A program made the position numbers and the translations under genes. Shown one piece after another: positions 1 through 64,000 of a stretch of 64,000 nucleotides of DNA (positions are counted from its first letter, which is position 1; each line of letters opens with the position of its first letter). Source of the DNA: Mesorhizobium sp. (GTDB taxonomy: Bacteria > Pseudomonadota > Alphaproteobacteria > Rhizobiales > Rhizobiaceae); the NCBI GenBank assembly GCA_004020545.1, contig SAQE01000023.1, forward strand, positions 20,885 through 84,884. Direction: 5' to 3'. A model generated the notes under the pieces. That model saw nothing but the letters and a program-made list of their open reading frames with translations, did not search any database and was not told where the DNA came from.

Positions 1-131
1 GCCGGCTCCGGCATGTCGTCGATATAGACTGCCGTGCCGCTGACATGCTTGTGCGCGGAATCATGCCGCTGGTCGCTGGCGACACCACCCGAGATCTTCT
101 GCGCCTTGAGATTGGGGACGTGCTTGGTCAT
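1..131 (-). CDS. xdhB: Xanthine dehydrogenase molybdopterin subunit, N-terminus (partial)
   Basis: Only the first 43 codons lie in the window; the gene runs off the left edge. The start ATG (131-129) overlaps the xdhA stop as TGATG, so the two genes are translationally coupled. The visible peptide ends with HVSGTAVYIDDMPEP, the conserved N-terminal segment of the large molybdenum-cofactor subunit of xanthine dehydrogenase. In the family this subunit oxidises hypoxanthine and xanthine to urate and pairs with the FeS/FAD subunit encoded just upstream. The identification rests on this short motif plus the xdhA context. Confidence 0.85.
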   Translation of the reverse strand, partial: MTKHVPNLKAQKISGGVASDQRHDSAHKHVSGTAVYIDDMPEP

Positions 132-1612
132 CAGGCAGCCTCGTAGCGCGAGACCTGGAACGGCGCCTTGGTGCCGGTGGTCTCGACAAAGAAGCGCAAC
201 AACAGGTTCTTCGCCGCGAGCGCGCGATACTCGGCGGTCGCGCGCATGTCGGTCAGCGGCGTGAAATCGTCGGCATATTCGGCCATGGCGGCTTCCACCG
301 TCGCTTCGCTCCAGGCCTTGCCGATAAGTGCCTGCTCGACCGCCGTGGCACGCTTCGGCGTGGCCGCCATGCCGCCATAGGCGATGCGGATATCGGCCAC
401 GGTGCCGTCCTTGGCGAGGGTCAGATAAAAGGCGCCGAGGGTCGCTGTGATGTCCTCGTCGCGGCGCTTGGTGACCTTATAGACGGCAAAGTGCGTTTGC
501 TTTGCCGGCACCGGCACATGCACTGCTTCGACGAACTCGCCGGGCTGACGGTCCTGCTTGCCGTAGGCGACGAAGAAGGTCTCGAGCGGGATCGTGCGGC
601 GGGCGTTGCCCTTGCGCAGCGTCAGTTGCGCGCCGAGCGCGATCAGCGGCGGCGGCATGTCGCCGATCGGCGAGCCGTTTGCGATGTTGCCGCCGACGGT
701 GCCCATGTTGCGCACCTGCTCGCCGCCGATGCGGTCGACCAGCGGTCCCAACGCCGGGATGCGCTTGGACAGCGTCTCGAAGGCCTCGGTGTAGGTGACG
801 CCGGCGCCAATGGTGATAATTCCATCGGCCTCCGAGATCGTGCGCAGGCCGTCGAGATCGCCGATGAAGATCGCCGGCGAGATGTCGCGCATATGCTTGG
901 TAACCCATAGCCCCACATCGGTCGAGCCGGCAACGATGGTGGCGCCCGGTTCCGTTTCGAGCACGGCGGCGAAATCGTCGACATTGGCCGGCACGATAAG
1001 CCGCTGCTTGCCAGAGCCGACTTCGACCCTGGCGCCGTCGCACAGCGCTTCCAGCCGCGCGGTGATATCCTTGCGTTCCACCGCCAGCGGATCCTTCGCC
1101 GCCTTGCCGTAGCTCGAAATGGCGCGCGCCGCGCGCATGATCGCCTCATAGCCGGTGCAGCGGCAGAGATTGCCCTGCAGCGCCTTTTCGATCGCCGCAT
1201 CGGAGGGGTCGGGCGTCCTCATCCAGAGCGCATAGAGCGACATGACGAAGCCCGGCGTGCAGAAGCCGCATTGCGAGCCGTGGAAATCGACCATCGCCTG
1301 TTGCACCGGATGCAGCTTATTGCCGTCGCCGCGCAGATGCTCGATGGTGACGACATGGGTGCCGTCGAGCGAGCCCATGAAGCGGATGCAGGCATTGACG
1401 CTTTCGTAGACCAGGCCTTCGGCGGAAAGCTTACCGACCAGCACCGTGCAGGCGCCGCAATCGCCTTCGGCGCAGCCTTCCTTGGTGCCGCGCAGCGAGC
1501 GGTCGAGCCGAAGCCAGTCGAGCAAGGTCGCGTCGGGCGCGATGTCGGCGAGCGCGACATCGGCGCCGTTCAGGATGAAGCGTATCTCGTTGCGGGTTTT
1601 GGTATCGGCCAT
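131..1612 (-). CDS. xdhA: Xanthine dehydrogenase FeS/FAD subunit
   Basis: A 493-aa protein that passes electrons from the molybdenum subunit through two [2Fe-2S] clusters to FAD. The N-terminal cluster motif is CAEGDCGACTVLVG (about residues 47-60). The second cluster is made by QCGFCTPG and GNLCRCTGYEA (about 114-155). The CO-dehydrogenase-type FAD domain follows, with PGATIVAGSTDVG and GGNIANGSPIGD. The length matches a bacterial XdhA without the molybdenum domain. A GGGAGC ribosome site precedes the ATG, and only 3 bases separate it from the uraH stop. It is the middle gene of a leftward uraH-xdhA-xdhB operon, supplying urate to the pathway encoded by the divergent genes. Confidence 0.95.
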   Translation of the reverse strand: MADTKTRNEIRFILNGADVALADIAPDATLLDWLRLDRSLRGTKEGCAEGDCGACTVLVGKLSAEGLVYESVNACIRFMGSLDGTHVVTIEHLRGDGNKLHPVQQAMVDFHGSQCGFCTPGFVMSLYALWMRTPDPSDAAIEKALQGNLCRCTGYEAIMRAARAISSYGKAAKDPLAVERKDITARLEALCDGARVEVGSGKQRLIVPANVDDFAAVLETEPGATIVAGSTDVGLWVTKHMRDISPAIFIGDLDGLRTISEADGIITIGAGVTYTEAFETLSKRIPALGPLVDRIGGEQVRNMGTVGGNIANGSPIGDMPPPLIALGAQLTLRKGNARRTIPLETFFVAYGKQDRQPGEFVEAVHVPVPAKQTHFAVYKVTKRRDEDITATLGAFYLTLAKDGTVADIRIAYGGMAATPKRATAVEQALIGKAWSEATVEAAMAEYADDFTPLTDMRATAEYRALAAKNLLLRFFVETTGTKAPFQVSRYEAA

Positions 1613-1615
1613 CTG

Positions 1616-1990
1616 TCAGCTCCCGCGATAGGTCGAGTAGCCGTAGGGCGAAATCAAGAGCGGCACATGATAATGCCGTTCCTCCGCCATGCCGAAGCGG
1701 ATCGGCACGGTGTCGAGGAAAGCCGGCTGGGGCAGGCTGATGCCTTGCCCGCGCAGATAGTCGCCGGCGGCAAAGACCAACTCATATTCGCCGGTGCGGA
1801 AATCGGCGCCCGCAAGCAGCGGCGCGTCGCAGCGGCCGTCATCGTTGGTGGTAACGGTCTTCAAATGCGTGCGGGCCTGACGCTCGATGCGGAAAAGCTC
1901 GATCGACAGGCCCTTTGCCGGCCTGCCCGTAGCGGTATCGAGCACGTGGGTCGTCAGACGCCCGCCATCGGCTTTCGACGTTTCTGCCAC
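1616..1990 (-). CDS. uraH: 5-hydroxyisourate hydrolase
   Basis: A 124-aa transthyretin-like protein hydrolysing 5-hydroxyisourate (the urate oxidase product) to OHCU. It begins with the [14 protein letters not shown] motif and ends with the diagnostic YRGS C-terminus. The start is GTG at 1990, preceded by a clear GGGAGG ribosome site at 6 nt spacing. It is the first gene of the leftward xdh operon. It is divergent from the puuE-uraD fusion whose OHCU decarboxylase domain takes its product. Urate oxidase, the preceding step, is not in the window. Confidence 0.93.
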
Positions 1991-2187
1991 TGGCCGCCTC
2001 CCATTTCCAGTACGACCGATTGGCCGGTACAGTCGAACGTTTTCAGATCAATTGTGCGCCCATTAAAGGCGATGCATAAGTCCCGGTCGAGCGGAGTGCG
2101 ACAAAAAGCACTTTCAAAAATTTTCGGGGGAATGCTGGAGCACTCCTTTCGATATCTTCATTTCAGCAATCGGGCAGGAGCAACCCA
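1991..2187. promoter_or_regulatory. Divergent promoter region, purine catabolism
   Basis: This 197-bp gap separates the divergent uraH-xdh and puuE-allA operons and must hold both promoters. It is AT-richer than its flanks, with TTTCAGATCAATTG near 2040 and a run of A around 2100-2122. I see no convincing palindromic operator. No regulator gene adjoins it inside the window. Confidence 0.5.
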
Positions 2188-3612
2188 ATGCGTTACGAAC
2201 GGGACATGCGCGGTTACGGGGCCAACCCGCCGGATCCGAAATGGCCCGGCGGCGCGCATGTCGCTGTGCAGTTCGTCGTCAATTACGAGGAAGGCGGCGA
2301 AAATTGCGTGCTGCACGGCGACAAGGCCTCGGAAGCCTTCCTGTCCGAGATCGTCGGTGCCGCCCCCTGGGTCGGCCAGCGCCACTGGAACATGGAATCG
2401 ATCTACGAATATGGCGCCCGGGCCGGCTTCTGGCGGCTCTACCGGCTGTTCACCGAGGCGCAGGTGCCGGTGACCTGCTACGGCGTCGCCACCGCGCTCG
2501 CCCGCTCCCCCGACCAGGTCGCGGCGATGCAGGAGGCGGGCTGGGAGATCGCCTCGCATGGGCTGAAATGGATCGACTATCGTGACCATAGCGCGGAGGA
2601 CGAGCGGCGCGATCTCCAAGAGACGATCCGGCTGCATTACGAGGTGACCGGCGCGCGGCCGACCGGCTGGTACACCGGCCGCACCTCGGTCAACACCGTG
2701 CGGCTCGCCGCCGAGGAAGGCGGCTTCGACTACGTCTCTGACACCTATGACGACGAATTGCCCTACTGGTTCGATCGCGACGGGTTGGAGAAGCCGCAGC
2801 TCATCATCCCTTACACGCTCGACGCCAACGATATGCGCTTTGCCACGCCGCAAGGGTTCAACTCGGGCGACCAGTTCTTCGCCTATCTGAAGGACAGCTT
2901 CGACACGCTCTATGCCGAGGGCAAGGCGGGGCGACCGCGCATGATGAATATAGGCCTGCATTGCCGGCTGGTCGGCCGTCCGGGCCGCGTGGCGGCGCTG
3001 AAGCGCTTCGTCGACTATGTGAAGTCGCACGACAAGGTGTGGTTGACCCGGCGCATCGATATCGCAAAACACTGGCGCGAGACGCATCCCTACCAGGCGC
3101 CGGCTTTGCGGCCGTCGCGGATGGAGTTCGAGTCCTTCGTGCATGCCTTCGGCGGCGTGTTCGAGCATTCGCCCTGGATCGCCGAGCGCGCCTACGAGCT
3201 GGAGCTCGGCCCGGCGCATGACAGCGCCGGCGGCCTGCACAATGCGCTCTGCCGCGTCTTCCGCGCGGCGACCGAGGCCGAGCGGCTCTCGGTGCTCAAC
3301 GCCCATCCCGACCTTGCCGGCAAGCTGGCGGCAGCCAGGCGGCTGACGGCGGAATCGGCCAAGGAACAGGCCTCCGCCGGGCTCGATGCGCTGACCGACA
3401 AGGAGCGCGAGCTGTTCTCGAAACTCAACGCCGCCTACGTCACCACTTTCGGCTTCCCCTTCATCATCGCGGTCAAGGGCAAGACCAAGGACGAGATCCT
3501 GGCCGAGTTCGAGGCCCGCATCGGCAACAGCCGCGGCGTAGAATTCGAAACCGCCTGCAAACAGGTCGAGCGCATCGCGCTGCTTCGACTGAGAGACATG
3601 CTCCCCCAATAG
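2188..3612 (+). CDS. puuE: PuuE-type allantoinase fused to OHCU decarboxylase
   Basis: A 474-aa bifunctional protein. Residues 1 to about 300 are a polysaccharide-deacetylase-fold, metal-independent allantoinase (PuuE), recognisable by RDMRGYGANPPDPKWPGG at the start and by VVNYEEGGENC. From about residue 308 the second domain is 2-oxo-4-hydroxy-4-carboxy-5-ureidoimidazoline decarboxylase (UraD), with HAFGGVFEHSPWIAE and HPDLAGKL. Together they would convert OHCU to S-allantoin and then to allantoate. The order inside the protein is the reverse of the reaction order. A GCAGGAG ribosome site precedes the ATG. The fusion architecture is known in other proteobacteria. It is the first gene of a rightward ureide operon. 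Confidence 0.93.
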   Translation: MRYERDMRGYGANPPDPKWPGGAHVAVQFVVNYEEGGENCVLHGDKASEAFLSEIVGAAPWVGQRHWNMESIYEYGARAGFWRLYRLFTEAQVPVTCYGVATALARSPDQVAAMQEAGWEIASHGLKWIDYRDHSAEDERRDLQETIRLHYEVTGARPTGWYTGRTSVNTVRLAAEEGGFDYVSDTYDDELPYWFDRDGLEKPQLIIPYTLDANDMRFATPQGFNSGDQFFAYLKDSFDTLYAEGKAGRPRMMNIGLHCRLVGRPGRVAALKRFVDYVKSHDKVWLTRRIDIAKHWRETHPYQAPALRPSRMEFESFVHAFGGVFEHSPWIAERAYELELGPAHDSAGGLHNALCRVFRAATEAERLSVLNAHPDLAGKLAAARRLTAESAKEQASAGLDALTDKERELFSKLNAAYVTTFGFPFIIAVKGKTKDEILAEFEARIGNSRGVEFETACKQVERIALLRLRDMLPQ

Positions 3613-3622
3613 GCTTCAACAC

Positions 3623-4486
3623 ATGGATATGATGGAAATGGCCGAGCGAACCTACTACACGCCGCATGGCGGCCATCCCGGCCAGAACGAGCTTTTGACC
3701 GGCCGCGCCGTCTTCACCGAAGCCTATGCGGTCATTCCCAAAGGCGTGATGCAGGACATCGTCACCAGCCCGCTGCCGTTCTGGGACAAGACAAGGGCAT
3801 GGATCATCGCAAGGCCGCTCTCGGGCTTCGCCGAGACCTTTTCGCAGTACATCGTCGAGGTTCTGCCCGGCGGCGGCAGCGACCGGCCGGAACTCGACGC
3901 CGAAGCCGAAGGCGTGCTGTTCGTGGTCGAGGGGGAGCTTGCGGTCTCGCTCGACGGCAAGAAGCATGTGCTTCGCCCCGGCGGCTTCGCCTTCCTGCCG
4001 CCTGCAAGCGGCTGGACGGTGCGTAACGAGAGCGGCGACGCGGTGCGCTTCCACTGGATCCGCAAGGCCTATGAAGGTGTCGACGGTCTCGACGTTCCGG
4101 AAGCCTTCTTCACCAACGAGCAGCAGATCGAGCCGAGCCCGATGCCCGGCACCGAGGGCCGCTGGGCAACGACGCGCTTCGTCGACCCGGCCGACATGCG
4201 CCATGACATGCATGTCACCATCGTCACCCTGAAACCCGGCGCGGTCATTCCGTTCGCCGAGACGCATGTCATGGAGCACGGGCTCTATGTGCTCGAAGGC
4301 AAGGCCGTCTACCGCCTCAACCAGGACTGGGTCGAGGTCGAGGCCGGCGACTTCATGTGGCTGCGCGCCTTCTGCCCGCAGGCCTGCTATGCCGGCGGCC
4401 CCGGCAACTTCCGCTACCTGCTCTACAAGGACGTCAACCGGCATGCCAAGCTTAGCGGCGCCGGCCTTGGGGACCGCGCGCGGTGA
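3623..4486 (+). CDS. allE: (S)-ureidoglycine aminohydrolase (bicupin)
   Basis: A 287-aa double-cupin protein releasing ammonia from (S)-ureidoglycine to give ureidoglycolate. The N-terminal cupin holds VLFVVEGELAVSLDGK. The C-terminal cupin carries the metal-binding ETHVMEHGLYVLEGK. The YAVIPKGVMQDIVTS segment is typical of the YlbA/AllE family. The exact start is uncertain: ATGs at 3623, 3632 and 3641 are in frame and none has a strong ribosome site. Its stop overlaps the next gene as GTGA. Allantoate amidohydrolase, which would supply the substrate, is not in the window. Confidence 0.9.
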   Translation: MDMMEMAERTYYTPHGGHPGQNELLTGRAVFTEAYAVIPKGVMQDIVTSPLPFWDKTRAWIIARPLSGFAETFSQYIVEVLPGGGSDRPELDAEAEGVLFVVEGELAVSLDGKKHVLRPGGFAFLPPASGWTVRNESGDAVRFHWIRKAYEGVDGLDVPEAFFTNEQQIEPSPMPGTEGRWATTRFVDPADMRHDMHVTIVTLKPGAVIPFAETHVMEHGLYVLEGKAVYRLNQDWVEVEAGDFMWLRAFCPQACYAGGPGNFRYLLYKDVNRHAKLSGAGLGDRAR

Positions 4487-4974
4487 CCCGCATCGTCGCC
4501 CAGCCGCTGACGCGCGAAAACTTCGCGCCGTTCGGCAACGTCATCGACATGGGCGGCGACAACCGCTACCCGATCAATGGCGGCAAGGCGATGCGCTATC
4601 ACGACCTCGCCACCGCCGAGGCCATCGGGCCGAATGCCCGCGTGCTGATCTCGATGGTGCGCGGCACGCCCTACGAGATGCCGCTGAAGCTCACCATGGT
4701 CGAGCGCCATCCGCTCGGCAGCCAGGCTTTCATCCCGCTGTCGCCGCGCCCATTCCTGGTCGTCGTCTGCCATGACACCAAGGACGGTCCGGGCGAGCCG
4801 CATGCCTTCATCACCGCGCCCGGCCAGGGCGTCAACTACCGGCGCAACCTCTGGCATGGTGTGCTGACGCCGATCGGCGAGGAACAGGATTTCCTCATCG
4901 TCGACCGCAGCGGCGACGGCTCCAACCTCGAAGAGTGCCATTTCTCGCACCCTTACGAGATTCACCTCCCCTGA
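4483..4974 (+). CDS. allA: Ureidoglycolate lyase
   Basis: A 163-aa protein splitting ureidoglycolate into glyoxylate and urea, the final ureide step. The family opening (QPLTRENFAPFGNVI) and the PRPFLVVVCHD and GVNYRRNLWHGVLTPI segments fit AllA; the length is normal. The start is GTG at 4483 inside the stop of the preceding gene (GTGA), so it is translationally coupled to the aminohydrolase. The urea product implies a urease elsewhere in the genome. Confidence 0.93.
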   Translation: MTRIVAQPLTRENFAPFGNVIDMGGDNRYPINGGKAMRYHDLATAEAIGPNARVLISMVRGTPYEMPLKLTMVERHPLGSQAFIPLSPRPFLVVVCHDTKDGPGEPHAFITAPGQGVNYRRNLWHGVLTPIGEEQDFLIVDRSGDGSNLEECHFSHPYEIHLP

Positions 4975-4990
4975 AGAGTTCCGATTTCTC

Positions 4991-5584
4991 ATGACCGACA
5001 TTTCGCTGATCGACCGCCTGCTCGACGTGATCGAGCATGATATCGTGCCGAAGACGGCCGAAGGCGTTGCCCATGGCAACAAGCTGTTCGGCGCCGCGAT
5101 CCTGAGGAAGGACGACCGCTCGCTGGTGCTGGCCGAGACCAACAACGAGATCGAAAATCCGCTCTGGCACGGCGAGGTGCATTGCCTGAAGCGCTTCTAC
5201 GAAATGCCCAAAGCCGAGCGCGTCGACACCAAGGACGCGCTGTTCCTGGCCACGCACGAGCCCTGCTCGCTCTGTTTGTCGGCGATCACCTGGACCGGCT
5301 TCGACAATTTCTACTACCTCTTCAGCCACGAGGACTCGCGCGACAGTTTTGCCATCCCGCATGACCTGAAGATCCTGAAGGAGGTCTTCACCCTCGACCC
5401 CGGCGGCTACAATGCCGAGAACGCCTACTGGAAGAGCTTTTCGATCCGACGGCTGGTGCGGGCCTTGCCCGAAGCCGAGCGCAAGCGGCTTGAGGCGCGC
5501 ATCGGACATATCTCGGCGCGCTATGACGCGCTGTCAGACACCTACCAGGCAAGCAAGTCCGACAACGACATTCCACTGAGCTGA
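4991..5584 (+). CDS. Zinc-dependent cytidine/guanine-type deaminase family protein
   Basis: A 197-aa protein with the cytidine-deaminase-fold zinc site: HGEV (about residues 57-60) and PCSLC (about 94-98). It is longer than guanine deaminase (GuaD, about 155 aa). The extra C-terminal helices (RRLVRALPEAERKRLEAR) are charged. Its position as last gene of the ureide operon, 16 bp after allA, suggests a purine or related amine substrate such as guanine. That substrate is inference from context; a pyrimidine or ureide-related substrate is not excluded. Confidence 0.75.
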   Translation: MTDISLIDRLLDVIEHDIVPKTAEGVAHGNKLFGAAILRKDDRSLVLAETNNEIENPLWHGEVHCLKRFYEMPKAERVDTKDALFLATHEPCSLCLSAITWTGFDNFYYLFSHEDSRDSFAIPHDLKILKEVFTLDPGGYNAENAYWKSFSIRRLVRALPEAERKRLEARIGHISARYDALSDTYQASKSDNDIPLS

Positions 5585-5604
5585 GTGGTTCAGGACGGCT
5601 CCTT

Positions 5605-5631
5605 GAGTTGCCACCACAATGACGGCAACTC
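5605..5631. terminator. Possible hairpin between convergent genes
   Basis: An inverted repeat GAGTTGCC/GGCAACTC with an 11-nt loop, 21 bp past the deaminase stop. It lies between two convergent operons. No T-run follows on either strand, so a termination role is only tentative. Confidence 0.3.
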
Positions 5632-5695
5632 GAACCCCTTGCGAAACACGTAGCCCAGGAAATCTCTCCCGGGACAAGGGGAGCAGGACCGGGTT

Positions 5696-6694
<999 letters not shown>

Positions 6695-6729
6695 AATGTT
6701 CCTCCAGATTGAAGAGTGGGCGCCACTGC

Positions 6730-6885
6730 ACCCCCCTCTGGCCTGCCGGCCATCTCCCCCTCAAGGGGGGAGATTGGCAGCTTTGCCCGAGGCGCTTCTT
6801 TTGCGACGTTGGTTATTGGCGAAGGTAGACGGGATGATCGATCTCCCCCCTTGAGGGGGAGATGGCCGGCAGGCCAGAGGGGGGT
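6730..6885. repeat. Mesorhizobial paired inverted-repeat element, copy 1
   Basis: Perfect 45-bp inverted arms (6730-6774 and 6841-6885) flank a 66-bp spacer, 156 bp in all. Each arm contains its own short palindrome (CTCCCCCTTGAGGGGGAG type). It lies in the gap between the Gfo/Idh and ATPase genes of one operon, so it would be transcribed as a long hairpin. Copies 2 and 3 (9105-9344 and 27381-27538) share the arm sequence and the 66-bp spacing. Confidence 0.9.
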
Positions 6886-6920
6886 AGCGCCGCGCGCCAT
6901 CCTCGACAGCGATCCATATG

Positions 6921-7982
6921 TCAAAGCCGCACCGCCTTTCCGCTGCGCACGCTCTCGTCGGCGGCAAGGCAGACCGCGAGCGACTTCACCGCGTCGTCCA
7001 TGTGGCGGGTCAGGTCGATGTCCTCGCGGATTGCCTCGAGCAGGAAGGCCTGCTCGCGGTCGCAGAGCTCCTGGTGCCCCGGCTCGCCTTCCATCGACAG
7101 CAGCTCGTCCTCCTTGGCGAACCTGCCGTCCGGGCCGGTCGCGGCGCTGTGCAGGCGGATGGTCGAAGTTTTTGTGTGGGTGTCGATGTCGTCGGACTTG
7201 ACGCCCTCCTTCATCACGATCGACACGCAGCCCCTGGGCGACATCACGTCCTTCACGAAGAAGGCGGTCTCCGAGATCATCGGACCCCAGCCGGCTTCGT
7301 ACCAGCCGACCGAGCCGTCCTCGAACAGCACCTGCAGGTGGCCGTAATTGTACATCGAAGGCGCGACCTCGTCGGAGAGCCGCACGCCCATGCCGCGCAC
7401 CTCGACCGGCCTGGCGTCGGTGATCTGCAGCATCACATCGAGATAGTGCACGCCGCAGTCGACGATCGGCGAGGTCGTTCGCATCAGCTGCTTGTGCGTC
7501 TCCCAGGTATGGCCGGAGGACTGCTGGTTGAGGTTCATGCGGAACACATAGGGGCCGCCGAGCTTGCGTGCCTCGGCGATCAGCTTGATCCAGGACGGAT
7601 GGTGGCGCAGAATATAGCCGATCACCAGTTTCCGGCCGTTGGCCTTGGCCGCATCGACGACGCGTCTGGCGTCCGCCACCGTCGTCGCCAGCGGCTTCTC
7701 GACGAAGACATGGCAGCCGGCCTCGAACGCCCTTACCGCATAGTCGGCGTGACTGTCGGAATAGGTGGCGATCGCAGCCACATCCGGCTTCTCGTCGCGC
7801 AGCGCCTCCTCGAAGGAGCGCCTTATGCCGTAGCTGGAGAGTTCGGCCGGCAGCGGCGCGTCGGAGCGGTTGACGAGCGCCGCGATCTCGAAGCCCGGAT
7901 TGGTGTGGTAGGCCAGCGCGTGGCTGCGGCCCATATTGCCGAGGCCGGCGACGACGACGCGAAGGGGTGGTTTATCGCTCAC
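6921..7982 (-). CDS. Gfo/Idh/MocA family oxidoreductase
   Basis: A 353-aa NAD(P)-dependent sugar dehydrogenase or isomerase-like protein. The N-terminal Rossmann motif is VVVAGLGNMGRSHA and the family EKP motif is in HVFVEKPLATT. The C-terminal alpha/beta substrate domain follows. The start is GTG at 7982 with GGAG upstream. It sits between the permease and ATPase genes of the murQ operon, so its substrate is probably an amino sugar or derivative imported by that transporter. The exact reaction cannot be read from the sequence. Confidence 0.88.
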   Translation of the reverse strand: MSDKPPLRVVVAGLGNMGRSHALAYHTNPGFEIAALVNRSDAPLPAELSSYGIRRSFEEALRDEKPDVAAIATYSDSHADYAVRAFEAGCHVFVEKPLATTVADARRVVDAAKANGRKLVIGYILRHHPSWIKLIAEARKLGGPYVFRMNLNQQSSGHTWETHKQLMRTTSPIVDCGVHYLDVMLQITDARPVEVRGMGVRLSDEVAPSMYNYGHLQVLFEDGSVGWYEAGWGPMISETAFFVKDVMSPRGCVSIVMKEGVKSDDIDTHTKTSTIRLHSAATGPDGRFAKEDELLSMEGEPGHQELCDREQAFLLEAIREDIDLTRHMDDAVKSLAVCLAADESVRSGKAVRL

Positions 7983-8013
7983 CTGACTACTCCACTTTCT
8001 CTTGAGAGGGTGT

Positions 8014-8186
8014 CACCCCACCCGGCGCTGCGCGCCGACCTCCCCATCGAGGGGAGGTAGGGCGTTGGCGTGAACATCCCTGCCGAAGAAGCTGCTCTGA
8101 ACTGAAACCAGGGGCGGTCGAGAATAGAGCGGCGACCTTCTACCTCCCCTCGATGGGGAGGTCGGCGCGCAGCGCCGGGTGGGGTG
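8014..8186. repeat. Second-family inverted-repeat element
   Basis: Perfect 47-bp inverted arms (8014-8060 and 8140-8186) flank a 79-bp spacer. The arm contains GGCGCTGCGCGCC and CTCCCCATCGAGGGGAG palindromes. The arms differ from the 156-bp elements at 6730, 9105 and 27381, so this is a separate repeat type. It occupies most of the 235-bp gap between the MalG-like permease and dehydrogenase genes. Confidence 0.88.
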
Positions 8187-8217
8187 AAGGCGCCTACCGC
8201 GAATTGCAGGTCTCCGC

Positions 8218-9057
8218 TCACTTCACCGCTCCCGAGGTAATGCCGCGGATCAGCTGCCGCGAGAAGATGACGTAGAGGATCAGCACCGGCAGGATCGCCA
8301 GCGAGAGCGCGGCCAGGATCGCGTTCCAGTTGGTGACGAACTGGCCGAGGAAGAGCTGGGCACCGAGCGTCACCGTCTTGGTTTCCTCCGACGGCGCCAG
8401 GATCAGCGGGAACCAGAGGTCGTTCCAGATCGGGATCATGGTGAAGACGGCGACGGTTGCCATGGACGGGCGCACCAGCGGCAGCACCAGGCGGAAGAAG
8501 ATCGTGTATTCCGACAGCCCGTCGATGCGCCCGGCGTTCTTCAGGTCGTCGGACACCTGCTTCATGAATTCGGACAGGATGAAGATGGCGAGCGGCAGGC
8601 CTTGCGCGGTGTAGACCAGGATCAGCGCCGTCAGCGTGTTGACCAATCCGCTCGCCACCATCAACTGCAGGATGGCGACGGTGCCGAGGCGGATCGGGAT
8701 CATGATGCCGAGCGCGAGATAGAGCCCCATCAGCGTGTTGCCGCGAAAGCGGTATTCCGACAGCGCGAACGCGGCCATCGCTCCGAATAAAAGCACGAAG
8801 AACAGCGAGGCGACGGTGACGACAAGGCTGTTCTGGAAATAGTGGAAGAAGTCGCCCTGGCCGAACACGGTGCTGTAGCCGATCAGGTCGAAAGTCTTCG
8901 GCGTCGGCGGCGTCAGCGGCGCGCCGAAGATGCCCGCGCGCGATTTGAACGAGTTCATGATGACCAGGATCACCGGAAACAGCGCGATCACGGTATAGGT
9001 CAAAAGGATTGCGTGGGCGCCGATGGTGCGGGGCAAAGAGTGGGTGGCGGTGCTCAT
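8218..9057 (-). CDS. Sugar ABC transporter permease (MalG type)
   Basis: A 279-aa inner-membrane protein with about six hydrophobic segments, the first at residues 13-31. The cytoplasmic EAA-type loop that docks the ATPase is visible in GRIDGLSEYTIFFRLVLPL (about 187-205). The start ATG is preceded by CAGGAGAC. It pairs with the MalF-type permease upstream and the binding protein at 10518-11777. Neighbouring murQ and nag genes point to an amino-sugar ligand. Confidence 0.92.
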   Translation of the reverse strand: MSTATHSLPRTIGAHAILLTYTVIALFPVILVIMNSFKSRAGIFGAPLTPPTPKTFDLIGYSTVFGQGDFFHYFQNSLVVTVASLFFVLLFGAMAAFALSEYRFRGNTLMGLYLALGIMIPIRLGTVAILQLMVASGLVNTLTALILVYTAQGLPLAIFILSEFMKQVSDDLKNAGRIDGLSEYTIFFRLVLPLVRPSMATVAVFTMIPIWNDLWFPLILAPSEETKTVTLGAQLFLGQFVTNWNAILAALSLAILPVLILYVIFSRQLIRGITSGAVK

Positions 9058-9104
9058 TGGAAAGTCTCCTGACGAGTTGCTTTCCCAAAGGACGGCGCCA
9101 AGGC

Positions 9105-9344
9105 ACCCCCCTCTGTCCTGCCGGACATCTCCCCCTCAAGGGGGGAGATCGGCAGCTTCGACGTTGGCGCCCAATCCGCAGCGTTGGAGATTGGCGAAAG
9201 TGTGTGCGACATCCAATCTCCCCCCTTGAGGGGGGTGAGGAGAGGTCCGCGCAGCGGACGGAAAGCCAATTGCTTGGCTTTCCGAACGACGAACGCTCGG
9301 AGCGACAGCAGAGGGCCGGCGGCGGCAGGCCAGAGGGGGGTGTT
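9105..9344. repeat. Paired inverted-repeat element, copy 2, right arm interrupted
   Basis: The left arm 9105-9149 matches copy 1 closely and is followed by the same 66-bp spacer length (9150-9215). The right arm starts at 9216 but after about 20 bp is interrupted by roughly 90 bp of other repeat sequence. The distal arm then resumes near 9330. The inserted part contains a perfect hairpin GGAAAGCCAA/TTGGCTTTCC with a TTGC loop (9260-9283) and a GTCCGCGCAGCGGAC palindrome. Confidence 0.8.
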
Positions 9345-9365
9345 CAAGCTCGACATCTCCAACCC

Positions 9366-10295
9366 TCAGAACTGGTAGCGACGCAGGCGCGTCTGGACGA
9401 GGAACAGGTAGACGCAGACGCCGGCAAGGATGATCAGGAACATCATCGTGGCGATCGCCGCGCCCATGTTCGGGTCGCCGACCTGCAGCTGGAAGCCGAA
9501 GAAGGCGCGGTAAAGGAAGGTGCCAAGGATGTCGGTCGAATAGTTCGGTCCGGCGAGCGCCCCTTGCGCGGTGTAGATCAGGTCGAAAGCGTTGAAATTG
9601 CCGACGAAGGTCAGGATCGAGATGATGCCGATCGACGGCAGGATCAGCGGCAGCTTGATCTTCCAGAACTGCGCCATGCCGGTGACGCCGTCGCATTCGG
9701 CGGCCTCGATCACCTCGTCGGGGATCGACAGAAGTGCCGCGTAGATCAGCATCATCGGGATGCCGACGAACTGCCAGACCGAGACCAGGCTGAGCGCGGT
9801 GAGCGCATATTGCTCCTTGCCGAGCCACGGTGTGAACAGGCTCTTCAGCCAGACGAAGTCGAGCAGGTGCGGCGCCACGCCCCAGATCGGCGACAGGATC
9901 AGTTTCCAGGCGAAGCCGACAATGACGAAGGACAGGATGGTCGGCACGAAGATCGCCGTGCGGTAGAAGGCGGCGAAGCGCAGCCTCGGGCTGGACAAAA
10001 GCGCTGCCAGAAGGATGCCGATCGGGTTTTGCACCAGCATGTGGATGATGAAGAACCAGACATTGTTCCTGAGCGCATTCCAGAAATTCACCGACCAGTT
10101 GGGATCGCCGAACAGCGTGCGGAAATTGCCCAGTCCGACAAACACCTGGCTCTGCTCGATGTTGCGGAACAATGAGAGTTGGAGGGTGCCGAACAGCGGC
10201 AGGATCATCACCGCCGTGTAGACGAGCACCGCCGGCGCCAGGAAGACGCCGATATGCCAGCGGATCGGTTTCTTGGGTCGTGTTCGTGCGGCCAT
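9366..10295 (-). CDS. Sugar ABC transporter permease (MalF type)
   Basis: A 309-aa inner-membrane protein with a short basic N-terminus (ARTRPKKPIRWH) and about six membrane segments. The EAA-type loop is visible in AAECDGVTGMAQFWKIKLPL (about 208-227). It is the partner of the MalG-type permease downstream. A 222-bp gap containing a GC hairpin separates it from the binding-protein gene. Confidence 0.92.
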   Translation of the reverse strand: MAARTRPKKPIRWHIGVFLAPAVLVYTAVMILPLFGTLQLSLFRNIEQSQVFVGLGNFRTLFGDPNWSVNFWNALRNNVWFFIIHMLVQNPIGILLAALLSSPRLRFAAFYRTAIFVPTILSFVIVGFAWKLILSPIWGVAPHLLDFVWLKSLFTPWLGKEQYALTALSLVSVWQFVGIPMMLIYAALLSIPDEVIEAAECDGVTGMAQFWKIKLPLILPSIGIISILTFVGNFNAFDLIYTAQGALAGPNYSTDILGTFLYRAFFGFQLQVGDPNMGAAIATMMFLIILAGVCVYLFLVQTRLRRYQF

Positions 10296-10476
10296 GAGTT
10301 CGGTCCCCGCCGTCTCTCGGTTCCAGGTCGATGATGCTAGCTGATGCCTCGATGCATGGCCTGATTGTCCCCATCAGGGAGGACAAGGCCAGCGACAGTG
10401 CGGCTTCGTCTTCCCGCAAGACGAGGGTAGGACCGAGAGGCGGCGCCGACAATCGCTATCTAATACTATCCGAGTA

Positions 10477-10501
10477 CCGGCCGGGCTGGACGCCCGGCCG
10501 G
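10477..10501. promoter_or_regulatory. GC-rich hairpin after the binding-protein gene
   Basis: A perfect 10-bp stem, CCGGCCGGGC/GCCCGGCCGG with a 5-nt loop, starts 17 bp past the stop of the binding-protein gene. No T-run follows on the minus strand, so it is not a classic intrinsic terminator. A processing or mRNA-stabilising hairpin that raises binding-protein over permease levels is the likely role (inference). Confidence 0.6.
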
Positions 10502-10517
10502 CTCGATTAGCCGAGGA

Positions 10518-11777
10518 TTACTTCGCCGGCTTGTACCAGCTGTCGAGGCCGTCCTGCAGCTTCTTGGCCGCGGCTTCCGGCGTGTCGGTGCCGTTGATCA
10601 CGTTGGCCGATTCAACCCAGGTCTCGTTCTCGAGGTTCGGCGTGCCGCGCGACAGGATCTGGTAGGTCGAGCGGATCGTCGACTTGCACTTGCCGCGCCA
10701 GGAGACGAATTCCTGCGCCAGCGGGTCTTCCATCTTCACCGGCGTGCTGTTCAGGCTGAAGAAGCCCGGCAGCGCGTTGGCGTAGATGGTGGCGAAGTCC
10801 GGCGAAGCGACCCAGGACAGGAACTTCTTGGCTTCTTCCGGATGCTTCGAGGCCGCATTCAGGCCCATGCCGATGTCGGTATGGTCGGAGATGTAGCAGG
10901 TGTCGCCGGCCTTCTGCACCGGCGGCGGGAAGGCGCCCATCTTGAACTGCGCCTGCGTGTTGAACAGGCCGATCTCCCACGAGCCGGCCGGGTAGATAGC
11001 GGCGCGGCCGAGCGTGAACAGGTTCTGGCTGTCCGGATAGGTCTGCGCCTCGAAGCCGTCGCCGAGGTAAGGCTTCCACTTGGCCAGTTCCTTGTAGGGC
11101 TCGACCCAGTCGGCGTCGGTCAGCTTCTGCTCGCCCTTGATCAGGGCCTGGCGGCCTTCCTCGCCCTTCCAGTAATTCGGGCCGATGTTCTGGTAGCCCA
11201 TGGTCGCGGCTTCCCAGAGGTCCTTGGTGCCCATCGCCATCGGGATGTAGGTGCCGTCCGCCTTGATCTTGTCGAGCACGGCGTAGAACTCTTCATTCGT
11301 GGTCGGCACCTTAAGGCCGAGCTTGTCGAAGGCGTCCTTGTTGTAGATGAAGCCGTGGATGACCGAGGCCATCGGCACGCAGAAGCTCGACTTGCCGTCG
11401 TCGGTCTGCCAGGCCGCCTTGGCGACGGCCGAGAAGTTGTCCATGCCGGGCAGCGAGGTTAGGTCGGCGAGGTTGCCCTTCTTGAACAGCTCCAGCGACT
11501 TGTCGAACGGCCGGCAGGTGATCAGGTCGCCCGCCGAGCCGGCGGTGAGCTTGGCACCGAGCGCTGCGTCATACTCGGTCGGCGCCGAGGGCGCGAACAC
11601 CACCTTGATTCCGGGGTTCTTGGCTTCGAAGGCCGGGATCAGCTTGTCCTTCCAGATGGTCAGGTCGTCGCCGCGCCAGCTCTCGATGTTGAGCGTCACG
11701 TCTTCGGCCAGAGCCATCCCGGTGGTGCCGAGAATGCTCGTGCCGAGCAGAAGGGCCGTCAGTAGTTTGGTCGTCAT
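10518..11777 (-). CDS. Extracellular sugar-binding protein, ABC family 1
   Basis: A 419-aa periplasmic protein. The signal peptide ends near residue 24 (hydrophobic TALLLGTSILGTTGMALA, then EDVTLNIESW). Features of family 1 solute-binding proteins follow: FAPSAPTEYDAALGAKL and the GRAAIYPAGSWEIGLF segment. A CAGGGAG site precedes the ATG. It directly follows murQ and precedes the two permeases. With the divergent nag genes this suggests GlcNAc, MurNAc or a small muropeptide/chito-sugar as ligand; the ligand is inference. Confidence 0.92.
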   Translation of the reverse strand: MTTKLLTALLLGTSILGTTGMALAEDVTLNIESWRGDDLTIWKDKLIPAFEAKNPGIKVVFAPSAPTEYDAALGAKLTAGSAGDLITCRPFDKSLELFKKGNLADLTSLPGMDNFSAVAKAAWQTDDGKSSFCVPMASVIHGFIYNKDAFDKLGLKVPTTNEEFYAVLDKIKADGTYIPMAMGTKDLWEAATMGYQNIGPNYWKGEEGRQALIKGEQKLTDADWVEPYKELAKWKPYLGDGFEAQTYPDSQNLFTLGRAAIYPAGSWEIGLFNTQAQFKMGAFPPPVQKAGDTCYISDHTDIGMGLNAASKHPEEAKKFLSWVASPDFATIYANALPGFFSLNSTPVKMEDPLAQEFVSWRGKCKSTIRSTYQILSRGTPNLENETWVESANVINGTDTPEAAAKKLQDGLDSWYKPAK

Positions 11778-11829
11778 CTTCAGTCTCCCTGTTGACCTTT
11801 TTCAGGTTCGGTTCTGATGAGAACAGAGG

Positions 11830-12738
11830 CTAGCGCCGCTTGCTCCCCTCGATCGCGGAAAGCGCCGGCCTGAGTTTCTGGCCCGCTCTTTCCAGTATCT
11901 TCTCGGCCGCATCGGCGTTGGCAGCGCCCGCGGCGAGCAGAATGGCAGTCTTGACGACGCCGCCGCTCTCTTCGAGCAGGCGCGCCGCGTCGTCGCGGTC
12001 GCGCCCGGTGATGGCGGCGACCATGCGCACCGCGCGGTCGCGCAGCTTGATGTTGTCGGCGGTGAGGTTGACCATGTAGCCGTCATGCACGTGACCGAGA
12101 TGGACGGCGGCGAGCGTCGACAGCATGTTGAGCGCGATCTTCTGCGCGGTGCCGGCCCCCATGCGCGTCGAGCCGGCGATCAGCTCCGGCGGCGTCTCGA
12201 GCAGGATGGCGACGTCGGCCCGCTCGAACAGCGGCGCCCCCTTGTTGTTGGCGATCGCGATCGTTGCCGCGCCCCGGCGCCGCGCGTCGCCGATCGCCTG
12301 GACGGCGTAAGGCGTCGAGCCGCTGGCCGAGACGGCGATCAGACAGTCGCCCTTGCCGATATTGGCGTTCGCCACGGCCGCCGCAGCTTCCTCGGTGTCG
12401 TCTTCCGGCCCGCCGGCCAGCGTGCGGAAAGCCTCGTCGCCGCCGGCGATCAGGATGGCGATGCGGTCACGCGCGATGCCGAAGGTGCCGGGAAGCTCCA
12501 GCGCATCTGCAACCGCCATCAGGCCGGAGCTGCCGGCTGCCGCATAGGCAAGCCTGCCGCCACTCTTCAATTGTCTTGCGACTAGCTCGGCCGCCTCGGC
12601 AATGGCCGGAATGGCGCCATGCACGGCCTTGGCGGCCTCGATCTGCGCGTTGGCGAGGAACGACAGGATGGCATCCGGGGCCTGGACATCAAGCCCCTCG
12701 GCATTTTGATGAAGCGCTTCCGTGCGCGTCTCGGCCAT
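11830..12738 (-). CDS. murQ: N-acetylmuramic acid 6-phosphate etherase
   Basis: A 302-aa SIS-domain protein cleaving MurNAc-6-phosphate into GlcNAc-6-phosphate and D-lactate. Family marks include LVARQLKSGGRLAYAAAGSS, GGDEAFRTLAGGPEDD and GAGTAQKIALNMLST. The reading frame stays open upstream, but the ATG at 12738 is preceded by GGAGGAAAG and matches the family N-terminus (MAETRTEALH), so I chose it. It is the first gene of the leftward transporter operon. Its product feeds NagA encoded on the opposite side. A tandem TGGTATT operator lies about 25 bp upstream. Confidence 0.92.
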   Translation of the reverse strand: MAETRTEALHQNAEGLDVQAPDAILSFLANAQIEAAKAVHGAIPAIAEAAELVARQLKSGGRLAYAAAGSSGLMAVADALELPGTFGIARDRIAILIAGGDEAFRTLAGGPEDDTEEAAAAVANANIGKGDCLIAVSASGSTPYAVQAIGDARRRGAATIAIANNKGAPLFERADVAILLETPPELIAGSTRMGAGTAQKIALNMLSTLAAVHLGHVHDGYMVNLTADNIKLRDRAVRMVAAITGRDRDDAARLLEESGGVVKTAILLAAGAANADAAEKILERAGQKLRPALSAIEGSKRR

Positions 12739-12762
12739 CCGCTTTCCTCCAACTAAGGGGAC

Positions 12763-12780
12763 AATACCAAAAAAATACCA
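12763..12780 (-). promoter_or_regulatory. Tandem TGGTATT operator, murQ side
   Basis: Read on the minus strand it is TGGTATT-N4-TGGTATT, two direct 7-mers with an 11-bp period. It is the mirror of the site on the nagK side, and the two 19-base cores differ at only two positions. It lies just upstream of the murQ ribosome site. It is probably bound by the GntR regulator encoded at 13864-14643. Confidence 0.7.
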
Positions 12781-12897
12781 CTTGTCCACATCCATTAACG
12801 TTTTTCATGCCCGGCATTTGCCTTGCCGGCAAATTTCTGTGATTTTTCAATAAAATACGCCTTAATCTTTTTTGAACCGAAATTAACGCTTGGCTAT

Positions 12898-12915
12898 TGG
12901 TATTTTATTGGTATT
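12898..12915 (+). promoter_or_regulatory. Tandem TGGTATT operator, nagK side
   Basis: TGGTATT-N4-TGGTATT, direct repeats with an 11-bp period, ends 23 bp before the nagK GTG start. It has the same arrangement as 12763-12780 but faces the other operon. The position close to the start suits repression. The assignment to the local GntR protein is inference. Confidence 0.7.
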
Positions 12916-12938
12916 ATCCGCGCCGAGGAGAAAATCGC

Positions 12939-13820
12939 GTGAAATTCGTACTTGGCATTGATGGCGGCGGCACCAGTTGCAGGGCCGCCCTTGCGACCGT
13001 CGACGGCGCCGTCGTCGGGCGCGCCAAGAGCGGCGCGGCCAACATCCGCACCGATCTCACCGGTGCCCGCGCCAACATCGTCGACGCGGCAAGGCAGGCA
13101 TTCCTCGCCGCCGGCCAGGATCCGGAGCTGATCCCTGAGACGCCTGCCATCCTTGGTCTGGCTGGTGCCAACGTCGGCACCTACAGGCAGCAGTTGGAAG
13201 CGATCCTGCCGTTCAGCAAAAGCCGTGTCGAAACCGATGCCGAGATCGCGCTCGAAGGCGCGGTCGGCTCCGGCGACGGCGCCATGGCCATTCTCGGCAC
13301 CGGTACCGCCTATATGGCGCGTAAGGCGGGCAAGTCGCGCGCCATCGGCGGCTGGGGATTCCAGGTCGGCGACCAGGGCAGCGGCGCCCGCATCGGCCGC
13401 GACCTGCTCGAGCAGACGCTGCTCGCCTATGACGGCATCCGCCCCGGCTCGCCGCTGACGGATGCGATGCTCGCCGTCTTCCGCAACAACCCCGAGGACG
13501 TGGTCGAGTTCACCACCAACGCCAAGCCCGGCGACTTCGGCGGTTTCGCGCCCAAGGTCTTCGAGCACGCCGAAAAGGGCGATCTCGTCGCCAACTGGAT
13601 CCTCGACAAGGCGGTTGCCGATGTCGAGGCCTCGCTCGGCGCGCTCGATCTCGCAGACAATGCTCCGCTTTGCCTGCTCGGCGGCCTGGCGCCGCTCTAT
13701 GCGACGCGGCTGTCGGCGCGTTACCAGGCGCTGCTGAAAGCCCCGCTCGACGACGCGCTCGGCGGCGCGGTGCAGATGGCAGTGCGCATCTTCGCCGGCA
13801 AATCGGGGGCTGCCCCGTGA
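12939..13820 (+). CDS. nagK: BadF/BadG-type N-acetylglucosamine kinase
   Basis: A 293-aa ASKHA-fold kinase. The phosphate-1 loop is GIDGGGTSCRAAL at the N-terminus; AILGTGTAYMAR and GGWGFQVGDQGSGARIGRD are typical of BadF/GlcNAc kinases. The start is GTG at 12939, set by GAGGAG eight bases upstream; the frame opens further upstream through the operator. It would phosphorylate imported GlcNAc to GlcNAc-6-phosphate for NagA. The stop overlaps a following GTG (13817). Confidence 0.85.
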   Translation: MKFVLGIDGGGTSCRAALATVDGAVVGRAKSGAANIRTDLTGARANIVDAARQAFLAAGQDPELIPETPAILGLAGANVGTYRQQLEAILPFSKSRVETDAEIALEGAVGSGDGAMAILGTGTAYMARKAGKSRAIGGWGFQVGDQGSGARIGRDLLEQTLLAYDGIRPGSPLTDAMLAVFRNNPEDVVEFTTNAKPGDFGGFAPKVFEHAEKGDLVANWILDKAVADVEASLGALDLADNAPLCLLGGLAPLYATRLSARYQALLKAPLDDALGGAVQMAVRIFAGKSGAAP

Positions 13821-13867
13821 ACGCCGCCGACCAGATCTTCGCCATGCTGCCGGAGGCGCCGCGATGA
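13817..13867 (+). other. 16-codon overlapping mini-ORF, duplicate of the GntR gene start
   Basis: A GTG at 13817 inside the nagK stop opens a 16-residue frame, NAADQIFAMLPEAPR after the start. It ends in a TGA (13865-13867) overlapping the ATG of the GntR gene. A 28-bp stretch (13822-13849) is repeated exactly at 13869-13896, offset 47 bp, so it is a tandem duplicate of the regulator's first codons. It may act as a coupling relay between nagK and the regulator or be a scar; expression is unknown. Confidence 0.6.
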
Positions 13868-14643
13868 GCGCCGCCGACCAGATCTTCGCCATGCTGAAGG
13901 AATCCTCGCAAAGCGGCGCGCCGCTCTACCTGCAGCTCAGGAAGAGCATCGAGGAAGCGGTCAATCGCGGCCTGATCGGTCCGGGCGACGCGCTGCCCTC
14001 CGAGCGCGACATCGCCAGCAAGGCCGACATCTCGCGAGTCACCGTGCGCAAGGCTGTGCAGGATCTGGTCAAGGGCGGCATCCTTGTCCAGCGCCATGGC
14101 TCCGGCACCTTCGTCGCGCCGCGCATGGAGCGCGTCGAGCAGTCGCTGTCGAGGCTCACCTCCTTCACCGAGGACATGGCGCGCCGCGGCATGGTCGTGC
14201 GCTCGGCCTGGCTCGATCGCGGCCTCTATGCGCCCTCGCCTGACGAGATGATGGTGCTCGGCCTGTCGGCGAACGAGTTGGTGGCGCGCGTGGCGCGCCT
14301 GCGTATCGCCAACGACACACCGCTGGCTATCGAGCGCGCGGCAATCTCGGCTAGCGTCCTTCCCGACCCCGAGGCGATCGGCTCCTCGCTCTACGCGACG
14401 CTGGAGCTGACCGGCAACCGTCCGGTGCGGGCGGTGCAGCGCATCTCGGCCGCCAATCTCGGCGACGCCGACGCGCGCCTTCTGGAAGTGGCGCCGGGGG
14501 TTGCCGGCCTGCACATCGAACGTATTTCCTATCTGGCGAGCGGCAAGGTGATCGAGTTCACCCGCTCGATCTATCGAGGCGACGCCTATGACTTCGTCGC
14601 GGAACTCCGGCTGACCGGGCCGGGAGAGGAGATCCGGCCATGA
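13864..14643 (+). CDS. GntR family regulator, HutC/UTRA subfamily (NagQ/NagR-like)
   Basis: A 259-aa repressor. The winged-helix GntR domain covers residues about 17-85 (PLYLQLRKSIEEAV, ALPSERDIASKADISRVTVR, GSGTFVAPR). The UTRA effector domain follows and contains VARVARLRIANDTPLAIERA. UTRA regulators of this type in nag operons usually sense GlcN-6-P or GlcNAc-6-P. It lies between nagK and the deaminase gene with ATGA overlaps at both ends, so it is a co-transcribed local regulator. The likely targets are the paired TGGTATT sites in the murQ-nagK gap. Confidence 0.9.
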   Translation: MSAADQIFAMLKESSQSGAPLYLQLRKSIEEAVNRGLIGPGDALPSERDIASKADISRVTVRKAVQDLVKGGILVQRHGSGTFVAPRMERVEQSLSRLTSFTEDMARRGMVVRSAWLDRGLYAPSPDEMMVLGLSANELVARVARLRIANDTPLAIERAAISASVLPDPEAIGSSLYATLELTGNRPVRAVQRISAANLGDADARLLEVAPGVAGLHIERISYLASGKVIEFTRSIYRGDAYDFVAELRLTGPGEEIRP

Positions 14644-15671
14644 ACGCAACCGCCACTTATATGCGGCGCGAGATCGAGGAGATCCCGCAAGCGACGGCAC
14701 GGCTGCTCGATGGCTCGGCCAAGGTGCTTGCCGAGGCCGGCCGCGGCCTTCGAGAGCGCGATCCGAACTTCGTCGTCACCGTGGCGCGCGGCTCGTCCGA
14801 CCATGCCGCCACCTTCATGAAATATGCGGTCGAGTTGACCGCCGGGCTAGCGGTCGCCTCCGTCGGTCCGTCGATCGCTTCGATCTACGGCGCCAAGCTG
14901 AGGCTGCGCGGCTCTGCCTGTCTCGCGATCTCGCAGTCGGGCAAGAGCCCCGACATCGTCGCCATGGCCGAAACGGCGAGGGCGGGCGGCGCGCTCACCG
15001 TCGCCATAACCAACACCGCTGACTCGCCGCTGGCGCGTGCCTCGGACTATGCCATCGACATTCTCGCCGGGCCGGAGCGCAGCGTCGCTGCCACCAAGAC
15101 CTTCGTCAACTCCGCCGTCGCCGCCCTGGCGCTGATGGCGCACAGCACCGGCGATGAGGCGCTGCTTGCCGCACTCGCCCGCCTGCCTGAGCATTTCGAG
15201 AAGGCCATCGCCTGCGACTGGATGGCGCTGGCCGCGACGCTCGAAACGCCGCAGTCGCTGTTCATTCTCGGCCGCGGCCCGTCCTTCGCGATCGCCAGCG
15301 AGGCGGCGCTGAAGTTCAAGGAGACCTGCGCCATGCATGCCGAGGCCTACAGCGCGGCCGAGGTCATGCATGGGCCGCTGGCACTTGTGGGACCGGGCTT
15401 CCCGGTCCTGGCGCTCGCCGCGCGCGACGCCTCCGAGCCCTCGGTGGCCGAAGCAGCAGACAGCGTGGCGGCCAAGGGCGCGGCCGCTTTCGTCACCTCC
15501 GACAAGGCAAAGAACGCCAGACTGCTGCCGCATGTCGCGACCGGCCATCCGCTGACCGATCCGCTGCCGCTGATCGTGTCTTTCTACGGCTTCGTCGAGG
15601 CCTTCGCCCGCCATCGCGGCCTCGACCCGGATGCGCCCCGCAACCTGCGCAAGGTGACGGAAACTGTATGA
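14640..15671 (+). CDS. SIS-domain glucosamine-6-phosphate deaminase (NagB-II type)
   Basis: A 343-aa protein with two SIS domains and no glutaminase domain, as in the NagB-II/AgaS-like deaminases that replace classical NagB. Family segments are MRREIEEIPQATARLL at the start, VARGSSDHAATFMKY and AISQSGKSPDIVAM in the first SIS domain, FKETCAMHAEAYSAAEVMHG in the second, and a LRKVTETV end. It would convert GlcN-6-P to fructose-6-P plus ammonia. Both ends overlap neighbours as ATGA, showing tight coupling between regulator, deaminase and nagA. Confidence 0.88.
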   Translation: MNATATYMRREIEEIPQATARLLDGSAKVLAEAGRGLRERDPNFVVTVARGSSDHAATFMKYAVELTAGLAVASVGPSIASIYGAKLRLRGSACLAISQSGKSPDIVAMAETARAGGALTVAITNTADSPLARASDYAIDILAGPERSVAATKTFVNSAVAALALMAHSTGDEALLAALARLPEHFEKAIACDWMALAATLETPQSLFILGRGPSFAIASEAALKFKETCAMHAEAYSAAEVMHGPLALVGPGFPVLALAARDASEPSVAEAADSVAAKGAAAFVTSDKAKNARLLPHVATGHPLTDPLPLIVSFYGFVEAFARHRGLDPDAPRNLRKVTETV

Positions 15672-16828
15672 GCGACCGTTTCGCCCTCACTGGCGCCCGC
15701 ATCTTCGACGGCGCTGACTGGCATGAGGACGCCTCCCTTGTCGTCGAGAACGGCCTTGTCGAGGCCATTCTGCCCGCTGGCGCCGTTCCGTCCGGCGTGT
15801 CCCGGGTCGAGACCGGTGGCGGCATGCTGGTCCCCGGCTTCGTCGACATCCAGGTTAATGGCGGCGGCGGCGTCATGCTCAACGACCACCCGGACGTAGC
15901 CTCGATCGAAACCATTTGCCGCGCGCATGCGCCCTTCGGCACCACGGCGCTGCTGCCGACGCTGATCACCGACACGCCGGCGATCACCGCCGCGGCCACA
16001 GCCGCCGGCGCCGAGGCCGTGCGGAAAAAAGTGCCGGGCTTCCTTGGCCTGCATCTCGAAGGCCCGCATCTGTCCATCGCGCGCAAGGGCGCGCATGATC
16101 CGGCCCTGATCCGGTCGATGACGGACGCCGACCAGGCGGCGCTGATCGCCGCACGCCGGGACCTGCCGGTGCTGCTCACCACGATTGCGCCGGAATCGGT
16201 CGAGCCGGGCCGCGTCACGGCGCTGGCCAGGGCCGGCATCATCGTCAGCCTCGGCCACTCCGACACCGACTATGCCACAGCGACGGCCTTTGCCGAGGCC
16301 GGCGCGACGGTGGTCACGCATCTCTTCAACGCCATGAGCCAGATCGGCAACCGCGAGCCGGGACTGGCCGGAGCGGCCGTCGACACGGGCAGCCTCTATG
16401 CCGGCATCATCGCCGACGGCATCCATGTCCATCCCCGCACAATGACAGTCGCGCTGCGTGCCAAGAAGGGTCCGGGCAAGATCCTGCTGGTCACCGACGC
16501 CATGGCGACAATCGGCACCGACATGACCTCCTTCACGCTCAACGGCCGCACCATCTATCGCAAGGATGGGAGTCTGCGGCTTGCCGACGGCACGCTGGCC
16601 GGCGCCGACCTCGACATGATCTCGGCGGTGCGCTTCGTCCATCGCGTCGTCGGGCTCGATCTCGACGAGGCGCTCCGCATGGCATCGCTCTACCCCGCCG
16701 AGGCGGTCGGCCAGGCGCACCGGCTCGGCCGCTTCGCCAACGGCACCGCCGCCGACATTATTGGCCTGTCGGACGATCTGGATGTCAGGAACGTCTGGAT
16801 CGGCGGGAAGAAGGTGTTTGCCGCCTGA
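15668..16828 (+). CDS. nagA: N-acetylglucosamine-6-phosphate deacetylase
   Basis: A 386-aa amidohydrolase-fold enzyme removing acetate from GlcNAc-6-P. Seen motifs: GFVDIQVNGGGGVMLND, GLHLEGPHL, SLGHSDTDY, VTHLFNAMSQI, GIIADGIHVH and LVTDAMATIG, covering the metal ligands and substrate histidines. Length is normal. It is the last gene of the rightward nag operon and converges with matB, 21 bp away. Confidence 0.95.
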   Translation: MSDRFALTGARIFDGADWHEDASLVVENGLVEAILPAGAVPSGVSRVETGGGMLVPGFVDIQVNGGGGVMLNDHPDVASIETICRAHAPFGTTALLPTLITDTPAITAAATAAGAEAVRKKVPGFLGLHLEGPHLSIARKGAHDPALIRSMTDADQAALIAARRDLPVLLTTIAPESVEPGRVTALARAGIIVSLGHSDTDYATATAFAEAGATVVTHLFNAMSQIGNREPGLAGAAVDTGSLYAGIIADGIHVHPRTMTVALRAKKGPGKILLVTDAMATIGTDMTSFTLNGRTIYRKDGSLRLADGTLAGADLDMISAVRFVHRVVGLDLDEALRMASLYPAEAVGQAHRLGRFANGTAADIIGLSDDLDVRNVWIGGKKVFAA

Positions 16829-16849
16829 GTTTGTCGAGTCGACCGGCGA

Positions 16850-18370
16850 TTAGCCGGCCTTGGCGTAGATGTCCTTATACGCCTCGCGCAAAACGTTCTT
16901 CTGCACCTTGCCCATCGTGTTGCGGGGCAATTCGTCGACGAAGATCACCTGCTTCGGATGCTTGTATTTCGCCAGCCGCCCGGCGATGGCGGCGGCAATA
17001 TCGGCGGCGCTGATCGACGATCCCGGCTTGCGCACCACGACCGCCGTGACGCCTTCGCCGAAATCCGGATGAGCGACGCCGATGACGGCGCTTTCGCTGA
17101 CGTCCACAAGCGCGTCGATCTCGCTCTCGATCTCCTTCGGATAGACGTTGTAGCCGCCCGAGATGATCAGGTCCTTGCCGCGGCCGACGATGTGGACATA
17201 GCCGTCGGCGTCGATCAGCCCGAGATCGCCGGTGATGAAGAAACCGTCGCCGCGGAACTCTGCCTTGGTCTTCTCCGGCATCCGCCAATAACCGGCAAAG
17301 ACATTCGGCCCCTTCACCTCGATCATGCCGATCTCGCCCTGGGCCAGCGGCTTGGCTGTCTCGGGATCGGCGATGCGAAGCGTGACACCAGGCAACGGAA
17401 AACCGACCGTGCCGGCGCGCCGCTCGCCGTCATAGGGGTTGGACGTGTTCATGTTGGTCTCGGTCATGCCGTAGCGTTCGAGGATGGCGTGGCCGGTGCG
17501 CTCGCGCCAAGCATTGTGCGTCTCGGCAAGCAGCGGCGCCGAACCCGAAATGAACAGCCGCATATGCCTGGCCGCATCTTTTGTGAGCCCATCCTGCTGC
17601 AGCAATCGCACATAGAAGGTCGGCACGCCCATCAGCGCCGTGGCGCGTGGCATCAGCGACAGGATGCGGGCCGGGTCGAACTTCTGCTCGAAGAACATCC
17701 TGGCGCCGGCTATCAGGATGACGTTGGTGGCGACGAACAGGCCGTGCGTATGGAAGATCGGCAGCGCGTGGATCAGCACGTCGTCGGCGCCGAAGCGCCA
17801 GTGCTCAACCAACACGCGCGCGTTGGAGGCGAGGTTCTCGTGGCTGAGCATGGCGCCCTTGGAGCGGCCGGTCGTGCCTGAGGTGTAAAGGATGGCGGCA
17901 AGATCGTCGGGCCCGCGCGCGGCATCGTCGAAATCCGCCGGCTGCAGCGCCGCGCGATCCGCAAGCGTGCCCCGCCCGTCGCCGCCAAGCGTCAGCGTCG
18001 CAGCGCCCGCCGACGCGGCAAGCGGTTGGATGGCGGATGCCTTTTGCGGATCGCAGACGACCAGCCGCGGTTCCGCGTCGCGGAAGAAATAGTCGAGCTC
18101 CGGCAACGTATAGGCGGTGTTGAGCGGCAGGAAGACGGCGCCGGCGCGCAGACAGGCGAGATAGAGCAGCAAAGCTTCCGGCGTCTTCTCCACCTGCACG
18201 GCGACGCGATCGCCGGGCTGGACGCCGGCCTCGACGAGCGCATGCGCATATTGCCCGGACCGCGCCAGCATCTCGCCATAGGAAACAGAACGCCCGTCGT
18301 CCGTCTCCATCAGCACACGGTCAGGCGCCGGCATGCTGGCGCGAAAGGCGTCGAACAGGTGATTGGTCAT
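16850..18370 (-). CDS. matB: Malonyl-CoA synthetase (AMP-forming acyl-CoA ligase)
   Basis: A 506-aa ANL-superfamily ligase. The ATP loop is ILYTSGTTGRSKGAMLSH; YGMTETNMNTSNPYDGERR is the MatB-type A5 region. GRGKDLIISGGYNVYPKEIE precedes the C-terminal domain with the catalytic lysine segment NTMGKVQKNVLRE. The ATG at 18370 has AGAGGAAG upstream and was preferred to an in-frame start 10 codons earlier. The usual companion genes matA (decarboxylase) and matC (transport) are absent here. The GntR gene 141 bp upstream could be its regulator (MatR-like). Confidence 0.88.
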   Translation of the reverse strand: MTNHLFDAFRASMPAPDRVLMETDDGRSVSYGEMLARSGQYAHALVEAGVQPGDRVAVQVEKTPEALLLYLACLRAGAVFLPLNTAYTLPELDYFFRDAEPRLVVCDPQKASAIQPLAASAGAATLTLGGDGRGTLADRAALQPADFDDAARGPDDLAAILYTSGTTGRSKGAMLSHENLASNARVLVEHWRFGADDVLIHALPIFHTHGLFVATNVILIAGARMFFEQKFDPARILSLMPRATALMGVPTFYVRLLQQDGLTKDAARHMRLFISGSAPLLAETHNAWRERTGHAILERYGMTETNMNTSNPYDGERRAGTVGFPLPGVTLRIADPETAKPLAQGEIGMIEVKGPNVFAGYWRMPEKTKAEFRGDGFFITGDLGLIDADGYVHIVGRGKDLIISGGYNVYPKEIESEIDALVDVSESAVIGVAHPDFGEGVTAVVVRKPGSSISAADIAAAIAGRLAKYKHPKQVIFVDELPRNTMGKVQKNVLREAYKDIYAKAG

Positions 18371-18511
18371 AGTCTTCCTCTGGACTTGTGGCTGACGCAT
18401 TCAATGCATCGGCCTGGCCAGAGCGATATCAGATTTGCCTGCCAGAGCAATTCCAGGAAAGTGCGTAGCGGTTTTCCGTCCGGAATTGCGAAAAATAAGG
18501 AGTTAGGGCAG

Positions 18512-19315
18512 CTATTTGCGGCCACGCGCGGCCTTGCCTGAGCCGGCCCTTGGATCGTAGCCCGGGTTGAAGCGCGCCATGCACATCTCGGCGGTCAGCC
18601 GATAGTGGCTGAGCAAGGCCTCGACCGCGGCGTCGGCATCGCCATCCAGCGTTCGCTCGGCAATCGTCCGATGCTCGGCGAGGTCATCGCGTTCGGAGCC
18701 TGGGCCGCGCTGCGAGATCAGCCGGTAGCGGGAGGCCTGGTCGGAAAGCTGGTCGCAAAAGCCGATCAGCCAATGCGACCGGCACGCCGAGATCAGCGCG
18801 CGATGGAAGGCGCGGTGCAGCGTCTCCCATTCCGGATTGTTGGTCGCGGGGTCGTCGGACTGGCGACGCTCGGCGCGCGCCAACCGGTGAAGGGCTAGCA
18901 CCAGCTGTTCTTCCCATTCGGCCGTGCGATGGGCAATGGATTCACGCAATGCGCGTTCCTCCAGCCAGCAACGCGTTCGGGTCAGCTCTTCCAGCTCGGC
19001 CGCGCTCACCGGCATCAGGAAGAAGCCGCGCTGGTCGTGGCGGCCGAGCAGGCCCTCGGCGGCGAGGCGGTTGAGCGCCTCGCGCACCGGCGAGGCGCCG
19101 GCGCCATAGCGGGAAACGACCCATTCGACGCGCAGCTTGCCCTCGGTTTCCAAAGCTCCACGCAGCAGGTCCTCGCGGAGCTGATGGTAGACCGAGCTGG
19201 CAAGAGTGCTCTTGGCACCCTTGCCTTCGCCCGTATCGGCGTTTCCGTATGCCAATTTGACTCCCGTTGCTTGCACCTGGTTGCCAGGGTCCCTCGGCCA
19301 AGCAATCTCGTACAC
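18512..19315 (-). CDS. GntR family regulator, FadR/FCD subfamily (MatR-like)
   Basis: A 267-aa frame. The winged helix spans LASSVYHQLREDLLRG to GASPVREALNRLAAEGLLG. It is followed by an all-helical FCD ligand domain with LHRAFHRALISACRSHWL and EHRTIAERTLDGDADAAVEAL. The C-terminus is basic. The GTG at 19315 is only one option; a later start close to the KSTLASSVYHQLRE segment is possible because about 35 N-terminal residues look non-conserved. It is encoded just upstream of matB on the same strand, which suggests control of malonate use. The effector is unknown. Confidence 0.85.
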   Translation of the reverse strand: MYEIAWPRDPGNQVQATGVKLAYGNADTGEGKGAKSTLASSVYHQLREDLLRGALETEGKLRVEWVVSRYGAGASPVREALNRLAAEGLLGRHDQRGFFLMPVSAAELEELTRTRCWLEERALRESIAHRTAEWEEQLVLALHRLARAERRQSDDPATNNPEWETLHRAFHRALISACRSHWLIGFCDQLSDQASRYRLISQRGPGSERDDLAEHRTIAERTLDGDADAAVEALLSHYRLTAEMCMARFNPGYDPRAGSGKAARGRK

Positions 19316-19516
19316 GTATCATACAGCCGGGCACTGCCGCCTAAAAGCAGGAAGGTGACGATATTCGACTTTATGGCAAGGCGAGGTCTATTATCGAATA
19401 AAGTAAATTCCCTCAGAAAAAAGCTGATGTTAATGGGCGACTTGATATAACTCGGTATATTGAACAGCCGCTCAGCAGCGCGGCGACTTTTTGTTAGAAA
19501 CGAGGTATCTATGTCT
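19316..19516. promoter_or_regulatory. AT-rich region upstream of the GntR gene
   Basis: This 201-bp gap between the rpe stop and the GntR start is much AT-richer than its surroundings. Next to the GntR start, TGTATGATACGTGTACG (minus strand, about 19311-19327) resembles the T-G-T-N-A-C-A type sites bound by FadR-subfamily GntR proteins, so it may be an autoregulatory operator. No small gene is evident. Confidence 0.4.
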
Positions 19517-20194
19517 CTAATTGGCTGCCTTGTCGGCTGCTGAGCGGATTGCCTCGATATTTGCCCGATAGGCTTCGACGCTGTCACCCTTGAAGATGGC
19601 CGCACCCGCCACCAGCACGTCGGCGCCGGCCGCCGTCACCAACGGCGCTGTTTCCGGCGAGACGCCGCCGTCGATCTCGATGCGGATCGGGCGGTTGCCG
19701 ATAAGCGCCTTCACCCTTCGAACCTTGTCGACGATTGCCGGGATGAATGCCTGGCCGCCGAAGCCCGGATTGACGGTCATGATCAGGATGAGGTCCAGCC
19801 GGTCGAGCACATATTCGATCGCTGTTTCCGGGGTCGCCGGGTTGAGCGAGACGCCGGCCTTCTTGCCGAGGCTCTTGATGGTCTGCAGCGAGCGGTCTAG
19901 ATGCGGGCCGGCCTCGGCATGGACGGTCATGCCATCGCAGCCGGCCTCGGCGAAGGCCGCCAGATAGGGGTCGGCCGGCGCTATCATCAGATGGCAGTCG
20001 AAGAAGAGTTTTGTCCGGTTGCGGATCGCTTTAACCACCGGCGGGCCGAAGGTGATGTTGGGCACGAAATGACCGTCCATCACATCGAGGTGGATCCAGT
20101 CGGCCCCGGCGGCCGCGACCGCTTCGACCTCGTCGCCGAGCTTCGAAAAATCCGACGCCAGCACCGACGGCGCGATCAGGGTCTTCTTGCTCAC
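19517..20194 (-). CDS. rpe: Ribulose-phosphate 3-epimerase
   Basis: A 225-aa TIM-barrel enzyme interconverting ribulose-5-P and xylulose-5-P. Conserved strands are visible: [58 protein letters not shown] and [13 protein letters not shown]. The frame stays open upstream, but the GTG at 20194 is placed correctly for the family and has AAGGGG upstream. It stands alone. The xylulose-5-P link to xylA/xylB (36.7-40.1 kb) is metabolic only. Confidence 0.94.
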
Positions 20195-20278
20195 GGCCTT
20201 GCCCCTTTGTTCCGGATGCAAAATGTCAGGACTGACTAGAGGAAGATGCCGGAAAGGGGAAGCAGCGGATAAGAAAAA

Positions 20279-20300
20279 CCCGCCGGATTGTTCCGGCGGG
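20279..20300 (-). terminator. Rho-independent terminator
   Basis: A 9-bp stem, CCCGCCGGA/TCCGGCGGG with a 4-nt loop. On the minus strand it is followed directly by TTTTTC. It lies 25 bp past the stop of the large repeat protein gene (20325) and ends that two-gene operon before rpe. Confidence 0.85.
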
Positions 20301-20324
20301 TCTTCGTCTTCAGCCGTCGGAAGT

Positions 20325-23300
20325 TTACGGCTTGAAGTTCTGGATGTTTGCGCCTGCCGGGTCCTGCAGCACCCGCCTCGGCTGGCGCTGCGGAACCAGC
20401 TGCTGCAGGATGTTCGGATTGAGCAACAGGTTCGGATTGATCTCCAGGCCCGGCCGTCTGCGGATCGGGAAGCAATCCGGATACCGTCCGGTCGTCCCGA
20501 CCGGGCAGCGCCGCCTGATGATCGGCTGGCAAATGCCATCGATCATCTGCGAGCCCGGCGCGCATTCGGCGTCGACTCTGCGGCAGGCGCCGTCGATCAC
20601 TTCCGTCCCGCGCGGACACACACAGGCGCCGCGCTTGTTGAGGACCTGGCCGCGGATGGAGCACGCCTGCGGCTTCTTGACCGGCGCGCAGGCTTTGCCC
20701 CGCAGCTCCGTCCCCTTCGGGCAGACGCAATCGCCATCGGCATTGCGGACCTGGCCGCGGATCCGGCATTGGCTGGGCGGCTGCCTGTCGGGCACGCAGG
20801 CCCTGGCGACCCGATCGAGGTGCGTGCCCTTGGGGCAGACGCAGCCGTCCGCTGTCGGCACGGCGCCGCGGATCGTGCATTTCGGCGGAACGACCTCGCA
20901 GACGCCGTTCACCAGTTCGCCACGCCGGCACACACAATTGCCGTCCTGGTCGCGGTACTGGCCAGGGCGCAGCGTGCACTGCGGCTCTTCCGGCCGCTCG
21001 CTTGCCACGCACCTGCCGTTCGCAAGCTCTGTGCCGCGCGGGCAGACGCAGCGCCCATCCGCTGTCCGGATCTGGCCCTTGAGCAGGACGCAGCGTTTCG
21101 GCTCCTTCGGCTCAGGCAGGATGATGACGCCGCCGCCGGAGCACTGGCCGTTGCGGAAGGTGGTGCCTTCCGGGCAGGCACAACGGCCGGCCGAGTTGAG
21201 CACCATGCCGTTCGAGCACTGGTTCTTCACCTCTTGGCTGATGGTGAAGGGGTGGCAGGCATAGGCCTTGCCACGATCTCCCTGGGCGTTGGTCGGGGCG
21301 CGCGACAGCACGTCGCCGCCCTGCACCGGTGTGTTCGGCGACAGGACGCCGACGCAATTCTGTCCGCTGACCGTGCCCTGCAGGTTGGCGAGCCGCCCAT
21401 CGTTGGGGAGGACCACGGTGACATGATGCGTGCGGCTTTCGCCGGCGCCCAGCACGAGGTTGGCGATGCAGGACGCCGGCAGCGTCGCCGGCTCCGGCGA
21501 ACAGCCGAAGGGCGGGTCGATCGAGGTGATCTGGACGCCTTCCAAGCGGCCCAGACCGTCGATGCCAATCGCATCGCCGATGCGGACCGGGCCGGAGAAG
21601 GCGTTCGGCCCGTCATTCGTGATGGAGATCTCGAACGAGCAGGGCGCGCCCGCCCGGCACTCGGCATCGCCGGTCTTCTCGACGCGGATGATCGAGGCGC
21701 CGCCGCCCTTGGCGCAGGCCTGGCCGATCGGATAGACGATGTCGTCTCCCGGCGCCGGCCCATAGGAGCCGCGCGCGCAGTTCTCGAACGCGCCGTTGGC
21801 GCTCACCGTCACGTCGAAGTGCCGGCTCTCTCCGGGCGTCATCACGGCGCCGGGAATCTGGCACGACAGCGTGTTGGCAGGCACCGGCCCGCAGCTCCAG
21901 TCCGCGCCGTCGGGGGTCACGGTCTGGATGGCAACCGGCGCGCCGCCCGAAACAAGCGTGGCGGCATCGCTGACCCGCACCGGACCGGTGGGAGCAGCCG
22001 TGCCGGCGTTGCTGACAGTGATGCGGCAGGAAACCACCGCGGCACCGGCGAGCGAACCATCGCACACCTTGGTGATGCGCAAGCCGGGCTGGCCGCCATT
22101 CGGATGGCGGATGCGTTCGGTCGCGCAGGACTTGTTGTTGGCGAGGTCGACCTCGCCGGAAATGGCCTTCACCTCGGCGCAGTTCTCCACCCTGTCCGGC
22201 CGGTAGTTTGCCGGCATGACAGCCTTGACGACGATCGGCGTCGATGCGCCCGGAGGCAGCGAGATGCCGGCATTGTCGCAGCGGAATTGGCCGAGGCCGT
22301 TCGGGCCGCAGGTCCAGGGCGGGCTCGGTCCGAAGGTCGAGGAGGTCGGCGCGCCGCCAGGATAGGTGTCGACCACCGTCAGCGGCCCGTTATAGGTGCT
22401 GGTGCCGTTGTTGATGATGTCGATCACGAAGGTGCAGATGCCGTCCGGCGTGCAGACCGGGACGCGGGCGCGCTTCTTCAGGATCAGGTCGACCTTCTTC
22501 TCGACAGGAGGCTGGCACCGCGGGTCGCGATCGCCACGGCGGCAGATCGGGATCGAGGCGCAGGCGCGGTCGTTCTGCTGGCTGCCGAACAGCGGCTTGC
22601 CGCTGGCGTGGTAGTCATAGGTGGCGCAGTTGCGCAGCACGCTGCCCTGCCAGCCTGCGGCCGGCTTGAAGCCGAGCTTGAGGTTGACGGAGGCGCCGGG
22701 GTTGAGCGTCGTCACCGGGTGGGTGCAGGTCATCGGCGGCGCTCCGGGCACGCAGATCCAGGGCGGGTTCGGTCCTGAGGAAAGAACCGAGCCGGCCGGC
22801 AGCGTTACTTCATCGAGGACGATCGTGCCGTTGTAGGGCGCGTCGCCGACATTGGTGACGGTGATGGTGAAGTCGCAGCCGCCTGCCATCGTGCAACGCG
22901 GCACCTCGGCCCACTTCTCGACCTTGAGGTCGGGCTGCTCGGGCGGGCACCTGATGTCACGCGGAATGACGATGTCGATCGTCTGCGTGCAGCAAAGTCC
23001 CCAGCCTTCCTTCGGCCCGGCATAGGTCTCGATGCCGGTGACGACGAGATGGATGGCCTCGCCGGGCGAGGCGCCGATGATCTTCCAGTCCAGCAGGCCG
23101 CCGCCGGCAGGCACCTGCTGGGTATCGGGAACGATGGCAACGCCGGGCGTCGTCGTCGACACCTGCACCCACTTGCCGCCCATCTCCGGGCCGACCGGCA
23201 TGTGGTAGATGAAGGCGCCGCCGCCAGGCACGCAGTCGACCGTGCCGCGCTCGACCTTGAAGCACTCCTTGCCGGGAGGCGGAGGCGGCGGGTTGCATTT

Positions 23301-24044
23301 GGTCAGGTCGATCTTGATCGAGGTCTTGACGCCGGTGAGGAAATCGCCGTCGTCGGGTTTATCCGGATCCTGCGAGGGAATGGTCGTTGCAGGCCCGCCG
23401 CGCAGCGAGACCTTGATCTCTCCCTGGTTGTCGACCGTCGCCGGCACGGGAAAGGTCGCATGGTCTATCTTGGCCGTGATCCGGAAAGTGATGATGCGTT
23501 CGTTCGCGGCACCGGCGCCGTCGAGGTTGGAAGCGCTGATGCGGAAGTTGGAAACGCTGGCCGCATCGTTCGGACCGGCCGATGAGCTGATCGAAGCAGC
23601 GGGCAGCGGTCCGCCGGAGGCGCTGGTGCCGTCGCCGGCGACATCGACGCCGACGATCTGCAAGCCATGCGGAAGCTGGTCCTTGAAGTCGAGCCTTGTC
23701 GCCTTCAGCAGGGCCGCCACGCTTGGCCGGTCGAAGTCCTGCGGGTCGCCGTGGATGCCGAAACTCAGGACATATTCGACGGTATCGCAGCTTCGCTGAC
23801 CGCCCTTCTTGGTGAAGAAGGGTATGATCCGGCCGAGTTCGGAATTGATGCCGCGCGGTTGATTGGCGGCCTGACTGGACGGTGCGGTATTCTGGGCGAG
23901 CGCCAGCGATGCCGGCATCATGGCGACCGCGATACCGGCCGCCATCAGCCAGCGCGCGCCGCGCCTGGCGTATGACAGGGGTTTCATGATCGTCTCCATG
24001 ATGGTTTTGCGCGAGGCGAAGCGGGAAAGGGCGAGATCGCTCAT
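20325..24044 (-). CDS. Large secreted DUF11-like protein with Cys-rich C-terminal repeats
   Basis: About 1239 aa. A long basic N-terminus precedes a signal segment ([20 protein letters not shown]). The middle holds several Ig-like DUF11/conserved-repeat modules, each with paired Cys and the [36 protein letters not shown] and [12 protein letters not shown] signatures. The last 300 residues carry about six tandem units of roughly 35-40 aa with the pattern C-x-RGQ-x-ADG-x-CVCPKGT-x-C, plus two partial ones. The start at 24044 overlaps the upstream stop as ATGA with GGAGGGACAG before it; an ATG at 23987 is an alternative. Function unknown; surface adhesion or envelope binding is a guess. Confidence 0.8.
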
Positions 24045-26035
24045 CTGTCCCTCCTCGGCGCTTCGCAGTCGACGGCCGGCGTCCTGAGCGGCAGCGTCAT
24101 CTTGCAGCAAGGGTAGTAGCCACCCTTGTCCCGGTCGGACTTCCGGTAGAAGCAGAGCCCGACATTGACGGTGTCGCCCGGATTATGGCCGGTGATGTCG
24201 ATCGTGTAGGGCTTGCCCGGAGCATGCGACATGGGTGAGGTCACCCCGACGCCGGGTGTTTTGGACAGAGCCTTGATCGAATCGCCGCCGAAGCCGGCGT
24301 GGTCATGGAGATAGAGGTCCGCCTGCAGGCCGCGGGGCGTGCAGAAATACTGAACGTCCTCGACATCGAGGCAGGGAGGCAAATTGCCGGGCGGTGGGAA
24401 GTCGGGCGGATAGAAGGGAGGCAGGAAGCCGCCGGGGATTTCCTCATAATAGCCGGCGCGGCCTTCGCACGGACGCCAGACCCTGACGTCGCCGACATGG
24501 CCTTGAACGTCCGGGGCCTCGAAATAGCCGTCGAAGTCGACGAACCATGAGCCGAAGGGCGGCACATTAGCCGGCTTGACCAGCGCGCTCGGCGTGAGCT
24601 GCACACCATGCACGGCGAGCGGCCCGCCGGCGGCAAGCCGCTCGGCAAGTTCCGGATTGTCGCGCAACTTGTCGCCGGTGTTGACGACGGTGTCGGTGCA
24701 AACGCTGGTGTCCAGATTGCCTTCGGCATCGTAGCGGTATTGCAGATCGACGCCGCCGGCCGACTGGCGGTTGCCCTGCGGGAAGCCGATCGCATATTCC
24801 TGCGGCACTTCCACCCAGATCGATTCCGTCGCCGGGTCGTCCGGATCCTCGCGCCAGTAGCGGACGACCTCGCCTTTGCCGGAATCGGCGAAACGGCTGT
24901 AGTCGTAGCGGTTCTCGACGGGGCCGCGCTGCGCGAGATACATGAAGCCCTTGTTGTCGAAGGCGATATCGGTGACGGCATAGTCCTTGTCGGCCTTGAC
25001 CGTCAGCTCCCAGCGCGGATCGCCGGCGAAGCCTCCGTCACTCGCAATGCCCACCGACCAGATTTCGGCTTTCTCGCCGACGGAATAGTAGAGCCGTCCG
25101 CCATGATAGGCGACCGCCCAGACACGGCGTTCGTCCTGCGTATAACCCCAGGTTCCGGGGTCTTCGCTGTCGAAGGCCGCGGCCTGAATGTCCATCACGG
25201 CGCCGTCGTCGGCGATCGGGGCCAGCCCATGCGCCGGACGCCCGGCAACGCCATGGTCGAAGCTGTCGATCAGATTGCCGTCGGGGTCGATGCGGTGAAT
25301 CAGGCCGGTATCGAGATCCGAAGCGAAGAACTGGCGGTGGTTCGGATCGAACGCGAGATTGCCGATGCCGGGCCCGCTGTTGGTGTCGATGTCGGCGAAC
25401 TTGGAGACCGCGCCCGAAATACCGTCGATCTTCCAGATCGTGCCCGGTCCGCCGCCGTTTTCAGTGCCGAACTGACCCTCCATGAACACAGCGCCGGCGG
25501 TGCCGCGGCGCTGCCGTTCCGGCCTGCCGTCATCGTCGGCATCCGGCGTGACGATCTCGATGCCGTGCAGCGAGGTCGCCGCCGCATAGAGGTTGGGGAT
25601 GCCCGACGGCACGCCATCGCGCATGCCGTCATCATAGGTGATGCCGAACACCTCGCCGATCTGACCCGCCGTCACCTCGAAGGGCGGTGGCGTGTAGACG
25701 AGCTGGCCGGAAGCCGGCCCGCCGAGGCGCGAAACGTCGAAAATGCGCAAAGAGGCCTGCGAGGTGTCGATGAAGGTTTCATCGACCGGGTCGACGCCAG
25801 GCGGCAGGCCTCCCTTTTCGGAACCGGGAGAGTCGAAATCGGGGATGACGGTGCCGGGAAAGCCGGTCACCGCCATCGAGCCGGGATAGATGACCCGGGT
25901 TTCCTGGGCCTTCGCCGCGCCGCCGAGCCAAAGGCCGGCGGACAGCGCCAGGACAAGAACTCCGCCGGTTGTCATTATCGCGCGACGCAGACCGCCGGCG
26001 CGAGAAGCCACGAACGAGCCGCGGTCGCAAAACAT
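24041..26035 (-). CDS. Secreted protein of unknown function, beta-propeller-like
   Basis: A 664-aa protein. The signal peptide is a basic stretch plus GVLVLALSAGLWLGGAAKAQ, cleaved near residue 35. The body has repeated WKIDGISGAVSKFADI-, FDPNHRQFFASDLDTGLIHRIDPDG- and VTDIAFDNKGFMYLAQRG-like strands typical of an NHL or SMP-30-type propeller, with acidic DADDDGRPE. The final 150 residues are Pro- and Cys-rich (DFPPPGNLPPCLD, GYYPCCKM). The ATG at 26035 has GGGGGAG upstream; the frame is open earlier without support. It is coupled by ATGA to the repeat-protein gene, so the two are probably exported and act together. No known name. Confidence 0.78.
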   Translation of the reverse strand: MFCDRGSFVASRAGGLRRAIMTTGGVLVLALSAGLWLGGAAKAQETRVIYPGSMAVTGFPGTVIPDFDSPGSEKGGLPPGVDPVDETFIDTSQASLRIFDVSRLGGPASGQLVYTPPPFEVTAGQIGEVFGITYDDGMRDGVPSGIPNLYAAATSLHGIEIVTPDADDDGRPERQRRGTAGAVFMEGQFGTENGGGPGTIWKIDGISGAVSKFADIDTNSGPGIGNLAFDPNHRQFFASDLDTGLIHRIDPDGNLIDSFDHGVAGRPAHGLAPIADDGAVMDIQAAAFDSEDPGTWGYTQDERRVWAVAYHGGRLYYSVGEKAEIWSVGIASDGGFAGDPRWELTVKADKDYAVTDIAFDNKGFMYLAQRGPVENRYDYSRFADSGKGEVVRYWREDPDDPATESIWVEVPQEYAIGFPQGNRQSAGGVDLQYRYDAEGNLDTSVCTDTVVNTGDKLRDNPELAERLAAGGPLAVHGVQLTPSALVKPANVPPFGSWFVDFDGYFEAPDVQGHVGDVRVWRPCEGRAGYYEEIPGGFLPPFYPPDFPPPGNLPPCLDVEDVQYFCTPRGLQADLYLHDHAGFGGDSIKALSKTPGVGVTSPMSHAPGKPYTIDITGHNPGDTVNVGLCFYRKSDRDKGGYYPCCKMTLPLRTPAVDCEAPRRDR

Positions 26036-26407
26036 TGAACTCCCCCCGAAGTCGTCGGAAGAACCATCCGTTTTCGCCGCGCATATCAGGGCAAGGCGCG
26101 GCGTTCCGGCTCGTTCGTCCCTGATCGAATTGTCTGTTTTCCGCTTGGTCACGATACGACGGCTGCCTGGCAGGGTCAACGGAATCAGCCGGAAGCCCAG
26201 CGCATCGACCTGCTCCCGAAAGCGATGGTCGCGCTGGGCTCCTGTTGGTCCCGGAGACCGCCGGGCCTCGGGGTTTCTGCTCATTGGAGCGTTCCTTTCC
26301 GGGCTCGCACGATTGCGGAGCCTGGCCGTCAGTCGCGGCCCGGGACGGAAAGGTTCAATGCGATGTAGGCGCCGGGGCGGATGAGCTGTCTTTGCCGCTT
26401 GGGACGA
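26036..26407. other. Intergenic region without a recognisable gene
   Basis: 372 bp between the leftward secreted-protein operon and the stop of the hydrolase gene. The frame of the secreted protein stays open for 83 more codons into it, but the composition there is not protein-like and a good ribosome site favours the later start. The promoter of the operon should be here. I see no hairpin, operator or small gene that I can support. Confidence 0.4.
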
Positions 26408-27346
26408 TCACCAGATCCAGTCGCCCTTGCCGAGCGCCGATACGGCTTCGACGATGCGGGTGAAGCTCGTGCGCGCCCGGCCGACCGTGTGCCGGGCCCT
26501 CAGATAGCCGTGCACCAGCCCAGGCTCCTCGAACCACCAGGCCCGGCCGCCGGCCGCGACGACGCGGTCGCGATAGGCCTCGCCGTCGGACGACAGCGGG
26601 TCGCATTCGGCGGTGATCAGCACCGTGGGCGGCAGGTAGGCGAAATCGGCATCGGCGAGCGGATACAAGGTGATGTCGCCGGTCCGGTCAACGCCGCCGG
26701 TGCGGATGTGCTTGTAGAATTCGATATCGCGCGCCGTCAGCATTGGTGCCTCGGCGTGCGTCACATAGGAGCCGCGCGAGTGGTCGCCGCCGAGGCTGGG
26801 ATAGATCAGCACTTGGCCGACCGGCTTCTTCACATGGCCGCGCGTGGCATGGGCAACGGCGGCGCAGAGATTGCCGCCGGCGCTGTCGCCGCAAAGCAGG
26901 ACCGGGCAATCGTAAGTCCGTGCCGCCCACTCGTAGGCGTCCATGACATCGTCGAAAGCTGCAGGGTGCAGATGTTCCGGCGCCAGCCGGTAGTCGACCG
27001 AGACCACCTCGTAGCCGGTGCGGGCGCAAAGCTCGGCGCAGACATCGTCATGGCTGTCCAGCCCGCCAAGGATGAAACCGCCACCGTGGACATAGAGCAC
27101 CATCGCGGCCTTGTCCGGCGCCGCGTTGCGATAGATGCGGATCGGGATGCTGTCGGGCGTGGCGATGGTGGTCGTTTCCGCCGTCACGCCTTGCGGATAG
27201 CCGGCAAAGAACTCACGGCACATCCGGTCGTAGATCGCGCGCTGATCGGCGATCGTGAAGTCGATCGTGTCCGGCGGATAATAGGAATTGGTCTTCTCGA
27301 TGAAGGCCCAGGTCTCGGCGTCGATGAGTTTTTTGTAGTCGGTCAT
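26408..27346 (-). CDS. Alpha/beta hydrolase, hormone-sensitive-lipase type
   Basis: A 312-aa esterase-like protein. The oxyanion motif HGGGFILGG is followed by DYRLAPEHLHPAAFDD, the nucleophile elbow GDSAGGN (Ser about residue 159) and late Asp/His segments ITAECDPLSSDG and LVHGYLRARH. The start at 27346 fits the family N-terminus but lacks a clear ribosome site; the open frame upstream runs into a repeat and is discounted. It lies downstream of the carnitine genes on the same strand, separated by a repeat element, so it may be part of that transcription unit. Substrate unknown. Confidence 0.85.
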   Translation of the reverse strand: MTDYKKLIDAETWAFIEKTNSYYPPDTIDFTIADQRAIYDRMCREFFAGYPQGVTAETTTIATPDSIPIRIYRNAAPDKAAMVLYVHGGGFILGGLDSHDDVCAELCARTGYEVVSVDYRLAPEHLHPAAFDDVMDAYEWAARTYDCPVLLCGDSAGGNLCAAVAHATRGHVKKPVGQVLIYPSLGGDHSRGSYVTHAEAPMLTARDIEFYKHIRTGGVDRTGDITLYPLADADFAYLPPTVLITAECDPLSSDGEAYRDRVVAAGGRAWWFEEPGLVHGYLRARHTVGRARTSFTRIVEAVSALGKGDWIW

Positions 27347-27380
27347 GGTATTTGGACCGACTGTGAAGGTCGAGCCCGGG

Positions 27381-27538
27381 CACCCCTCTCTGGCCTGCCG
27401 GCCATCTCCCCCGCAAGGGGGGAGATTGGCAGTTTCGGCCATGCCGCCCGTTCTGCGAGGATCGAGATTGGCGAAAGCGACGGCGACATCCGATCTCCCC
27501 CCTTGCGGGGGAGATGGCCGGCAGGCCAGAGGGGGGTG
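27381..27538. repeat. Paired inverted-repeat element, copy 3
   Basis: 46-bp arms (27381-27426 and 27493-27538) with a single mismatch, again around a 66-bp spacer. The spacer ends share TGGCAG and ATTGGCGAAAG with copy 2. It lies between the hydratase and hydrolase genes on the transcribed strand. Confidence 0.9.
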
Positions 27539-27563
27539 TGACGGAACGCCATCGTTTGCGGGC

Positions 27564-28346
27564 CTATCTGCCCTTCCACACCGGGTCGCGCTTCTCGGCG
27601 AACGCCCGGAACCCCTCCAGATTGTCCTCCGAGCCGTAGAGGATATCAACCGTCGGCAACTGCCTGAGCGTCACCTTGTTCATCGCGTCCTGGAAGGTCA
27701 GCGCTTCGGCCACCCGCGCCGTTTCCTTGATTGCGGCGAAGACCAGCGGCGGGCCGCTGGCCAAGAGCCGCGCGATCTCCCAGACGCGGTCCTCGAGCTT
27801 TTCCTTGGGCAGCACCTCGTTGACCAGGCCCCAACGATGCGCTTCCGCCACATCCATCCAGCGACCGGTGAACAGAAGGTCCATGGCGACGTGATAAGGA
27901 ATGCGCTTCGGCAGCTTGATCGTCGCGGCGTCTGCAAGCGTGCCGGCGCGGATTTCGGGCAGCGCGAAGGAGGAATGGTCCGACGCGTAGATCAAGTCGC
28001 AGGACAGCGCCAGCTCGAAGCCGCCGCCCACCGCCATGCCGTTGACGCAGGCGATCACCGGCTTGTTCAAATCGCGCAATTCCTGCAGCCCGGCAAACCC
28101 GCCGACGCCATAGTCGCCGTCGACCGCGTCGCCGGCGGCTGCCGCCTTTAGGTCCCAGCCGGCGCTGAAGAACTTGTCGCCGGCCGTCTTGACGATGGCG
28201 ACACGCAAGCCGGGATCGTCGCGGAACGCCTTGAAGGTCTCGCCCATCAGCCGCGACGTCTTCAAGTCGATGGCGTTGGCCTTCGGCCGATCGAGCGTGA
28301 CTTCGAGAACGGTGCCTTCGCGGCGGGTGGTGATGACGTCAGCCAT
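27564..28346 (-). CDS. caiD: Enoyl-CoA hydratase family protein, carnitinyl-CoA dehydratase-like
   Basis: A 260-aa crotonase-fold enzyme. Marks: LDRPKANAIDLKTSRLMG, the oxyanion segments FSAGWDLKAA and NGMAVGGGFELALSCD, and LPEIRAGTLADAATIKLPKRI with the acidic residue used in carnitinyl-CoA dehydratases. It would interconvert crotonobetainyl-CoA and carnitinyl-CoA. The ATG at 28346 has GGAG 9 bases upstream; its first codons overlap the end of the CoA ligase gene by 8 bp. It is the downstream end of the carnitine operon. Confidence 0.85.
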   Translation of the reverse strand: MADVITTRREGTVLEVTLDRPKANAIDLKTSRLMGETFKAFRDDPGLRVAIVKTAGDKFFSAGWDLKAAAAGDAVDGDYGVGGFAGLQELRDLNKPVIACVNGMAVGGGFELALSCDLIYASDHSSFALPEIRAGTLADAATIKLPKRIPYHVAMDLLFTGRWMDVAEAHRWGLVNEVLPKEKLEDRVWEIARLLASGPPLVFAAIKETARVAEALTFQDAMNKVTLRQLPTVDILYGSEDNLEGFRAFAEKRDPVWKGR

Positions 28347-30423
28347 TCTTCTTTTCTCCAAGCACAAGCAGGGCATCCGCGATCCAGGCGCCCTTGCCTT
28401 CGGCGCAGACGATCAGCGGGTTGATGTCGAGCTCTTCGATCTCGACTTCATTCTTCTGCACGAAGTCGGCAATGCCGGCGATGGCGTCGATGGCGGCCGA
28501 GACGTCGGCCTTGGGCCGGCCGCGGTAGCCTTCGAGCAGCGGATAGAGCCGCAATCCACGCAATGCCGCCTCGATGTCGTCGCGCGTCGCCGGCAGCATG
28601 AGCGTTACGCTGTCGCGCAACAGCTCGACCAGCACGCCGCCGGTGCCGAGCGTCATCACCGCGCCGAACATCGGGTCACGGGTGAAGCCGACGATCAGCT
28701 CGGCGACGCCGTCGCGCACCATGCGCTCGGCATAGAGGCCGGTGCCGAGCGGCAACAGGTCATGCGCGGCATTGCTGACGGATTCGGCATCCTTGAGGTT
28801 CAGCCGCACGGCGCCGACTTCCGACTTGTGGGTCACGCCGAGCGCTTTCAGCGCCACCGGGAAGCCGAGCGCCATCGACGAGATCACCGCCTCGACCGCG
28901 TTGGAGGCGCGCTCGCCCTTCGGCACCGGCAGGCCGGCCCCGATCAGACGCGCCTTGGCCTCGGCCTCGTCGGGCGTGATATGATCTCCGTCCGTCGCAC
29001 CGGCGGCAGACGTGTCGACCGGCTGCGCCTGCGGCTCGCGCCAGGCCCAGCCGATGAAGGCGGCGGCTTGAGCGGCGTCCATGGCTTCCGAAATGCCGAA
29101 CAACGGCACCATGCCGCGCGCCATCAGCCCGGCGGTGTATTCCTCCGGCAGGTTTTCCGGCAGCGAGGAGACGATGGCGCCCTGCGCCCTGTTGGTCTTC
29201 AGCGCCGCCTCGAAGGCGCGCAGCGTCGCCCACCAGTCGGTGTCCGAGCAGCGGTCAGGCCGCGGGAAATCGAGCACCAGCATGTTGAGATCGAAGCCGC
29301 CCGACACCATGGCGGTGAAGGTGGCCGTCATCGCCGGCTCGTTGTTCCAGATGAAGGTGTGGTAGTCGAGCGGATTGGCGACCGCCACCAGCGGGCCGAG
29401 CGTCGATTTGACATGGGCGCGATGCTCGGCCGTCAGCGTTGGGAAATGCACCCAGCGGCCTTCGGCGCTGTCGGCCATCACGGAGGCCTCGCCGCCGGAA
29501 CAGCTCATCGACGACAGCTTGTAGCCGGGCAATGGCCCGGTAATGTGCAAGAGCTTCAGCGCCTCGATGAAAGCCGGAATGGAATCGACGCGCGCGATGC
29601 CGAGCCGCTTCAGGAAGGCGCCTGAGGCGGTGTCAGAGCCGGCGAGCGAGGCCGTGTGCGACACCGTCGCCTGTCTCGCCTGTTCCGAGCGGCCGACCTT
29701 CATGGCGATGATCGGCTTTTTCAACTCGCGGGCTCTCGCAGCCAGCCTCTCGAAGCCGGCTACCGAGTCGAAAGCCTCGATATGCAGGCCGAGCGACGTG
29801 ACGCGTTCGTCCTCGATCAGACCGAGCGCCATTTCGGAGAGGCCGGTCTGCGCCTGGTTACCGGCCGTCATCAGGAAGGCCATCGGCAGGCCGCGCTTCT
29901 GCATCGTCATATTGATGGCGATGTTGGAGGACTGGGTGATGATGGCGACGCCCTTGCCGCCCTCCGGCAACCGGATCCCGCCGTGCTGGTCGGGCCACAA
30001 CAGCGCGCCGTCGGCATAGTTGATCAGGCCATAGCAGTTGGGGCCGATGATCGGCATCTGGCCAGCGGCGGCGACGAGCTCGGCCTGCAGCCGCTCGCCG
30101 TCCTCGTCATAGGCCTCGGTCTCTAGGAAGCCGGCGGCAAAGCAGACGGCGCCGCCGGCGCCGCGTTCAGCCAGCGCCTTGACCACCTCGATGGTGAGAT
30201 GCCGGTTGACGCCGACAAAGGCGGCGTCCGGCGCACCCGGCAGATCGGCGACGGAGCGGTAGGCCTTGCGGCCGGCGACTTCGTCCTTCGTCGGATGCAC
30301 CGGCCAGATTTCGCCGGCAAAGCCCATCTTGATCGACTGCGCCACGACGGCGGCGGCCTGCGCCCCGCCGAACACGGCGATCGATTTCGGGCGCAGGAGA
30401 CGTTCGAGTTTATGCATGGTCAT
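28339..30423 (-). CDS. NDP-forming acyl-CoA synthetase (acetate-CoA ligase family)
   Basis: About 694 aa in the fused alpha-beta layout: CoA-binding Rossmann domain (LLRPKSIAVFGGAQ, IIGPNCYGLINYADG), succinyl-CoA-ligase-like domain with the phospho-histidine segment SHTASLAGSDTASGAF, and a C-terminal ATP-grasp domain (FPVALKALGVTHKSEVGAVRLNL, LAMPA-type end). It forms acyl-CoA from a carboxylate with ADP release, not by the AMP route of CaiC. In this operon the probable substrate is gamma-butyrobetaine or carnitine (inference). Starts at 30423 and 30417 are both possible. Confidence 0.88.
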   Translation of the reverse strand: MTMHKLERLLRPKSIAVFGGAQAAAVVAQSIKMGFAGEIWPVHPTKDEVAGRKAYRSVADLPGAPDAAFVGVNRHLTIEVVKALAERGAGGAVCFAAGFLETEAYDEDGERLQAELVAAAGQMPIIGPNCYGLINYADGALLWPDQHGGIRLPEGGKGVAIITQSSNIAINMTMQKRGLPMAFLMTAGNQAQTGLSEMALGLIEDERVTSLGLHIEAFDSVAGFERLAARARELKKPIIAMKVGRSEQARQATVSHTASLAGSDTASGAFLKRLGIARVDSIPAFIEALKLLHITGPLPGYKLSSMSCSGGEASVMADSAEGRWVHFPTLTAEHRAHVKSTLGPLVAVANPLDYHTFIWNNEPAMTATFTAMVSGGFDLNMLVLDFPRPDRCSDTDWWATLRAFEAALKTNRAQGAIVSSLPENLPEEYTAGLMARGMVPLFGISEAMDAAQAAAFIGWAWREPQAQPVDTSAAGATDGDHITPDEAEAKARLIGAGLPVPKGERASNAVEAVISSMALGFPVALKALGVTHKSEVGAVRLNLKDAESVSNAAHDLLPLGTGLYAERMVRDGVAELIVGFTRDPMFGAVMTLGTGGVLVELLRDSVTLMLPATRDDIEAALRGLRLYPLLEGYRGRPKADVSAAIDAIAGIADFVQKNEVEIEELDINPLIVCAEGKGAWIADALLVLGEKKNG

Positions 30424-30433
30424 CTTTTCGTTT

Positions 30434-30481
30434 GAGCACGATCTTTCCCGGAACCGGACCCGGTCTGGGGCGATCATGCTC
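30434..30481. repeat. Short rhizobial intergenic palindromic unit
   Basis: GAGCACGATC and GATCATGCTC form imperfect 10-bp arms (one mismatch) around an inner TTCCCGGAACCGG / CCCGGTCTGGGG segment. Related pieces occur at 34349-34392 and near 43245-43260. It lies between the CoA ligase and acyl-CoA dehydrogenase genes and reaches the latter's stop. Confidence 0.6.
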
Positions 30482-31644
30482 TAAGCCCCGAACGGACGCA
30501 GCAACGCCCGCGAAATAATATGTCGCTGAATCTCCGAAGTGCCTTCCCAGATGCGCTCGACGCGCGCGTCGCGCCAGATGCGCTCCAGCGGCAGGTCGTC
30601 CATCAACCCCATGCCGCCATGGATCTGGATGGCTTCGTCGGCAACGAAGGCGAGCATCTCGGTGGCCTTCAGCTTGGCCATCGCCATGTCCTGGTCGGTG
30701 ACGGTGCCCTGATCGTATTTCCAGCCAGCTTCGAACACCATCAAATCGGCCGCCTTCAGCTCCGTCGCCATATCGGCGAGCTTGAAGGAGACGCCCTGGA
30801 ACTTGCCGATCTGCTGGCCGAACTGCTGTCGCTGCGCTGCATATTCGATGGCGTGCGAAAGCGCCCGCTCGGCACGGCCGAGGCAGGTCGCGCCGACCTG
30901 GAGCCGTGTCGCGCCGAGCCACGAGTTCGCCACCTCGAAACCCTTGTGCACTTCGCCGAGCACCTGGGAAGCCGGCAGCCTGCAGTCGTCGAATTCGAGG
31001 ATCGAGTTGGTGTAGCCGCGATGTGAGACATTGCGATACCCGTCGCGCACCGAGAAACCCTTGGTGCCCTTGTCGACGAAGAAGGCGGTGATCTTCTTGC
31101 GCTTGCCGTGCGGCGAATCCTCTTCGCCCGAAGCCATGAAGACGATTGCAAAATCGGCGATGTCGGCATGGCTGATGAAATGCTTGGTGCCGTTGAGCAC
31201 CCAGTCCGAGCCGTCCTGAACGGCGGTCGCCTTCATGCCGCGCAGGTCTGAGCCGGCGCCGGGCTCGGTCATCGCCAGGCAGTCCCACTTCTCGCCGCGG
31301 ATGCACGGGAAGAGATACTTTTCCCGCTGCTCCGGCGTGCCGGCGAGCAGGATGTTGGACGGGCGCGCCACGCAGGTCCAATGCAGCGCGTAATTGGCGC
31401 GGCCTAGCTCCTTCTCGTAGAGCAGCCAGCTCACCGTATCGAGACCCGCGCCGCCGACATCGGCCGGCATGTTGGCCGCGTAGAGTCCGGCTTCGATCGC
31501 CTTGGCCTTCAGCTCCTCGATCAGCTCGCGGCGCAGCACGCCGGTACGCTCGACCTCGTGTTCATGCGGGTAAAGCTCGTTCTCGACGAAGGCGCGCGTC
31601 GTCTCGACGATGAGCTTCTGTTCTTCCGAGAGACCGAAATGCAT
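30481..31644 (-). CDS. Acyl-CoA dehydrogenase (probable gamma-butyrobetainyl-CoA dehydrogenase)
   Basis: A 387-aa FAD enzyme. Signature segments: CLAMTEPGAGSDLRGMK, TKHFISHADIADFAIVF, QQFGQQIGKFQGVSFKLADM and the C-terminal QIHGGMGLMDDLPLERIWRD-type motif with RIWEGTSEIQRHIISR. Length is typical. In the carnitine operon it probably oxidises gamma-butyrobetainyl-CoA to crotonobetainyl-CoA. The substrate is inferred from neighbours. It ends 3 bp before the next open frame's promoter-proximal sequence and follows lcdH by 4 bp. Confidence 0.88.
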   Translation of the reverse strand: MHFGLSEEQKLIVETTRAFVENELYPHEHEVERTGVLRRELIEELKAKAIEAGLYAANMPADVGGAGLDTVSWLLYEKELGRANYALHWTCVARPSNILLAGTPEQREKYLFPCIRGEKWDCLAMTEPGAGSDLRGMKATAVQDGSDWVLNGTKHFISHADIADFAIVFMASGEEDSPHGKRKKITAFFVDKGTKGFSVRDGYRNVSHRGYTNSILEFDDCRLPASQVLGEVHKGFEVANSWLGATRLQVGATCLGRAERALSHAIEYAAQRQQFGQQIGKFQGVSFKLADMATELKAADLMVFEAGWKYDQGTVTDQDMAMAKLKATEMLAFVADEAIQIHGGMGLMDDLPLERIWRDARVERIWEGTSEIQRHIISRALLRPFGA

Positions 31645-31648
31645 CGCC

Positions 31649-32761
31649 TCAGCCCTTCTTCTCGCTCTTCTTCGCCTTTGCGGGCTTGTCAGCTTTTGCC
31701 GGCTTCGCGGCCTTCTTCGCCGGCTTGGCCGCCTTAGCCTTTGCGGGGACCGGCTTCTTCGCTGCCAGCTTGGCGAGCCGGTTCGTATACTCCTTGTGCA
31801 AGGCGCCGGCGCCCCAGCCCTTGCCCTTGTTCTGCTTCGACAGCGCTTCCATGATCGCGACCAGATTGTCGTCGCGGATCTTTTCCAGCTCGCGGATCGA
31901 CAGCCCGTTCGCCTGCTCGTCCGACTGCGTGGCGATCAGGTCGACCAGCTCGTCGTTGAACTCCGGCACGTCCATCAGCTTGGTCCACGGCCACTTCAGG
32001 CAGGGCCCGAACTGCGCCATGAAGTGGCGCATGCCGGCTTCGCCGCCGGCGACGCGATAGACCTGGAACATGCCCATCTGCGCCCAGCGCAAGCCGAAGG
32101 AATAGCGCATGATGTCGTCGAGTTCCTCGACGGTGCAGATGCCATCTTTGACCAGCCACAACGCCTCGCGCCAGGCGGCCTCCAGCAGACGATCGCCGAC
32201 GAAGGCCTCGATCTCCTTGCGCACCACCACCGGCTTCATGCCGATCGAGGCGTAGAGCTCCTTGGCGACCTCGATCGCCTCCGGGAAGGTCTGCTGGCCG
32301 CCGACGATCTCGACCAGCGGCAAGAGATAAACCGGGTTGAACGGATGACCGACGACCAGCCGCTCCGGATGCTTCTTCATCGCCACCTGCATGTCGGTCG
32401 GCTTGATGCCGGAGGTCGAGGACCCGACGATTGCGTTGGCCGGCGCGTGCAGGTCGATCTCGGCAAGCACCCTGTGCTTGAGGTCGAGCCGCTCCGGCAC
32501 GCTTTCCTGGATGAAGTCGGCGTCGGCCACCGCTTCGGCGATGGTCTTGGCGAAGGTGAGCTTGCCTTCCTTCGGCAGGCCGCCGGGCAGCATCTGCTTG
32601 TAGGCGCGCCGTGCGCCCTTCATCACCTCGCCGACCTTGCGGGAGGCCTCGGGATCAGGATCGAAGATCGACACATCGATGCCGTTCAAGAGCAGGCGGG
32701 CCACCCAGCCGGCGCCGATGACGCCGCCGCCGATGGTGGCCGCCTTGTTGATGATGCTCAT
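31649..32761 (-). CDS. lcdH: L-carnitine dehydrogenase (3-hydroxyacyl-CoA dehydrogenase family)
   Basis: A 370-aa NAD-dependent enzyme oxidising carnitine to 3-dehydrocarnitine. The Rossmann motif AATIGGGVIGAGWVARLL starts at residue about 7. SSTSGIKPTDMQ and GHPFNPVYLLPLVEIVGG carry the catalytic Ser/His/Asn region of the family. No thioesterase domain is fused, unlike some homologues. The last 35 residues are almost only Lys, Ala and Pro (AKAAKPAKKAAKPAKADK), a histone-H1-like tail. The ATG at 32761 has GGAG at 7 nt; a longer frame upstream is an antisense artefact of the HD gene. Confidence 0.88.
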   Translation of the reverse strand: MSIINKAATIGGGVIGAGWVARLLLNGIDVSIFDPDPEASRKVGEVMKGARRAYKQMLPGGLPKEGKLTFAKTIAEAVADADFIQESVPERLDLKHRVLAEIDLHAPANAIVGSSTSGIKPTDMQVAMKKHPERLVVGHPFNPVYLLPLVEIVGGQQTFPEAIEVAKELYASIGMKPVVVRKEIEAFVGDRLLEAAWREALWLVKDGICTVEELDDIMRYSFGLRWAQMGMFQVYRVAGGEAGMRHFMAQFGPCLKWPWTKLMDVPEFNDELVDLIATQSDEQANGLSIRELEKIRDDNLVAIMEALSKQNKGKGWGAGALHKEYTNRLAKLAAKKPVPAKAKAAKPAKKAAKPAKADKPAKAKKSEKKG

Positions 32762-32763
32762 GG

Positions 32764-33387
32764 TCAGGCTCCGGTTCTTGTCTTGGCTGTTTCGGGATCG
32801 GTAAGCGGCACACGCTCGCCGGCGCGGATCACCGCGGGGTCGTAGGCCTTGCGCGCGAAGACTTCGAGCACGAAGGGCCGGAAGAACTCGATCGGCAGCG
32901 TGTCGTAGTCGGGGTCGAAGCTCGACTGGTCCCAGCGCTCGCAGAACTGGTCGCAATCGTCGAAATAAAGGTGGCCGGCGAAGCGGTCGCGGGCATGCCG
33001 GTTGCCGCCGAGATGGTGGGCGTAATAGAGGCGCTGGAAGTCGCCGTGCTTTTCCACCACCCAGGTGCATTGCTCGCGCACGAAAGGCTTCAGGATCGTG
33101 GCGGCATATTCGTCGTGATTGTAAGGCGCGTAGATGTCGCCAATGTCGTGCAGCAGCGCCGAGACGATCCAGTCTATGTCGGCGCCGTCGCGCCACGCGC
33201 GTGTCGCCGCCTGCAGCGAATGGCCGAGCCGGGTGATCTTGTAGCCGGATAAACCCTGATCGAGCTGCACCAGGGCGTCAAGCAGCCGGTCGCCGGTCTT
33301 GGCGGCATAGTCGATCTCATGGGCGGTCAGGAATTCATAGTCTTCCTTGTCGCCGTCCTTCATCGCGGTGAATTTGACGGTAGCCAT
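32764..33387 (-). CDS. HD-domain protein of unknown role in the carnitine operon
   Basis: A 207-aa HD-superfamily protein. Metal-binding residues are visible as H in RLGHSLQAATRA, the HD pair in SALLHDIGDIYAP, and later histidines in VEKHGDFQRLYYAHHLGG. The layout recalls the PhnZ/TmpB mixed-valent di-iron oxygenases at least as much as phosphohydrolases. It lies between the BKACE cleavage enzyme and carnitine dehydrogenase genes (GGGAG before the ATG, 2 bp before lcdH). It occupies the place where other carnitine loci have a thioesterase. I cannot assign a reaction. Confidence 0.75.
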   Translation of the reverse strand: MATVKFTAMKDGDKEDYEFLTAHEIDYAAKTGDRLLDALVQLDQGLSGYKITRLGHSLQAATRAWRDGADIDWIVSALLHDIGDIYAPYNHDEYAATILKPFVREQCTWVVEKHGDFQRLYYAHHLGGNRHARDRFAGHLYFDDCDQFCERWDQSSFDPDYDTLPIEFFRPFVLEVFARKAYDPAVIRAGERVPLTDPETAKTRTGA

Positions 33388-33401
33388 GGTCAGCTCCCGC
33401 C

Positions 33402-34319
33402 TTATGCCGCGATCGGCGCCCGCTTGGTGAGGTTGAGCTTCTTGCGCACTTCTTCCGGCCCAAGGATCCTGGCGCCGAGATTGGTGACGATGCTGGCGGC
33501 GCGCTCGACGAGCTGCGCGTTGGTCGCCAGCACGCCCTTGTCCAGCCAGAGATTGTCTTCCAGGCCGACGCGGACATTGCCGCCCGCAAGCACCGCCGCA
33601 GCGGCATAGGCCATCTGGTTGCGGCCGATCGAGAAGGCCGACCAGTTCCAGGTCGAGGGCACGTTGTTGACCATCGCCATGAAGGTGTTGAGGTCGTCCG
33701 GCGCGCCCCATGGCACGCCCATGCAGAGCTGCACCAGCGCGTCCGGCTTCAGCACCTGTTCCTCGACCAGTTGCTTGGCGAACCACAGATGGCCGGTGTC
33801 GAAGGCTTCGATCTCAGGCTTGACGCCCAGCGCCGTCATCATGCCGCCCATGGCGCGCAGCATGCCGGGCGTGTTGGTCATGACATAGTCGGCCTCGGCG
33901 AAGTTCATCGTGCCGCAATCCAGCGTGCAGATCTCCGGCAGGCACTGGCGGACGTGCTCCATGCGGTTGGTCGCGCCGCCCATGTCGGTGCCTTTTTCGT
34001 TGAGCGGCAGCGGCGCCTCCGGCGAACCGAACACCATGTCGCCGCCCATGCCGGCGGTGAGGTTCAGCACCACGTCGACATTCGCCTCACGGATGCGCTC
34101 GGTCACCTCGCGGTATAGGTGCACGTCGCGCCTCGGCTTGCCGGTTTCGGGGTCGCGCACATGGCAATGGACAATTGCGGCACCCGCCTTGGCGGCCTCG
34201 ATCGCCGAATCGGCGATCTGCTTGGGCGAGCGCGGCACGTGCGGGCTGCGGTCCTGGGTGCCGCCGGAGCCCGTCACGGCACAGGTAATGAAGACCTCAC
34301 GGTTCATCGCGAGCGGCAT
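33402..34319 (-). CDS. BKACE-family beta-keto acid cleavage enzyme (dehydrocarnitine cleavage)
   Basis: A 305-aa zinc TIM-barrel protein of the 3-keto-5-aminohexanoate cleavage (DUF849) family. The metal-binding HCHVRD segment is at about residues 50-55; LNLTAGMGGD, TLDCGTMNFAEADYVMTN, FDTGHLW and RVGLEDNLWLDKG are characteristic. Members in carnitine operons convert 3-dehydrocarnitine plus acetyl-CoA to betainyl-CoA and acetoacetate (CdhC-type). The ATG at 34319 has GGGAGG seven bases upstream. It is the first gene of the leftward carnitine operon. Confidence 0.88.
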   Translation of the reverse strand: MPLAMNREVFITCAVTGSGGTQDRSPHVPRSPKQIADSAIEAAKAGAAIVHCHVRDPETGKPRRDVHLYREVTERIREANVDVVLNLTAGMGGDMVFGSPEAPLPLNEKGTDMGGATNRMEHVRQCLPEICTLDCGTMNFAEADYVMTNTPGMLRAMGGMMTALGVKPEIEAFDTGHLWFAKQLVEEQVLKPDALVQLCMGVPWGAPDDLNTFMAMVNNVPSTWNWSAFSIGRNQMAYAAAAVLAGGNVRVGLEDNLWLDKGVLATNAQLVERAASIVTNLGARILGPEEVRKKLNLTKRAPIAA

Positions 34320-34348
34320 CGTCTTTCCTCCCAAATTCGATCAGCCAT

Positions 34349-34392
34349 GCATGTCGCCCAAACTGGGAACCGGTTTTGGGAAAACGACATGC
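34349..34392. repeat. Short rhizobial intergenic palindromic unit
   Basis: Perfect 8-bp outer arms GCATGTCG/CGACATGC enclose CCCAAA/TTTGGG and a central AACCGGTT palindrome. It sits in the divergent promoter of the carnitine operon and its AraC-type regulator. It resembles a widespread rhizobial intergenic repeat and is unlikely to be a specific operator. Confidence 0.6.
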
Positions 34393-34454
34393 ACCGAAAC
34401 TACTCCAACAATGACCGACTTGCCGGAAACTGTTTTGCGTTTTACGAAGCCATC

Positions 34455-35435
34455 ATGACTAAAAGCGAAAAGCCGACGATCTTTCGTGCCGAGCATGAAA
34501 CACTCAAGGTGACGTTCCTGGTGTTCTCGGGCGCGTCGATCATGTGCGTCGCCTCGGCCGTCGATCCGCTGCGCGCCGCAAACCGCATTTCCGGCGAGAC
34601 GCTGTTCGATTTCAAGCTGGTCTCGGTCACCGGAGAGGCGCCGGTGACAACATGCGGCCTGCCGGTTGCCGTCAGCGGGCGCTTCGATGCCGCCGAGCCG
34701 ACCGACATGCTGGTTGTCGTCGCCGGCTTCGGCACGCAGAACTACGCCACCGCCGCGCTGCTTGCCGGTCTGCGTAGGGCAGCTCGCGCGGCCCGCGCCT
34801 GCGGTGGTGTCGAGGCGGGCACCTGGCTGGTCGCGCGCGCCGGGCTGCTCGAGGGCCGCAGCGCCACCACGCATTGGGAAGACATGGAGGATTTCTCCGC
34901 CGCCTTTCCCGGCGTCGACGTGCGACCTGACCGCTATGTCATCGACGGGCCGGTCTTCACCTCCGGCGGCGCCTCGCCGACCTTCGACCTGATGCTGCAT
35001 CTGGTCCGCACCAGACTCGGCATGGCCGCCGCTCTCGATGTGGCGAGCGTCTTCATCTACGACCAGGCGCGCGCCGCGACCGACGCGCAGCCGCTGGTCT
35101 CGCTCGGCCGGCTCGACGGCTACGATCCGCGGCTGGCGCAGGCGATCCGGCTGATGGAAGCGCATGTCGACCAGCCGTTGACCATCGATGCGGTGGCCAA
35201 GCGCGCCGGCGTGACGGCGCGAACGCTGGAGAGCATTTTTCGCAAGTCGATCGGCGAGACGCCGGGCGCCTATTATCTGCGGCTCCGCCTCAGCGCCGCC
35301 CGCCGCTTGGTGGTCGACACGCGCATCGCCATGGCTGACATTGCCGGGCGCACAGGGTTTTCGTCCGCAGCCGCGTTTTCCCGGGCGTTTTCCAGGGCTT
35401 TTGGCGAGGCGCCGGTCAGGCTGCGGCGCGGCTGA
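34455..35435 (+). CDS. GlxA/AraC family regulator of carnitine metabolism (CdhR-like)
   Basis: A 326-aa activator: an N-terminal class-I glutamine-amidotransferase-like (DJ-1/PfpI) domain (VTFLVFSGASIMCVASAVDPLRAAN, AGTWLVARAGLLEGRSATTHWE) without obvious catalytic use, then a C-terminal AraC HTH (QPLTIDAVAKRAGVTARTLE, TRIAMADIAGRTGFSSAAAFSRAF). This architecture is that of GbdR/CdhR, which control carnitine and betaine genes. It is divergent from the carnitine operon. The ATG at 34455 is chosen on family length; the frame is open upstream but runs into the repeat. Its end overlaps the convergent HAD gene by 20 bp. Confidence 0.88.
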   Translation: MTKSEKPTIFRAEHETLKVTFLVFSGASIMCVASAVDPLRAANRISGETLFDFKLVSVTGEAPVTTCGLPVAVSGRFDAAEPTDMLVVVAGFGTQNYATAALLAGLRRAARAARACGGVEAGTWLVARAGLLEGRSATTHWEDMEDFSAAFPGVDVRPDRYVIDGPVFTSGGASPTFDLMLHLVRTRLGMAAALDVASVFIYDQARAATDAQPLVSLGRLDGYDPRLAQAIRLMEAHVDQPLTIDAVAKRAGVTARTLESIFRKSIGETPGAYYLRLRLSAARRLVVDTRIAMADIAGRTGFSSAAAFSRAFSRAFGEAPVRLRRG

Positions 35436-36189
35436 GTATCCAGTCGGTCGCGACGGCGAGGTCATCGATAACCGCAGTGGGAGCGGGATCGAATCGTGTT
35501 TCGTCGTTTGGGCGATACTTGCCCGTCCGCACCAGCAGCGCCGCTCCAAGTCCGGCGCTGAGCGCGCCGGCGACGTCGCTTTCGGCATCATCGCCGACCA
35601 TGACCGCATCGGCGGCCCGGCAGTTCAACTCGGCGAGCGCCGCATGGAAAAAATCCGGGGACGGCTTGCCCAGCACGACAGGGCTTCGACCGCTGGCGAA
35701 TTCGAGGGCCGCCACGAAGGCGCCGGCGTCGAGGCTGAGCTCGCCGTCGGCATCCTTGAAGGTTCGGTTGGTGGCAAGCGCCAGAAAATCAGCACCGGCA
35801 ACCAACTCGCGGAACGCTCGGTTGAGGCTCGCATAGTTGAAGGCCTCGCCGGCATCGCCGACGACGACAGCGCAGCCATTGCTGCCCTCCAGGCCGGAAA
35901 ACTCGGCTTCGAGCTTGGGATGGACGAGCAAATGCGGCCGGCGGTCATGCCCGCGCAGCCATTCCACCGCGGCGCGCGCCGGCGTCAGCAATTCTTCATC
36001 CGCAAGCTCGACGCCCAGAGCGGCAAGCTGCGCGATGATTCTGTGGCGCGGCGAACGTGTCGTGTTGCTGACGAAGCGGAGTGGCAGTCCGGCCGCACGC
36101 AAACGCTCGACCGCGGCTACAGCGCCCGGTATCGGGGTGTCGCCGTCATAGACGACACCCGCAAGGTCGAGCAGCACCGCGCGTATCAT
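35416..36189 (-). CDS. HAD-superfamily phosphatase (class IIA, LHPP/NagD-like)
   Basis: A 257-aa protein. Motif I appears as VLLDLAGVVYDGD (DxAG instead of the usual DxDG), motif II as VSNTTRSP, and motifs III/IV as GKPSPDFF and MVGDDAESDVAGA. The second motif-I Asp is therefore replaced by Ala, as in LHPP-type relatives. It probably dephosphorylates a small molecule or phospho-amino acid; the substrate is unknown. It overlaps the convergent regulator gene tail-to-tail. Confidence 0.85.
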   Translation of the reverse strand: MIRAVLLDLAGVVYDGDTPIPGAVAAVERLRAAGLPLRFVSNTTRSPRHRIIAQLAALGVELADEELLTPARAAVEWLRGHDRRPHLLVHPKLEAEFSGLEGSNGCAVVVGDAGEAFNYASLNRAFRELVAGADFLALATNRTFKDADGELSLDAGAFVAALEFASGRSPVVLGKPSPDFFHAALAELNCRAADAVMVGDDAESDVAGALSAGLGAALLVRTGKYRPNDETRFDPAPTAVIDDLAVATDWILSRAAA

Positions 36190-36279
36190 CGGCGCAGGAT
36201 GGAGAAACAGTCTCCGTTCGTCAAACCAGTGAAAATCGGGCCACGGAAAACAGACCCATGGAAAATCGGGCCGCGGAGA

Positions 36280-36483
36280 TCAGGCGGCGTCGCGGCCTTC
36301 GCGAACAATGCGCGAGCGCATGCTCTTGGCCAGCGCCGTTTCGAGCCGCGCGGCGACCGCGCGATCCCATTCATTTGTCTTGCGGGCGCCATCCTTCGGA
36401 TGCGGCAGCGCCATCAGCCGATCGATGATCGATCCAGCCTCGCCCGGAGAGAGCAGGGCGTCGATTTCGCGTTCGTGCTGCAT
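36280..36483 (-). CDS. Small conserved-looking protein of unknown function
   Basis: A 67-aa soluble, charged, helical protein (QHEREIDALLSPGEAGSIID, AVAARLETALAKSMRSRIV). I chose the ATG at 36483 because AAGGAGG lies 8 bases upstream; an open frame continues 39 codons further without support. Bases are used as in neighbouring genes. No family recognised. Confidence 0.55.
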   Translation of the reverse strand: MQHEREIDALLSPGEAGSIIDRLMALPHPKDGARKTNEWDRAVAARLETALAKSMRSRIVREGRDAA

Positions 36484-36674
36484 ACGTTTCGCCTCCTTCT
36501 TTCCTTCCCGCCGCATGTCCACAATATAGGAGATCCGTGACGGCTGTTTGAAGGCAAGAGCGGGGCGATTGAGGGGCAGCGCGGGGCAAAACCTTGTCAT
36601 CAGTTTCAGCCCCGCGAAAAGCTGTTTTATCTTAGAGTCCGCTTGAACGATCGGCTGTGTAAGGGCGAGCGCCC

Positions 36675-38000
36675 TTACACGTAGCGGTTGACGATGTTCT
36701 CCAGCAGCTCCTGCCGGCCGGAGCGCGGCTGCGGCTCGATCTTCTTCTTCACCACGCGCTCGGCGATCTCCTCCAGCGTGCGCTTGCCGGAAAGCATCGC
36801 CTTGCCCTCGGCCGTGTTCCAGCCGGCATAGCGTTCGGCGAGCGGGCCGGACAGCGCCTTGTCCTCGATCATTTTCGCGGCCGCCTTGAGGCCGCGCGCG
36901 CAGGCGTCCATGCCGCCGATATGGCCGATCAGCAGGTCTTCGGGGTCGAGCGATTGGCGCCGAAGCTTGGCGTCGAAATTGGTGCCGCCGGTCTTGAAGC
37001 CGCCGCCCAGCAGGACCTGGTAATAGGCCAAAGCCATTTCCGGCACGTTGTTGGGGAACTGGTCGGTGTCCCAGCCCGACTGGTAGTCGTTGCGGTTCAT
37101 GTCGATCGAGCCGAAGATGCCGAGCGCGTTGGCCAAACCCAGTTCGTGCTCGAAGGAATGGCCGGCGAGGATGGCGTGGCCCTGCTCGATGTTGAGCTTG
37201 ACCTCCTTCTCCAGCCCGAAGCGCTTAAGGAAGCCGTAGACGGTAGCGACATCGTAGTCGTACTGGTGCTTGGTCGGCTCCTGCGGCTTCGGCTCGATCA
37301 GAATCGTACCCTTGAAGCCTATTTTGTGCTTGTAGTCGACGACGAGGTTGAGGAAGCGGCCGGCCTGCTCCTGCTCGCGCGCAAGGTCGGTATTGAGCAG
37401 CGTCTCATAGCCTTCGCGCCCGCCCCACAGCACATAGTTCTCGCCCTTCAGCTTCTTGGTCACATCGATGCACTTCTTCACCGTCGCCGCCGCATAGGCG
37501 AACACGTCCGGATCGGGATTGGTGGCCGCGCCCGACATGAAGCGGCGATGCGAGAAGAGGTTCGCCGTGCCCCAGAGCAGCTTGACGCCGGTCTGTTTCA
37601 TCTTGGCCGAAAAATAATCGGCGATCTCGTCAAGGCGCGCGGCGCTCTCGGAGAAATCCTTGCCCTCGGGGCGGACGTCGGCGTCGTGGAAGCAGAAATA
37701 GGGGGCGCCGAGTAGCGAGAACATCTCGAAGGCCACGTCGGCCTTGAGCTTCGCCAGGTCCATCGTGTCGACGCCGCCGGGCTTGGCGAACCAGGGGCGG
37801 TCGAAGGTCTGGCCGCCGAACGGGTCGCCGCCCTGCCAGGCGAAGGAATGCCAGTAGGCGACGGCGAAGCGCAGATGGTCTTCCAGCCGCTTGCCGGCCA
37901 CGACCTCGTCCGGGTTGTAGAACCGGTAGGCCAGCGGATTGGTCGAATCCGGCCCCTCATATTTGATCTTCTTGATGTCGCCGAAAAATACGCTGCTCAT
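36675..38000 (-). CDS. xylA: Xylose isomerase
   Basis: A 441-aa class II enzyme converting D-xylose to D-xylulose. It opens with [20 protein letters not shown]; the catalytic-His segment is [12 protein letters not shown], and the metal-binding residues are in [19 protein letters not shown] and [19 protein letters not shown], with [20 protein letters not shown] near the end. All are intact and the length is normal. A TTTCG-N5-CGAAA site lies 60 bp upstream and recurs before xylB. Confidence 0.96.
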
Positions 38001-38059
38001 GGGTCCTTCCTCTCCAAGGTGCTTCGGCCCGATTACCTCAGGCGTAATTGGTTTCGCTC

Positions 38060-38074
38060 TTTCGCCAGGCGAAA
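38060..38074. promoter_or_regulatory. Probable xyl operator upstream of xylA
   Basis: TTTCG-CCAGG-CGAAA, a 5+5 palindrome with a 5-bp spacer, in the gap between divergent xylA and the NTF2-like gene. The same arms and spacing occur at 40090-40104 before xylB. The regulator is not encoded in the window. Confidence 0.6.
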
Positions 38075-38112
38075 AGGGTCATGTCGAAACGATCCAACGA
38101 AGGATAAAGACA

Positions 38113-38475
38113 ATGACCGACCTCAACACGATCGCCCGCAACTACATCATCGCCTGGAACGAGAGCGATGCGGCGCGCCGCAAGGCCCTGCTCGAGGCTG
38201 CCTTCACCAAGGATGTCAGCTATCGCGACCCGGTCATGCAGGGCGACGGCCATGACGGTATCGCTGCGCTGATCGACGGCGTGCAGCAGCGCTTCGCCGG
38301 GTTCCGCTTCTCGCTGAAGGGTGAGCCCGACGGCTTCGCCGACCGCATCCGCTTCTCGTGGAATCTGGGACCTGAGGGCGCAGAGTCCGTCATCGAAGGC
38401 ACCGACATCGGCGTTATCGAGAACGGCCGCCTGAAGAGCGTCACCGGCTTCCTCGACAAGGTGCCGGCGCAGTGA
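38113..38475 (+). CDS. NTF2-like (SnoaL-type) small protein
   Basis: A 120-aa alpha+beta barrel protein (ARNYIIAWNESDAARRKALLEAAF, DVSYRDPVMQGDGHDGIAALIDGV, GVIENGRLKSVTGFLDKVP). SnoaL/NTF2-fold proteins include isomerases, cyclases and non-enzymatic binders; no catalytic assignment is possible. It is divergent from xylA and may share the TTTCG-N5-CGAAA operator. Confidence 0.75.
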   Translation: MTDLNTIARNYIIAWNESDAARRKALLEAAFTKDVSYRDPVMQGDGHDGIAALIDGVQQRFAGFRFSLKGEPDGFADRIRFSWNLGPEGAESVIEGTDIGVIENGRLKSVTGFLDKVPAQ

Positions 38476-38520
38476 GGCCAACTTGGGGAGGGGGATGCGA
38501 GGCACGGCGCCGAAGCTGCT

Positions 38521-38567
38521 GATCTCCCCCTCAGAGGGGGAGATGCCCGGCAGGGCAGAGGGGGGTG
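38521..38567. repeat. Solo arm of the 156-bp repeat family
   Basis: A single arm-like unit (ATCTCCCCCTC...GAGGGGGAGAT palindrome followed by GCCCGGCAGGGCAGAGGGGGGT) without a partner arm. It lies between the convergent NTF2-like and xylB genes, where its internal hairpin may also act as a transcription barrier. Confidence 0.75.
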
Positions 38568-38609
38568 CCTCGCGCCCGCTCATGCGACTACAGGGTACCT
38601 GGCGCCCGC

Positions 38610-40064
38610 TCACGCGGTTACCGCCCTGATCGCCGGATAAAGCGCGCGGTAGCGCTGATAGGCATCCGCGAAGGCGCCGCCGAGGCCGGCATCCGGTTCG
38701 ATCGTGGCGTCGGTCGCCGGCGCGGTGCAGACGGCAAGCGGATCGGCACTAGTCGCGGCGATCAGGCCGAGGCGCGCCGCGCCGAAGGCGGCGCCGAAAT
38801 CGCCGTCGGCCGGAATGTCGACCGGCAGCTGAAGCGCGGTGGCGATCGCCTTCAGCCAGTAGCGCGAACGCGAGCCGCCGCCGATCGCGGTCACTCGGCT
38901 AAGCGTCGTGCCGGCCGTCTTCAGCGCTTCGAGACTGTCGCGGAAGGCGAAGGCGACGCCTTCGAGCACGGCCTGCGTCAGCACCGCGCGGCTCGATTGA
39001 TGCGCCAGCCCGGTGAACGACCCGCGGATGGCGGAATCGTTGTGCGGCGTGCGCTCACCCGAGAGATAAGGCAGGAAGGTGACGCCCGTCGGCGCCTTGA
39101 GTGTGTCGCCGAGCTCGCCGGTCAGGTCGCCGGCGCCTTTGCCGGTGATCTCCGACAGCCAGTTGAGCGAATCGGTGGCCGACAGAATGACGCCCATCTG
39201 GTGCCAGGTGGCGGGCAGCGCATGGCAGAACGTGTGCACCGCGCTTTCCGGATTGGGCAGATAGGACGCATTGGCGGCGAACAGCACCCCCGACGTGCCG
39301 AGCGACACGAAGGCGTGGCCGGCGCCGACCGTGCCCATGCCGCAGGCCGAAGCCGCATTGTCGCCGGCGCCGCCGGCAACCGGAATGCCGTCCGCGACAC
39401 CCCATTTCGCCGCGAGCTCGGTGCGCAAGCCGCCGGCCTTCGCCGTGCCTTCGACCAGCGACGGCATATGCTTCTCGTCGAGCGATGTCGCTGCCAGCAG
39501 CTCGGGCGACCAGCGGCGCTTGCCGACATCGAGCCAGGAGGTGCCGGCCGAATCCGACATTTCCGAAATATGCTCGCCGGTCAGCCAGAGGCGCAGATAG
39601 TCTTTTGGCAACAGCACCTTGGCCACCTTGGCGAAGATTGCCGGCTCGTTGTTCTTCACCCAGCTGAGCTTTGGCGCCGTGAAGCCCGGAAACACGATGT
39701 TGCCGGTGAGCCTGCGGAAGCGCGGGTCGGCGTCGAGCGCGGCCGCCTCGACATGGCTGCGCGTGTCGTTCCACAGGATGCAGGGGCGCAGCACCTTGTC
39801 CGAGGCATCGAGCAGGGTGGCGCCATGCATCTGGCCGGAAAGGCCGATGCCCCTGGCCGCCGCAAGTTCCTTCGGATGGGAAGCCTTGAGCTCGGCAATC
39901 GCCGTCTCGCAGGCCTCGATCCAGTGCGCCGGATCCTGCTCGGACCAGCCGGGATGCGGGCGCGAGACCTCGAGCGAGCCATGGCCGGAGGCGATGACAT
40001 TCTGGCGATCATCGATCAGCAGCGCCTTGACGCCCGATGTGCCCAGGTCGAGGCCGAGATACAT
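38610..40064 (-). CDS. xylB: Xylulokinase
   Basis: A 484-aa FGGY kinase phosphorylating D-xylulose. It begins LGLDLGTSGVKALLID, with GWSEQDPAHWIEACETAI, SGQMHGATLLD, ILWNDTRSH, and the second FGGY signature near ITAIGGGSRSRYWLKAIAT. Complete. Leftward, separated from xylA by the NTF2-like gene and a repeat, so it has its own promoter. A TTTCG-N5-CGAAA palindrome lies 22 bp upstream. Confidence 0.96.
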   Translation of the reverse strand: MYLGLDLGTSGVKALLIDDRQNVIASGHGSLEVSRPHPGWSEQDPAHWIEACETAIAELKASHPKELAAARGIGLSGQMHGATLLDASDKVLRPCILWNDTRSHVEAAALDADPRFRRLTGNIVFPGFTAPKLSWVKNNEPAIFAKVAKVLLPKDYLRLWLTGEHISEMSDSAGTSWLDVGKRRWSPELLAATSLDEKHMPSLVEGTAKAGGLRTELAAKWGVADGIPVAGGAGDNAASACGMGTVGAGHAFVSLGTSGVLFAANASYLPNPESAVHTFCHALPATWHQMGVILSATDSLNWLSEITGKGAGDLTGELGDTLKAPTGVTFLPYLSGERTPHNDSAIRGSFTGLAHQSSRAVLTQAVLEGVAFAFRDSLEALKTAGTTLSRVTAIGGGSRSRYWLKAIATALQLPVDIPADGDFGAAFGAARLGLIAATSADPLAVCTAPATDATIEPDAGLGGAFADAYQRYRALYPAIRAVTA

Positions 40065-40085
40065 AATGTCCTCCCACTGCCATTA

Positions 40086-40108
40086 ATTTTTTCGGAACTC
40101 GAAAAAAT
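40086..40108. promoter_or_regulatory. Probable xyl operator upstream of xylB
   Basis: ATTTTTTCG-GAACT-CGAAAAAAT, perfect 9-bp arms with a 5-bp spacer. The core TTTCG-N5-CGAAA equals the site upstream of xylA. The proximity to the xylB start suits repression. Confidence 0.65.
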
Positions 40109-40146
40109 CTGGCTTGGCCAGTTCTTATGACAAGATCCGCCTCGGG

Positions 40147-41472
40147 TCAATTCTCTGACAAATCGGCCGCGCGTCGCGAGAACAGCGCCGACAGCGGGCT
40201 GTCCGGCCGTGCCAGCTGGCGCTCGGCGGTCAACGCCCGCGCCAGTGCGCGATCACCGGCGTGAAGCGCGGCCTCGATCAGCGTCAGGTCGATCACGTCG
40301 CGCTGCGCGTGGCTGCCGCCGAAGCGATGGGCAATCGAGCGGATCGGCCGGATCAGGCGCACCGCTTCGTCATAGCTGCCCGCGCCGAATGCCTTGATGG
40401 CCATGGTCAGGGGATGGCCGACGTCACGCGTGAAAGCGGCATTGTCGTCATTGCCATGCATCGCGTCGCGCTGCGCTTCGATCAAGGTCTGCGCCGGTCC
40501 CTCCAGCCCGGCGCCGACAAAGGCCATCATCGCATGCGCGTCGTTGAAGGCGTAATTGCCGGCGGCGGCCTTAGGCGCCCAGTTCGCGGCGAGCACCGCC
40601 CAGCGGTCGCCGACGTCGACGCCACCGAGATTGAGACGCCACAGGATCGCCGAGGCATCGACCATGTTGAGCGCCAATGTCGAGCGGTCGCCGTAGATCG
40701 GCCCGTCATAGAGCCGCAGCACCTCGTCGATCTCGCCGAGGTCGTAGTGAAACAGCGCCAGATGCCACCAATTGTGGATCTTGAGGAAGCTGTCCTTCGT
40801 CCAAGCCTCCGGGTTGGCGCGCATCCAGGCGATGCCGTCCTTTTGCCGGCTCTGCATTTCCATGACATGCGCCACCGCGTGCTGCGCCCAGCCGTCGCGC
40901 GGCTCGATCTCGACCGCCTGCCGGCCGAAGCTCTCGGCACGGGCATAGTCGCCCATCTCCTCCAGGCCAAAGGCCTGCATGCCGAGAATGGCGTGATAGC
41001 CCGGCATGCCCCTTTGCCAGGCCGGCAGCGCCCGGCCGATGCGGTCGCGCAGCATGCGGGCATTGCCGGTGAAGAAATCGATCTGGTGTCCGACCTGCAG
41101 CGCCAGCGCGTCAAGCGGGTTGTCGATCGCGATGTCCTCCACGATGCGGGCGGCCTCGTGCCAGCGTCCGCCGGCAAGATGGCCGAGAGCTGCGACATGC
41201 GCCTGCTCGCGCGTGGTGGCGACAAGCGGCAGCGCCGCTTCGTGGCAGGTTCGCGCGACAGCCGTTGCCTCCCGTTCGGTGGCGAGCCCGAACAGATAGC
41301 CCTTGAACACATGCGCCATGACGAAGCCGGGGTCGTCGGCGATCGCGCGGTCGATTGCAGCGACCGGATCGCCGATGAAGCACTGCAGCTCACGGATGGC
41401 TCTGGCGTAGGACGGAAACCCGGCTTCGGTCGCGCCTGAATAGGTCAGGCCGAATGCGTCCTTCAGCGCCAT
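40147..41472 (-). CDS. TPR-repeat protein of the TTC38 family
   Basis: A 441-aa cytoplasmic alpha-solenoid with no signal peptide. Features of the TTC38-like group: FGLTYSGATEAGFPSYARAI at the start, GMQAFGLEEMGDYARAE and EPRDGWAQHAVAHVMEM helices, and the WWHLALFHYDLGEIDEVL motif. The function of bacterial members is unknown to me. It stands 82 bp upstream-side of xylB's promoter on the same strand, with no clear operon partner. Confidence 0.82.
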   Translation of the reverse strand: MALKDAFGLTYSGATEAGFPSYARAIRELQCFIGDPVAAIDRAIADDPGFVMAHVFKGYLFGLATEREATAVARTCHEAALPLVATTREQAHVAALGHLAGGRWHEAARIVEDIAIDNPLDALALQVGHQIDFFTGNARMLRDRIGRALPAWQRGMPGYHAILGMQAFGLEEMGDYARAESFGRQAVEIEPRDGWAQHAVAHVMEMQSRQKDGIAWMRANPEAWTKDSFLKIHNWWHLALFHYDLGEIDEVLRLYDGPIYGDRSTLALNMVDASAILWRLNLGGVDVGDRWAVLAANWAPKAAAGNYAFNDAHAMMAFVGAGLEGPAQTLIEAQRDAMHGNDDNAAFTRDVGHPLTMAIKAFGAGSYDEAVRLIRPIRSIAHRFGGSHAQRDVIDLTLIEAALHAGDRALARALTAERQLARPDSPLSALFSRRAADLSEN

Positions 41473-41588
41473 GCCATGTCCTCGCTGATCGCGACTTTAC
41501 TGTTCGGACTGTGATCCTAGAGCATCGCCAACCAACCCGCCAACCGTGGACGACACGACTTCGTAGCTACCGCGCTATGCGCACGGCC

Positions 41589-42212
41589 TCAATTCCCCGA
41601 GCGCATCGCCACCGTGGCGATGCCGGCGCCGACCAGCAACGTTCCGCCGGTGCGGTTGAAGATGCCGATAGCCTTCGGGTTGCGCACGATCGCGCGGGCC
41701 CTGGATGCCACCAGCGCATAGCCGAAGGCGTTGGTGAAGGCGAGCGCCAGGAAAGTCGTCTCGAAGATCAGCATCTGCGTCCAGAAATCGGCGTGGCGGT
41801 CGAGGAACTGCGGCAGGAAGGCGACGAAGAAGGTGATGCTCTTCGGGTTGAGCGCGGTGACCAGCCAGGCATGCGCCATCATCCTTGCCGCCGACACCAC
41901 ATCGGTGCGCGGTTCGGCCTTGAGGGCGCCGCCGGCGCGGAACAGTTTGATGCCGAGATAGATCAGATAGCCGGCGCCGATCACCTTGAGCATCGTGAAC
42001 ACGGTGGCCGAGGCGGCGAGCAGCGCGCCGATGCCCAGCATCGACAGCGTCATTGCGGTGAAGTCGCCGAGCGCGACGCCGACCGCCATCGGCAACGCGG
42101 TGCGCCAGCCCTGGCCAAGCGCATAGGAGACGACCAGGAGGATCGTCGGGCCCGGGATGACGAGAAGAATGGTGGAGGCGGCGGCGAACGCAGCCCAGTT
42201 TTCGAAGGACAT
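41589..42212 (-). CDS. LysE/RhtB family amino-acid exporter
   Basis: A 207-aa membrane protein with about six hydrophobic segments and the family motif VIPGPTILLVVSYALGQG. SALNPKSITFFVAFLPQF-type sequence (here TALNPKS) marks the second conserved region. AAGGAG precedes the ATG at 42212. It probably exports an amino acid or homoserine-lactone-like solute; the substrate is unknown. Confidence 0.9.
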   Translation of the reverse strand: MSFENWAAFAAASTILLVIPGPTILLVVSYALGQGWRTALPMAVGVALGDFTAMTLSMLGIGALLAASATVFTMLKVIGAGYLIYLGIKLFRAGGALKAEPRTDVVSAARMMAHAWLVTALNPKSITFFVAFLPQFLDRHADFWTQMLIFETTFLALAFTNAFGYALVASRARAIVRNPKAIGIFNRTGGTLLVGAGIATVAMRSGN

Positions 42213-42442
42213 TTCCTTACTCCTTGAGCGCAAAGAACAGGATAAATCCCGGGGTCGTCGCGATTGTAAAGAGGGCGTGCTGAGAATCTTCAGCACCTGT
42301 CTGGTGTCTTTCCTGCAACCGGGTAACGGGCCGTTAGGGTTAAGCCCGGCTCCAGCCTCTTCATCCTTTTTCAACCATGACCGATGAAAATGCCCCCATC
42401 CGGCCGGACCGTGCTTCCCGCCGACAGCGTAGGGTTTGGTGT

Positions 42443-43213
42443 ATGCGCGAGTTGCCGCAAAGTCTGACGCCGCCTTCGAACGGCGACACAATCGAAACCG
42501 AAATTCAGCTTTCCCGCCGCGCCATGCTTTCCGGCGCAGGGGCCCTGGCGCTGCTCGGCATCGCCGGATGTAGCACCACCGACACGCTCGACCTGCCACA
42601 ATTGCAGATCGACGACACCACGACCGGCTCGGTGCATCCTATGCGTCCGGCGATCAGCGTCGACAAGAACATCACCGGCCCGGACGTGATGTATGCTTCC
42701 CTCGCCGACGGCGGCTTCCAGGTGCCTGCCGTGCCCTGGCAGAAGGTCAAGCCGGAGTTCCGCCGCCAGATCGTCGTCGACAAGACCGGCGAGGCGCCCG
42801 GCACCATCGTCGTACATCTGCAGGAGCGCATGCTCTATCTGGTCCAGCCGGGCGGCGACGCCATCCGCTACGGTGTCGGCATCGGCAAGGACGGCTTCCG
42901 CTGGTCGGGCCGCGCCAATATCCAGTACGGCCGCGAATGGCCGGTCTGGACGCCGCCGCCGGAAATGATCCAGCGCAAGCCGGAGCTGGTGAAATGGCAG
43001 GGCGGCCAGCCCGGCGGCCTCACCAACCCGCTGGGAGCGCGGGCGCTCTACATCTACCAGAACGGCAAGGATACCGGATACCGCATCCACGGCTCGCCGG
43101 AATGGTGGAGCATCGGCCAGGCAATGTCGTCGGGGTGCGTGCGGCTGATCAACCAGGACATCATCGACCTCTACAGCCGCGTGTCGAAGAAGAACCCGGT
43201 CGTCGTCGTCTGA
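42443..43213 (+). CDS. L,D-transpeptidase (YkuD/ErfK family), probable lipoprotein
   Basis: A 256-aa cell-wall cross-linking enzyme. The N-terminus has twin Arg (LSRRAMLSGAGALALL) and a lipobox LGIAGC, suggesting a Tat-exported lipoprotein. The YkuD domain shows TIVVHLQERMLYLVQPGG and the catalytic HGSPEWWSIGQAMSSGCVRL motif (His and Cys intact). An in-frame ATG at 42377 is possible but has no ribosome site; AGGG lies before 42443. A hairpin follows the stop. It stands alone. Confidence 0.88.
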   Translation: MRELPQSLTPPSNGDTIETEIQLSRRAMLSGAGALALLGIAGCSTTDTLDLPQLQIDDTTTGSVHPMRPAISVDKNITGPDVMYASLADGGFQVPAVPWQKVKPEFRRQIVVDKTGEAPGTIVVHLQERMLYLVQPGGDAIRYGVGIGKDGFRWSGRANIQYGREWPVWTPPPEMIQRKPELVKWQGGQPGGLTNPLGARALYIYQNGKDTGYRIHGSPEWWSIGQAMSSGCVRLINQDIIDLYSRVSKKNPVVVV

Positions 43214-43223
43214 TCTTTTGGGG

Positions 43224-43246
43224 GGCGGCCCGTGCGGCCGCCACTT
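43224..43246 (+). terminator. Probable intrinsic terminator
   Basis: A GGCGGCC/GGCCGCC stem with a 5-nt loop, followed by ACTTTT, begins 10 bp past the L,D-transpeptidase stop. The T-run is short, so efficiency is uncertain. Confidence 0.55.
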
Positions 43247-43336
43247 TTCGGGATCATGCTCCCGTTTCTTTCGTTGCGCGATGCTGCAAGACAGGCGAAG
43301 GTGCCCTGAAAACTTTCGCCTCGGGAGAGAAAAAGC

Positions 43337-44503
43337 ATGGCCGGAACTTTCGTCATCGCGCAGGGCGGCGGCCCGACCGCCGTCATCAACCAGACGGTCG
43401 TCGGCGCCACGCTGGAAATCCGCAAGCGGCATCCCGGCGCCAAGGTCCTGGGCTCGATCCATGGCGTGCGCGGCATCCGCGACGGCAACTATGTCGATCT
43501 CTCCGCCATCCCCGAAGACCGGCTGCGGCTGATCGCCGGCACGCCGAGCGCGGCGCTGGGTTCGACCCGCGACAAGCCTGACGCCGCCTATTGCGAGGTG
43601 ATCCTCAACGGCCTGAAGAAGGCCGGCGCCGACGCCTTCATCTATATCGGCGGCAACGACACGTCGGGCACGCAGCAGATCCTGACCGATGCCGCGGGCG
43701 GCACGATGGCCTTCGTGCACGCGCCGAAAACCATCGACAACGACCTCGAGGAGAACGACCACACGCCGGGCTTCATCTCGGCGGCCGAGTTCGTCGCCGG
43801 CGCCTTCCTCTCCGTCGATCTGGATTTCCGCGCGCTGCCCGGCATCTATGTCGGCATCGTCATGGGCCGGCATGCCGGCTTCCTCACCGCCGCCGCGGCG
43901 GCCTGGCAGCTCGACCCCGACAGCGGCCCGCATCTCGTCTATGTGCCGGAGCGCGCCTTCTCGGCCGAACGCTTCATCGACGATGTCCGCAGGACGCTCG
44001 ACCGCCACAAGCGCTGCATCGTCGCCGTCTCGGAAGGCGTCAGCACCGCCGACGGCAAGGCGCTGGTAGAAAGCCTGGTGCCGCCGGAAAAGCTCGAGCG
44101 CGACCAGCACGGCAACGTCAAATTGTCGGGCAGCGATCTGCCGGCGGCGCTCGAAAGGGCCTTGGCCGAGGGCCTGCCGGGCAAGCGGGCGCGGGTCGAC
44201 GCTCTGGGCTACATGCCGCGCGGCTATGTCGGCGCGATCAGCGCCGTCGACGCGCAAGAAGCCTTCGATGCCGGCGCCTTCGCGGTTGCGGTCGCTGAAG
44301 AAGGCGGCGGCTCGGTGGCGCTGCAATATGACGGCGCAAAGACAGTGCTGAAGAAGGTGCCGCTGAAGGCGGTCGCCGGCAAGACGCGCCACATGCCGGA
44401 CGATTTCATGAAACCGGACGTCAACCAGCTTTCGGAGGCCGGCATGGCCTATCTGAAGCGGCTGGTGCCGGAAAAATACAAGGTCGGAAAGCCTTTCGTC
44501 TGA
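43337..44503 (+). CDS. pfp: Pyrophosphate-dependent 6-phosphofructokinase type
   Basis: A 388-aa PFK-fold enzyme. The loop IGGNDTSGTQQI carries Asp at the position that decides PPi over ATP use, but the preceding Asp of the usual GGDD is Asn. APKTIDNDL has the Lys typical of PPi enzymes. The substrate loop is GIVMGRHAGFLT and FVHAPKTIDND follows. It should phosphorylate fructose-6-P with PPi, reversibly; rhizobia often lack ATP-PFK. The stop overlaps the next start as TGATG. Confidence 0.88.
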   Translation: MAGTFVIAQGGGPTAVINQTVVGATLEIRKRHPGAKVLGSIHGVRGIRDGNYVDLSAIPEDRLRLIAGTPSAALGSTRDKPDAAYCEVILNGLKKAGADAFIYIGGNDTSGTQQILTDAAGGTMAFVHAPKTIDNDLEENDHTPGFISAAEFVAGAFLSVDLDFRALPGIYVGIVMGRHAGFLTAAAAAWQLDPDSGPHLVYVPERAFSAERFIDDVRRTLDRHKRCIVAVSEGVSTADGKALVESLVPPEKLERDQHGNVKLSGSDLPAALERALAEGLPGKRARVDALGYMPRGYVGAISAVDAQEAFDAGAFAVAVAEEGGGSVALQYDGAKTVLKKVPLKAVAGKTRHMPDDFMKPDVNQLSEAGMAYLKRLVPEKYKVGKPFV

Positions 44504-45249
44504 TGGGCGACCTCGTGGTCGGCGACTGGTTCGGCAAGGCCGTCATCGACGCCCAGACGACGATACTGACCGAGCCGTTCGTGCATGATTTCGTGCGCGC
44601 CAACATCTGGCATCTCAAGGGCCGCGACGCCGACCTTTTGGTCGATACCGGCATGGGCATCTGCCGGCTGGCGCCCGAGATCGACACGCCGGCGGGCAAG
44701 CCGCTGATCGTCGTCGCCACCCACATCCACCTCGATCATGTCGGCTCGCTGCACGAATTTCCATTGCGGATGGGGCCGAAGGCGAGCGCAGCGCGGTTCG
44801 ACAGCATGGATGATGCCGTCACCTACGCTTACATGTTCCACAATCTCGATGGCGCGGTGTCCAAATTGCCCGCGCCCGGCTGGGAGGCGGCCAACTATCG
44901 GATTCCACCGGCGCCGCTGACCCGCGCGCTCGACGAGGGCGATATCGTCGATCTCGGCGACCGGAAATTCCGCGTGCTGCATCTGCCCGGACATTCGCCG
45001 GATTCGATCGCGCTGTTCGACGAGGCCGACGGCCTGTTCTTCGCCGGCGACGCCATCTATGACGGCATGCTGATCGACGACCTGCCGGATTCGGACCGTG
45101 CTGCCTATTGCCGCACCATGCAGCGTCTGCTCGACCTGCCGATACGCATCGGCCATGGCGGCCATGGCCCGAGTTTCAACGGCGAACGGATGCGTGAGAT
45201 CGCCTCTTCCTATCTGCGCCGAAGAGAGCGCTTCGTGAGCGCTCTCTGA
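44503..45249 (+). CDS. Metallo-beta-lactamase-fold hydrolase
   Basis: A 248-aa protein. The metal motif is THIHLDHVGS (residues about 72-81), followed by LHLPGHSPDSIALF with the third His, and FFAGDAIYD with the bridging Asp. The final His is in IRIGHGGHGPS. The two-domain layout resembles lactonase or glyoxalase-II-like hydrolases. It is coupled to pfp by TGATG, but no functional link is evident. Substrate unknown. Confidence 0.85.
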   Translation: MGDLVVGDWFGKAVIDAQTTILTEPFVHDFVRANIWHLKGRDADLLVDTGMGICRLAPEIDTPAGKPLIVVATHIHLDHVGSLHEFPLRMGPKASAARFDSMDDAVTYAYMFHNLDGAVSKLPAPGWEAANYRIPPAPLTRALDEGDIVDLGDRKFRVLHLPGHSPDSIALFDEADGLFFAGDAIYDGMLIDDLPDSDRAAYCRTMQRLLDLPIRIGHGGHGPSFNGERMREIASSYLRRRERFVSAL

Positions 45250-45434
45250 ATTAAATCTTCGTAAGGTCGTCTCAAAACCCTAATTCGGGCCGATCGGCAC
45301 TCTAGATGTCTGGCTGTCGATCCGGCCGGCTGCCATGCATGGCGAGACAGGCAATCCCGGTCGTCGACACGCCGACGGGCGCGCTCTTTGACAGCCCGCG
45401 GCGCCGGATCAACTCTCGCCCGGACAGAACGACC

Positions 45435-46982
45435 ATGTCACCATTAAGCATTCTTCGCAGACATCGCGTCGCGGCCCTGCTGGGCGCTGCGCTGATCATC
45501 TCTCCCGTCGTGGTTTCCTTCGCGCAAAACACCGGCAATGCCGGTCTGAGCAATGCGGTCGCGACGACGCAGACGCCGGTCGCAGGCATCACCGCGCCGA
45601 ACGGCTCGTTCGCGCCGGTCGTCGCCATCGCCAAGCCGGCTGTCGTGACCGTGACGACCATGATGAAAGCGCAGCCCGGGGGCATGAGCGATGGCTCGCC
45701 CTTCGACGGCAATTCGCCCTTCGACCAATATTTCCAGCAGTTCTTCGGCGACCAGGGCATCCCGATGCCGAAGACGCCGCCACAGCAGCAATCGCCGCGG
45801 CAGGAGGCTTTGGGCTCCGGCTTCATCGTCGGCTCGGACGGCACCATCGTCACCAACAACCACGTCGTCGACGGCGCCACCTCGATCAAGGTGACGCTGG
45901 ACGACGGGACCGAACTTTCCGCCAAGCTCGTCGGCCACGACGCCAAGAACGATCTGGCGGTGCTCAAGATCAAGGCGAGCAAGCCGCTGCCGACCGTGAA
46001 ATGGGGCGATTCCGACAGGCTGATGACCGGCGACCAGGTGCTGGCGATCGGCAATCCGTTCGGCATCGGCACCACGGTCACCGCCGGCATCGTTTCGGCG
46101 CGCGGCCGCGACCTGCATAGCGGGCCGTTCGACGATTTCATCCAGATCGACGCGCCGATCAACCACGGCAACTCCGGCGGCCCGCTGGTCGACGTCGCCG
46201 GCAATGTCATCGGCATCGACACCGCGATCTATTCGCCCAATGGCGGCAGCGTCGGCGTCGGCTTCGCCATCCCATCGAACCAGGCTCAGAAGGTCGTCGC
46301 CAAGCTGATGAAAGGCGGCAATATCGAATACGGCTATCTCGGCGTGCAGATCCAGCCTGTCACGCAGGATGTCGCCAGCGCCATAGGCCTCGATCACCCG
46401 GGCGGCGCGCTGGTCGCGGCAGTCACCGACGGGTCGCCCGCGGCCAAGGCCGGCATCGAAACAGGCGATGTCATCACCGGCTTCGCCGGCCAGGAGATCA
46501 AGGATCCCAAGGATCTTTCGCGCGCCGTCGCCGACGTCTCGCCCGGCAACAAGGAAACGCTGAATGTCTGGCGCAACGGCAAGACGATGCAGATATCGGC
46601 CGATGTCGGCCGCAACACCGAAGACCAGAAGACCGCGTCGAATGGAGAAGGCGGCAAGCCATCGGCCGAACAGGGCCTGCGCGTACCGTCGCTCGGCCTT
46701 GGCCTGACCGATCTCACGCCCGACATTCGCGAGCAGCTCAACCTCGCCGACAACCAGCGCGGCGCCGTGGTCGAGCGTGTCAATCCGGACAAGGCGGCCT
46801 CGGCCGCCGGCCTTGAGCCGGGCGATGTCATCGTTGCGGTCGACCGCACGCCGGTCAAGAGTGCCAGGCAGGCAAACCAGGCGATCGCCGAGGCCGGCAA
46901 GTCCGGCAGGAAGTCGGTGCTTTTGCTGGTCGACCGTGGCGACGTGCAGATCTTCGTCGCCGTGCCCTTCGCCGCCGGCTGA
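45435..46982 (+). CDS. degP: Periplasmic serine protease, DegP/HtrA (Do) family
   Basis: A 515-aa protein. Signal segment RRHRVAALLGAALIISPVVVSFAQ; catalytic triad His143 (TNNHVVDG), Asp173 (HDAKNDLAVLKI) and Ser247 (NHGNSGGPLVD); then two PDZ domains (GYLGVQIQPVTQDVA to about 400, and GLGLTDLTPDIREQL to the end). The ATG at 45435 fits the signal peptide; the frame opens 43 codons earlier without support. It refolds or degrades envelope proteins. Preceded by a 185-bp promoter region. Confidence 0.93.
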   Translation: MSPLSILRRHRVAALLGAALIISPVVVSFAQNTGNAGLSNAVATTQTPVAGITAPNGSFAPVVAIAKPAVVTVTTMMKAQPGGMSDGSPFDGNSPFDQYFQQFFGDQGIPMPKTPPQQQSPRQEALGSGFIVGSDGTIVTNNHVVDGATSIKVTLDDGTELSAKLVGHDAKNDLAVLKIKASKPLPTVKWGDSDRLMTGDQVLAIGNPFGIGTTVTAGIVSARGRDLHSGPFDDFIQIDAPINHGNSGGPLVDVAGNVIGIDTAIYSPNGGSVGVGFAIPSNQAQKVVAKLMKGGNIEYGYLGVQIQPVTQDVASAIGLDHPGGALVAAVTDGSPAAKAGIETGDVITGFAGQEIKDPKDLSRAVADVSPGNKETLNVWRNGKTMQISADVGRNTEDQKTASNGEGGKPSAEQGLRVPSLGLGLTDLTPDIREQLNLADNQRGAVVERVNPDKAASAAGLEPGDVIVAVDRTPVKSARQANQAIAEAGKSGRKSVLLLVDRGDVQIFVAVPFAAG

Positions 46983-47108
46983 GAAACTTGCCTGGAGCCT
47001 GTCGGCCTCTCCGGCAGGCTCCGGCGACAAGATTTCGGTTGCCCGCGGGGACGTCTTCGAGAACACTGCCATGCGCCGGCAAGCGGCCTGGTCACAGGAG
47101 GCATCTCA

Positions 47109-47720
47109 TTGGTCACCCGCGGCTTCTTTTCCGGACGGCGTCCTCCTTCCGACATAGACGCGCGCATCCCGCCGGGACAATATCTGGAACAGGGTTTTCC
47201 GGTTCTCTCGGCCGGGCCGACGCCGCGCGTGCGCACGGAGGACTGGTCGTTCACGCTCAAGCACGGGCCGCGCCCGGTCAAGAAGTGGAACTGGGCCGAA
47301 TTCAACGCCCTGCCGCAGAGCAAGATGACCCGCGACATCCATTGCGTGACGGCATGGACCAAGTTCAACACGCCCTGGCAAGGCGTGCTGATCGACGACA
47401 TCTTCGCCGATGCCGGCATCGAGCCACCGACCGCGTTCACGCTGGCGCTCTCCTTCGACGGCTATTCCACCAATGTGCCGACCAAGGACCTCGTCACCGG
47501 CAAGGCGATGGTGGCGCTGCTTTACGAGGGCAAACCGATCCCCGCCGACCATGGCGGCCCGGCGCGGCTTCTGGTGCCGCATCTCTATTTCTGGAAGTCG
47601 GCCAAATGGGTGAACGGCCTGCAGTTCACCGAGCGCGACGAGCCGGGTTTCTGGGAGCTGCGCGGCTATCACATGTATGGCGACCCGTGGCGTGAGCAGC
47701 GCTATTCAAGCGATCCGTAA
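47109..47720 (+). CDS. Sulfite-oxidase-like molybdopterin oxidoreductase
   Basis: A 203-aa protein of the sulfite oxidase/YedY catalytic-domain family without a signal peptide or dimerisation domain. The cofactor Cys is in DIHCVTAWTKF (about residue 79); ALSFDGYSTNVPTKDL and HGGPARLLVPHLYFWKSAKW are conserved. The start is TTG at 47109, decided by AGGAGG seven bases before it. It is followed by a ferredoxin-reductase-like flavoprotein, probably its redox partner. The physiological substrate is unknown. Confidence 0.87.
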   Translation: MVTRGFFSGRRPPSDIDARIPPGQYLEQGFPVLSAGPTPRVRTEDWSFTLKHGPRPVKKWNWAEFNALPQSKMTRDIHCVTAWTKFNTPWQGVLIDDIFADAGIEPPTAFTLALSFDGYSTNVPTKDLVTGKAMVALLYEGKPIPADHGGPARLLVPHLYFWKSAKWVNGLQFTERDEPGFWELRGYHMYGDPWREQRYSSDP

Positions 47721-47743
47721 GTGGCGACCGTGAGTGGCTATCC

Positions 47744-48490
47744 ATGAGCGCCGAACCGCAGCCGCAATCGCCGTGGCAGACGGCCACGATCAGCCGCGTC
47801 GAAAAGCGCACGCCGCGCGTCACCAGCTTCTGGTTCCAGCCGTCGCGTCCGTTCACCCATCTGGCGGGGCAGCATGTCGACGTCAGGCTGACGGCGCCGG
47901 ACGGCTATCAGGCACGCCGTTCCTATTCCATCGCCTCGGCGCCGGAGGCAGGCGCCGGCGTCGAACTGGCGATCGAGCGGCTCGACGACGGCGAGGTCTC
48001 ACCCTTCTTCCACGATGTGGCGGAGGTCGGCGACGAGATCGAATTGCGTGGGCCGCTCGGCGGCCATTTCATCTGGGAGGTGAGTGACGGCGGGCCGATC
48101 CTTCTGGTCGGCGGCGGCTCCGGCGTGGTGCCGCTGATGGCGATGGTGCGCCATCGCGCCTCGCAAAAATCGGCTGCGCCGATCGCACTGGTGTTGTCGG
48201 CGAGGGTCTGGGACGAAGTGATCTTTCGCGACGAATTGATCGGCCTCGACGACCGCCGCGACGGCTTCGATCTTGTGCTGACGCTGACGCGCGAGCAGGC
48301 CCGCCGCCCCGCCGACTACTCCCGGCGCGTCGACGCAAAGATGATGGCCCAAGCCATGGAGCGGCTGCCAAAGGCGCCGAGGCTCGCCTATGTCTGCGGC
48401 TCGAACGCGTTCGTGTCGGCCGCCGCCGAGGCCCTGATCGATGCCGGCGTTCCCTCAGGGCTGATCCGCACCGAGCGTTACGGGGTGTGA
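47744..48490 (+). CDS. FAD/NAD(P)-binding ferredoxin-reductase family protein
   Basis: A 248-aa oxidoreductase. FAD motif ARRSYSIASAPE (about residues 57-68), NAD(P) motif LVGGGSGVVPLMAMV (about 120) and C-terminal LAYVCGSNAFVSAAAEALI. There is no iron-sulfur domain. It follows the molybdopterin protein by 23 bp, and the pairing occurs in many proteobacteria. It probably moves electrons between NAD(P)H and the molybdenum protein (inference). Confidence 0.88.
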   Translation: MSAEPQPQSPWQTATISRVEKRTPRVTSFWFQPSRPFTHLAGQHVDVRLTAPDGYQARRSYSIASAPEAGAGVELAIERLDDGEVSPFFHDVAEVGDEIELRGPLGGHFIWEVSDGGPILLVGGGSGVVPLMAMVRHRASQKSAAPIALVLSARVWDEVIFRDELIGLDDRRDGFDLVLTLTREQARRPADYSRRVDAKMMAQAMERLPKAPRLAYVCGSNAFVSAAAEALIDAGVPSGLIRTERYGV

Positions 48491-48949
48491 ATGTGCGCAA
48501 TCTCTCCTGACCGGAAGAAGGCCGCCAAAGACGCCATAGGCAGCGACGGCTTGGCAACCTGAGGCCGGCAAATGCACCCGAATCAGGGTCCCGATCAGCC
48601 TCGAAATGGTTAAGAGTATCGAAAAGTGACTATTAGGAGATTCTAAAATCGAACCGAACGGTTCGTTTCTGTTGACGGTGCGTGCAGGATGGGGTGAACA
48701 TTGGTGGTCGGACACACTTGGTGAGCTAAACGGTGAAATGGCATAAGCATTTGATTCAGCTATGGAAAAATCTTGTGCTAGGAACGGTCTGCGCAATTTC
48801 AAGATGTGGATTCATGGTCCAGGCGGAACAACTTCGTGATTGGAATCCGGCAGCCGGCTTACCCACATCGGCGCTGTCCGAACGACGCGATTTCCATTCC
48901 CAAGACACGCCGCTAGACGGACGGAAATAAAGATACTGGAGTACCAAAA
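48491..48949. other. AT-rich intergenic region with one palindrome
   Basis: 459 bp between the flavoprotein gene and the first DUF680-like gene. The right part is AT-richer. A CGAACCG-AA-CGGTTCG palindrome lies at 48650-48665. A 65-codon frame at 48733-48930 has no ribosome site or protein-like composition, so I do not call it. The promoter of the DUF680 genes should lie near 48870-48930. Confidence 0.45.
48650..48665. promoter_or_regulatory. TetR-type palindrome
   Basis: CGAACCG-AA-CGGTTCG: perfect 7-bp arms with a 2-bp centre, resembling a TetR-family operator. No TetR gene is in the window, and the gene it would control is unclear. Confidence 0.4.
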
Positions 48950-49153
48950 ATGAAAAAGATTGTTCTCACTGCCGCCGCCGTTCTGGCCATTTCCGGCAGC
49001 GCCTTCGCTGCTAGCGACAACTATGGTTCGAACGGTGCCAATCAGCCGGCTGCCGCGGTCGACACCTCCTACACGGCTTCGACCAAGTCGGATGCGGCCG
49101 CACAGAAGCCCGTCACCCAGGGCGCCGACCGCAACCTCTTCGGCAACAACTAA
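48950..49153 (+). CDS. Small secreted DUF680-like protein, copy 1
   Basis: A 67-aa protein. Signal peptide KKIVLTAAAVLAISGSAFA, cleaved near residue 20, then a short hydrophilic mature peptide beginning SDNYGSNGANQPAAAVDTS and ending GADRNLFGNN. This matches the DUF680 family of Mesorhizobium as I remember it. GGAG is 8 bases before the ATG. It is paralogous to the gene 102 bp downstream. Function unknown. Confidence 0.8.
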   Translation: MKKIVLTAAAVLAISGSAFAASDNYGSNGANQPAAAVDTSYTASTKSDAAAQKPVTQGADRNLFGNN

Positions 49154-49255
49154 CAGCCGAACCCGACCATGATCCGGAAATGAGGGGCCGCCATGGTCGA
49201 CAGGAGACGGACGGCGGGGCCGCCCGCCGCCGCCCAGAATTCAGGAGTAATTGAA

Positions 49256-49486
49256 ATGAAGAAGATTGTTCTTGCCACTGCGGCCGTTTTGGCCCTTTCC
49301 AGCGCCGCTTTCGCGGGCAGCGACAACTACGGCAACAGCGGCGTCAACCAGCCGGCTCCCGCCGTCGACACGACCCGCACCTCGTCGACCAGCACCGACT
49401 CGCCGGTCTACAAGTTGCTGAACTCGTCGAATGATGCACAGAAGTCGGCCCCGCAGGGCAGCGACCGCAACCTGTTCGGCCGCTGA
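49256..49486 (+). CDS. Small secreted DUF680-like protein, copy 2
   Basis: A 76-aa protein with signal KKIVLATAAVLALSSAAFA and mature start SDNYGNSGVNQPAPAVDT, ending GSDRNLFGR. It shares most N- and C-terminal residues with copy 1 but has about 9 extra residues in the middle. CAGGAG precedes the ATG. Likely a tandem duplication. Followed by a strong terminator. Confidence 0.8.
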   Translation: MKKIVLATAAVLALSSAAFAGSDNYGNSGVNQPAPAVDTTRTSSTSTDSPVYKLLNSSNDAQKSAPQGSDRNLFGR

Positions 49487-49502
49487 CAGCCGCAGGCAGT
49501 TG

Positions 49503-49536
49503 AAAAAAGGCGGCGAGCCTGGCTCGCCGCCTTTTT
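49503..49536. terminator. Strong bidirectional terminator
   Basis: AAAAAGGCGGCGAGCC and its exact complement ending CCTTTTT form a long stem with a tiny loop (TG). An A-run on the left and a T-run on the right let it stop both the DUF680 genes and the convergent aglK transcript. Confidence 0.9.
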
Positions 49537-49563
49537 GTTTGCCGGAGCGGAGGGACGCCGGCC

Positions 49564-50676
<1,113 letters not shown>

Positions 50677-50709
50677 GGTTTTCTCTCCCAGTGATTGTCC
50701 GTTGCAAAC

Positions 50710-52374
50710 TCAGTCGATACGCCCGAACCAGGCGCCATAGCCGCCGAGGCGGATGGACCTGGTGCCAGCTTGTCCCGAAAAGCCATGCCCCGGCAAGGGC
50801 TGCGGCGAGCCTTTGCCGAGATCGATCTCGGCAGGCTTGCTGCCGAGATTGAAGACGCAGGCGATGCGCTCATTGCCTTCGCGGCGCGTGAAGGCGACGG
50901 TGTCGCCGGCACTTTCGATGAAATCGATATCGCCCTTGGCCAGTGCCGGATGCTGGCGCCGGAAGGCGAGAAAGCGGCGGTAGTGCTCGAGCAGCGAGTT
51001 CGGGTCGCCCTGCTGCACGTTCACCGCTTGCGAGAGATGCTTGCCCGGCACCGGCAGCCAGGGCTTGGCGGTCGAGAAGCCGCCATTCTCGGCCGCCGCT
51101 TCCCACACCATCGGCGTGCGGCAGCCGTCGCGCCCCTTGAACTCGGGCCAGAAACGGATGCCGTAGGGGTCCTGAAGGTCCTCGAACTTGAGCTCCGCCT
51201 CGGCGAGGCCGAGTTCCTCGCCCTGATAGATGCAGACCGAGCCGCGCAGCGACATCAAGAGCGCCGAGATCACCTTGAGATAGGCGACCGGATCGGCCTC
51301 GTCGGCGGCCCAGCGCGAGGCCGGACGCATTACGTCGTGGTTGGAGTAGGCCCAGCAGGACCAGCCGTCGCTGGCGACCCGGCCGAAAGCTTCCAGCACC
51401 GCGCGCACCTTGGCGGCGCTGATCTTCTCCGGTGCCAGGAAGTCGAAGGAATAGCACATATGCACGCGTCTGGCGCCGGCGGTGTAGGCGGCCACCACTT
51501 CCAGCCCGCGCTGCGAATCGCCAACCTCGCCGACGGCGGCCTGCGCCGGATATTCGTCGAGCAGCGCGCGGAAGCGCTCGAGGAACCCGAGGTTTTCCGG
51601 CCGGCTCTTGTCGTAGATATGGTCCTGGTAGTTGTAGGGATTGACCGCCGGCGCCGTCTGGTCGTTGCGCTCTTCCGGCGGCAGCGGCGGGTTGTCCTCC
51701 AGCCCCTGGCTGTGGAAGTAGAAATTGATGGTGTCGAGCCGGAAGCCGTCGACGCCGCGCTCCAGCCAGAAGCGGGTGACGTCGAGCAGCGCGTCCTGGA
51801 CTTGCGCGTTGTGGAAGTTGAGATCGGGCTGCTCGGCGAGGAAATTGTGCATGTAATATTGCTGGCGGCTGGTGTCCCATTGCCAGGCGGAGCCGCCGAA
51901 GATCGACAGCCAGTTGTTGGGCGGCGTGCCGTCGGGCCTGGCGTCCGCCCACACATACCAGTCCGCTTTTGGATTGGTCCGGCTGGAGCGGCTTTCCTTG
52001 AACCAGGGGTGGATGTCGGCGGTGTGCGACAGCACCTCGTCGATCATCACCTTGAGGCCCAACCGGTGGGCTTCCGCGACAAGCGCATCGAAATCGGCCA
52101 GCGTGCCGAACATCGGGTCGACGTCGCAATAGTCCGACACGTCGTAGCCGAAATCCTTCATCGGCGATTTGAAGAAGGGCGAGATCCAGATGGCGTCGAC
52201 GCCGAGCGAGGCGATGTAGGGCAGCCGCCGCACTATGCCCTTCAGGTCGCCGATGCCGTCGCCGTTCGAGTCCTGATAGGAACGCGGATAGATCTGGTAG
52301 ATCACCGCGCCCCGCCACCAATCGCGGTCGAGGGCGGGGTCTGGTCTCGAAGTCGCCTTCAAAGCCGATTGCAT
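50710..52374 (-). CDS. aglA: Alpha-glucosidase, GH13
   Basis: A 554-aa cytoplasmic glycosidase. GH13 regions are visible: YQIYPRSYQDSNGDGIGDL, DAIWISPFFKSPMKDFGYD, DEVLSHTADIHPWF (region I), GVDGFRLDTINFY with the nucleophile Asp, AVGEVGD with the acid/base Glu, and YSNHDVMR with the third Asp. It hydrolyses imported alpha-glucosides. There is no signal peptide. Its N-terminus follows aglG by 4 bp. Confidence 0.95.
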   Translation of the reverse strand: MQSALKATSRPDPALDRDWWRGAVIYQIYPRSYQDSNGDGIGDLKGIVRRLPYIASLGVDAIWISPFFKSPMKDFGYDVSDYCDVDPMFGTLADFDALVAEAHRLGLKVMIDEVLSHTADIHPWFKESRSSRTNPKADWYVWADARPDGTPPNNWLSIFGGSAWQWDTSRQQYYMHNFLAEQPDLNFHNAQVQDALLDVTRFWLERGVDGFRLDTINFYFHSQGLEDNPPLPPEERNDQTAPAVNPYNYQDHIYDKSRPENLGFLERFRALLDEYPAQAAVGEVGDSQRGLEVVAAYTAGARRVHMCYSFDFLAPEKISAAKVRAVLEAFGRVASDGWSCWAYSNHDVMRPASRWAADEADPVAYLKVISALLMSLRGSVCIYQGEELGLAEAELKFEDLQDPYGIRFWPEFKGRDGCRTPMVWEAAAENGGFSTAKPWLPVPGKHLSQAVNVQQGDPNSLLEHYRRFLAFRRQHPALAKGDIDFIESAGDTVAFTRREGNERIACVFNLGSKPAEIDLGKGSPQPLPGHGFSGQAGTRSIRLGGYGAWFGRID

Positions 52375-52378
52375 GTTA

Positions 52379-53533
52379 TCAACCTCCTTTCACCGAGCCG
52401 GCAAGCAGCCCGCGGACGAAATAGCGCTGCAGCGAGAAGAACACGATCAGCGGCACGATGATGGTCACGAAGGCCGATGTCGTCAGGATCTCCCAGTCGC
52501 CGCCGCGCGAGCCGAGCAGCGCATTGAGCTTGGCCGTCAGCACGATCTGATCGGCCTCTGTGCCGAGGAAAACCATCGCCACCAAGAGATCGTTCCAAAC
52601 CCACAGGAATTGGAAGATGGCGAAGGAGGCAAGCACCGGGAAGGACAGCGGCAGCACGATCTTGACGAAGATCTCGAAATCACTGGCGCCGTCGATGCGG
52701 GCAGACTCCATGATCTCGCGCGGCAGGCCGGCAATGTAGCTCCTGAGCAGATAGATGGCGAAGGGCAGGCCGAAGCCGGTATGCGCCAGCCAGATGCCGA
52801 GATAGGTCTTCGACGGCACGCCGAAGAAGCTGCCGACGCCATTGTAGAGTTTCAACAGCGGGATCAGCGACATCTGCAGCGGCACGACCAGCAGGCCGAT
52901 GATGACGGCGATCAAGAGCGCCCGGCCGGGAAAGCGCATCCAGGCCAGCGCATAGGCCGCGAAGGCGGCAATCAGGATCGGAATGACGGTCGATGGAATG
53001 GTGACGGTCAGCGAGTTCATGAAGGAGCGGCCGATGCCTTCCGAGAACAGCACCGTCCGGTAATTGTCGGTGGTGAACTTCGGTGGCGCCGACGAGGCGA
53101 AATAGACACGCTGGCCGCGCTCGCCTTCGAATGCCTTCGGCGAGGACAGGACGAAAGTGCCGTCGGCGTTGACCTGCAGGCTGACGCCGTCGCCGAGATC
53201 GGCCGCCGTGCCGGCGGGGTATTGCGTCGGCGCCGCCGACTTGACGCCGAAGGCGCTGATCTCGCGCTTGGCGCCGTCGCCGAAGATGTTGCCCTCGATG
53301 ACGTATTTGCCGTCCTTCTGCGTCTGCGCGGAAGCCGCCGGCAGCCGTCCGGCCTCGGTCTGGCTGGAACTGGCGAAGGAGTTCCACCAGCCCGAAGCAA
53401 TGATCTGGTCCTTGTCGCGCAGCGACGAGACAAGAATGCCGAGCGTGGGGATGGTCCAGATCGCCACGAAGACAAGCACCGCGATGTGGACGCCAAAGCG
53501 GCTGGCAAAGGACTTTCCGGTCTTGGCGGTCAT
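52379..53533 (-). CDS. aglG: Alpha-glucoside ABC permease (MalG type)
   Basis: A 384-aa membrane protein. The first membrane segment (HIAVLVFVAIWTIPTLGILV) is followed by a large hydrophilic periplasmic loop of about 130 residues before the remaining five segments. The EAA-type loop is SARIDGASDFEIFVKIVLPL. The ATG at 53533 has GGGAGG upstream; the open frame before it belongs to aglF. The long loop is known for AglG-type permeases and may contact AglE. Confidence 0.92.
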   Translation of the reverse strand: MTAKTGKSFASRFGVHIAVLVFVAIWTIPTLGILVSSLRDKDQIIASGWWNSFASSSQTEAGRLPAASAQTQKDGKYVIEGNIFGDGAKREISAFGVKSAAPTQYPAGTAADLGDGVSLQVNADGTFVLSSPKAFEGERGQRVYFASSAPPKFTTDNYRTVLFSEGIGRSFMNSLTVTIPSTVIPILIAAFAAYALAWMRFPGRALLIAVIIGLLVVPLQMSLIPLLKLYNGVGSFFGVPSKTYLGIWLAHTGFGLPFAIYLLRSYIAGLPREIMESARIDGASDFEIFVKIVLPLSFPVLASFAIFQFLWVWNDLLVAMVFLGTEADQIVLTAKLNALLGSRGGDWEILTTSAFVTIIVPLIVFFSLQRYFVRGLLAGSVKGG

Positions 53534-53534
53534 C

Positions 53535-54548
53535 TCAGTGCCCTCCCGTCTCTTTGTTGGCCTGGCGGATGTTCCAGACCATGATCGGAATGACGGCAAT
53601 CATGATGATGATGGCGATGGTTGCGCCGCGGCCGAAGTCGCCGCCGCCGCGGAACATCCAGTCGAACATCAAGTTGGCGAGCACCTGGCTGTTCCATTGG
53701 CCGTTGGTCATCGTCAGCACGATGTCGAACACCTTCAGCACCAGGATGGTGATGGTGGTCCAGACGACGGCGATCGTGCCCCAAATCTGCGGCACCATGA
53801 TCTTCCAGAAGATCTGGAACGGGTTGGCGCCGTCGATGACCGCGGCTTCGAGCGTTTCCTCCGGAATGCCGCGTAGCGCCGAAGACAGGATCACCATGGC
53901 AAAGCCGGTCTGGATCCAGATCAGGATCACCATCAGGAAGAAGTTGTTCCAGAACGGCAGCGATATCCACACCTGCGGCTGGCCGCCGAAAAACTGGATG
54001 ATGGCGTTGAGCAGACCGATCTGGACCTGGCCTTCGCCGCGATACTCGTAGATGAACTTCCAGATCACGCTGGCGCCGACGAAGGAGATCGCCAGCGGCA
54101 GGAAGATCAGGCTCTTGGCGATCGTTCCCCACCAGATCTTGTCGGTGAGCACGGCGATGATCAGCCCGAGGAAGGTGCAGGCAGCGGGCACCACCGCCAG
54201 CCAAAGCACATTGTTCAGGATCGAATTACGGAAATCGTGGTCGCCGAACGCCCACTCATAATTGGCAAGACCAACGAAGCTCGCGCCGCCCCTGTCGAGA
54301 AAGGAGAGCCTGAGCGTCTCGATAACCGGGTAGATCAGGTAGATGGTGAGGATGATCATGGCCGGGCCGACGAACAGCCACGGCCGCACCAGCCCCTGCC
54401 GGCGCAGATTGTCGACGGCGGCCGTGCCGGAAACCCCGCGCGACGGGAAGATGACGTCGAGCAGTTTGTTGGCGCCCCAGAAATAGGCGACACAGCCGCC
54501 GACGCCGATGATGATGACGAATATGGCCGAGAAAATCTGAGCCGCCAT
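53535..54548 (-). CDS. aglF: Alpha-glucoside ABC permease (MalF type)
   Basis: A 337-aa membrane protein with an N-terminal anchor (FSAIFVIIIGVGGCVAYFWG) and six further segments. The EAA-type loop is AVIDGANPFQIFWKIMVPQI. It is coupled closely to aglG (1-bp gap) and separated from aglE by 181 bp with a GC hairpin. Confidence 0.93.
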   Translation of the reverse strand: MAAQIFSAIFVIIIGVGGCVAYFWGANKLLDVIFPSRGVSGTAAVDNLRRQGLVRPWLFVGPAMIILTIYLIYPVIETLRLSFLDRGGASFVGLANYEWAFGDHDFRNSILNNVLWLAVVPAACTFLGLIIAVLTDKIWWGTIAKSLIFLPLAISFVGASVIWKFIYEYRGEGQVQIGLLNAIIQFFGGQPQVWISLPFWNNFFLMVILIWIQTGFAMVILSSALRGIPEETLEAAVIDGANPFQIFWKIMVPQIWGTIAVVWTTITILVLKVFDIVLTMTNGQWNSQVLANLMFDWMFRGGGDFGRGATIAIIIMIAVIPIMVWNIRQANKETGGH

Positions 54549-54661
54549 GGGTCCCTCTCCCTGCGCATGACCGGCCAGACCGTGCTGGCGATCGGATGCA
54601 CCGACTTGTGAGTTTTCGGAACAATCGAGACGCGAAGGCTTCCGGCGTTTGCCGCCGGGTC

Positions 54662-54685
54662 GGATCCGGGCCGTGGCCCGGATCC
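54662..54685. promoter_or_regulatory. GC-rich hairpin after aglE
   Basis: GGATCCGGGCC/GGCCCGGATCC, perfect 11-bp arms around GT, 45 bp past the aglE stop and without a T-run. It is analogous in position to the hairpin at 10477-10501 and probably protects the binding-protein mRNA. Confidence 0.6.
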
Positions 54686-54729
54686 AGTAGGAGGATCAGG
54701 AAGGTCTGACTTGAGCCGCGACAGGCGGC

Positions 54730-56085
54730 TTACTTGATGGCATCCCAGCTCTTCTGGATGTCGGTGGCGACGTCCTGGGCGGACTTGCCGCCGACCAGGT
54801 CGATCATGCCGGTCCAGAAGGAACCGGCACCGATCTTGCCGGGCATCAGGTCCGAGCCGTCGAAGCGGAAGGTCGAGGCGTTGGCCAGGATATCGCCCTG
54901 CTTCTTCAGCGCCTCGCTGGCATAGGCTTCCTTGTTGACCGCCTTGTAGGGCGTCACGAAGCCGCCCTGGGCCATCCAGATCTCATGCGCCAGCGGCATC
55001 TTGAGGAAGTCGATGAAGGCACGCGCGCCCTTGCTATCCTTGGTGATCATGACCAGCGTGCCGGCGCCGAGCACGGGCGTGCCGAGATCGGGCTTGGAGG
55101 CATAGGGCGGATAGTAGAAGAAATCGGCGTCCTGACCGATCTTGGTGCCTTCCGGGAAGAAGGTCGGGATGAAGGATGCCTGCTTGTGCATGTAGCATTT
55201 CGGCGGCACCGAGAAGAGGCCCTTCGGGCTGTCGCGGAAGTCAGTCGCGGCCACCGCCTTGGCGCCGCCATCGACCATCTTGTCGTCGGTGGCGATCTTG
55301 CCGAAGATATCGATGGCGTTGACCACCGCCGGGTCGTTGAACGGAATCTCGTTCTTCACCCACTTGTCGTAGACGTCGGGGGTCTGCGTGCGCAGCATGA
55401 TGTCCTCGACCCAGTCGGTCGCCGGCCAGCCGGTGGCGCCGCCGGAGCCGAGCCCGATGCACCAGGGCTTGCCGCCGTCGGCGATGATCTTCTTCTCGAG
55501 ATCGGCGAGCTCTTCCTGCGTCTTCGGCACCTTGTAGCCAGCTTCCTCGAAATTGTCCGGCGAGTACCAGACCAGCGACTTCACGTCCGCCTTGTAGGGG
55601 AAGGCGAAGAAGCCGGGCTTGCCGTCCTTGTCCTTGAAGGTGCCGAGGTCGACCCATGACTGGCCGGCGCCGTAATTGTCCTTCACCCATTTGGCGGTGT
55701 CGTCGCCGAGCGGAGTGAGCAGGCCCTTGGAAGCCAGGTCCTGGATCAGGCCGGGCTGAGGCAGCACGGCGATGTTGGGCGGGCTGCCGGCCTGGGTGTC
55801 GATGACGATCTGCTGTTCGTAATTCTCCGAGGAGGAATACTTGATCTCGGCGCCAGTGGCTTCCTGGAAGTATTCGAGAACGGTGCGCACCAGGCCCTCG
55901 TCCTCGCCGCGCCACGGCCCGAAGATGGTCAGCGTCTCGCCCTTGAGGTCGACTTTCTTGAGGTCGTCGTAATTCGCCCAGTGGAAGCGCGGGTCCTCGC
56001 CCGGCTTGAACTTCAGTTCGGCTTGCGCCGGCAGGCTAAAGGCGAGCGCGGCGAAAGCGGCGCCCAAGAGAAGCATTTTCTTCAT
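54730..56085 (-). CDS. aglE: Alpha-glucoside-binding periplasmic protein
   Basis: A 451-aa binding protein. Signal KKMLLLGAAFAALAFSLPAQA, cleaved near residue 22. Mature features: LTIFGPWRGEDEGLVRTVLEYF, NIAVLPQPGLIQDLASKGLL, GWPATDWVEDIMLRTQ and the C-terminal DVATDIQKSWDAI. It is the first gene of the agl operon. The start ATG has GGAGG upstream. A LacI-type operator (56199-56212) lies 114 bp before it. Confidence 0.93.
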   Translation of the reverse strand: MKKMLLLGAAFAALAFSLPAQAELKFKPGEDPRFHWANYDDLKKVDLKGETLTIFGPWRGEDEGLVRTVLEYFQEATGAEIKYSSSENYEQQIVIDTQAGSPPNIAVLPQPGLIQDLASKGLLTPLGDDTAKWVKDNYGAGQSWVDLGTFKDKDGKPGFFAFPYKADVKSLVWYSPDNFEEAGYKVPKTQEELADLEKKIIADGGKPWCIGLGSGGATGWPATDWVEDIMLRTQTPDVYDKWVKNEIPFNDPAVVNAIDIFGKIATDDKMVDGGAKAVAATDFRDSPKGLFSVPPKCYMHKQASFIPTFFPEGTKIGQDADFFYYPPYASKPDLGTPVLGAGTLVMITKDSKGARAFIDFLKMPLAHEIWMAQGGFVTPYKAVNKEAYASEALKKQGDILANASTFRFDGSDLMPGKIGAGSFWTGMIDLVGGKSAQDVATDIQKSWDAIK

Positions 56086-56198
56086 CGCAATTCCTCCCAG
56101 TGGTCACAAACAGTTCGGGCGAGACCTCCATCTCGTCCGCCGACGCCCGCGGAACTGTGACTCAGCGAGAAGGCAACCGCAACCTTTCGGAGAGTCTT

Positions 56199-56212
56199 CC
56201 AAAGCGCTTTGG
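56199..56212. promoter_or_regulatory. LacI-type operator, aglE side
   Basis: Perfect 14-bp palindrome CCAAAGCGCTTTGG with a central CG, typical of LacI-family sites. The divergent aglR encodes the expected repressor. Confidence 0.8.
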
Positions 56213-56416
56213 GTTTTTCGATCTCGCCATTGAATTGCCCGGAAGTCAAGAGGTCACTGTGCTAATCGATTTAAAATCCTACTCCATCAGCCAGAAAGTG
56301 CGCCGCAGCATGCTTTTTTGGCACTGCAGCAGCAATTTTTGCTTCAAACTGCCTTGAGCCGCTACTAATGTCGTCCCGTCTGGCGATGTCGTCAGCCATC
56401 ATCGGATCGATTCAAA

Positions 56417-56432
56417 TTTAAAGCGCTTTGAG
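56417..56432. promoter_or_regulatory. LacI-type operator, aglR side
   Basis: TTTAAAGCGCTTTGAG, sharing the AAAGCGCTTT core, ends 14 bp before the aglR start. Suggests autorepression and DNA looping with the other site. Confidence 0.75.
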
Positions 56433-56446
56433 GCTGGAGGCCTCCG

Positions 56447-57469
56447 ATGAACCTCAAGCAACTCTCGCACATGCTGTCGCTTTCGCAAACCACGGTCAGC
56501 CGGGCGCTGAACGGCTACCCGGAGGTCAACGAGGAGACGCGGCGCCGCGTGATGGATGCCGCCAAGCGCCATGGCTATCGGCCGAACCCCAGCGCGCGGC
56601 GGCTGGCCACCGGCAAATCGGGCATGATCGGCTATGTGCTGCCGACCGGCAACGCCGTCGACATCGATCCGCATTTCGTCGAGTTCCTCTCCGGTCTCGG
56701 CGACTATGCCCGCTCGCACGAACTCGATCTCGTGCTGTCGCCAGCCGATGCCGACGACCAGGAAACCACCTACCGCCGCATCGTCGCCAACCGGCAGGTC
56801 GACGCGGTCTACATCTCTTCGCCGCGTCCCGCCGACCGGCGGCTGGCGCTGGTCAACACGCTGGGCATCCCTTTCATCGTCCATGGCCGCAGCGAGGGTT
56901 TTGATTTCGACTATCCCTATCTCGACATCGACAATGAAGGCGCCTTCCACGAGGCGGCCAGGATACTCGTGCAGCTCGGCCACAAGCGTCTGGCGCTGAT
57001 CAACGGCGACGACCGCGAGACCTTCGCCATCCACCGCGAGCGCGGCGTTCGCCGGGCGCTTGCCGCCAGCGGCCTGACGCTTGGCGAGCGCCACATCTGC
57101 TCGCTGACCATGACCGAGGAGAACGGCTACCGCGCCGCCCGCCGCCTGCTCGAGCAAAGCGAGGCACCCACCGCGATCGTCTGCTCCAGTCTGATCATGG
57201 CGCTGGGCGTGGTGCGCGCCGTGCGCGATCTGGATCTCACCATTCCCGGCGACCTGTCTCTGGTCGCCCATGACGACGTCTTCCCCTGGCTGCGGCCCGA
57301 AAATTTTCCGGTGCCGCTGTCGACGACGCGCTCCTCGATCCGCCTCGCCGGCGCCCGCGTCGCCGAACGCCTGGCGGCGCGGATATCGGGGCTGGAAGAA
57401 GGGGCGCGCGGCGAGGTCTGGCCGGTGGACCTGGTGGTCAGGGGATCGGTTGCCGGGGCGCCGGTGTAG
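56447..57469 (+). CDS. aglR: LacI family repressor of the agl operon
   Basis: A 340-aa protein. The HTH and hinge are NLKQLSHMLSLSQTTVSRALNG through RRLATGKSGMIGYVLP. A periplasmic-binding-fold effector domain follows (PFIVHGRSEGFDFDYPYLDIDN, HKRLALINGDDRETFA, AIVCSSLIMALGVVRAV). GGAGG lies 6 bases before the ATG. It is divergent from aglE, and two AAAGCGCTTT palindromes in between are its probable sites. Confidence 0.92.
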   Translation: MNLKQLSHMLSLSQTTVSRALNGYPEVNEETRRRVMDAAKRHGYRPNPSARRLATGKSGMIGYVLPTGNAVDIDPHFVEFLSGLGDYARSHELDLVLSPADADDQETTYRRIVANRQVDAVYISSPRPADRRLALVNTLGIPFIVHGRSEGFDFDYPYLDIDNEGAFHEAARILVQLGHKRLALINGDDRETFAIHRERGVRRALAASGLTLGERHICSLTMTEENGYRAARRLLEQSEAPTAIVCSSLIMALGVVRAVRDLDLTIPGDLSLVAHDDVFPWLRPENFPVPLSTTRSSIRLAGARVAERLAARISGLEEGARGEVWPVDLVVRGSVAGAPV

Positions 57470-57630
57470 AGATCAATAATCAGTTGCTCTGAGCAACGGA
57501 ATAAGCCGATGTCCGACGCGAATGGCAGCTTTGCGCCTTAGTCCCGGCTATTCGACGGTCACATTAGCCCGCCTGTAAGCAGACGCACAGCAAAGGGGCC
57601 CGTTCTTGGCGGGTCCCTGAGGTCGTTAGC

Positions 57631-58524
57631 TCAGGCGAGTTTCGCCGGGCGTAGCAGATCCGACATGCCGACCCGGTGGAGCATTTCCGCGCGCAGCCGG
57701 TCGAGCACCGCGAAGCCCACATCCGCGCCGTCCTGGCTCGGGTCATAGTGGATGCGGAAGGGGCGCTTGCCAAAAGGCAGGCCGACCGCCTCGACAATCC
57801 GATCCGCGACTCCGGCGGGATCGGCGTCATCGGGCACGATCGCCGCGAATGCCTTCTGAATCTGCTCGCCGAAGCCCTCGTACGGACCGGCCTCATATTC
57901 GGCGAGGCGGGCGGGGTCAGCCGGGCTGCCCGAATGGGCGAAGTGGTTTGTCCCCTTTGTGAAAGCACCCGGGACCACGATCGTGGTCTCGATGCCCCAG
58001 CGGGAAAGCTCGCGGGCATACTGCACCGCCAGCGCATCCATCGCCGCTTTTGCCGCGAAGTAAGGCGAGAGATAGGGCGGCGTGCCGCCCGCCGAGCTCG
58101 AGCTCGATACCCAGACCAGCAGGCCCTGCTTCCGTGTCCGCATGTGCGGCAGGGCAGCGCGATTGACGCGCTGTGTGCCGAGCACATTGACGTCATACTG
58201 CTGCGCGAACTGCTCGGGTGTGAAGGCCTCGGCCGGACCGAACATCATATGCCCTGCATTGTGGACAAGCACATCAATCCGGCCGCTCTCGGCGATGATC
58301 TTCGTGACCGCATCATTGGTCGAGGCGTCTGACTGGACGTCGAGCTCGATCGGGCGGATGTCTGTGCCCGCAAGTGCGGCCAGTGCGGCGGCATTGTTGG
58401 CGTTGCGTCCGGCGACGTCGCGCATCGAGGCGTAGACGGTGTGGCCCGCGCGCGCGAGGGCCTCGGCGGTCAGGCGGCCGAAGCCGCTGGAAGCGCCGGT
58501 GATGAGGATGATTTTCTTCGACAT
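57631..58524 (-). CDS. Short-chain dehydrogenase/reductase 1
   Basis: A 297-aa SDR. Cofactor motif TGASSGFGRLTAEAL, NAG in VHNAGHMMFG, catalytic Ser in WVSSSSSAGGTPPY and YxxxK in SPYFAAKAAM. The substrate is unknown. It is the second gene of a two-gene leftward unit, 32 bp after the other SDR, near a divergent LysR regulator. Confidence 0.88.
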   Translation of the reverse strand: MSKKIILITGASSGFGRLTAEALARAGHTVYASMRDVAGRNANNAAALAALAGTDIRPIELDVQSDASTNDAVTKIIAESGRIDVLVHNAGHMMFGPAEAFTPEQFAQQYDVNVLGTQRVNRAALPHMRTRKQGLLVWVSSSSSAGGTPPYLSPYFAAKAAMDALAVQYARELSRWGIETTIVVPGAFTKGTNHFAHSGSPADPARLAEYEAGPYEGFGEQIQKAFAAIVPDDADPAGVADRIVEAVGLPFGKRPFRIHYDPSQDGADVGFAVLDRLRAEMLHRVGMSDLLRPAKLA

Positions 58525-58556
58525 GATGAATTCCTTTCGTGAGAAGGGGCGCGGGA

Positions 58557-59297
58557 TCAGATGATCCCGCCATTGGCACGCAGCACCTGGCCGTTGATCC
58601 AGGCACCGTCGGGTCCGGCGAGGAAGGCGACTGCGCCGGCGATGTCCTCGGGCCGGCCGAGCCGTTCGAGTGGGGCTGCCTTGGCGAGGTTATCGATCAC
58701 CGCCTGCGCTTTGCCGTCGAGGAACAGCGCGGTCGCAGTCGGTCCCGGAGCGATCGCGTTGACCGTGACGTTGCGGCCACGCAGCTCCTTGGTGAGCACA
58801 TGGGTCATCGCCTCGACGCCTGCCTTGGTGGCGGCGTAGACGCCGTAGGTCACCGGGGTGAGTCCGACCACGCTTGACGAGAGATTGATGATCCTGCCGC
58901 CCTCGCGCAGCCGCTTCGCCGCCTCGCGCAGCGTGTTGAACACGCCCTTGAGGTTAATCGCCACTTGGCTGTCGAACAGCGCATCGTCACTTTCGGCGAG
59001 GCTCGCCAGCTTCATGATGCCGGCGTTGTTGACCAGCACGTCGATGCCGCCGAATGCCGCTTGTGCCGCGTCGAACATGCGCGCTACCGCGCCTGGGTCG
59101 CTGACGTCGGCCTGAGCCGGGATCGCCTTGCCGCCGGCCGCTTCGATCTTCGTGACCAGCGCTTCGGCCTCCGTCGAGCTGCCCGCGTAGTTGACGACGA
59201 CGGTGAAGCCGTCCGCCGCCAGCCGTTCCGCGACCGCAGCACCGATGCCCCGCGAGGCGCCGGTGACGATCGCAACTTTGTTCGAATCCTGATTCAT
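58557..59297 (-). CDS. Short-chain dehydrogenase/reductase 2 (FabG-like)
   Basis: A 246-aa SDR resembling 3-oxoacyl-ACP reductases. TGASRGIGAAVAERL cofactor loop, NNAG, INLSSSVVG and VYAATKAGVEAM with the catalytic Tyr/Lys; ends RANGGII. AAGGGAAG precedes the ATG. Context suggests redox of a xenobiotic or secondary substrate under LysR control, not fatty acid synthesis. Confidence 0.88.
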   Translation of the reverse strand: MNQDSNKVAIVTGASRGIGAAVAERLAADGFTVVVNYAGSSTEAEALVTKIEAAGGKAIPAQADVSDPGAVARMFDAAQAAFGGIDVLVNNAGIMKLASLAESDDALFDSQVAINLKGVFNTLREAAKRLREGGRIINLSSSVVGLTPVTYGVYAATKAGVEAMTHVLTKELRGRNVTVNAIAPGPTATALFLDGKAQAVIDNLAKAAPLERLGRPEDIAGAVAFLAGPDGAWINGQVLRANGGII

Positions 59298-59392
59298 TGC
59301 CGTTCTTCCCTTCGCTTCCTGCCCATGATGAGCGGATGCCGACTAAATGCCCTCTGGCAACGCGAAGATAATCAGCCTAGAAGCAGCAATAC

Positions 59393-59411
59393 TGTTCGTA
59401 ATATTGGAACA
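59393..59411. promoter_or_regulatory. Possible LysR binding site
   Basis: TGTTC-N9-GAACA, a 5-bp interrupted palindrome over an AT-rich centre (GTAATATTG), lies 7 bp before the LysR start in the gap to the divergent SDR pair. It could serve autoregulation and control of the SDR genes. Confidence 0.4.
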
Positions 59412-59418
59412 ATCAGCC

Positions 59419-60333
59419 ATGGACCGACTCGATTCGATGCGGCTGTTCACCCGGGTTGTGGACCGGCGAAGCTTCACACAGGCCGCGCACGATCTGGGCA
59501 TTCCGCGCTCAACGGCCACTCAGGTGATCCGGCAACTGGAAGAGCGGTTGGGCGTCCGCCTGTTTCAACGCACGACCCGCACCGTCAGACCGACGCTCGA
59601 CGGCGAGGCCTATTACCGCCGCTGCCTCAGCATCCTCGATGACGTGGAGGATGCTGAAGGCGCTTTCCGTGGGGCGGTTCCCAAGGGCATGCTGCGGGTC
59701 GAGGTCCAGGGCACGATCGCCCGTCACTTCCTGCTGCCAGGCCTGCCGCAATTCCTCGAGCGCTACCCGGCCATCGAGATCTCGATGAGCGAAGGTGAAC
59801 GCTGGGTCGACGTCGTGCGCGAAGGCGTCGATTGCGTGCTTCGCTACGGTGCCCTTCCGGACAGCGATCTCGTTGCCCGGAGCGTCGCGACGCTGCCACG
59901 GATCACCTGCGCGGCACCGGCTTATTTCGAACGCCACGGCGTACCGAAAACGCCGGAAGACCTCGTCCACCATCGTGCCGTTTGCCTCCGGTCGATCACG
60001 ACTGGTGCGCTTCGGCCCTTCGAATTCCTGCTTGACGAGGGCTTGGCACGGATCGAGGTGGCTTCCCCTTTTTCGGTCACCGGAACCGAGAGCTTCCGCG
60101 ACGCCGTTCTCCTGGGGCTCGGCCTCGCGCAGATGCCGGTGTTTCACATCGAGCGTGACTTGGCGGAAGGTCGGCTGGTGCGAATCTTGGCCGACCATGC
60201 GCTTCCCGCTGCTCCGGTCTCCGTGCTCTATCCACGCAATCGCCAGCTCTCACCGCGCGTGCGGCTGTTCATCGACTGGGTAGTGGAAAGATTCACCGCC
60301 ACAGGGGCTGAGTCAGGAATGATCGCCACTTGA
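59419..60333 (+). CDS. LysR family transcriptional regulator
   Basis: A 304-aa regulator. The N-terminal HTH is RLFTRVVDRRSFTQAAHDLG with STATQVIRQLEERLGVRLFQRTTRTV. A LysR substrate domain follows, with GFLR-like TGTESFRDAVLLGLGLAQMP. The ATG at 59419 matches the family start; the frame is open earlier. Divergent from the two SDR genes, its likely targets. Confidence 0.88.
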   Translation: MDRLDSMRLFTRVVDRRSFTQAAHDLGIPRSTATQVIRQLEERLGVRLFQRTTRTVRPTLDGEAYYRRCLSILDDVEDAEGAFRGAVPKGMLRVEVQGTIARHFLLPGLPQFLERYPAIEISMSEGERWVDVVREGVDCVLRYGALPDSDLVARSVATLPRITCAAPAYFERHGVPKTPEDLVHHRAVCLRSITTGALRPFEFLLDEGLARIEVASPFSVTGTESFRDAVLLGLGLAQMPVFHIERDLAEGRLVRILADHALPAAPVSVLYPRNRQLSPRVRLFIDWVVERFTATGAESGMIAT

Positions 60334-60853
60334 TGGCCTGGCCGGATCATCACCAACGATGTCTGTTTTTGCATCCGCGCCATCGAGAGCGGACGGGCTG
60401 CTATCGTGATGAGTTTCGGGCGCCGGCAGGCGTACGAAAGTCCCCGAGGAAGGAACCCGCGGGCCACAGGCGGTGAGCTATGGGGATTTCGGATTTCGGC
60501 AGATGTCGGCGATGGCGCGACCGCGGCCGGGAAGCACCGGGATGGATGCGGACGGACCGCTTCGTTGCGGTCCCGCGCCAGCCCGTCACCCGCGTGGCGG
60601 CACGCTAGCTCAACCCAAGACTGTTGTCCTCGTATAACGGGTGACGAGTTGCCCGGCAGCCGAGATCAAAGACGCTGCCTGGCGAGGATGCCGACTTTTC
60701 CCTGCATCTCGATACGACCCGACGCCGCCCGAAATAAACGCCGAGCGAATCCGCCTATGGCTCAAATCCGCGCCGCAATGATCGTTTCCATCCCATCTCG
60801 GCCATGTGCGGCAGCCGGTCGATTGAGTTTGATCCTGACGAAGATGGCTAAAC
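60334..60853. other. Intergenic region with no recognisable gene
   Basis: 520 bp between the LysR gene and the truncated protease copy. Short open frames exist on both strands but none shows protein-like composition or a ribosome site. The position next to a gene fragment suggests decayed or recombined DNA. Confidence 0.45.
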
Positions 60854-61160
60854 TCACTCCTTGGCCGCCCCAGCAGCCTTGATGTCCAGCAGGCCATAGC
60901 CGAAGTCATTATCCCGCCCTTTCGGCCCGAGATCCTTTGCCGTTGCGGCCAGCGCCTTCTCGATCTCGTCGGCCGAACGGTCGGGCGCGGCATGGATCAG
61001 GTTGGCGATGGCGCCCGAAACGATCGCCGCGGCGAAAGAGGTGCCGGTCACCACATCCGAGCCGGCACCGCTGGGCGCCACCATCTCCACGCTCGGCGCC
61101 GGGATGAAGCGCTGCGATTGGCTTGCGGCATCAATCCGTCCTTGGCGACGGTCGCGTCGC
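60854..61160 (-). pseudogene. Truncated 3' copy of the S8 serine protease gene
   Basis: The last about 85 codons match the C-terminus of the intact protease at 62718-64000: SVEMVAPSGAGSDVVTGTSF, AAAIVSGAIANLIHAAPDRS and DFGYGLLDIKAAGAAKE, including the catalytic Ser, differing at few residues but at many third positions. Upstream (beyond 61100) the match decays with a small deletion and shifts frame, and stops near 61160 inside the AraC gene. No catalytic Asp or His part is present, so it is a fragment. Its DNA differs from the intact gene at perhaps one base in eight by eye. Confidence 0.85.
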
Positions 61161-62084
61161 ATCCCTTTCCGCCATTCTGGACCTACTTCTGTATGCGCCC
61201 GGCGCCTGACCGACAATCCGGTTGAAGGCTTGCGAAAATGACGATGCCGATTCATAGCCGACGGTGTGCGCGATGCCTTCAACCGTCTGGTTCGTCTCCC
61301 GCAACGCCCGCGCAGCGAGGTTCATCCGCCATCGCGCAACATAAGTCAGCGGCGGCACCCCCACGAGCCGGGTGAACCGCCTCGCGAAGGTCGCCCGGGA
61401 CTGTTGCGCACGCTTGGCTAACTCGTTGACAGTCCAAGGTTCTGTAGGAGCCTCATGGATAAGTCGGAGCACCCGTGCGATACCGTTGTCACGCAAGGCA
61501 TCAAACCATCCGCCTCCCCCGAGAGGCTGGCTGTCGAGCCAAGCGCGCAGGAGGAAGACGAGCGCGCTGTCGAGGAGCCTTGGCGCCACAATGTCATGGC
61601 CCGTCATGTCCTTGGCGGCCTCGAGGCGCAAAAGCTCGGCCACCAGATGCAAAGGCGGATTTGCCTCGACCTGTTCGCGGGTCAGGTGAATCAGGGGTGG
61701 CAGCAGCGAGATCATCGGATGGGGCGCCCCCTCATCCAGCGAAAACTTCGCGCAGAGGAGCGTTGTCGCTTCGATGCCATTGGAGTAGCCGTTGCCGGCG
61801 GCCGCCTTCGAGAGCATGGCAGCAATCGGTGCCAGGGGCGCATCGGCCGGGTTACTAAGGGCGTGGGCTACACCACTGGCGACGAGGATGATGTCGCCCT
61901 CGGACACATTGATCGGCGCTTCTGCGTCGGGCAGGCGCAGCCAGCAATTGCCGTTCTGCACGAGATGGATAGCCGCGCCGCGAGCCGGATCTACCGCGAC
62001 ACCCCACGGCAGTGCGAGGCGCGCGTAGCCGATCACCGCGCTCCCGAGCCGGACTGAGGAAAGAATCTCCGATAAAGCGTCCAT
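61131..62084 (-). CDS. AraC family regulator (cupin_6 type)
   Basis: A 317-aa protein with an N-terminal cupin-like ligand domain (ARGAAIHLVQNGNCWLRL, ISLLPPLIHL) and C-terminal AraC HTH (WTVNELAKRAQQSRATFARR, QTVEGIAHTVGYESASSFSQ, AFNRIVGQAPGAYR). The final about 10 residues and the stop codon come from sequence homologous to the protease fragment, so the C-terminal tail seems chimeric. It is divergent from the SnoaL-like gene, its probable target. Confidence 0.87.
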   Translation of the reverse strand: MDALSEILSSVRLGSAVIGYARLALPWGVAVDPARGAAIHLVQNGNCWLRLPDAEAPINVSEGDIILVASGVAHALSNPADAPLAPIAAMLSKAAAGNGYSNGIEATTLLCAKFSLDEGAPHPMISLLPPLIHLTREQVEANPPLHLVAELLRLEAAKDMTGHDIVAPRLLDSALVFLLRAWLDSQPLGGGGWFDALRDNGIARVLRLIHEAPTEPWTVNELAKRAQQSRATFARRFTRLVGVPPLTYVARWRMNLAARALRETNQTVEGIAHTVGYESASSFSQAFNRIVGQAPGAYRSRSRMAERDATRPSPRTD

Positions 62085-62248
62085 ATCATCTTATCTCTGT
62101 TCCCGCCCGCATGTGAGACGCTTGGATAAGAGATTGCAAGTATGAACCATCGAATGTCTCATGCGATGTCCCTAGGTTCATTCGACGACGGCACGATGCC
62201 TCGTTTCAGCTCCGGCCGCGTGCGGAAGACTCAAAGGACCCCGAAACC

Positions 62249-62668
62249 GTGAACGATCAGGAAAAGACAGCTCCACGCAGTTCCGCCGACAGCAACCTCG
62301 CGCGCAACAAGGCGATCGTGCTCGACTTCATTGAGCAGGCAGTCAATCAAGGAAATATCGATGCAGCTTCCGCGCATTTCGGCGACGCCTACATCCAGCA
62401 CAATCCGAATATCCCGGACGGGGTTGAGGGTTTCCGCAGCTACGTCCGGCAGCTTCGGCAGACATTCCCTGACGTCCGCGGCGAGGTGAAGCGGATCGTC
62501 GCGGAAGGGGACTATGTCATCGTCCACATGCTGGCCAAGAGGGATCCGGAGGAGGCGGGCCTTGCCATCGTGGACATCTTCCGCCTTTCCGCCAATAAGC
62601 TCGTCGAGCACTGGGAGGTCCGGCAGCCGATTGCTGAGAGCGATCTCCATGGCAATAGCATGGTCTGA
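62249..62668 (+). CDS. SnoaL-like (NTF2-fold) protein
   Basis: A 139-aa protein of the COG4922 type: ARNKAIVLDFIEQAVNQGN, HFGDAYIQHNPNIPDGVEGF and YVIVHMLAKRDPEEAGLAIV are typical. GTG start at 62249. Predicted to bind or isomerise a small molecule; no substrate known. Divergent AraC gene upstream; the protease gene converges downstream. Confidence 0.82.
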   Translation: MNDQEKTAPRSSADSNLARNKAIVLDFIEQAVNQGNIDAASAHFGDAYIQHNPNIPDGVEGFRSYVRQLRQTFPDVRGEVKRIVAEGDYVIVHMLAKRDPEEAGLAIVDIFRLSANKLVEHWEVRQPIAESDLHGNSMV

Positions 62669-62717
62669 CCGAGAGGTAACCCATGGCGCCGCCCGCGAGA
62701 GAGCGGAGGCGCAGGAC

Positions 62718-64000
62718 CTATTCCTTCGCCACCCCAGCAGCCTTGATGTTCAGCAGGCCGTAGCCGAAGTCATTGTCCCGCCCCTTCGGGCCGAGATCCT
62801 TGGCCGTGGCTGCCAGCGCCTTCTCTATGTCGTCGGCCGAACGATCGGGCGCGGCATGGATCAGGTTGGCGATGGCGCCGCTGACGATCGCGGCGGCGAA
62901 GGAGGTGCCGGTGACGACGTCGGAGCCGGCGCCGCTCGGCGCCACCATTTCGACGCCGGGCGCCGAGATGAAGACGTAGGCGCCGCGATTGGCCTGCGGC
63001 ATCAGCCCGTCCTTGGCGTCGGTGGCCGTCACCGCGATGACGCCGCCGAAGGCCGCAGGATAGCCATAGGGCGCCTTCGGGCCGTTGTTGCCGGCGGCGG
63101 CGACCAGCACCATGCCGAGCGCGCGCGCATTGCGGCAGGCGGTGCCGAGAAGGTCGTTCTTCGGGCCGACGAAGCTCATATTGATGATGCGGACATCCTG
63201 TTCCGCCGCCCAGTCGAGGGCGGAGAGGATGACGTCCATGGTCGACTTGCCGCCCTCGAAGGCGCGCGCGTGGTAGATCCTGGCGCCGGGCGCCATGCCT
63301 TCCAGCGCGCCGACCCCGGCGATCAGCCCATCGACCGAGGTGCCGTGGTCGCGTTTTTCGATCGGCACGTTCGGCATGGCATCGTACTGGGCGGCGATGA
63401 CGCCGGCGAGCGCCGGGTTGGTGTCGTCGATGCCGGTGTCGATGACGGCGACGCGCACATTCTCGCCGCTCGCCTGTTTCGAATCGAGCGCTATGCGGTC
63501 GAAGGCATAGTTCACGATGCCTGCCGCCTGCTGCAGCGAATAGATGTGGTTGGGTTCGCGCCGCTGCGTGCGGCCGTCGGCGGCAAGCTGCGCCAGCACC
63601 ACGCCGACCGGGCGCCCATCGGGAATGCCAAAGCGCACCAGCGTCGAGCCGAGCAGCCGCGACTGGCGCTGCGAGCGCACCTGGAGGCCGAAGGCGGTGG
63701 CGATCTGCTGCACCGCGCCGGCATCGCCGGTCACCGTCACCAGCACCTCGTCCGGCACGAACTCCCCGCTGACTGCGCGCGGCGGCGCGGCGAGATTGAG
63801 GCCCGTGGGCGGGGTGACGGGCCCGCTCGGTGGGGGCGCGGGTGGCGGCGTGTTTGTCAGGCCGGCTGACGGCGACGCTCCGTTCGAAGGGGTTACCGGT
63901 GCCGCATTTGCCGGCGGGTTCGGAAACAGGTCGACGATCAGCGCCGGCAGGAACACGGCGGCGGTGCCTGTGCCTGACTTGTCGCCGCCGTGTTCCTGCC
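62718..64000 (-). CDS. S8 family serine protease (partial at window edge)
   Basis: A subtilase, at least 427 codons, open to the right edge; a GTG at 63956 is possible but has no ribosome site, so the start probably lies outside. Numbered from that GTG: Asp173 (VAVIDTGID), His204 (KRDHGTSVDG), Asn290 (VAAAGNNG) and Ser352 (GTSFAAAIVSG). A Pro-rich linker (residues about 20-60) precedes an inhibitor-like domain VPDEVLVTVTGDAGAVQQIA. It ends DFGYGLLNIKAAGVAKE. Probably exported. A truncated homologous copy lies at 60854-61160. Confidence 0.9.
   Translation of the reverse strand, partial: QEHGGDKSGTGTAAVFLPALIVDLFPNPPANAAPVTPSNGASPSAGLTNTPPPAPPPSGPVTPPTGLNLAAPPRAVSGEFVPDEVLVTVTGDAGAVQQIATAFGLQVRSQRQSRLLGSTLVRFGIPDGRPVGVVLAQLAADGRTQRREPNHIYSLQQAAGIVNYAFDRIALDSKQASGENVRVAVIDTGIDDTNPALAGVIAAQYDAMPNVPIEKRDHGTSVDGLIAGVGALEGMAPGARIYHARAFEGGKSTMDVILSALDWAAEQDVRIINMSFVGPKNDLLGTACRNARALGMVLVAAAGNNGPKAPYGYPAAFGGVIAVTATDAKDGLMPQANRGAYVFISAPGVEMVAPSGAGSDVVTGTSFAAAIVSGAIANLIHAAPDRSADDIEKALAATAKDLGPKGRDNDFGYGLLNIKAAGVAKE
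63946..64000. repeat. 18-bp perfect inverted repeat at the window edge
   Basis: GGCAGGAACACGGCGGCG (63946-63963) and its exact complement (63983-64000) flank a 19-bp centre, all inside the open frame of the protease. The arm may continue beyond the window. Confidence 0.8.

Follow-up and report, generated by a model that had tools for sequence, protein, structure and literature searches.

A putative HD-domain diiron oxygenase family with a member in the carnitine operon of Mesorhizobium

We analysed a window of 64,000 nucleotides from Mesorhizobium sp. (contig SAQE01000023.1) whose carnitine operon encodes a 207-amino acid HD-domain protein (32764..33387, minus strand). Judged by sequence profiles and structural modelling, the family of this protein appears to extend a known enzyme class by a new branch whose reaction is putative. 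On balance, the HD protein is probably a non-haem diiron enzyme in the HD-domain oxygenase (HDO) class. It would stand on a branch apart from PhnZ, TmpB and MIOX and cleave a hydroxylated trimethylammonium compound. The computation supports the fold class, the conservation of the ligands, an association of the wider family with hydroxylases and the preserved location in carnitine operons. The known HD-domain oxygenases number three in excerpts of a 2020 review (PMC8177086), namely MIOX, PhnZ and TmpB; those of a 2023 review (PMC10574752) further mention PhoF, a fused protein, and a variant of PhnZ. In open PMC papers we found no report on an HD protein with carnitine dehydrogenase, on carnitine and an HD protein in Mesorhizobium, or on carnitine, glycolate and diiron enzymes; nor was the family found described in the open PMC literature on PhyH, HD and PhnZ, judged from the titles listed. 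If it consists of diiron oxygenases, a large group would be added to the HD-domain oxygenases (122 of 385 genomes of the class, SAR11 relatives included), and diiron oxygenation would be tied to carnitine, choline and betaine turnover. Members are named "HD domain-containing protein", "phosphohydrolase" or "inositol oxygenase family protein" in public records, and such names would then need correcting.

The HD gene, its operon and its distribution

The reading frame begins with an ATG at 33387 on the minus strand and is free of stops over its 207 codons. Most same-genus relatives align from residue 1, and a composition-based gene caller finds the identical start and end. The gene lies 14 bp downstream of that for BKACE, the beta-keto acid (dehydrocarnitine) cleavage enzyme (33402..34319, minus strand; PF05853, E 1.5e-98), and 2 bp upstream of that for L-carnitine 3-dehydrogenase, LcdH (31649..32761, minus strand). 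Its product is most similar to named Mesorhizobium proteins (96-97% identity), and a match is present in 31 of 37 same-genus genomes. The gene is real, and its presence in a carnitine operon is confirmed: the position between the BKACE and carnitine dehydrogenase genes, proposed in an earlier sequence-only reading of this DNA, is seen in the window, and the order BKACE-HD-LcdH is kept in all 25 same-genus loci inspected.

The tight minus-strand run of BKACE, HD and LcdH continues with genes for an acyl-CoA dehydrogenase (30481..31644; PF00441, PF02770, PF02771), an NDP-forming-type acyl-CoA ligase (28339..30477; PF13607, PF13549, PF13380), an enoyl-CoA hydratase (27564..28376, or 27564-28346 according to the gene caller), whose best NCBIfam match is crotonobetainyl-CoA hydratase with 311.8 bits, below the cut-off of 500, and finally an alpha/beta hydrolase of the hormone-sensitive-lipase type (26408..27346; PF07859, found by the gene caller). 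Divergent from this run is the gene of a CdhR/GbdR-like AraC-type regulator with a DJ-1/PfpI domain (34347..35435, plus strand; PF12833, PF01965; best NCBIfam match GbdR, 213 bits, below the cut-off of 480). The window LcdH scores 593.7 bits against a cut-off of 592 with NF005716, spans positions 3-337 of the 495 in this model, and gave no match in a search for a thioesterase domain. Its C-terminus (31649-31760) is instead a lysine/alanine/proline-rich low-complexity tail at the place where some other genera have such a domain, and the loss of the domain is common to same-genus operons with and without the HD gene. The CoA ligase belongs to the NDP-forming acyl-CoA synthetase type (PF13607, PF13549), an unusual choice for the activation of a betaine acid compared with CaiC-type ligases. 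Elsewhere in the window (20325-25975) two large genes lie side by side; DUF7929 and DUF11 are found in one of them, and no Pfam model matches the second.

We take cdhC and cdhA of Pseudomonas aeruginosa to be BKACE and LcdH. The caiX-cdhCAB-hocS genes of this organism resemble the Mesorhizobium operon in that carnitine genes are combined with a divergent AraC-type regulator, but an HD gene is not named there in the part of the source consulted (PMC5806209), whereas Mesorhizobium has one between BKACE and LcdH. The Mesorhizobium operon moreover has extra acyl-CoA dehydrogenase, CoA ligase and hydratase genes.

Matches to the HD family were found in 37 of 61 near genomes, in 122 of the 385 genomes sampled from the class (109 strong and 13 weak partial, E >1e-6) and in 62 of 398 genomes of the phylum sample (3 of them weak partial, E >1e-6). 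The larger loci yielded 163 distinct HD proteins, 162 of which were used for a tree (one protein of less than 150 amino acids was omitted). Twenty-four of the 163 are encoded no more than three genes from BKACE as well as from LcdH, which we refer to as carnitine context. All but one of these 24 fall into a single clade (support 0.962), which includes Mesorhizobium, Hoeflea, Tabrizicola, Pseudotabrizicola and other Rhodobacteraceae and is nested in a larger clade (61 members, of which 16 are PhyH-coupled; support 0.856). The remaining one, L081, is placed outside this clade, beside SAR11. Since 23 of the 24 share one multi-genus clade and L081 is separate, the tree suggests two or more entries of the HD gene into carnitine operons, with the larger of the resulting associations lasting across genera. 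The neighbourhood with lcdH is thus kept in several genera, and a lack of conservation that would speak against the link to carnitine did not appear. A second Mesorhizobium HD paralogue, about 70-75% identical, is found near genes for an amidohydrolase and a Rieske-ferredoxin-like protein; these neighbours were confirmed by Pfam in L118 and assigned by gene clustering or size in L119, L200, L202 and L209.

Relationship to known HD-domain oxygenases

In a single-sequence Pfam search only the HD and MIOX models match the HD protein at E 1, PF01966 with 24.8 bits, just over its cut-off of 22, and PF05153 with 17.5 bits, below its gathering cut-off of 25. The scores with all three phosphonate HD models are far under the cut-offs (TIGR03276, the Phn-HD model, 31.7 versus 214.6; NF052439, 29.1 versus 300; NF049941, the TmpB model, 21.9 versus 300). 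The Phn-HD model is matched at E <=0.01 by all 40 of a set of diverse family members, 15 of which also match the general HDIG model. In the PDB, the best match of the single sequence is PhnZ (8.7e-5). A profile of 40 diverse relatives finds TmpB (3.7e-14) and PhnZ (4e-14), followed by Cas10 at 0.097, and a second profile of 48 closer relatives finds PhnZ (5.7e-10), TmpB (1.1e-7) and Cas10 (0.0059). The predicted fold, a confident and all-helical model, gives comparison scores of 16.3 with PhnZ, 15.4 with TmpB and 10.6 and 9.6 with MIOX, the next score being 7.5; the ten Foldseek matches with E <=0.001 are all to PhnZ or TmpB. The model is therefore closest to known HD-domain oxygenases. A hot-dog thioesterase domain is absent from the protein, given that only HD and MIOX models match and that the model is all-helical. 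MIOX (PDB 2huo, 2ibn) differs in that it shares 16% identity and has longer chains of 241-258 residues, 135-140 of which align.

Most known HD proteins are phosphohydrolases, as stated in excerpts of the 2020 review (PMC8177086), and the HD protein just exceeds the cut-off of the general model PF01966. It could thus be a metal-dependent hydrolase, which we regard as unlikely; such an enzyme might, for instance, act as a thioesterase on betainyl-CoA or carnitinyl-CoA, or as a phosphohydrolase disposing of a side product. PF01966 is the only model whose curated cut-off is reached, a match to a characterised phosphohydrolase family did not appear, and none of the hydrolase chains among the matches shown scores up to PhnZ, TmpB or MIOX, either by sequence or by fold. 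The profiles, the predicted fold and the predicted ligands all favour a place among the HD-domain diiron oxygenases (PhnZ, TmpB, MIOX) over one among HD phosphohydrolases.

Eight residues, H56, H80, D81, H91, H114, F117, Q118 and D153, are invariant in all 162 aligned relatives as well as in all 97 sequences of a reduced alignment. Six of them are the predicted metal ligands, H56/H80/D81/H91/H114/D153, which align with H40/H64/D65/H86/H109/D166 of TmpB (numbers derived from the profile alignment with the PDB chain). They form the motif H...HD...H...H...D that is given for HD-domain oxygenases in the same review excerpts (PMC8177086). The likeness of the histidine pattern to PhnZ and TmpB, noticed in the sequence-only reading, is thus supported by profiles, fold and ligands, but the later HH pair on which it also drew (H124/H125) lies outside the conserved site.

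The residues around the site differ from those of the phosphonate enzymes. According to the review excerpts, YxxE forms a substrate-binding lid in PhnZ and TmpB (PMC8177086); in the HD family this is mostly LxxY, with YxxE in 2 of 162 relatives and L46 and Y49 in all 24 carnitine-context members. Three basic residues of TmpB, H68, K113 and R163, are replaced by D84 (in 151 of 162 relatives), Q118 (in 162 of 162) and E150 (in 24 of 24 carnitine-context members). These TmpB residues and their PhnZ counterparts are phosphonate contacts. R53, kept in 88 of 97 sequences, faces Met in TmpB and Gln in PhnZ, and R133, kept in 95 of 97, faces Val in TmpB and Arg in PhnZ. TmpB, the (R)-1-hydroxy-2-trimethylaminoethylphosphonate oxygenase (PDB 6npa), has a longer loop between the HD and the next His than the HD protein. 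PhnZ, the 2-amino-1-hydroxyethylphosphonate oxygenase (PDB 4mln, 4n71, 4n6w), has HDLGH where the HD protein has HDIGD, and an Arg three residues before the last ligand in place of E150. Because the YxxE lid and the three basic residues are replaced, the HD protein is not a PhnZ/TmpB orthologue.

These replacements, together with scores far under all three phosphonate cut-offs, argue against a genuine phosphonate oxygenase of the PhnZ/TmpB type that performs C-P cleavage, for example of hydroxylated trimethylaminoethylphosphonate, and resides in the carnitine operon by chance. We consider it improbable, even though PhnZ and TmpB are the nearest solved relatives and in one locus (L148) the HD gene directly follows a TauD gene whose product passes the TmpA cut-off (423 versus 400 bits).

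Thioesterases and the proposed reaction

The sequence-only reading had placed the HD gene in a slot that other loci give to a thioesterase. This is inexact, since the thioesterase is fused to the C-terminus of LcdH in several loci or, in L148, is encoded by a small gene after LcdH; L081 is the only locus with a thioesterase-like gene between HD and BKACE, on the opposite strand. The absence of a thioesterase domain from the window LcdH favours a hydrolase, and in Sinorhizobium meliloti the dehydrogenase also converts betainyl-CoA to glycine betaine, according to the part of the source consulted (PMC12482172). However, the HD gene occurs together with a thioesterase-fused LcdH in 5 of the 24 carnitine-context loci (L195, L196, L199, L203 and L225; Pfam 4HBT_2 confirmed in L196). 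Moreover, in all seven same-genus operons that are free of HD, BKACE adjoins a short LcdH and no gene takes the place of HD, and a putative separate thioesterase homologue is found elsewhere in each of the nine genomes of the genus that were searched (HD is present in five of them and absent from four). In four HD-free operons of other genera of the family, LcdH has 496-511 amino acids, the fused thioesterase being confirmed by a match only in G531. Co-occurrence in five loci, HD-free operons without a replacement and a separate homologue in nine of nine genomes show that HD and thioesterase vary independently. The fused LcdH proteins and the empty HD-free operons speak against a role of the HD protein as a stand-in for the thioesterase, which we reject, and they also disfavour the earlier suggestion that it hydrolyses a betaine derivative.

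The reactions of known HD-domain oxygenases fit R-CH(OH)-X + O2 -> R-COOH + HO-X, where X is the phosphonate for PhnZ and TmpB and the diol carbon for MIOX. By analogy, we infer that the HD protein contains iron, has oxygenase activity and uses a trimethylammonium substrate. The site formed by H56/H80/D81/H91/H114/D153 would hold two irons, one of which would bind the alkoxide of the substrate R-CH(OH)-X; O2 on the second iron would take the carbinol hydrogen, and cleavage of the C-X bond would then yield R-COOH and HO-X. In the carnitine operon R would most likely be Me3N+-CH2-, and the product would therefore be glycine betaine. At non-carnitine loci the OH could come from the action of a neighbouring hydroxylase. 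In the genome of the window, neither a PhyH nor a TmpA-like query (one each) gave a match at E 1e-5, and PhyH and TmpA-like genes are present in 5 and 7 of 11 same-genus genomes without a tie to HD. As carnitine has an OH and such a partner was not found in its own genome, carnitine or a close relative would be the simplest substrate candidate. The earlier proposal that the protein oxidises a trimethylammonium compound thus holds in its oxygenase direction and in its context, the reaction itself being proposed by analogy.

A specific form of this reaction, which we deem quite unlikely, is the direct cleavage of L-carnitine, carnitine + O2 -> glycine betaine + glycolate, which is balanced. By our own reasoning, L-carnitine is (R) and spatially equals the TmpB substrate with CH2COO- replacing the phosphonate. 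If true, no HD-domain oxygenase known to us would have cleaved a C-C bond of a quaternary amine before this one, and the reaction would offer an O2-dependent route that bypasses dehydrogenase, BKACE and thioesterase; TauD-HD pairs at other loci would first form and then cleave a like hydroxylated betaine.

The HD gene sits between those of the enzymes that make and use dehydrocarnitine, an unstable compound, and an accessory role is suggested by the uneven presence of HD within the genus (31 of 37 genomes, with seven HD-free operons). Its product might serve in salvage or damage control, acting on trimethylaminoacetone or a different dead-end product of dehydrocarnitine and not on an intermediate of the main pathway. 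In the part of the source consulted, trimethylaminoacetone is reported in carnitine-grown cells and its conversion to glycine betaine in a Pseudomonas AK1 extract is cited (PMC12482172). Trimethylaminoacetone, however, is without the carbinol hydrogen that is a feature of known HDO substrates, and we see little chance that this explanation is correct.

Neighbours of HD genes in other genomes

Besides the 24 carnitine-context members, the 163 HD proteins comprise 35 with a tight same-strand hydroxylase, 7 with a hydroxylase within three genes and 97 with neither. The 35 tight partners are PhyH (19), TauD (10), Rieske (4) and DIOX (2) proteins, so that the family yields defined PhyH-HD, TauD-HD and Rieske-HD enzyme pairs, and the PhyH gene shares 1 or 4 bases with the HD gene in 13 of the 19 cases. 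Outside carnitine operons hydroxylases account for 35 of 140 tight same-strand neighbours of HD, compared with 14 of the 1344 genes located at a distance of at least four places; since the four families were chosen after being seen beside HD genes and related loci were counted separately, this enrichment is an association and not an independent test. None of the 24 carnitine-context loci has an adjacent tight hydroxylase neighbour. The counts are based on the composition-based gene caller, which recovered the known genes of the window but missed the HD gene in L122, L126, L151, L153 and L194, which are absent from them. On the midpoint-rooted tree oxygenase adjacency is patchy, a Fitch count requiring 24 changes to explain 35 positives (mean of 32.1 and minimum of 27 after shuffling); missed genes inflate this number, and we therefore draw no count of independent origins from it.

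The link of the HD protein to trimethylammonium compounds, which the sequence-only reading had proposed, is supported by choline, betaine and carnitine neighbours in other genomes. The TauD partners closest to TmpA are those in L148, mentioned above, and in L154 and L235 (347.5 and 346.8 bits, both below 400; only the TauD domain is shown for L235). A divergent TauD neighbour in L125 has a gamma-butyrobetaine-hydroxylase N-domain, and the Rieske partner in L231 is most like the glycine-betaine monooxygenase GbcA (153.7 bits versus a cut-off of 670). On plasmid pF045_1 the HD gene is near genes for a choline-binding protein, choline dehydrogenase and aldehyde dehydrogenase. Further neighbours are OpuAC in L148, where OpuAC-HD-TauD and CdhR-BKACE-LcdH-thioesterase form two divergent sets, an MTTB family gene in L116, soxBDA in L090 and a GbdR-like regulator in L093.

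Two sets of neighbours were considered as partners and rejected. A conserved Rhodobacteraceae neighbour of about 1040 amino acids is valyl-tRNA-synthetase-like and reflects shared chromosome context, and the neighbours in SAR11, metabolic at first sight, are dnaB-, purF- and glutathione-type genes, which speak against a simple operon rule. In Pelagibacteraceae (SAR11) loci including L129, L131, L240 and L242, HD recurs in the same order, flanked by a purF-like and a glutamate-cysteine-ligase-like gene (the families were verified in L129, L131 and L242). L094, L097 and L103 carry a tandem pair of HD family genes, which in L094 and L097 lies beside Rieske-type genes and close to PhyH-cluster genes. 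More distant members in L100, L133, L146, L152 and L158 are directly beside genes that cluster with class II aldolase/adducin (by Pfam in L100 and by record annotation in L158) and perhaps act on another substrate class. Finally, in L123 (5254-10789) HD is part of a run with AlkZ-like, urate-oxidase-N, polysaccharide-deacetylase-type and allantoicase genes.
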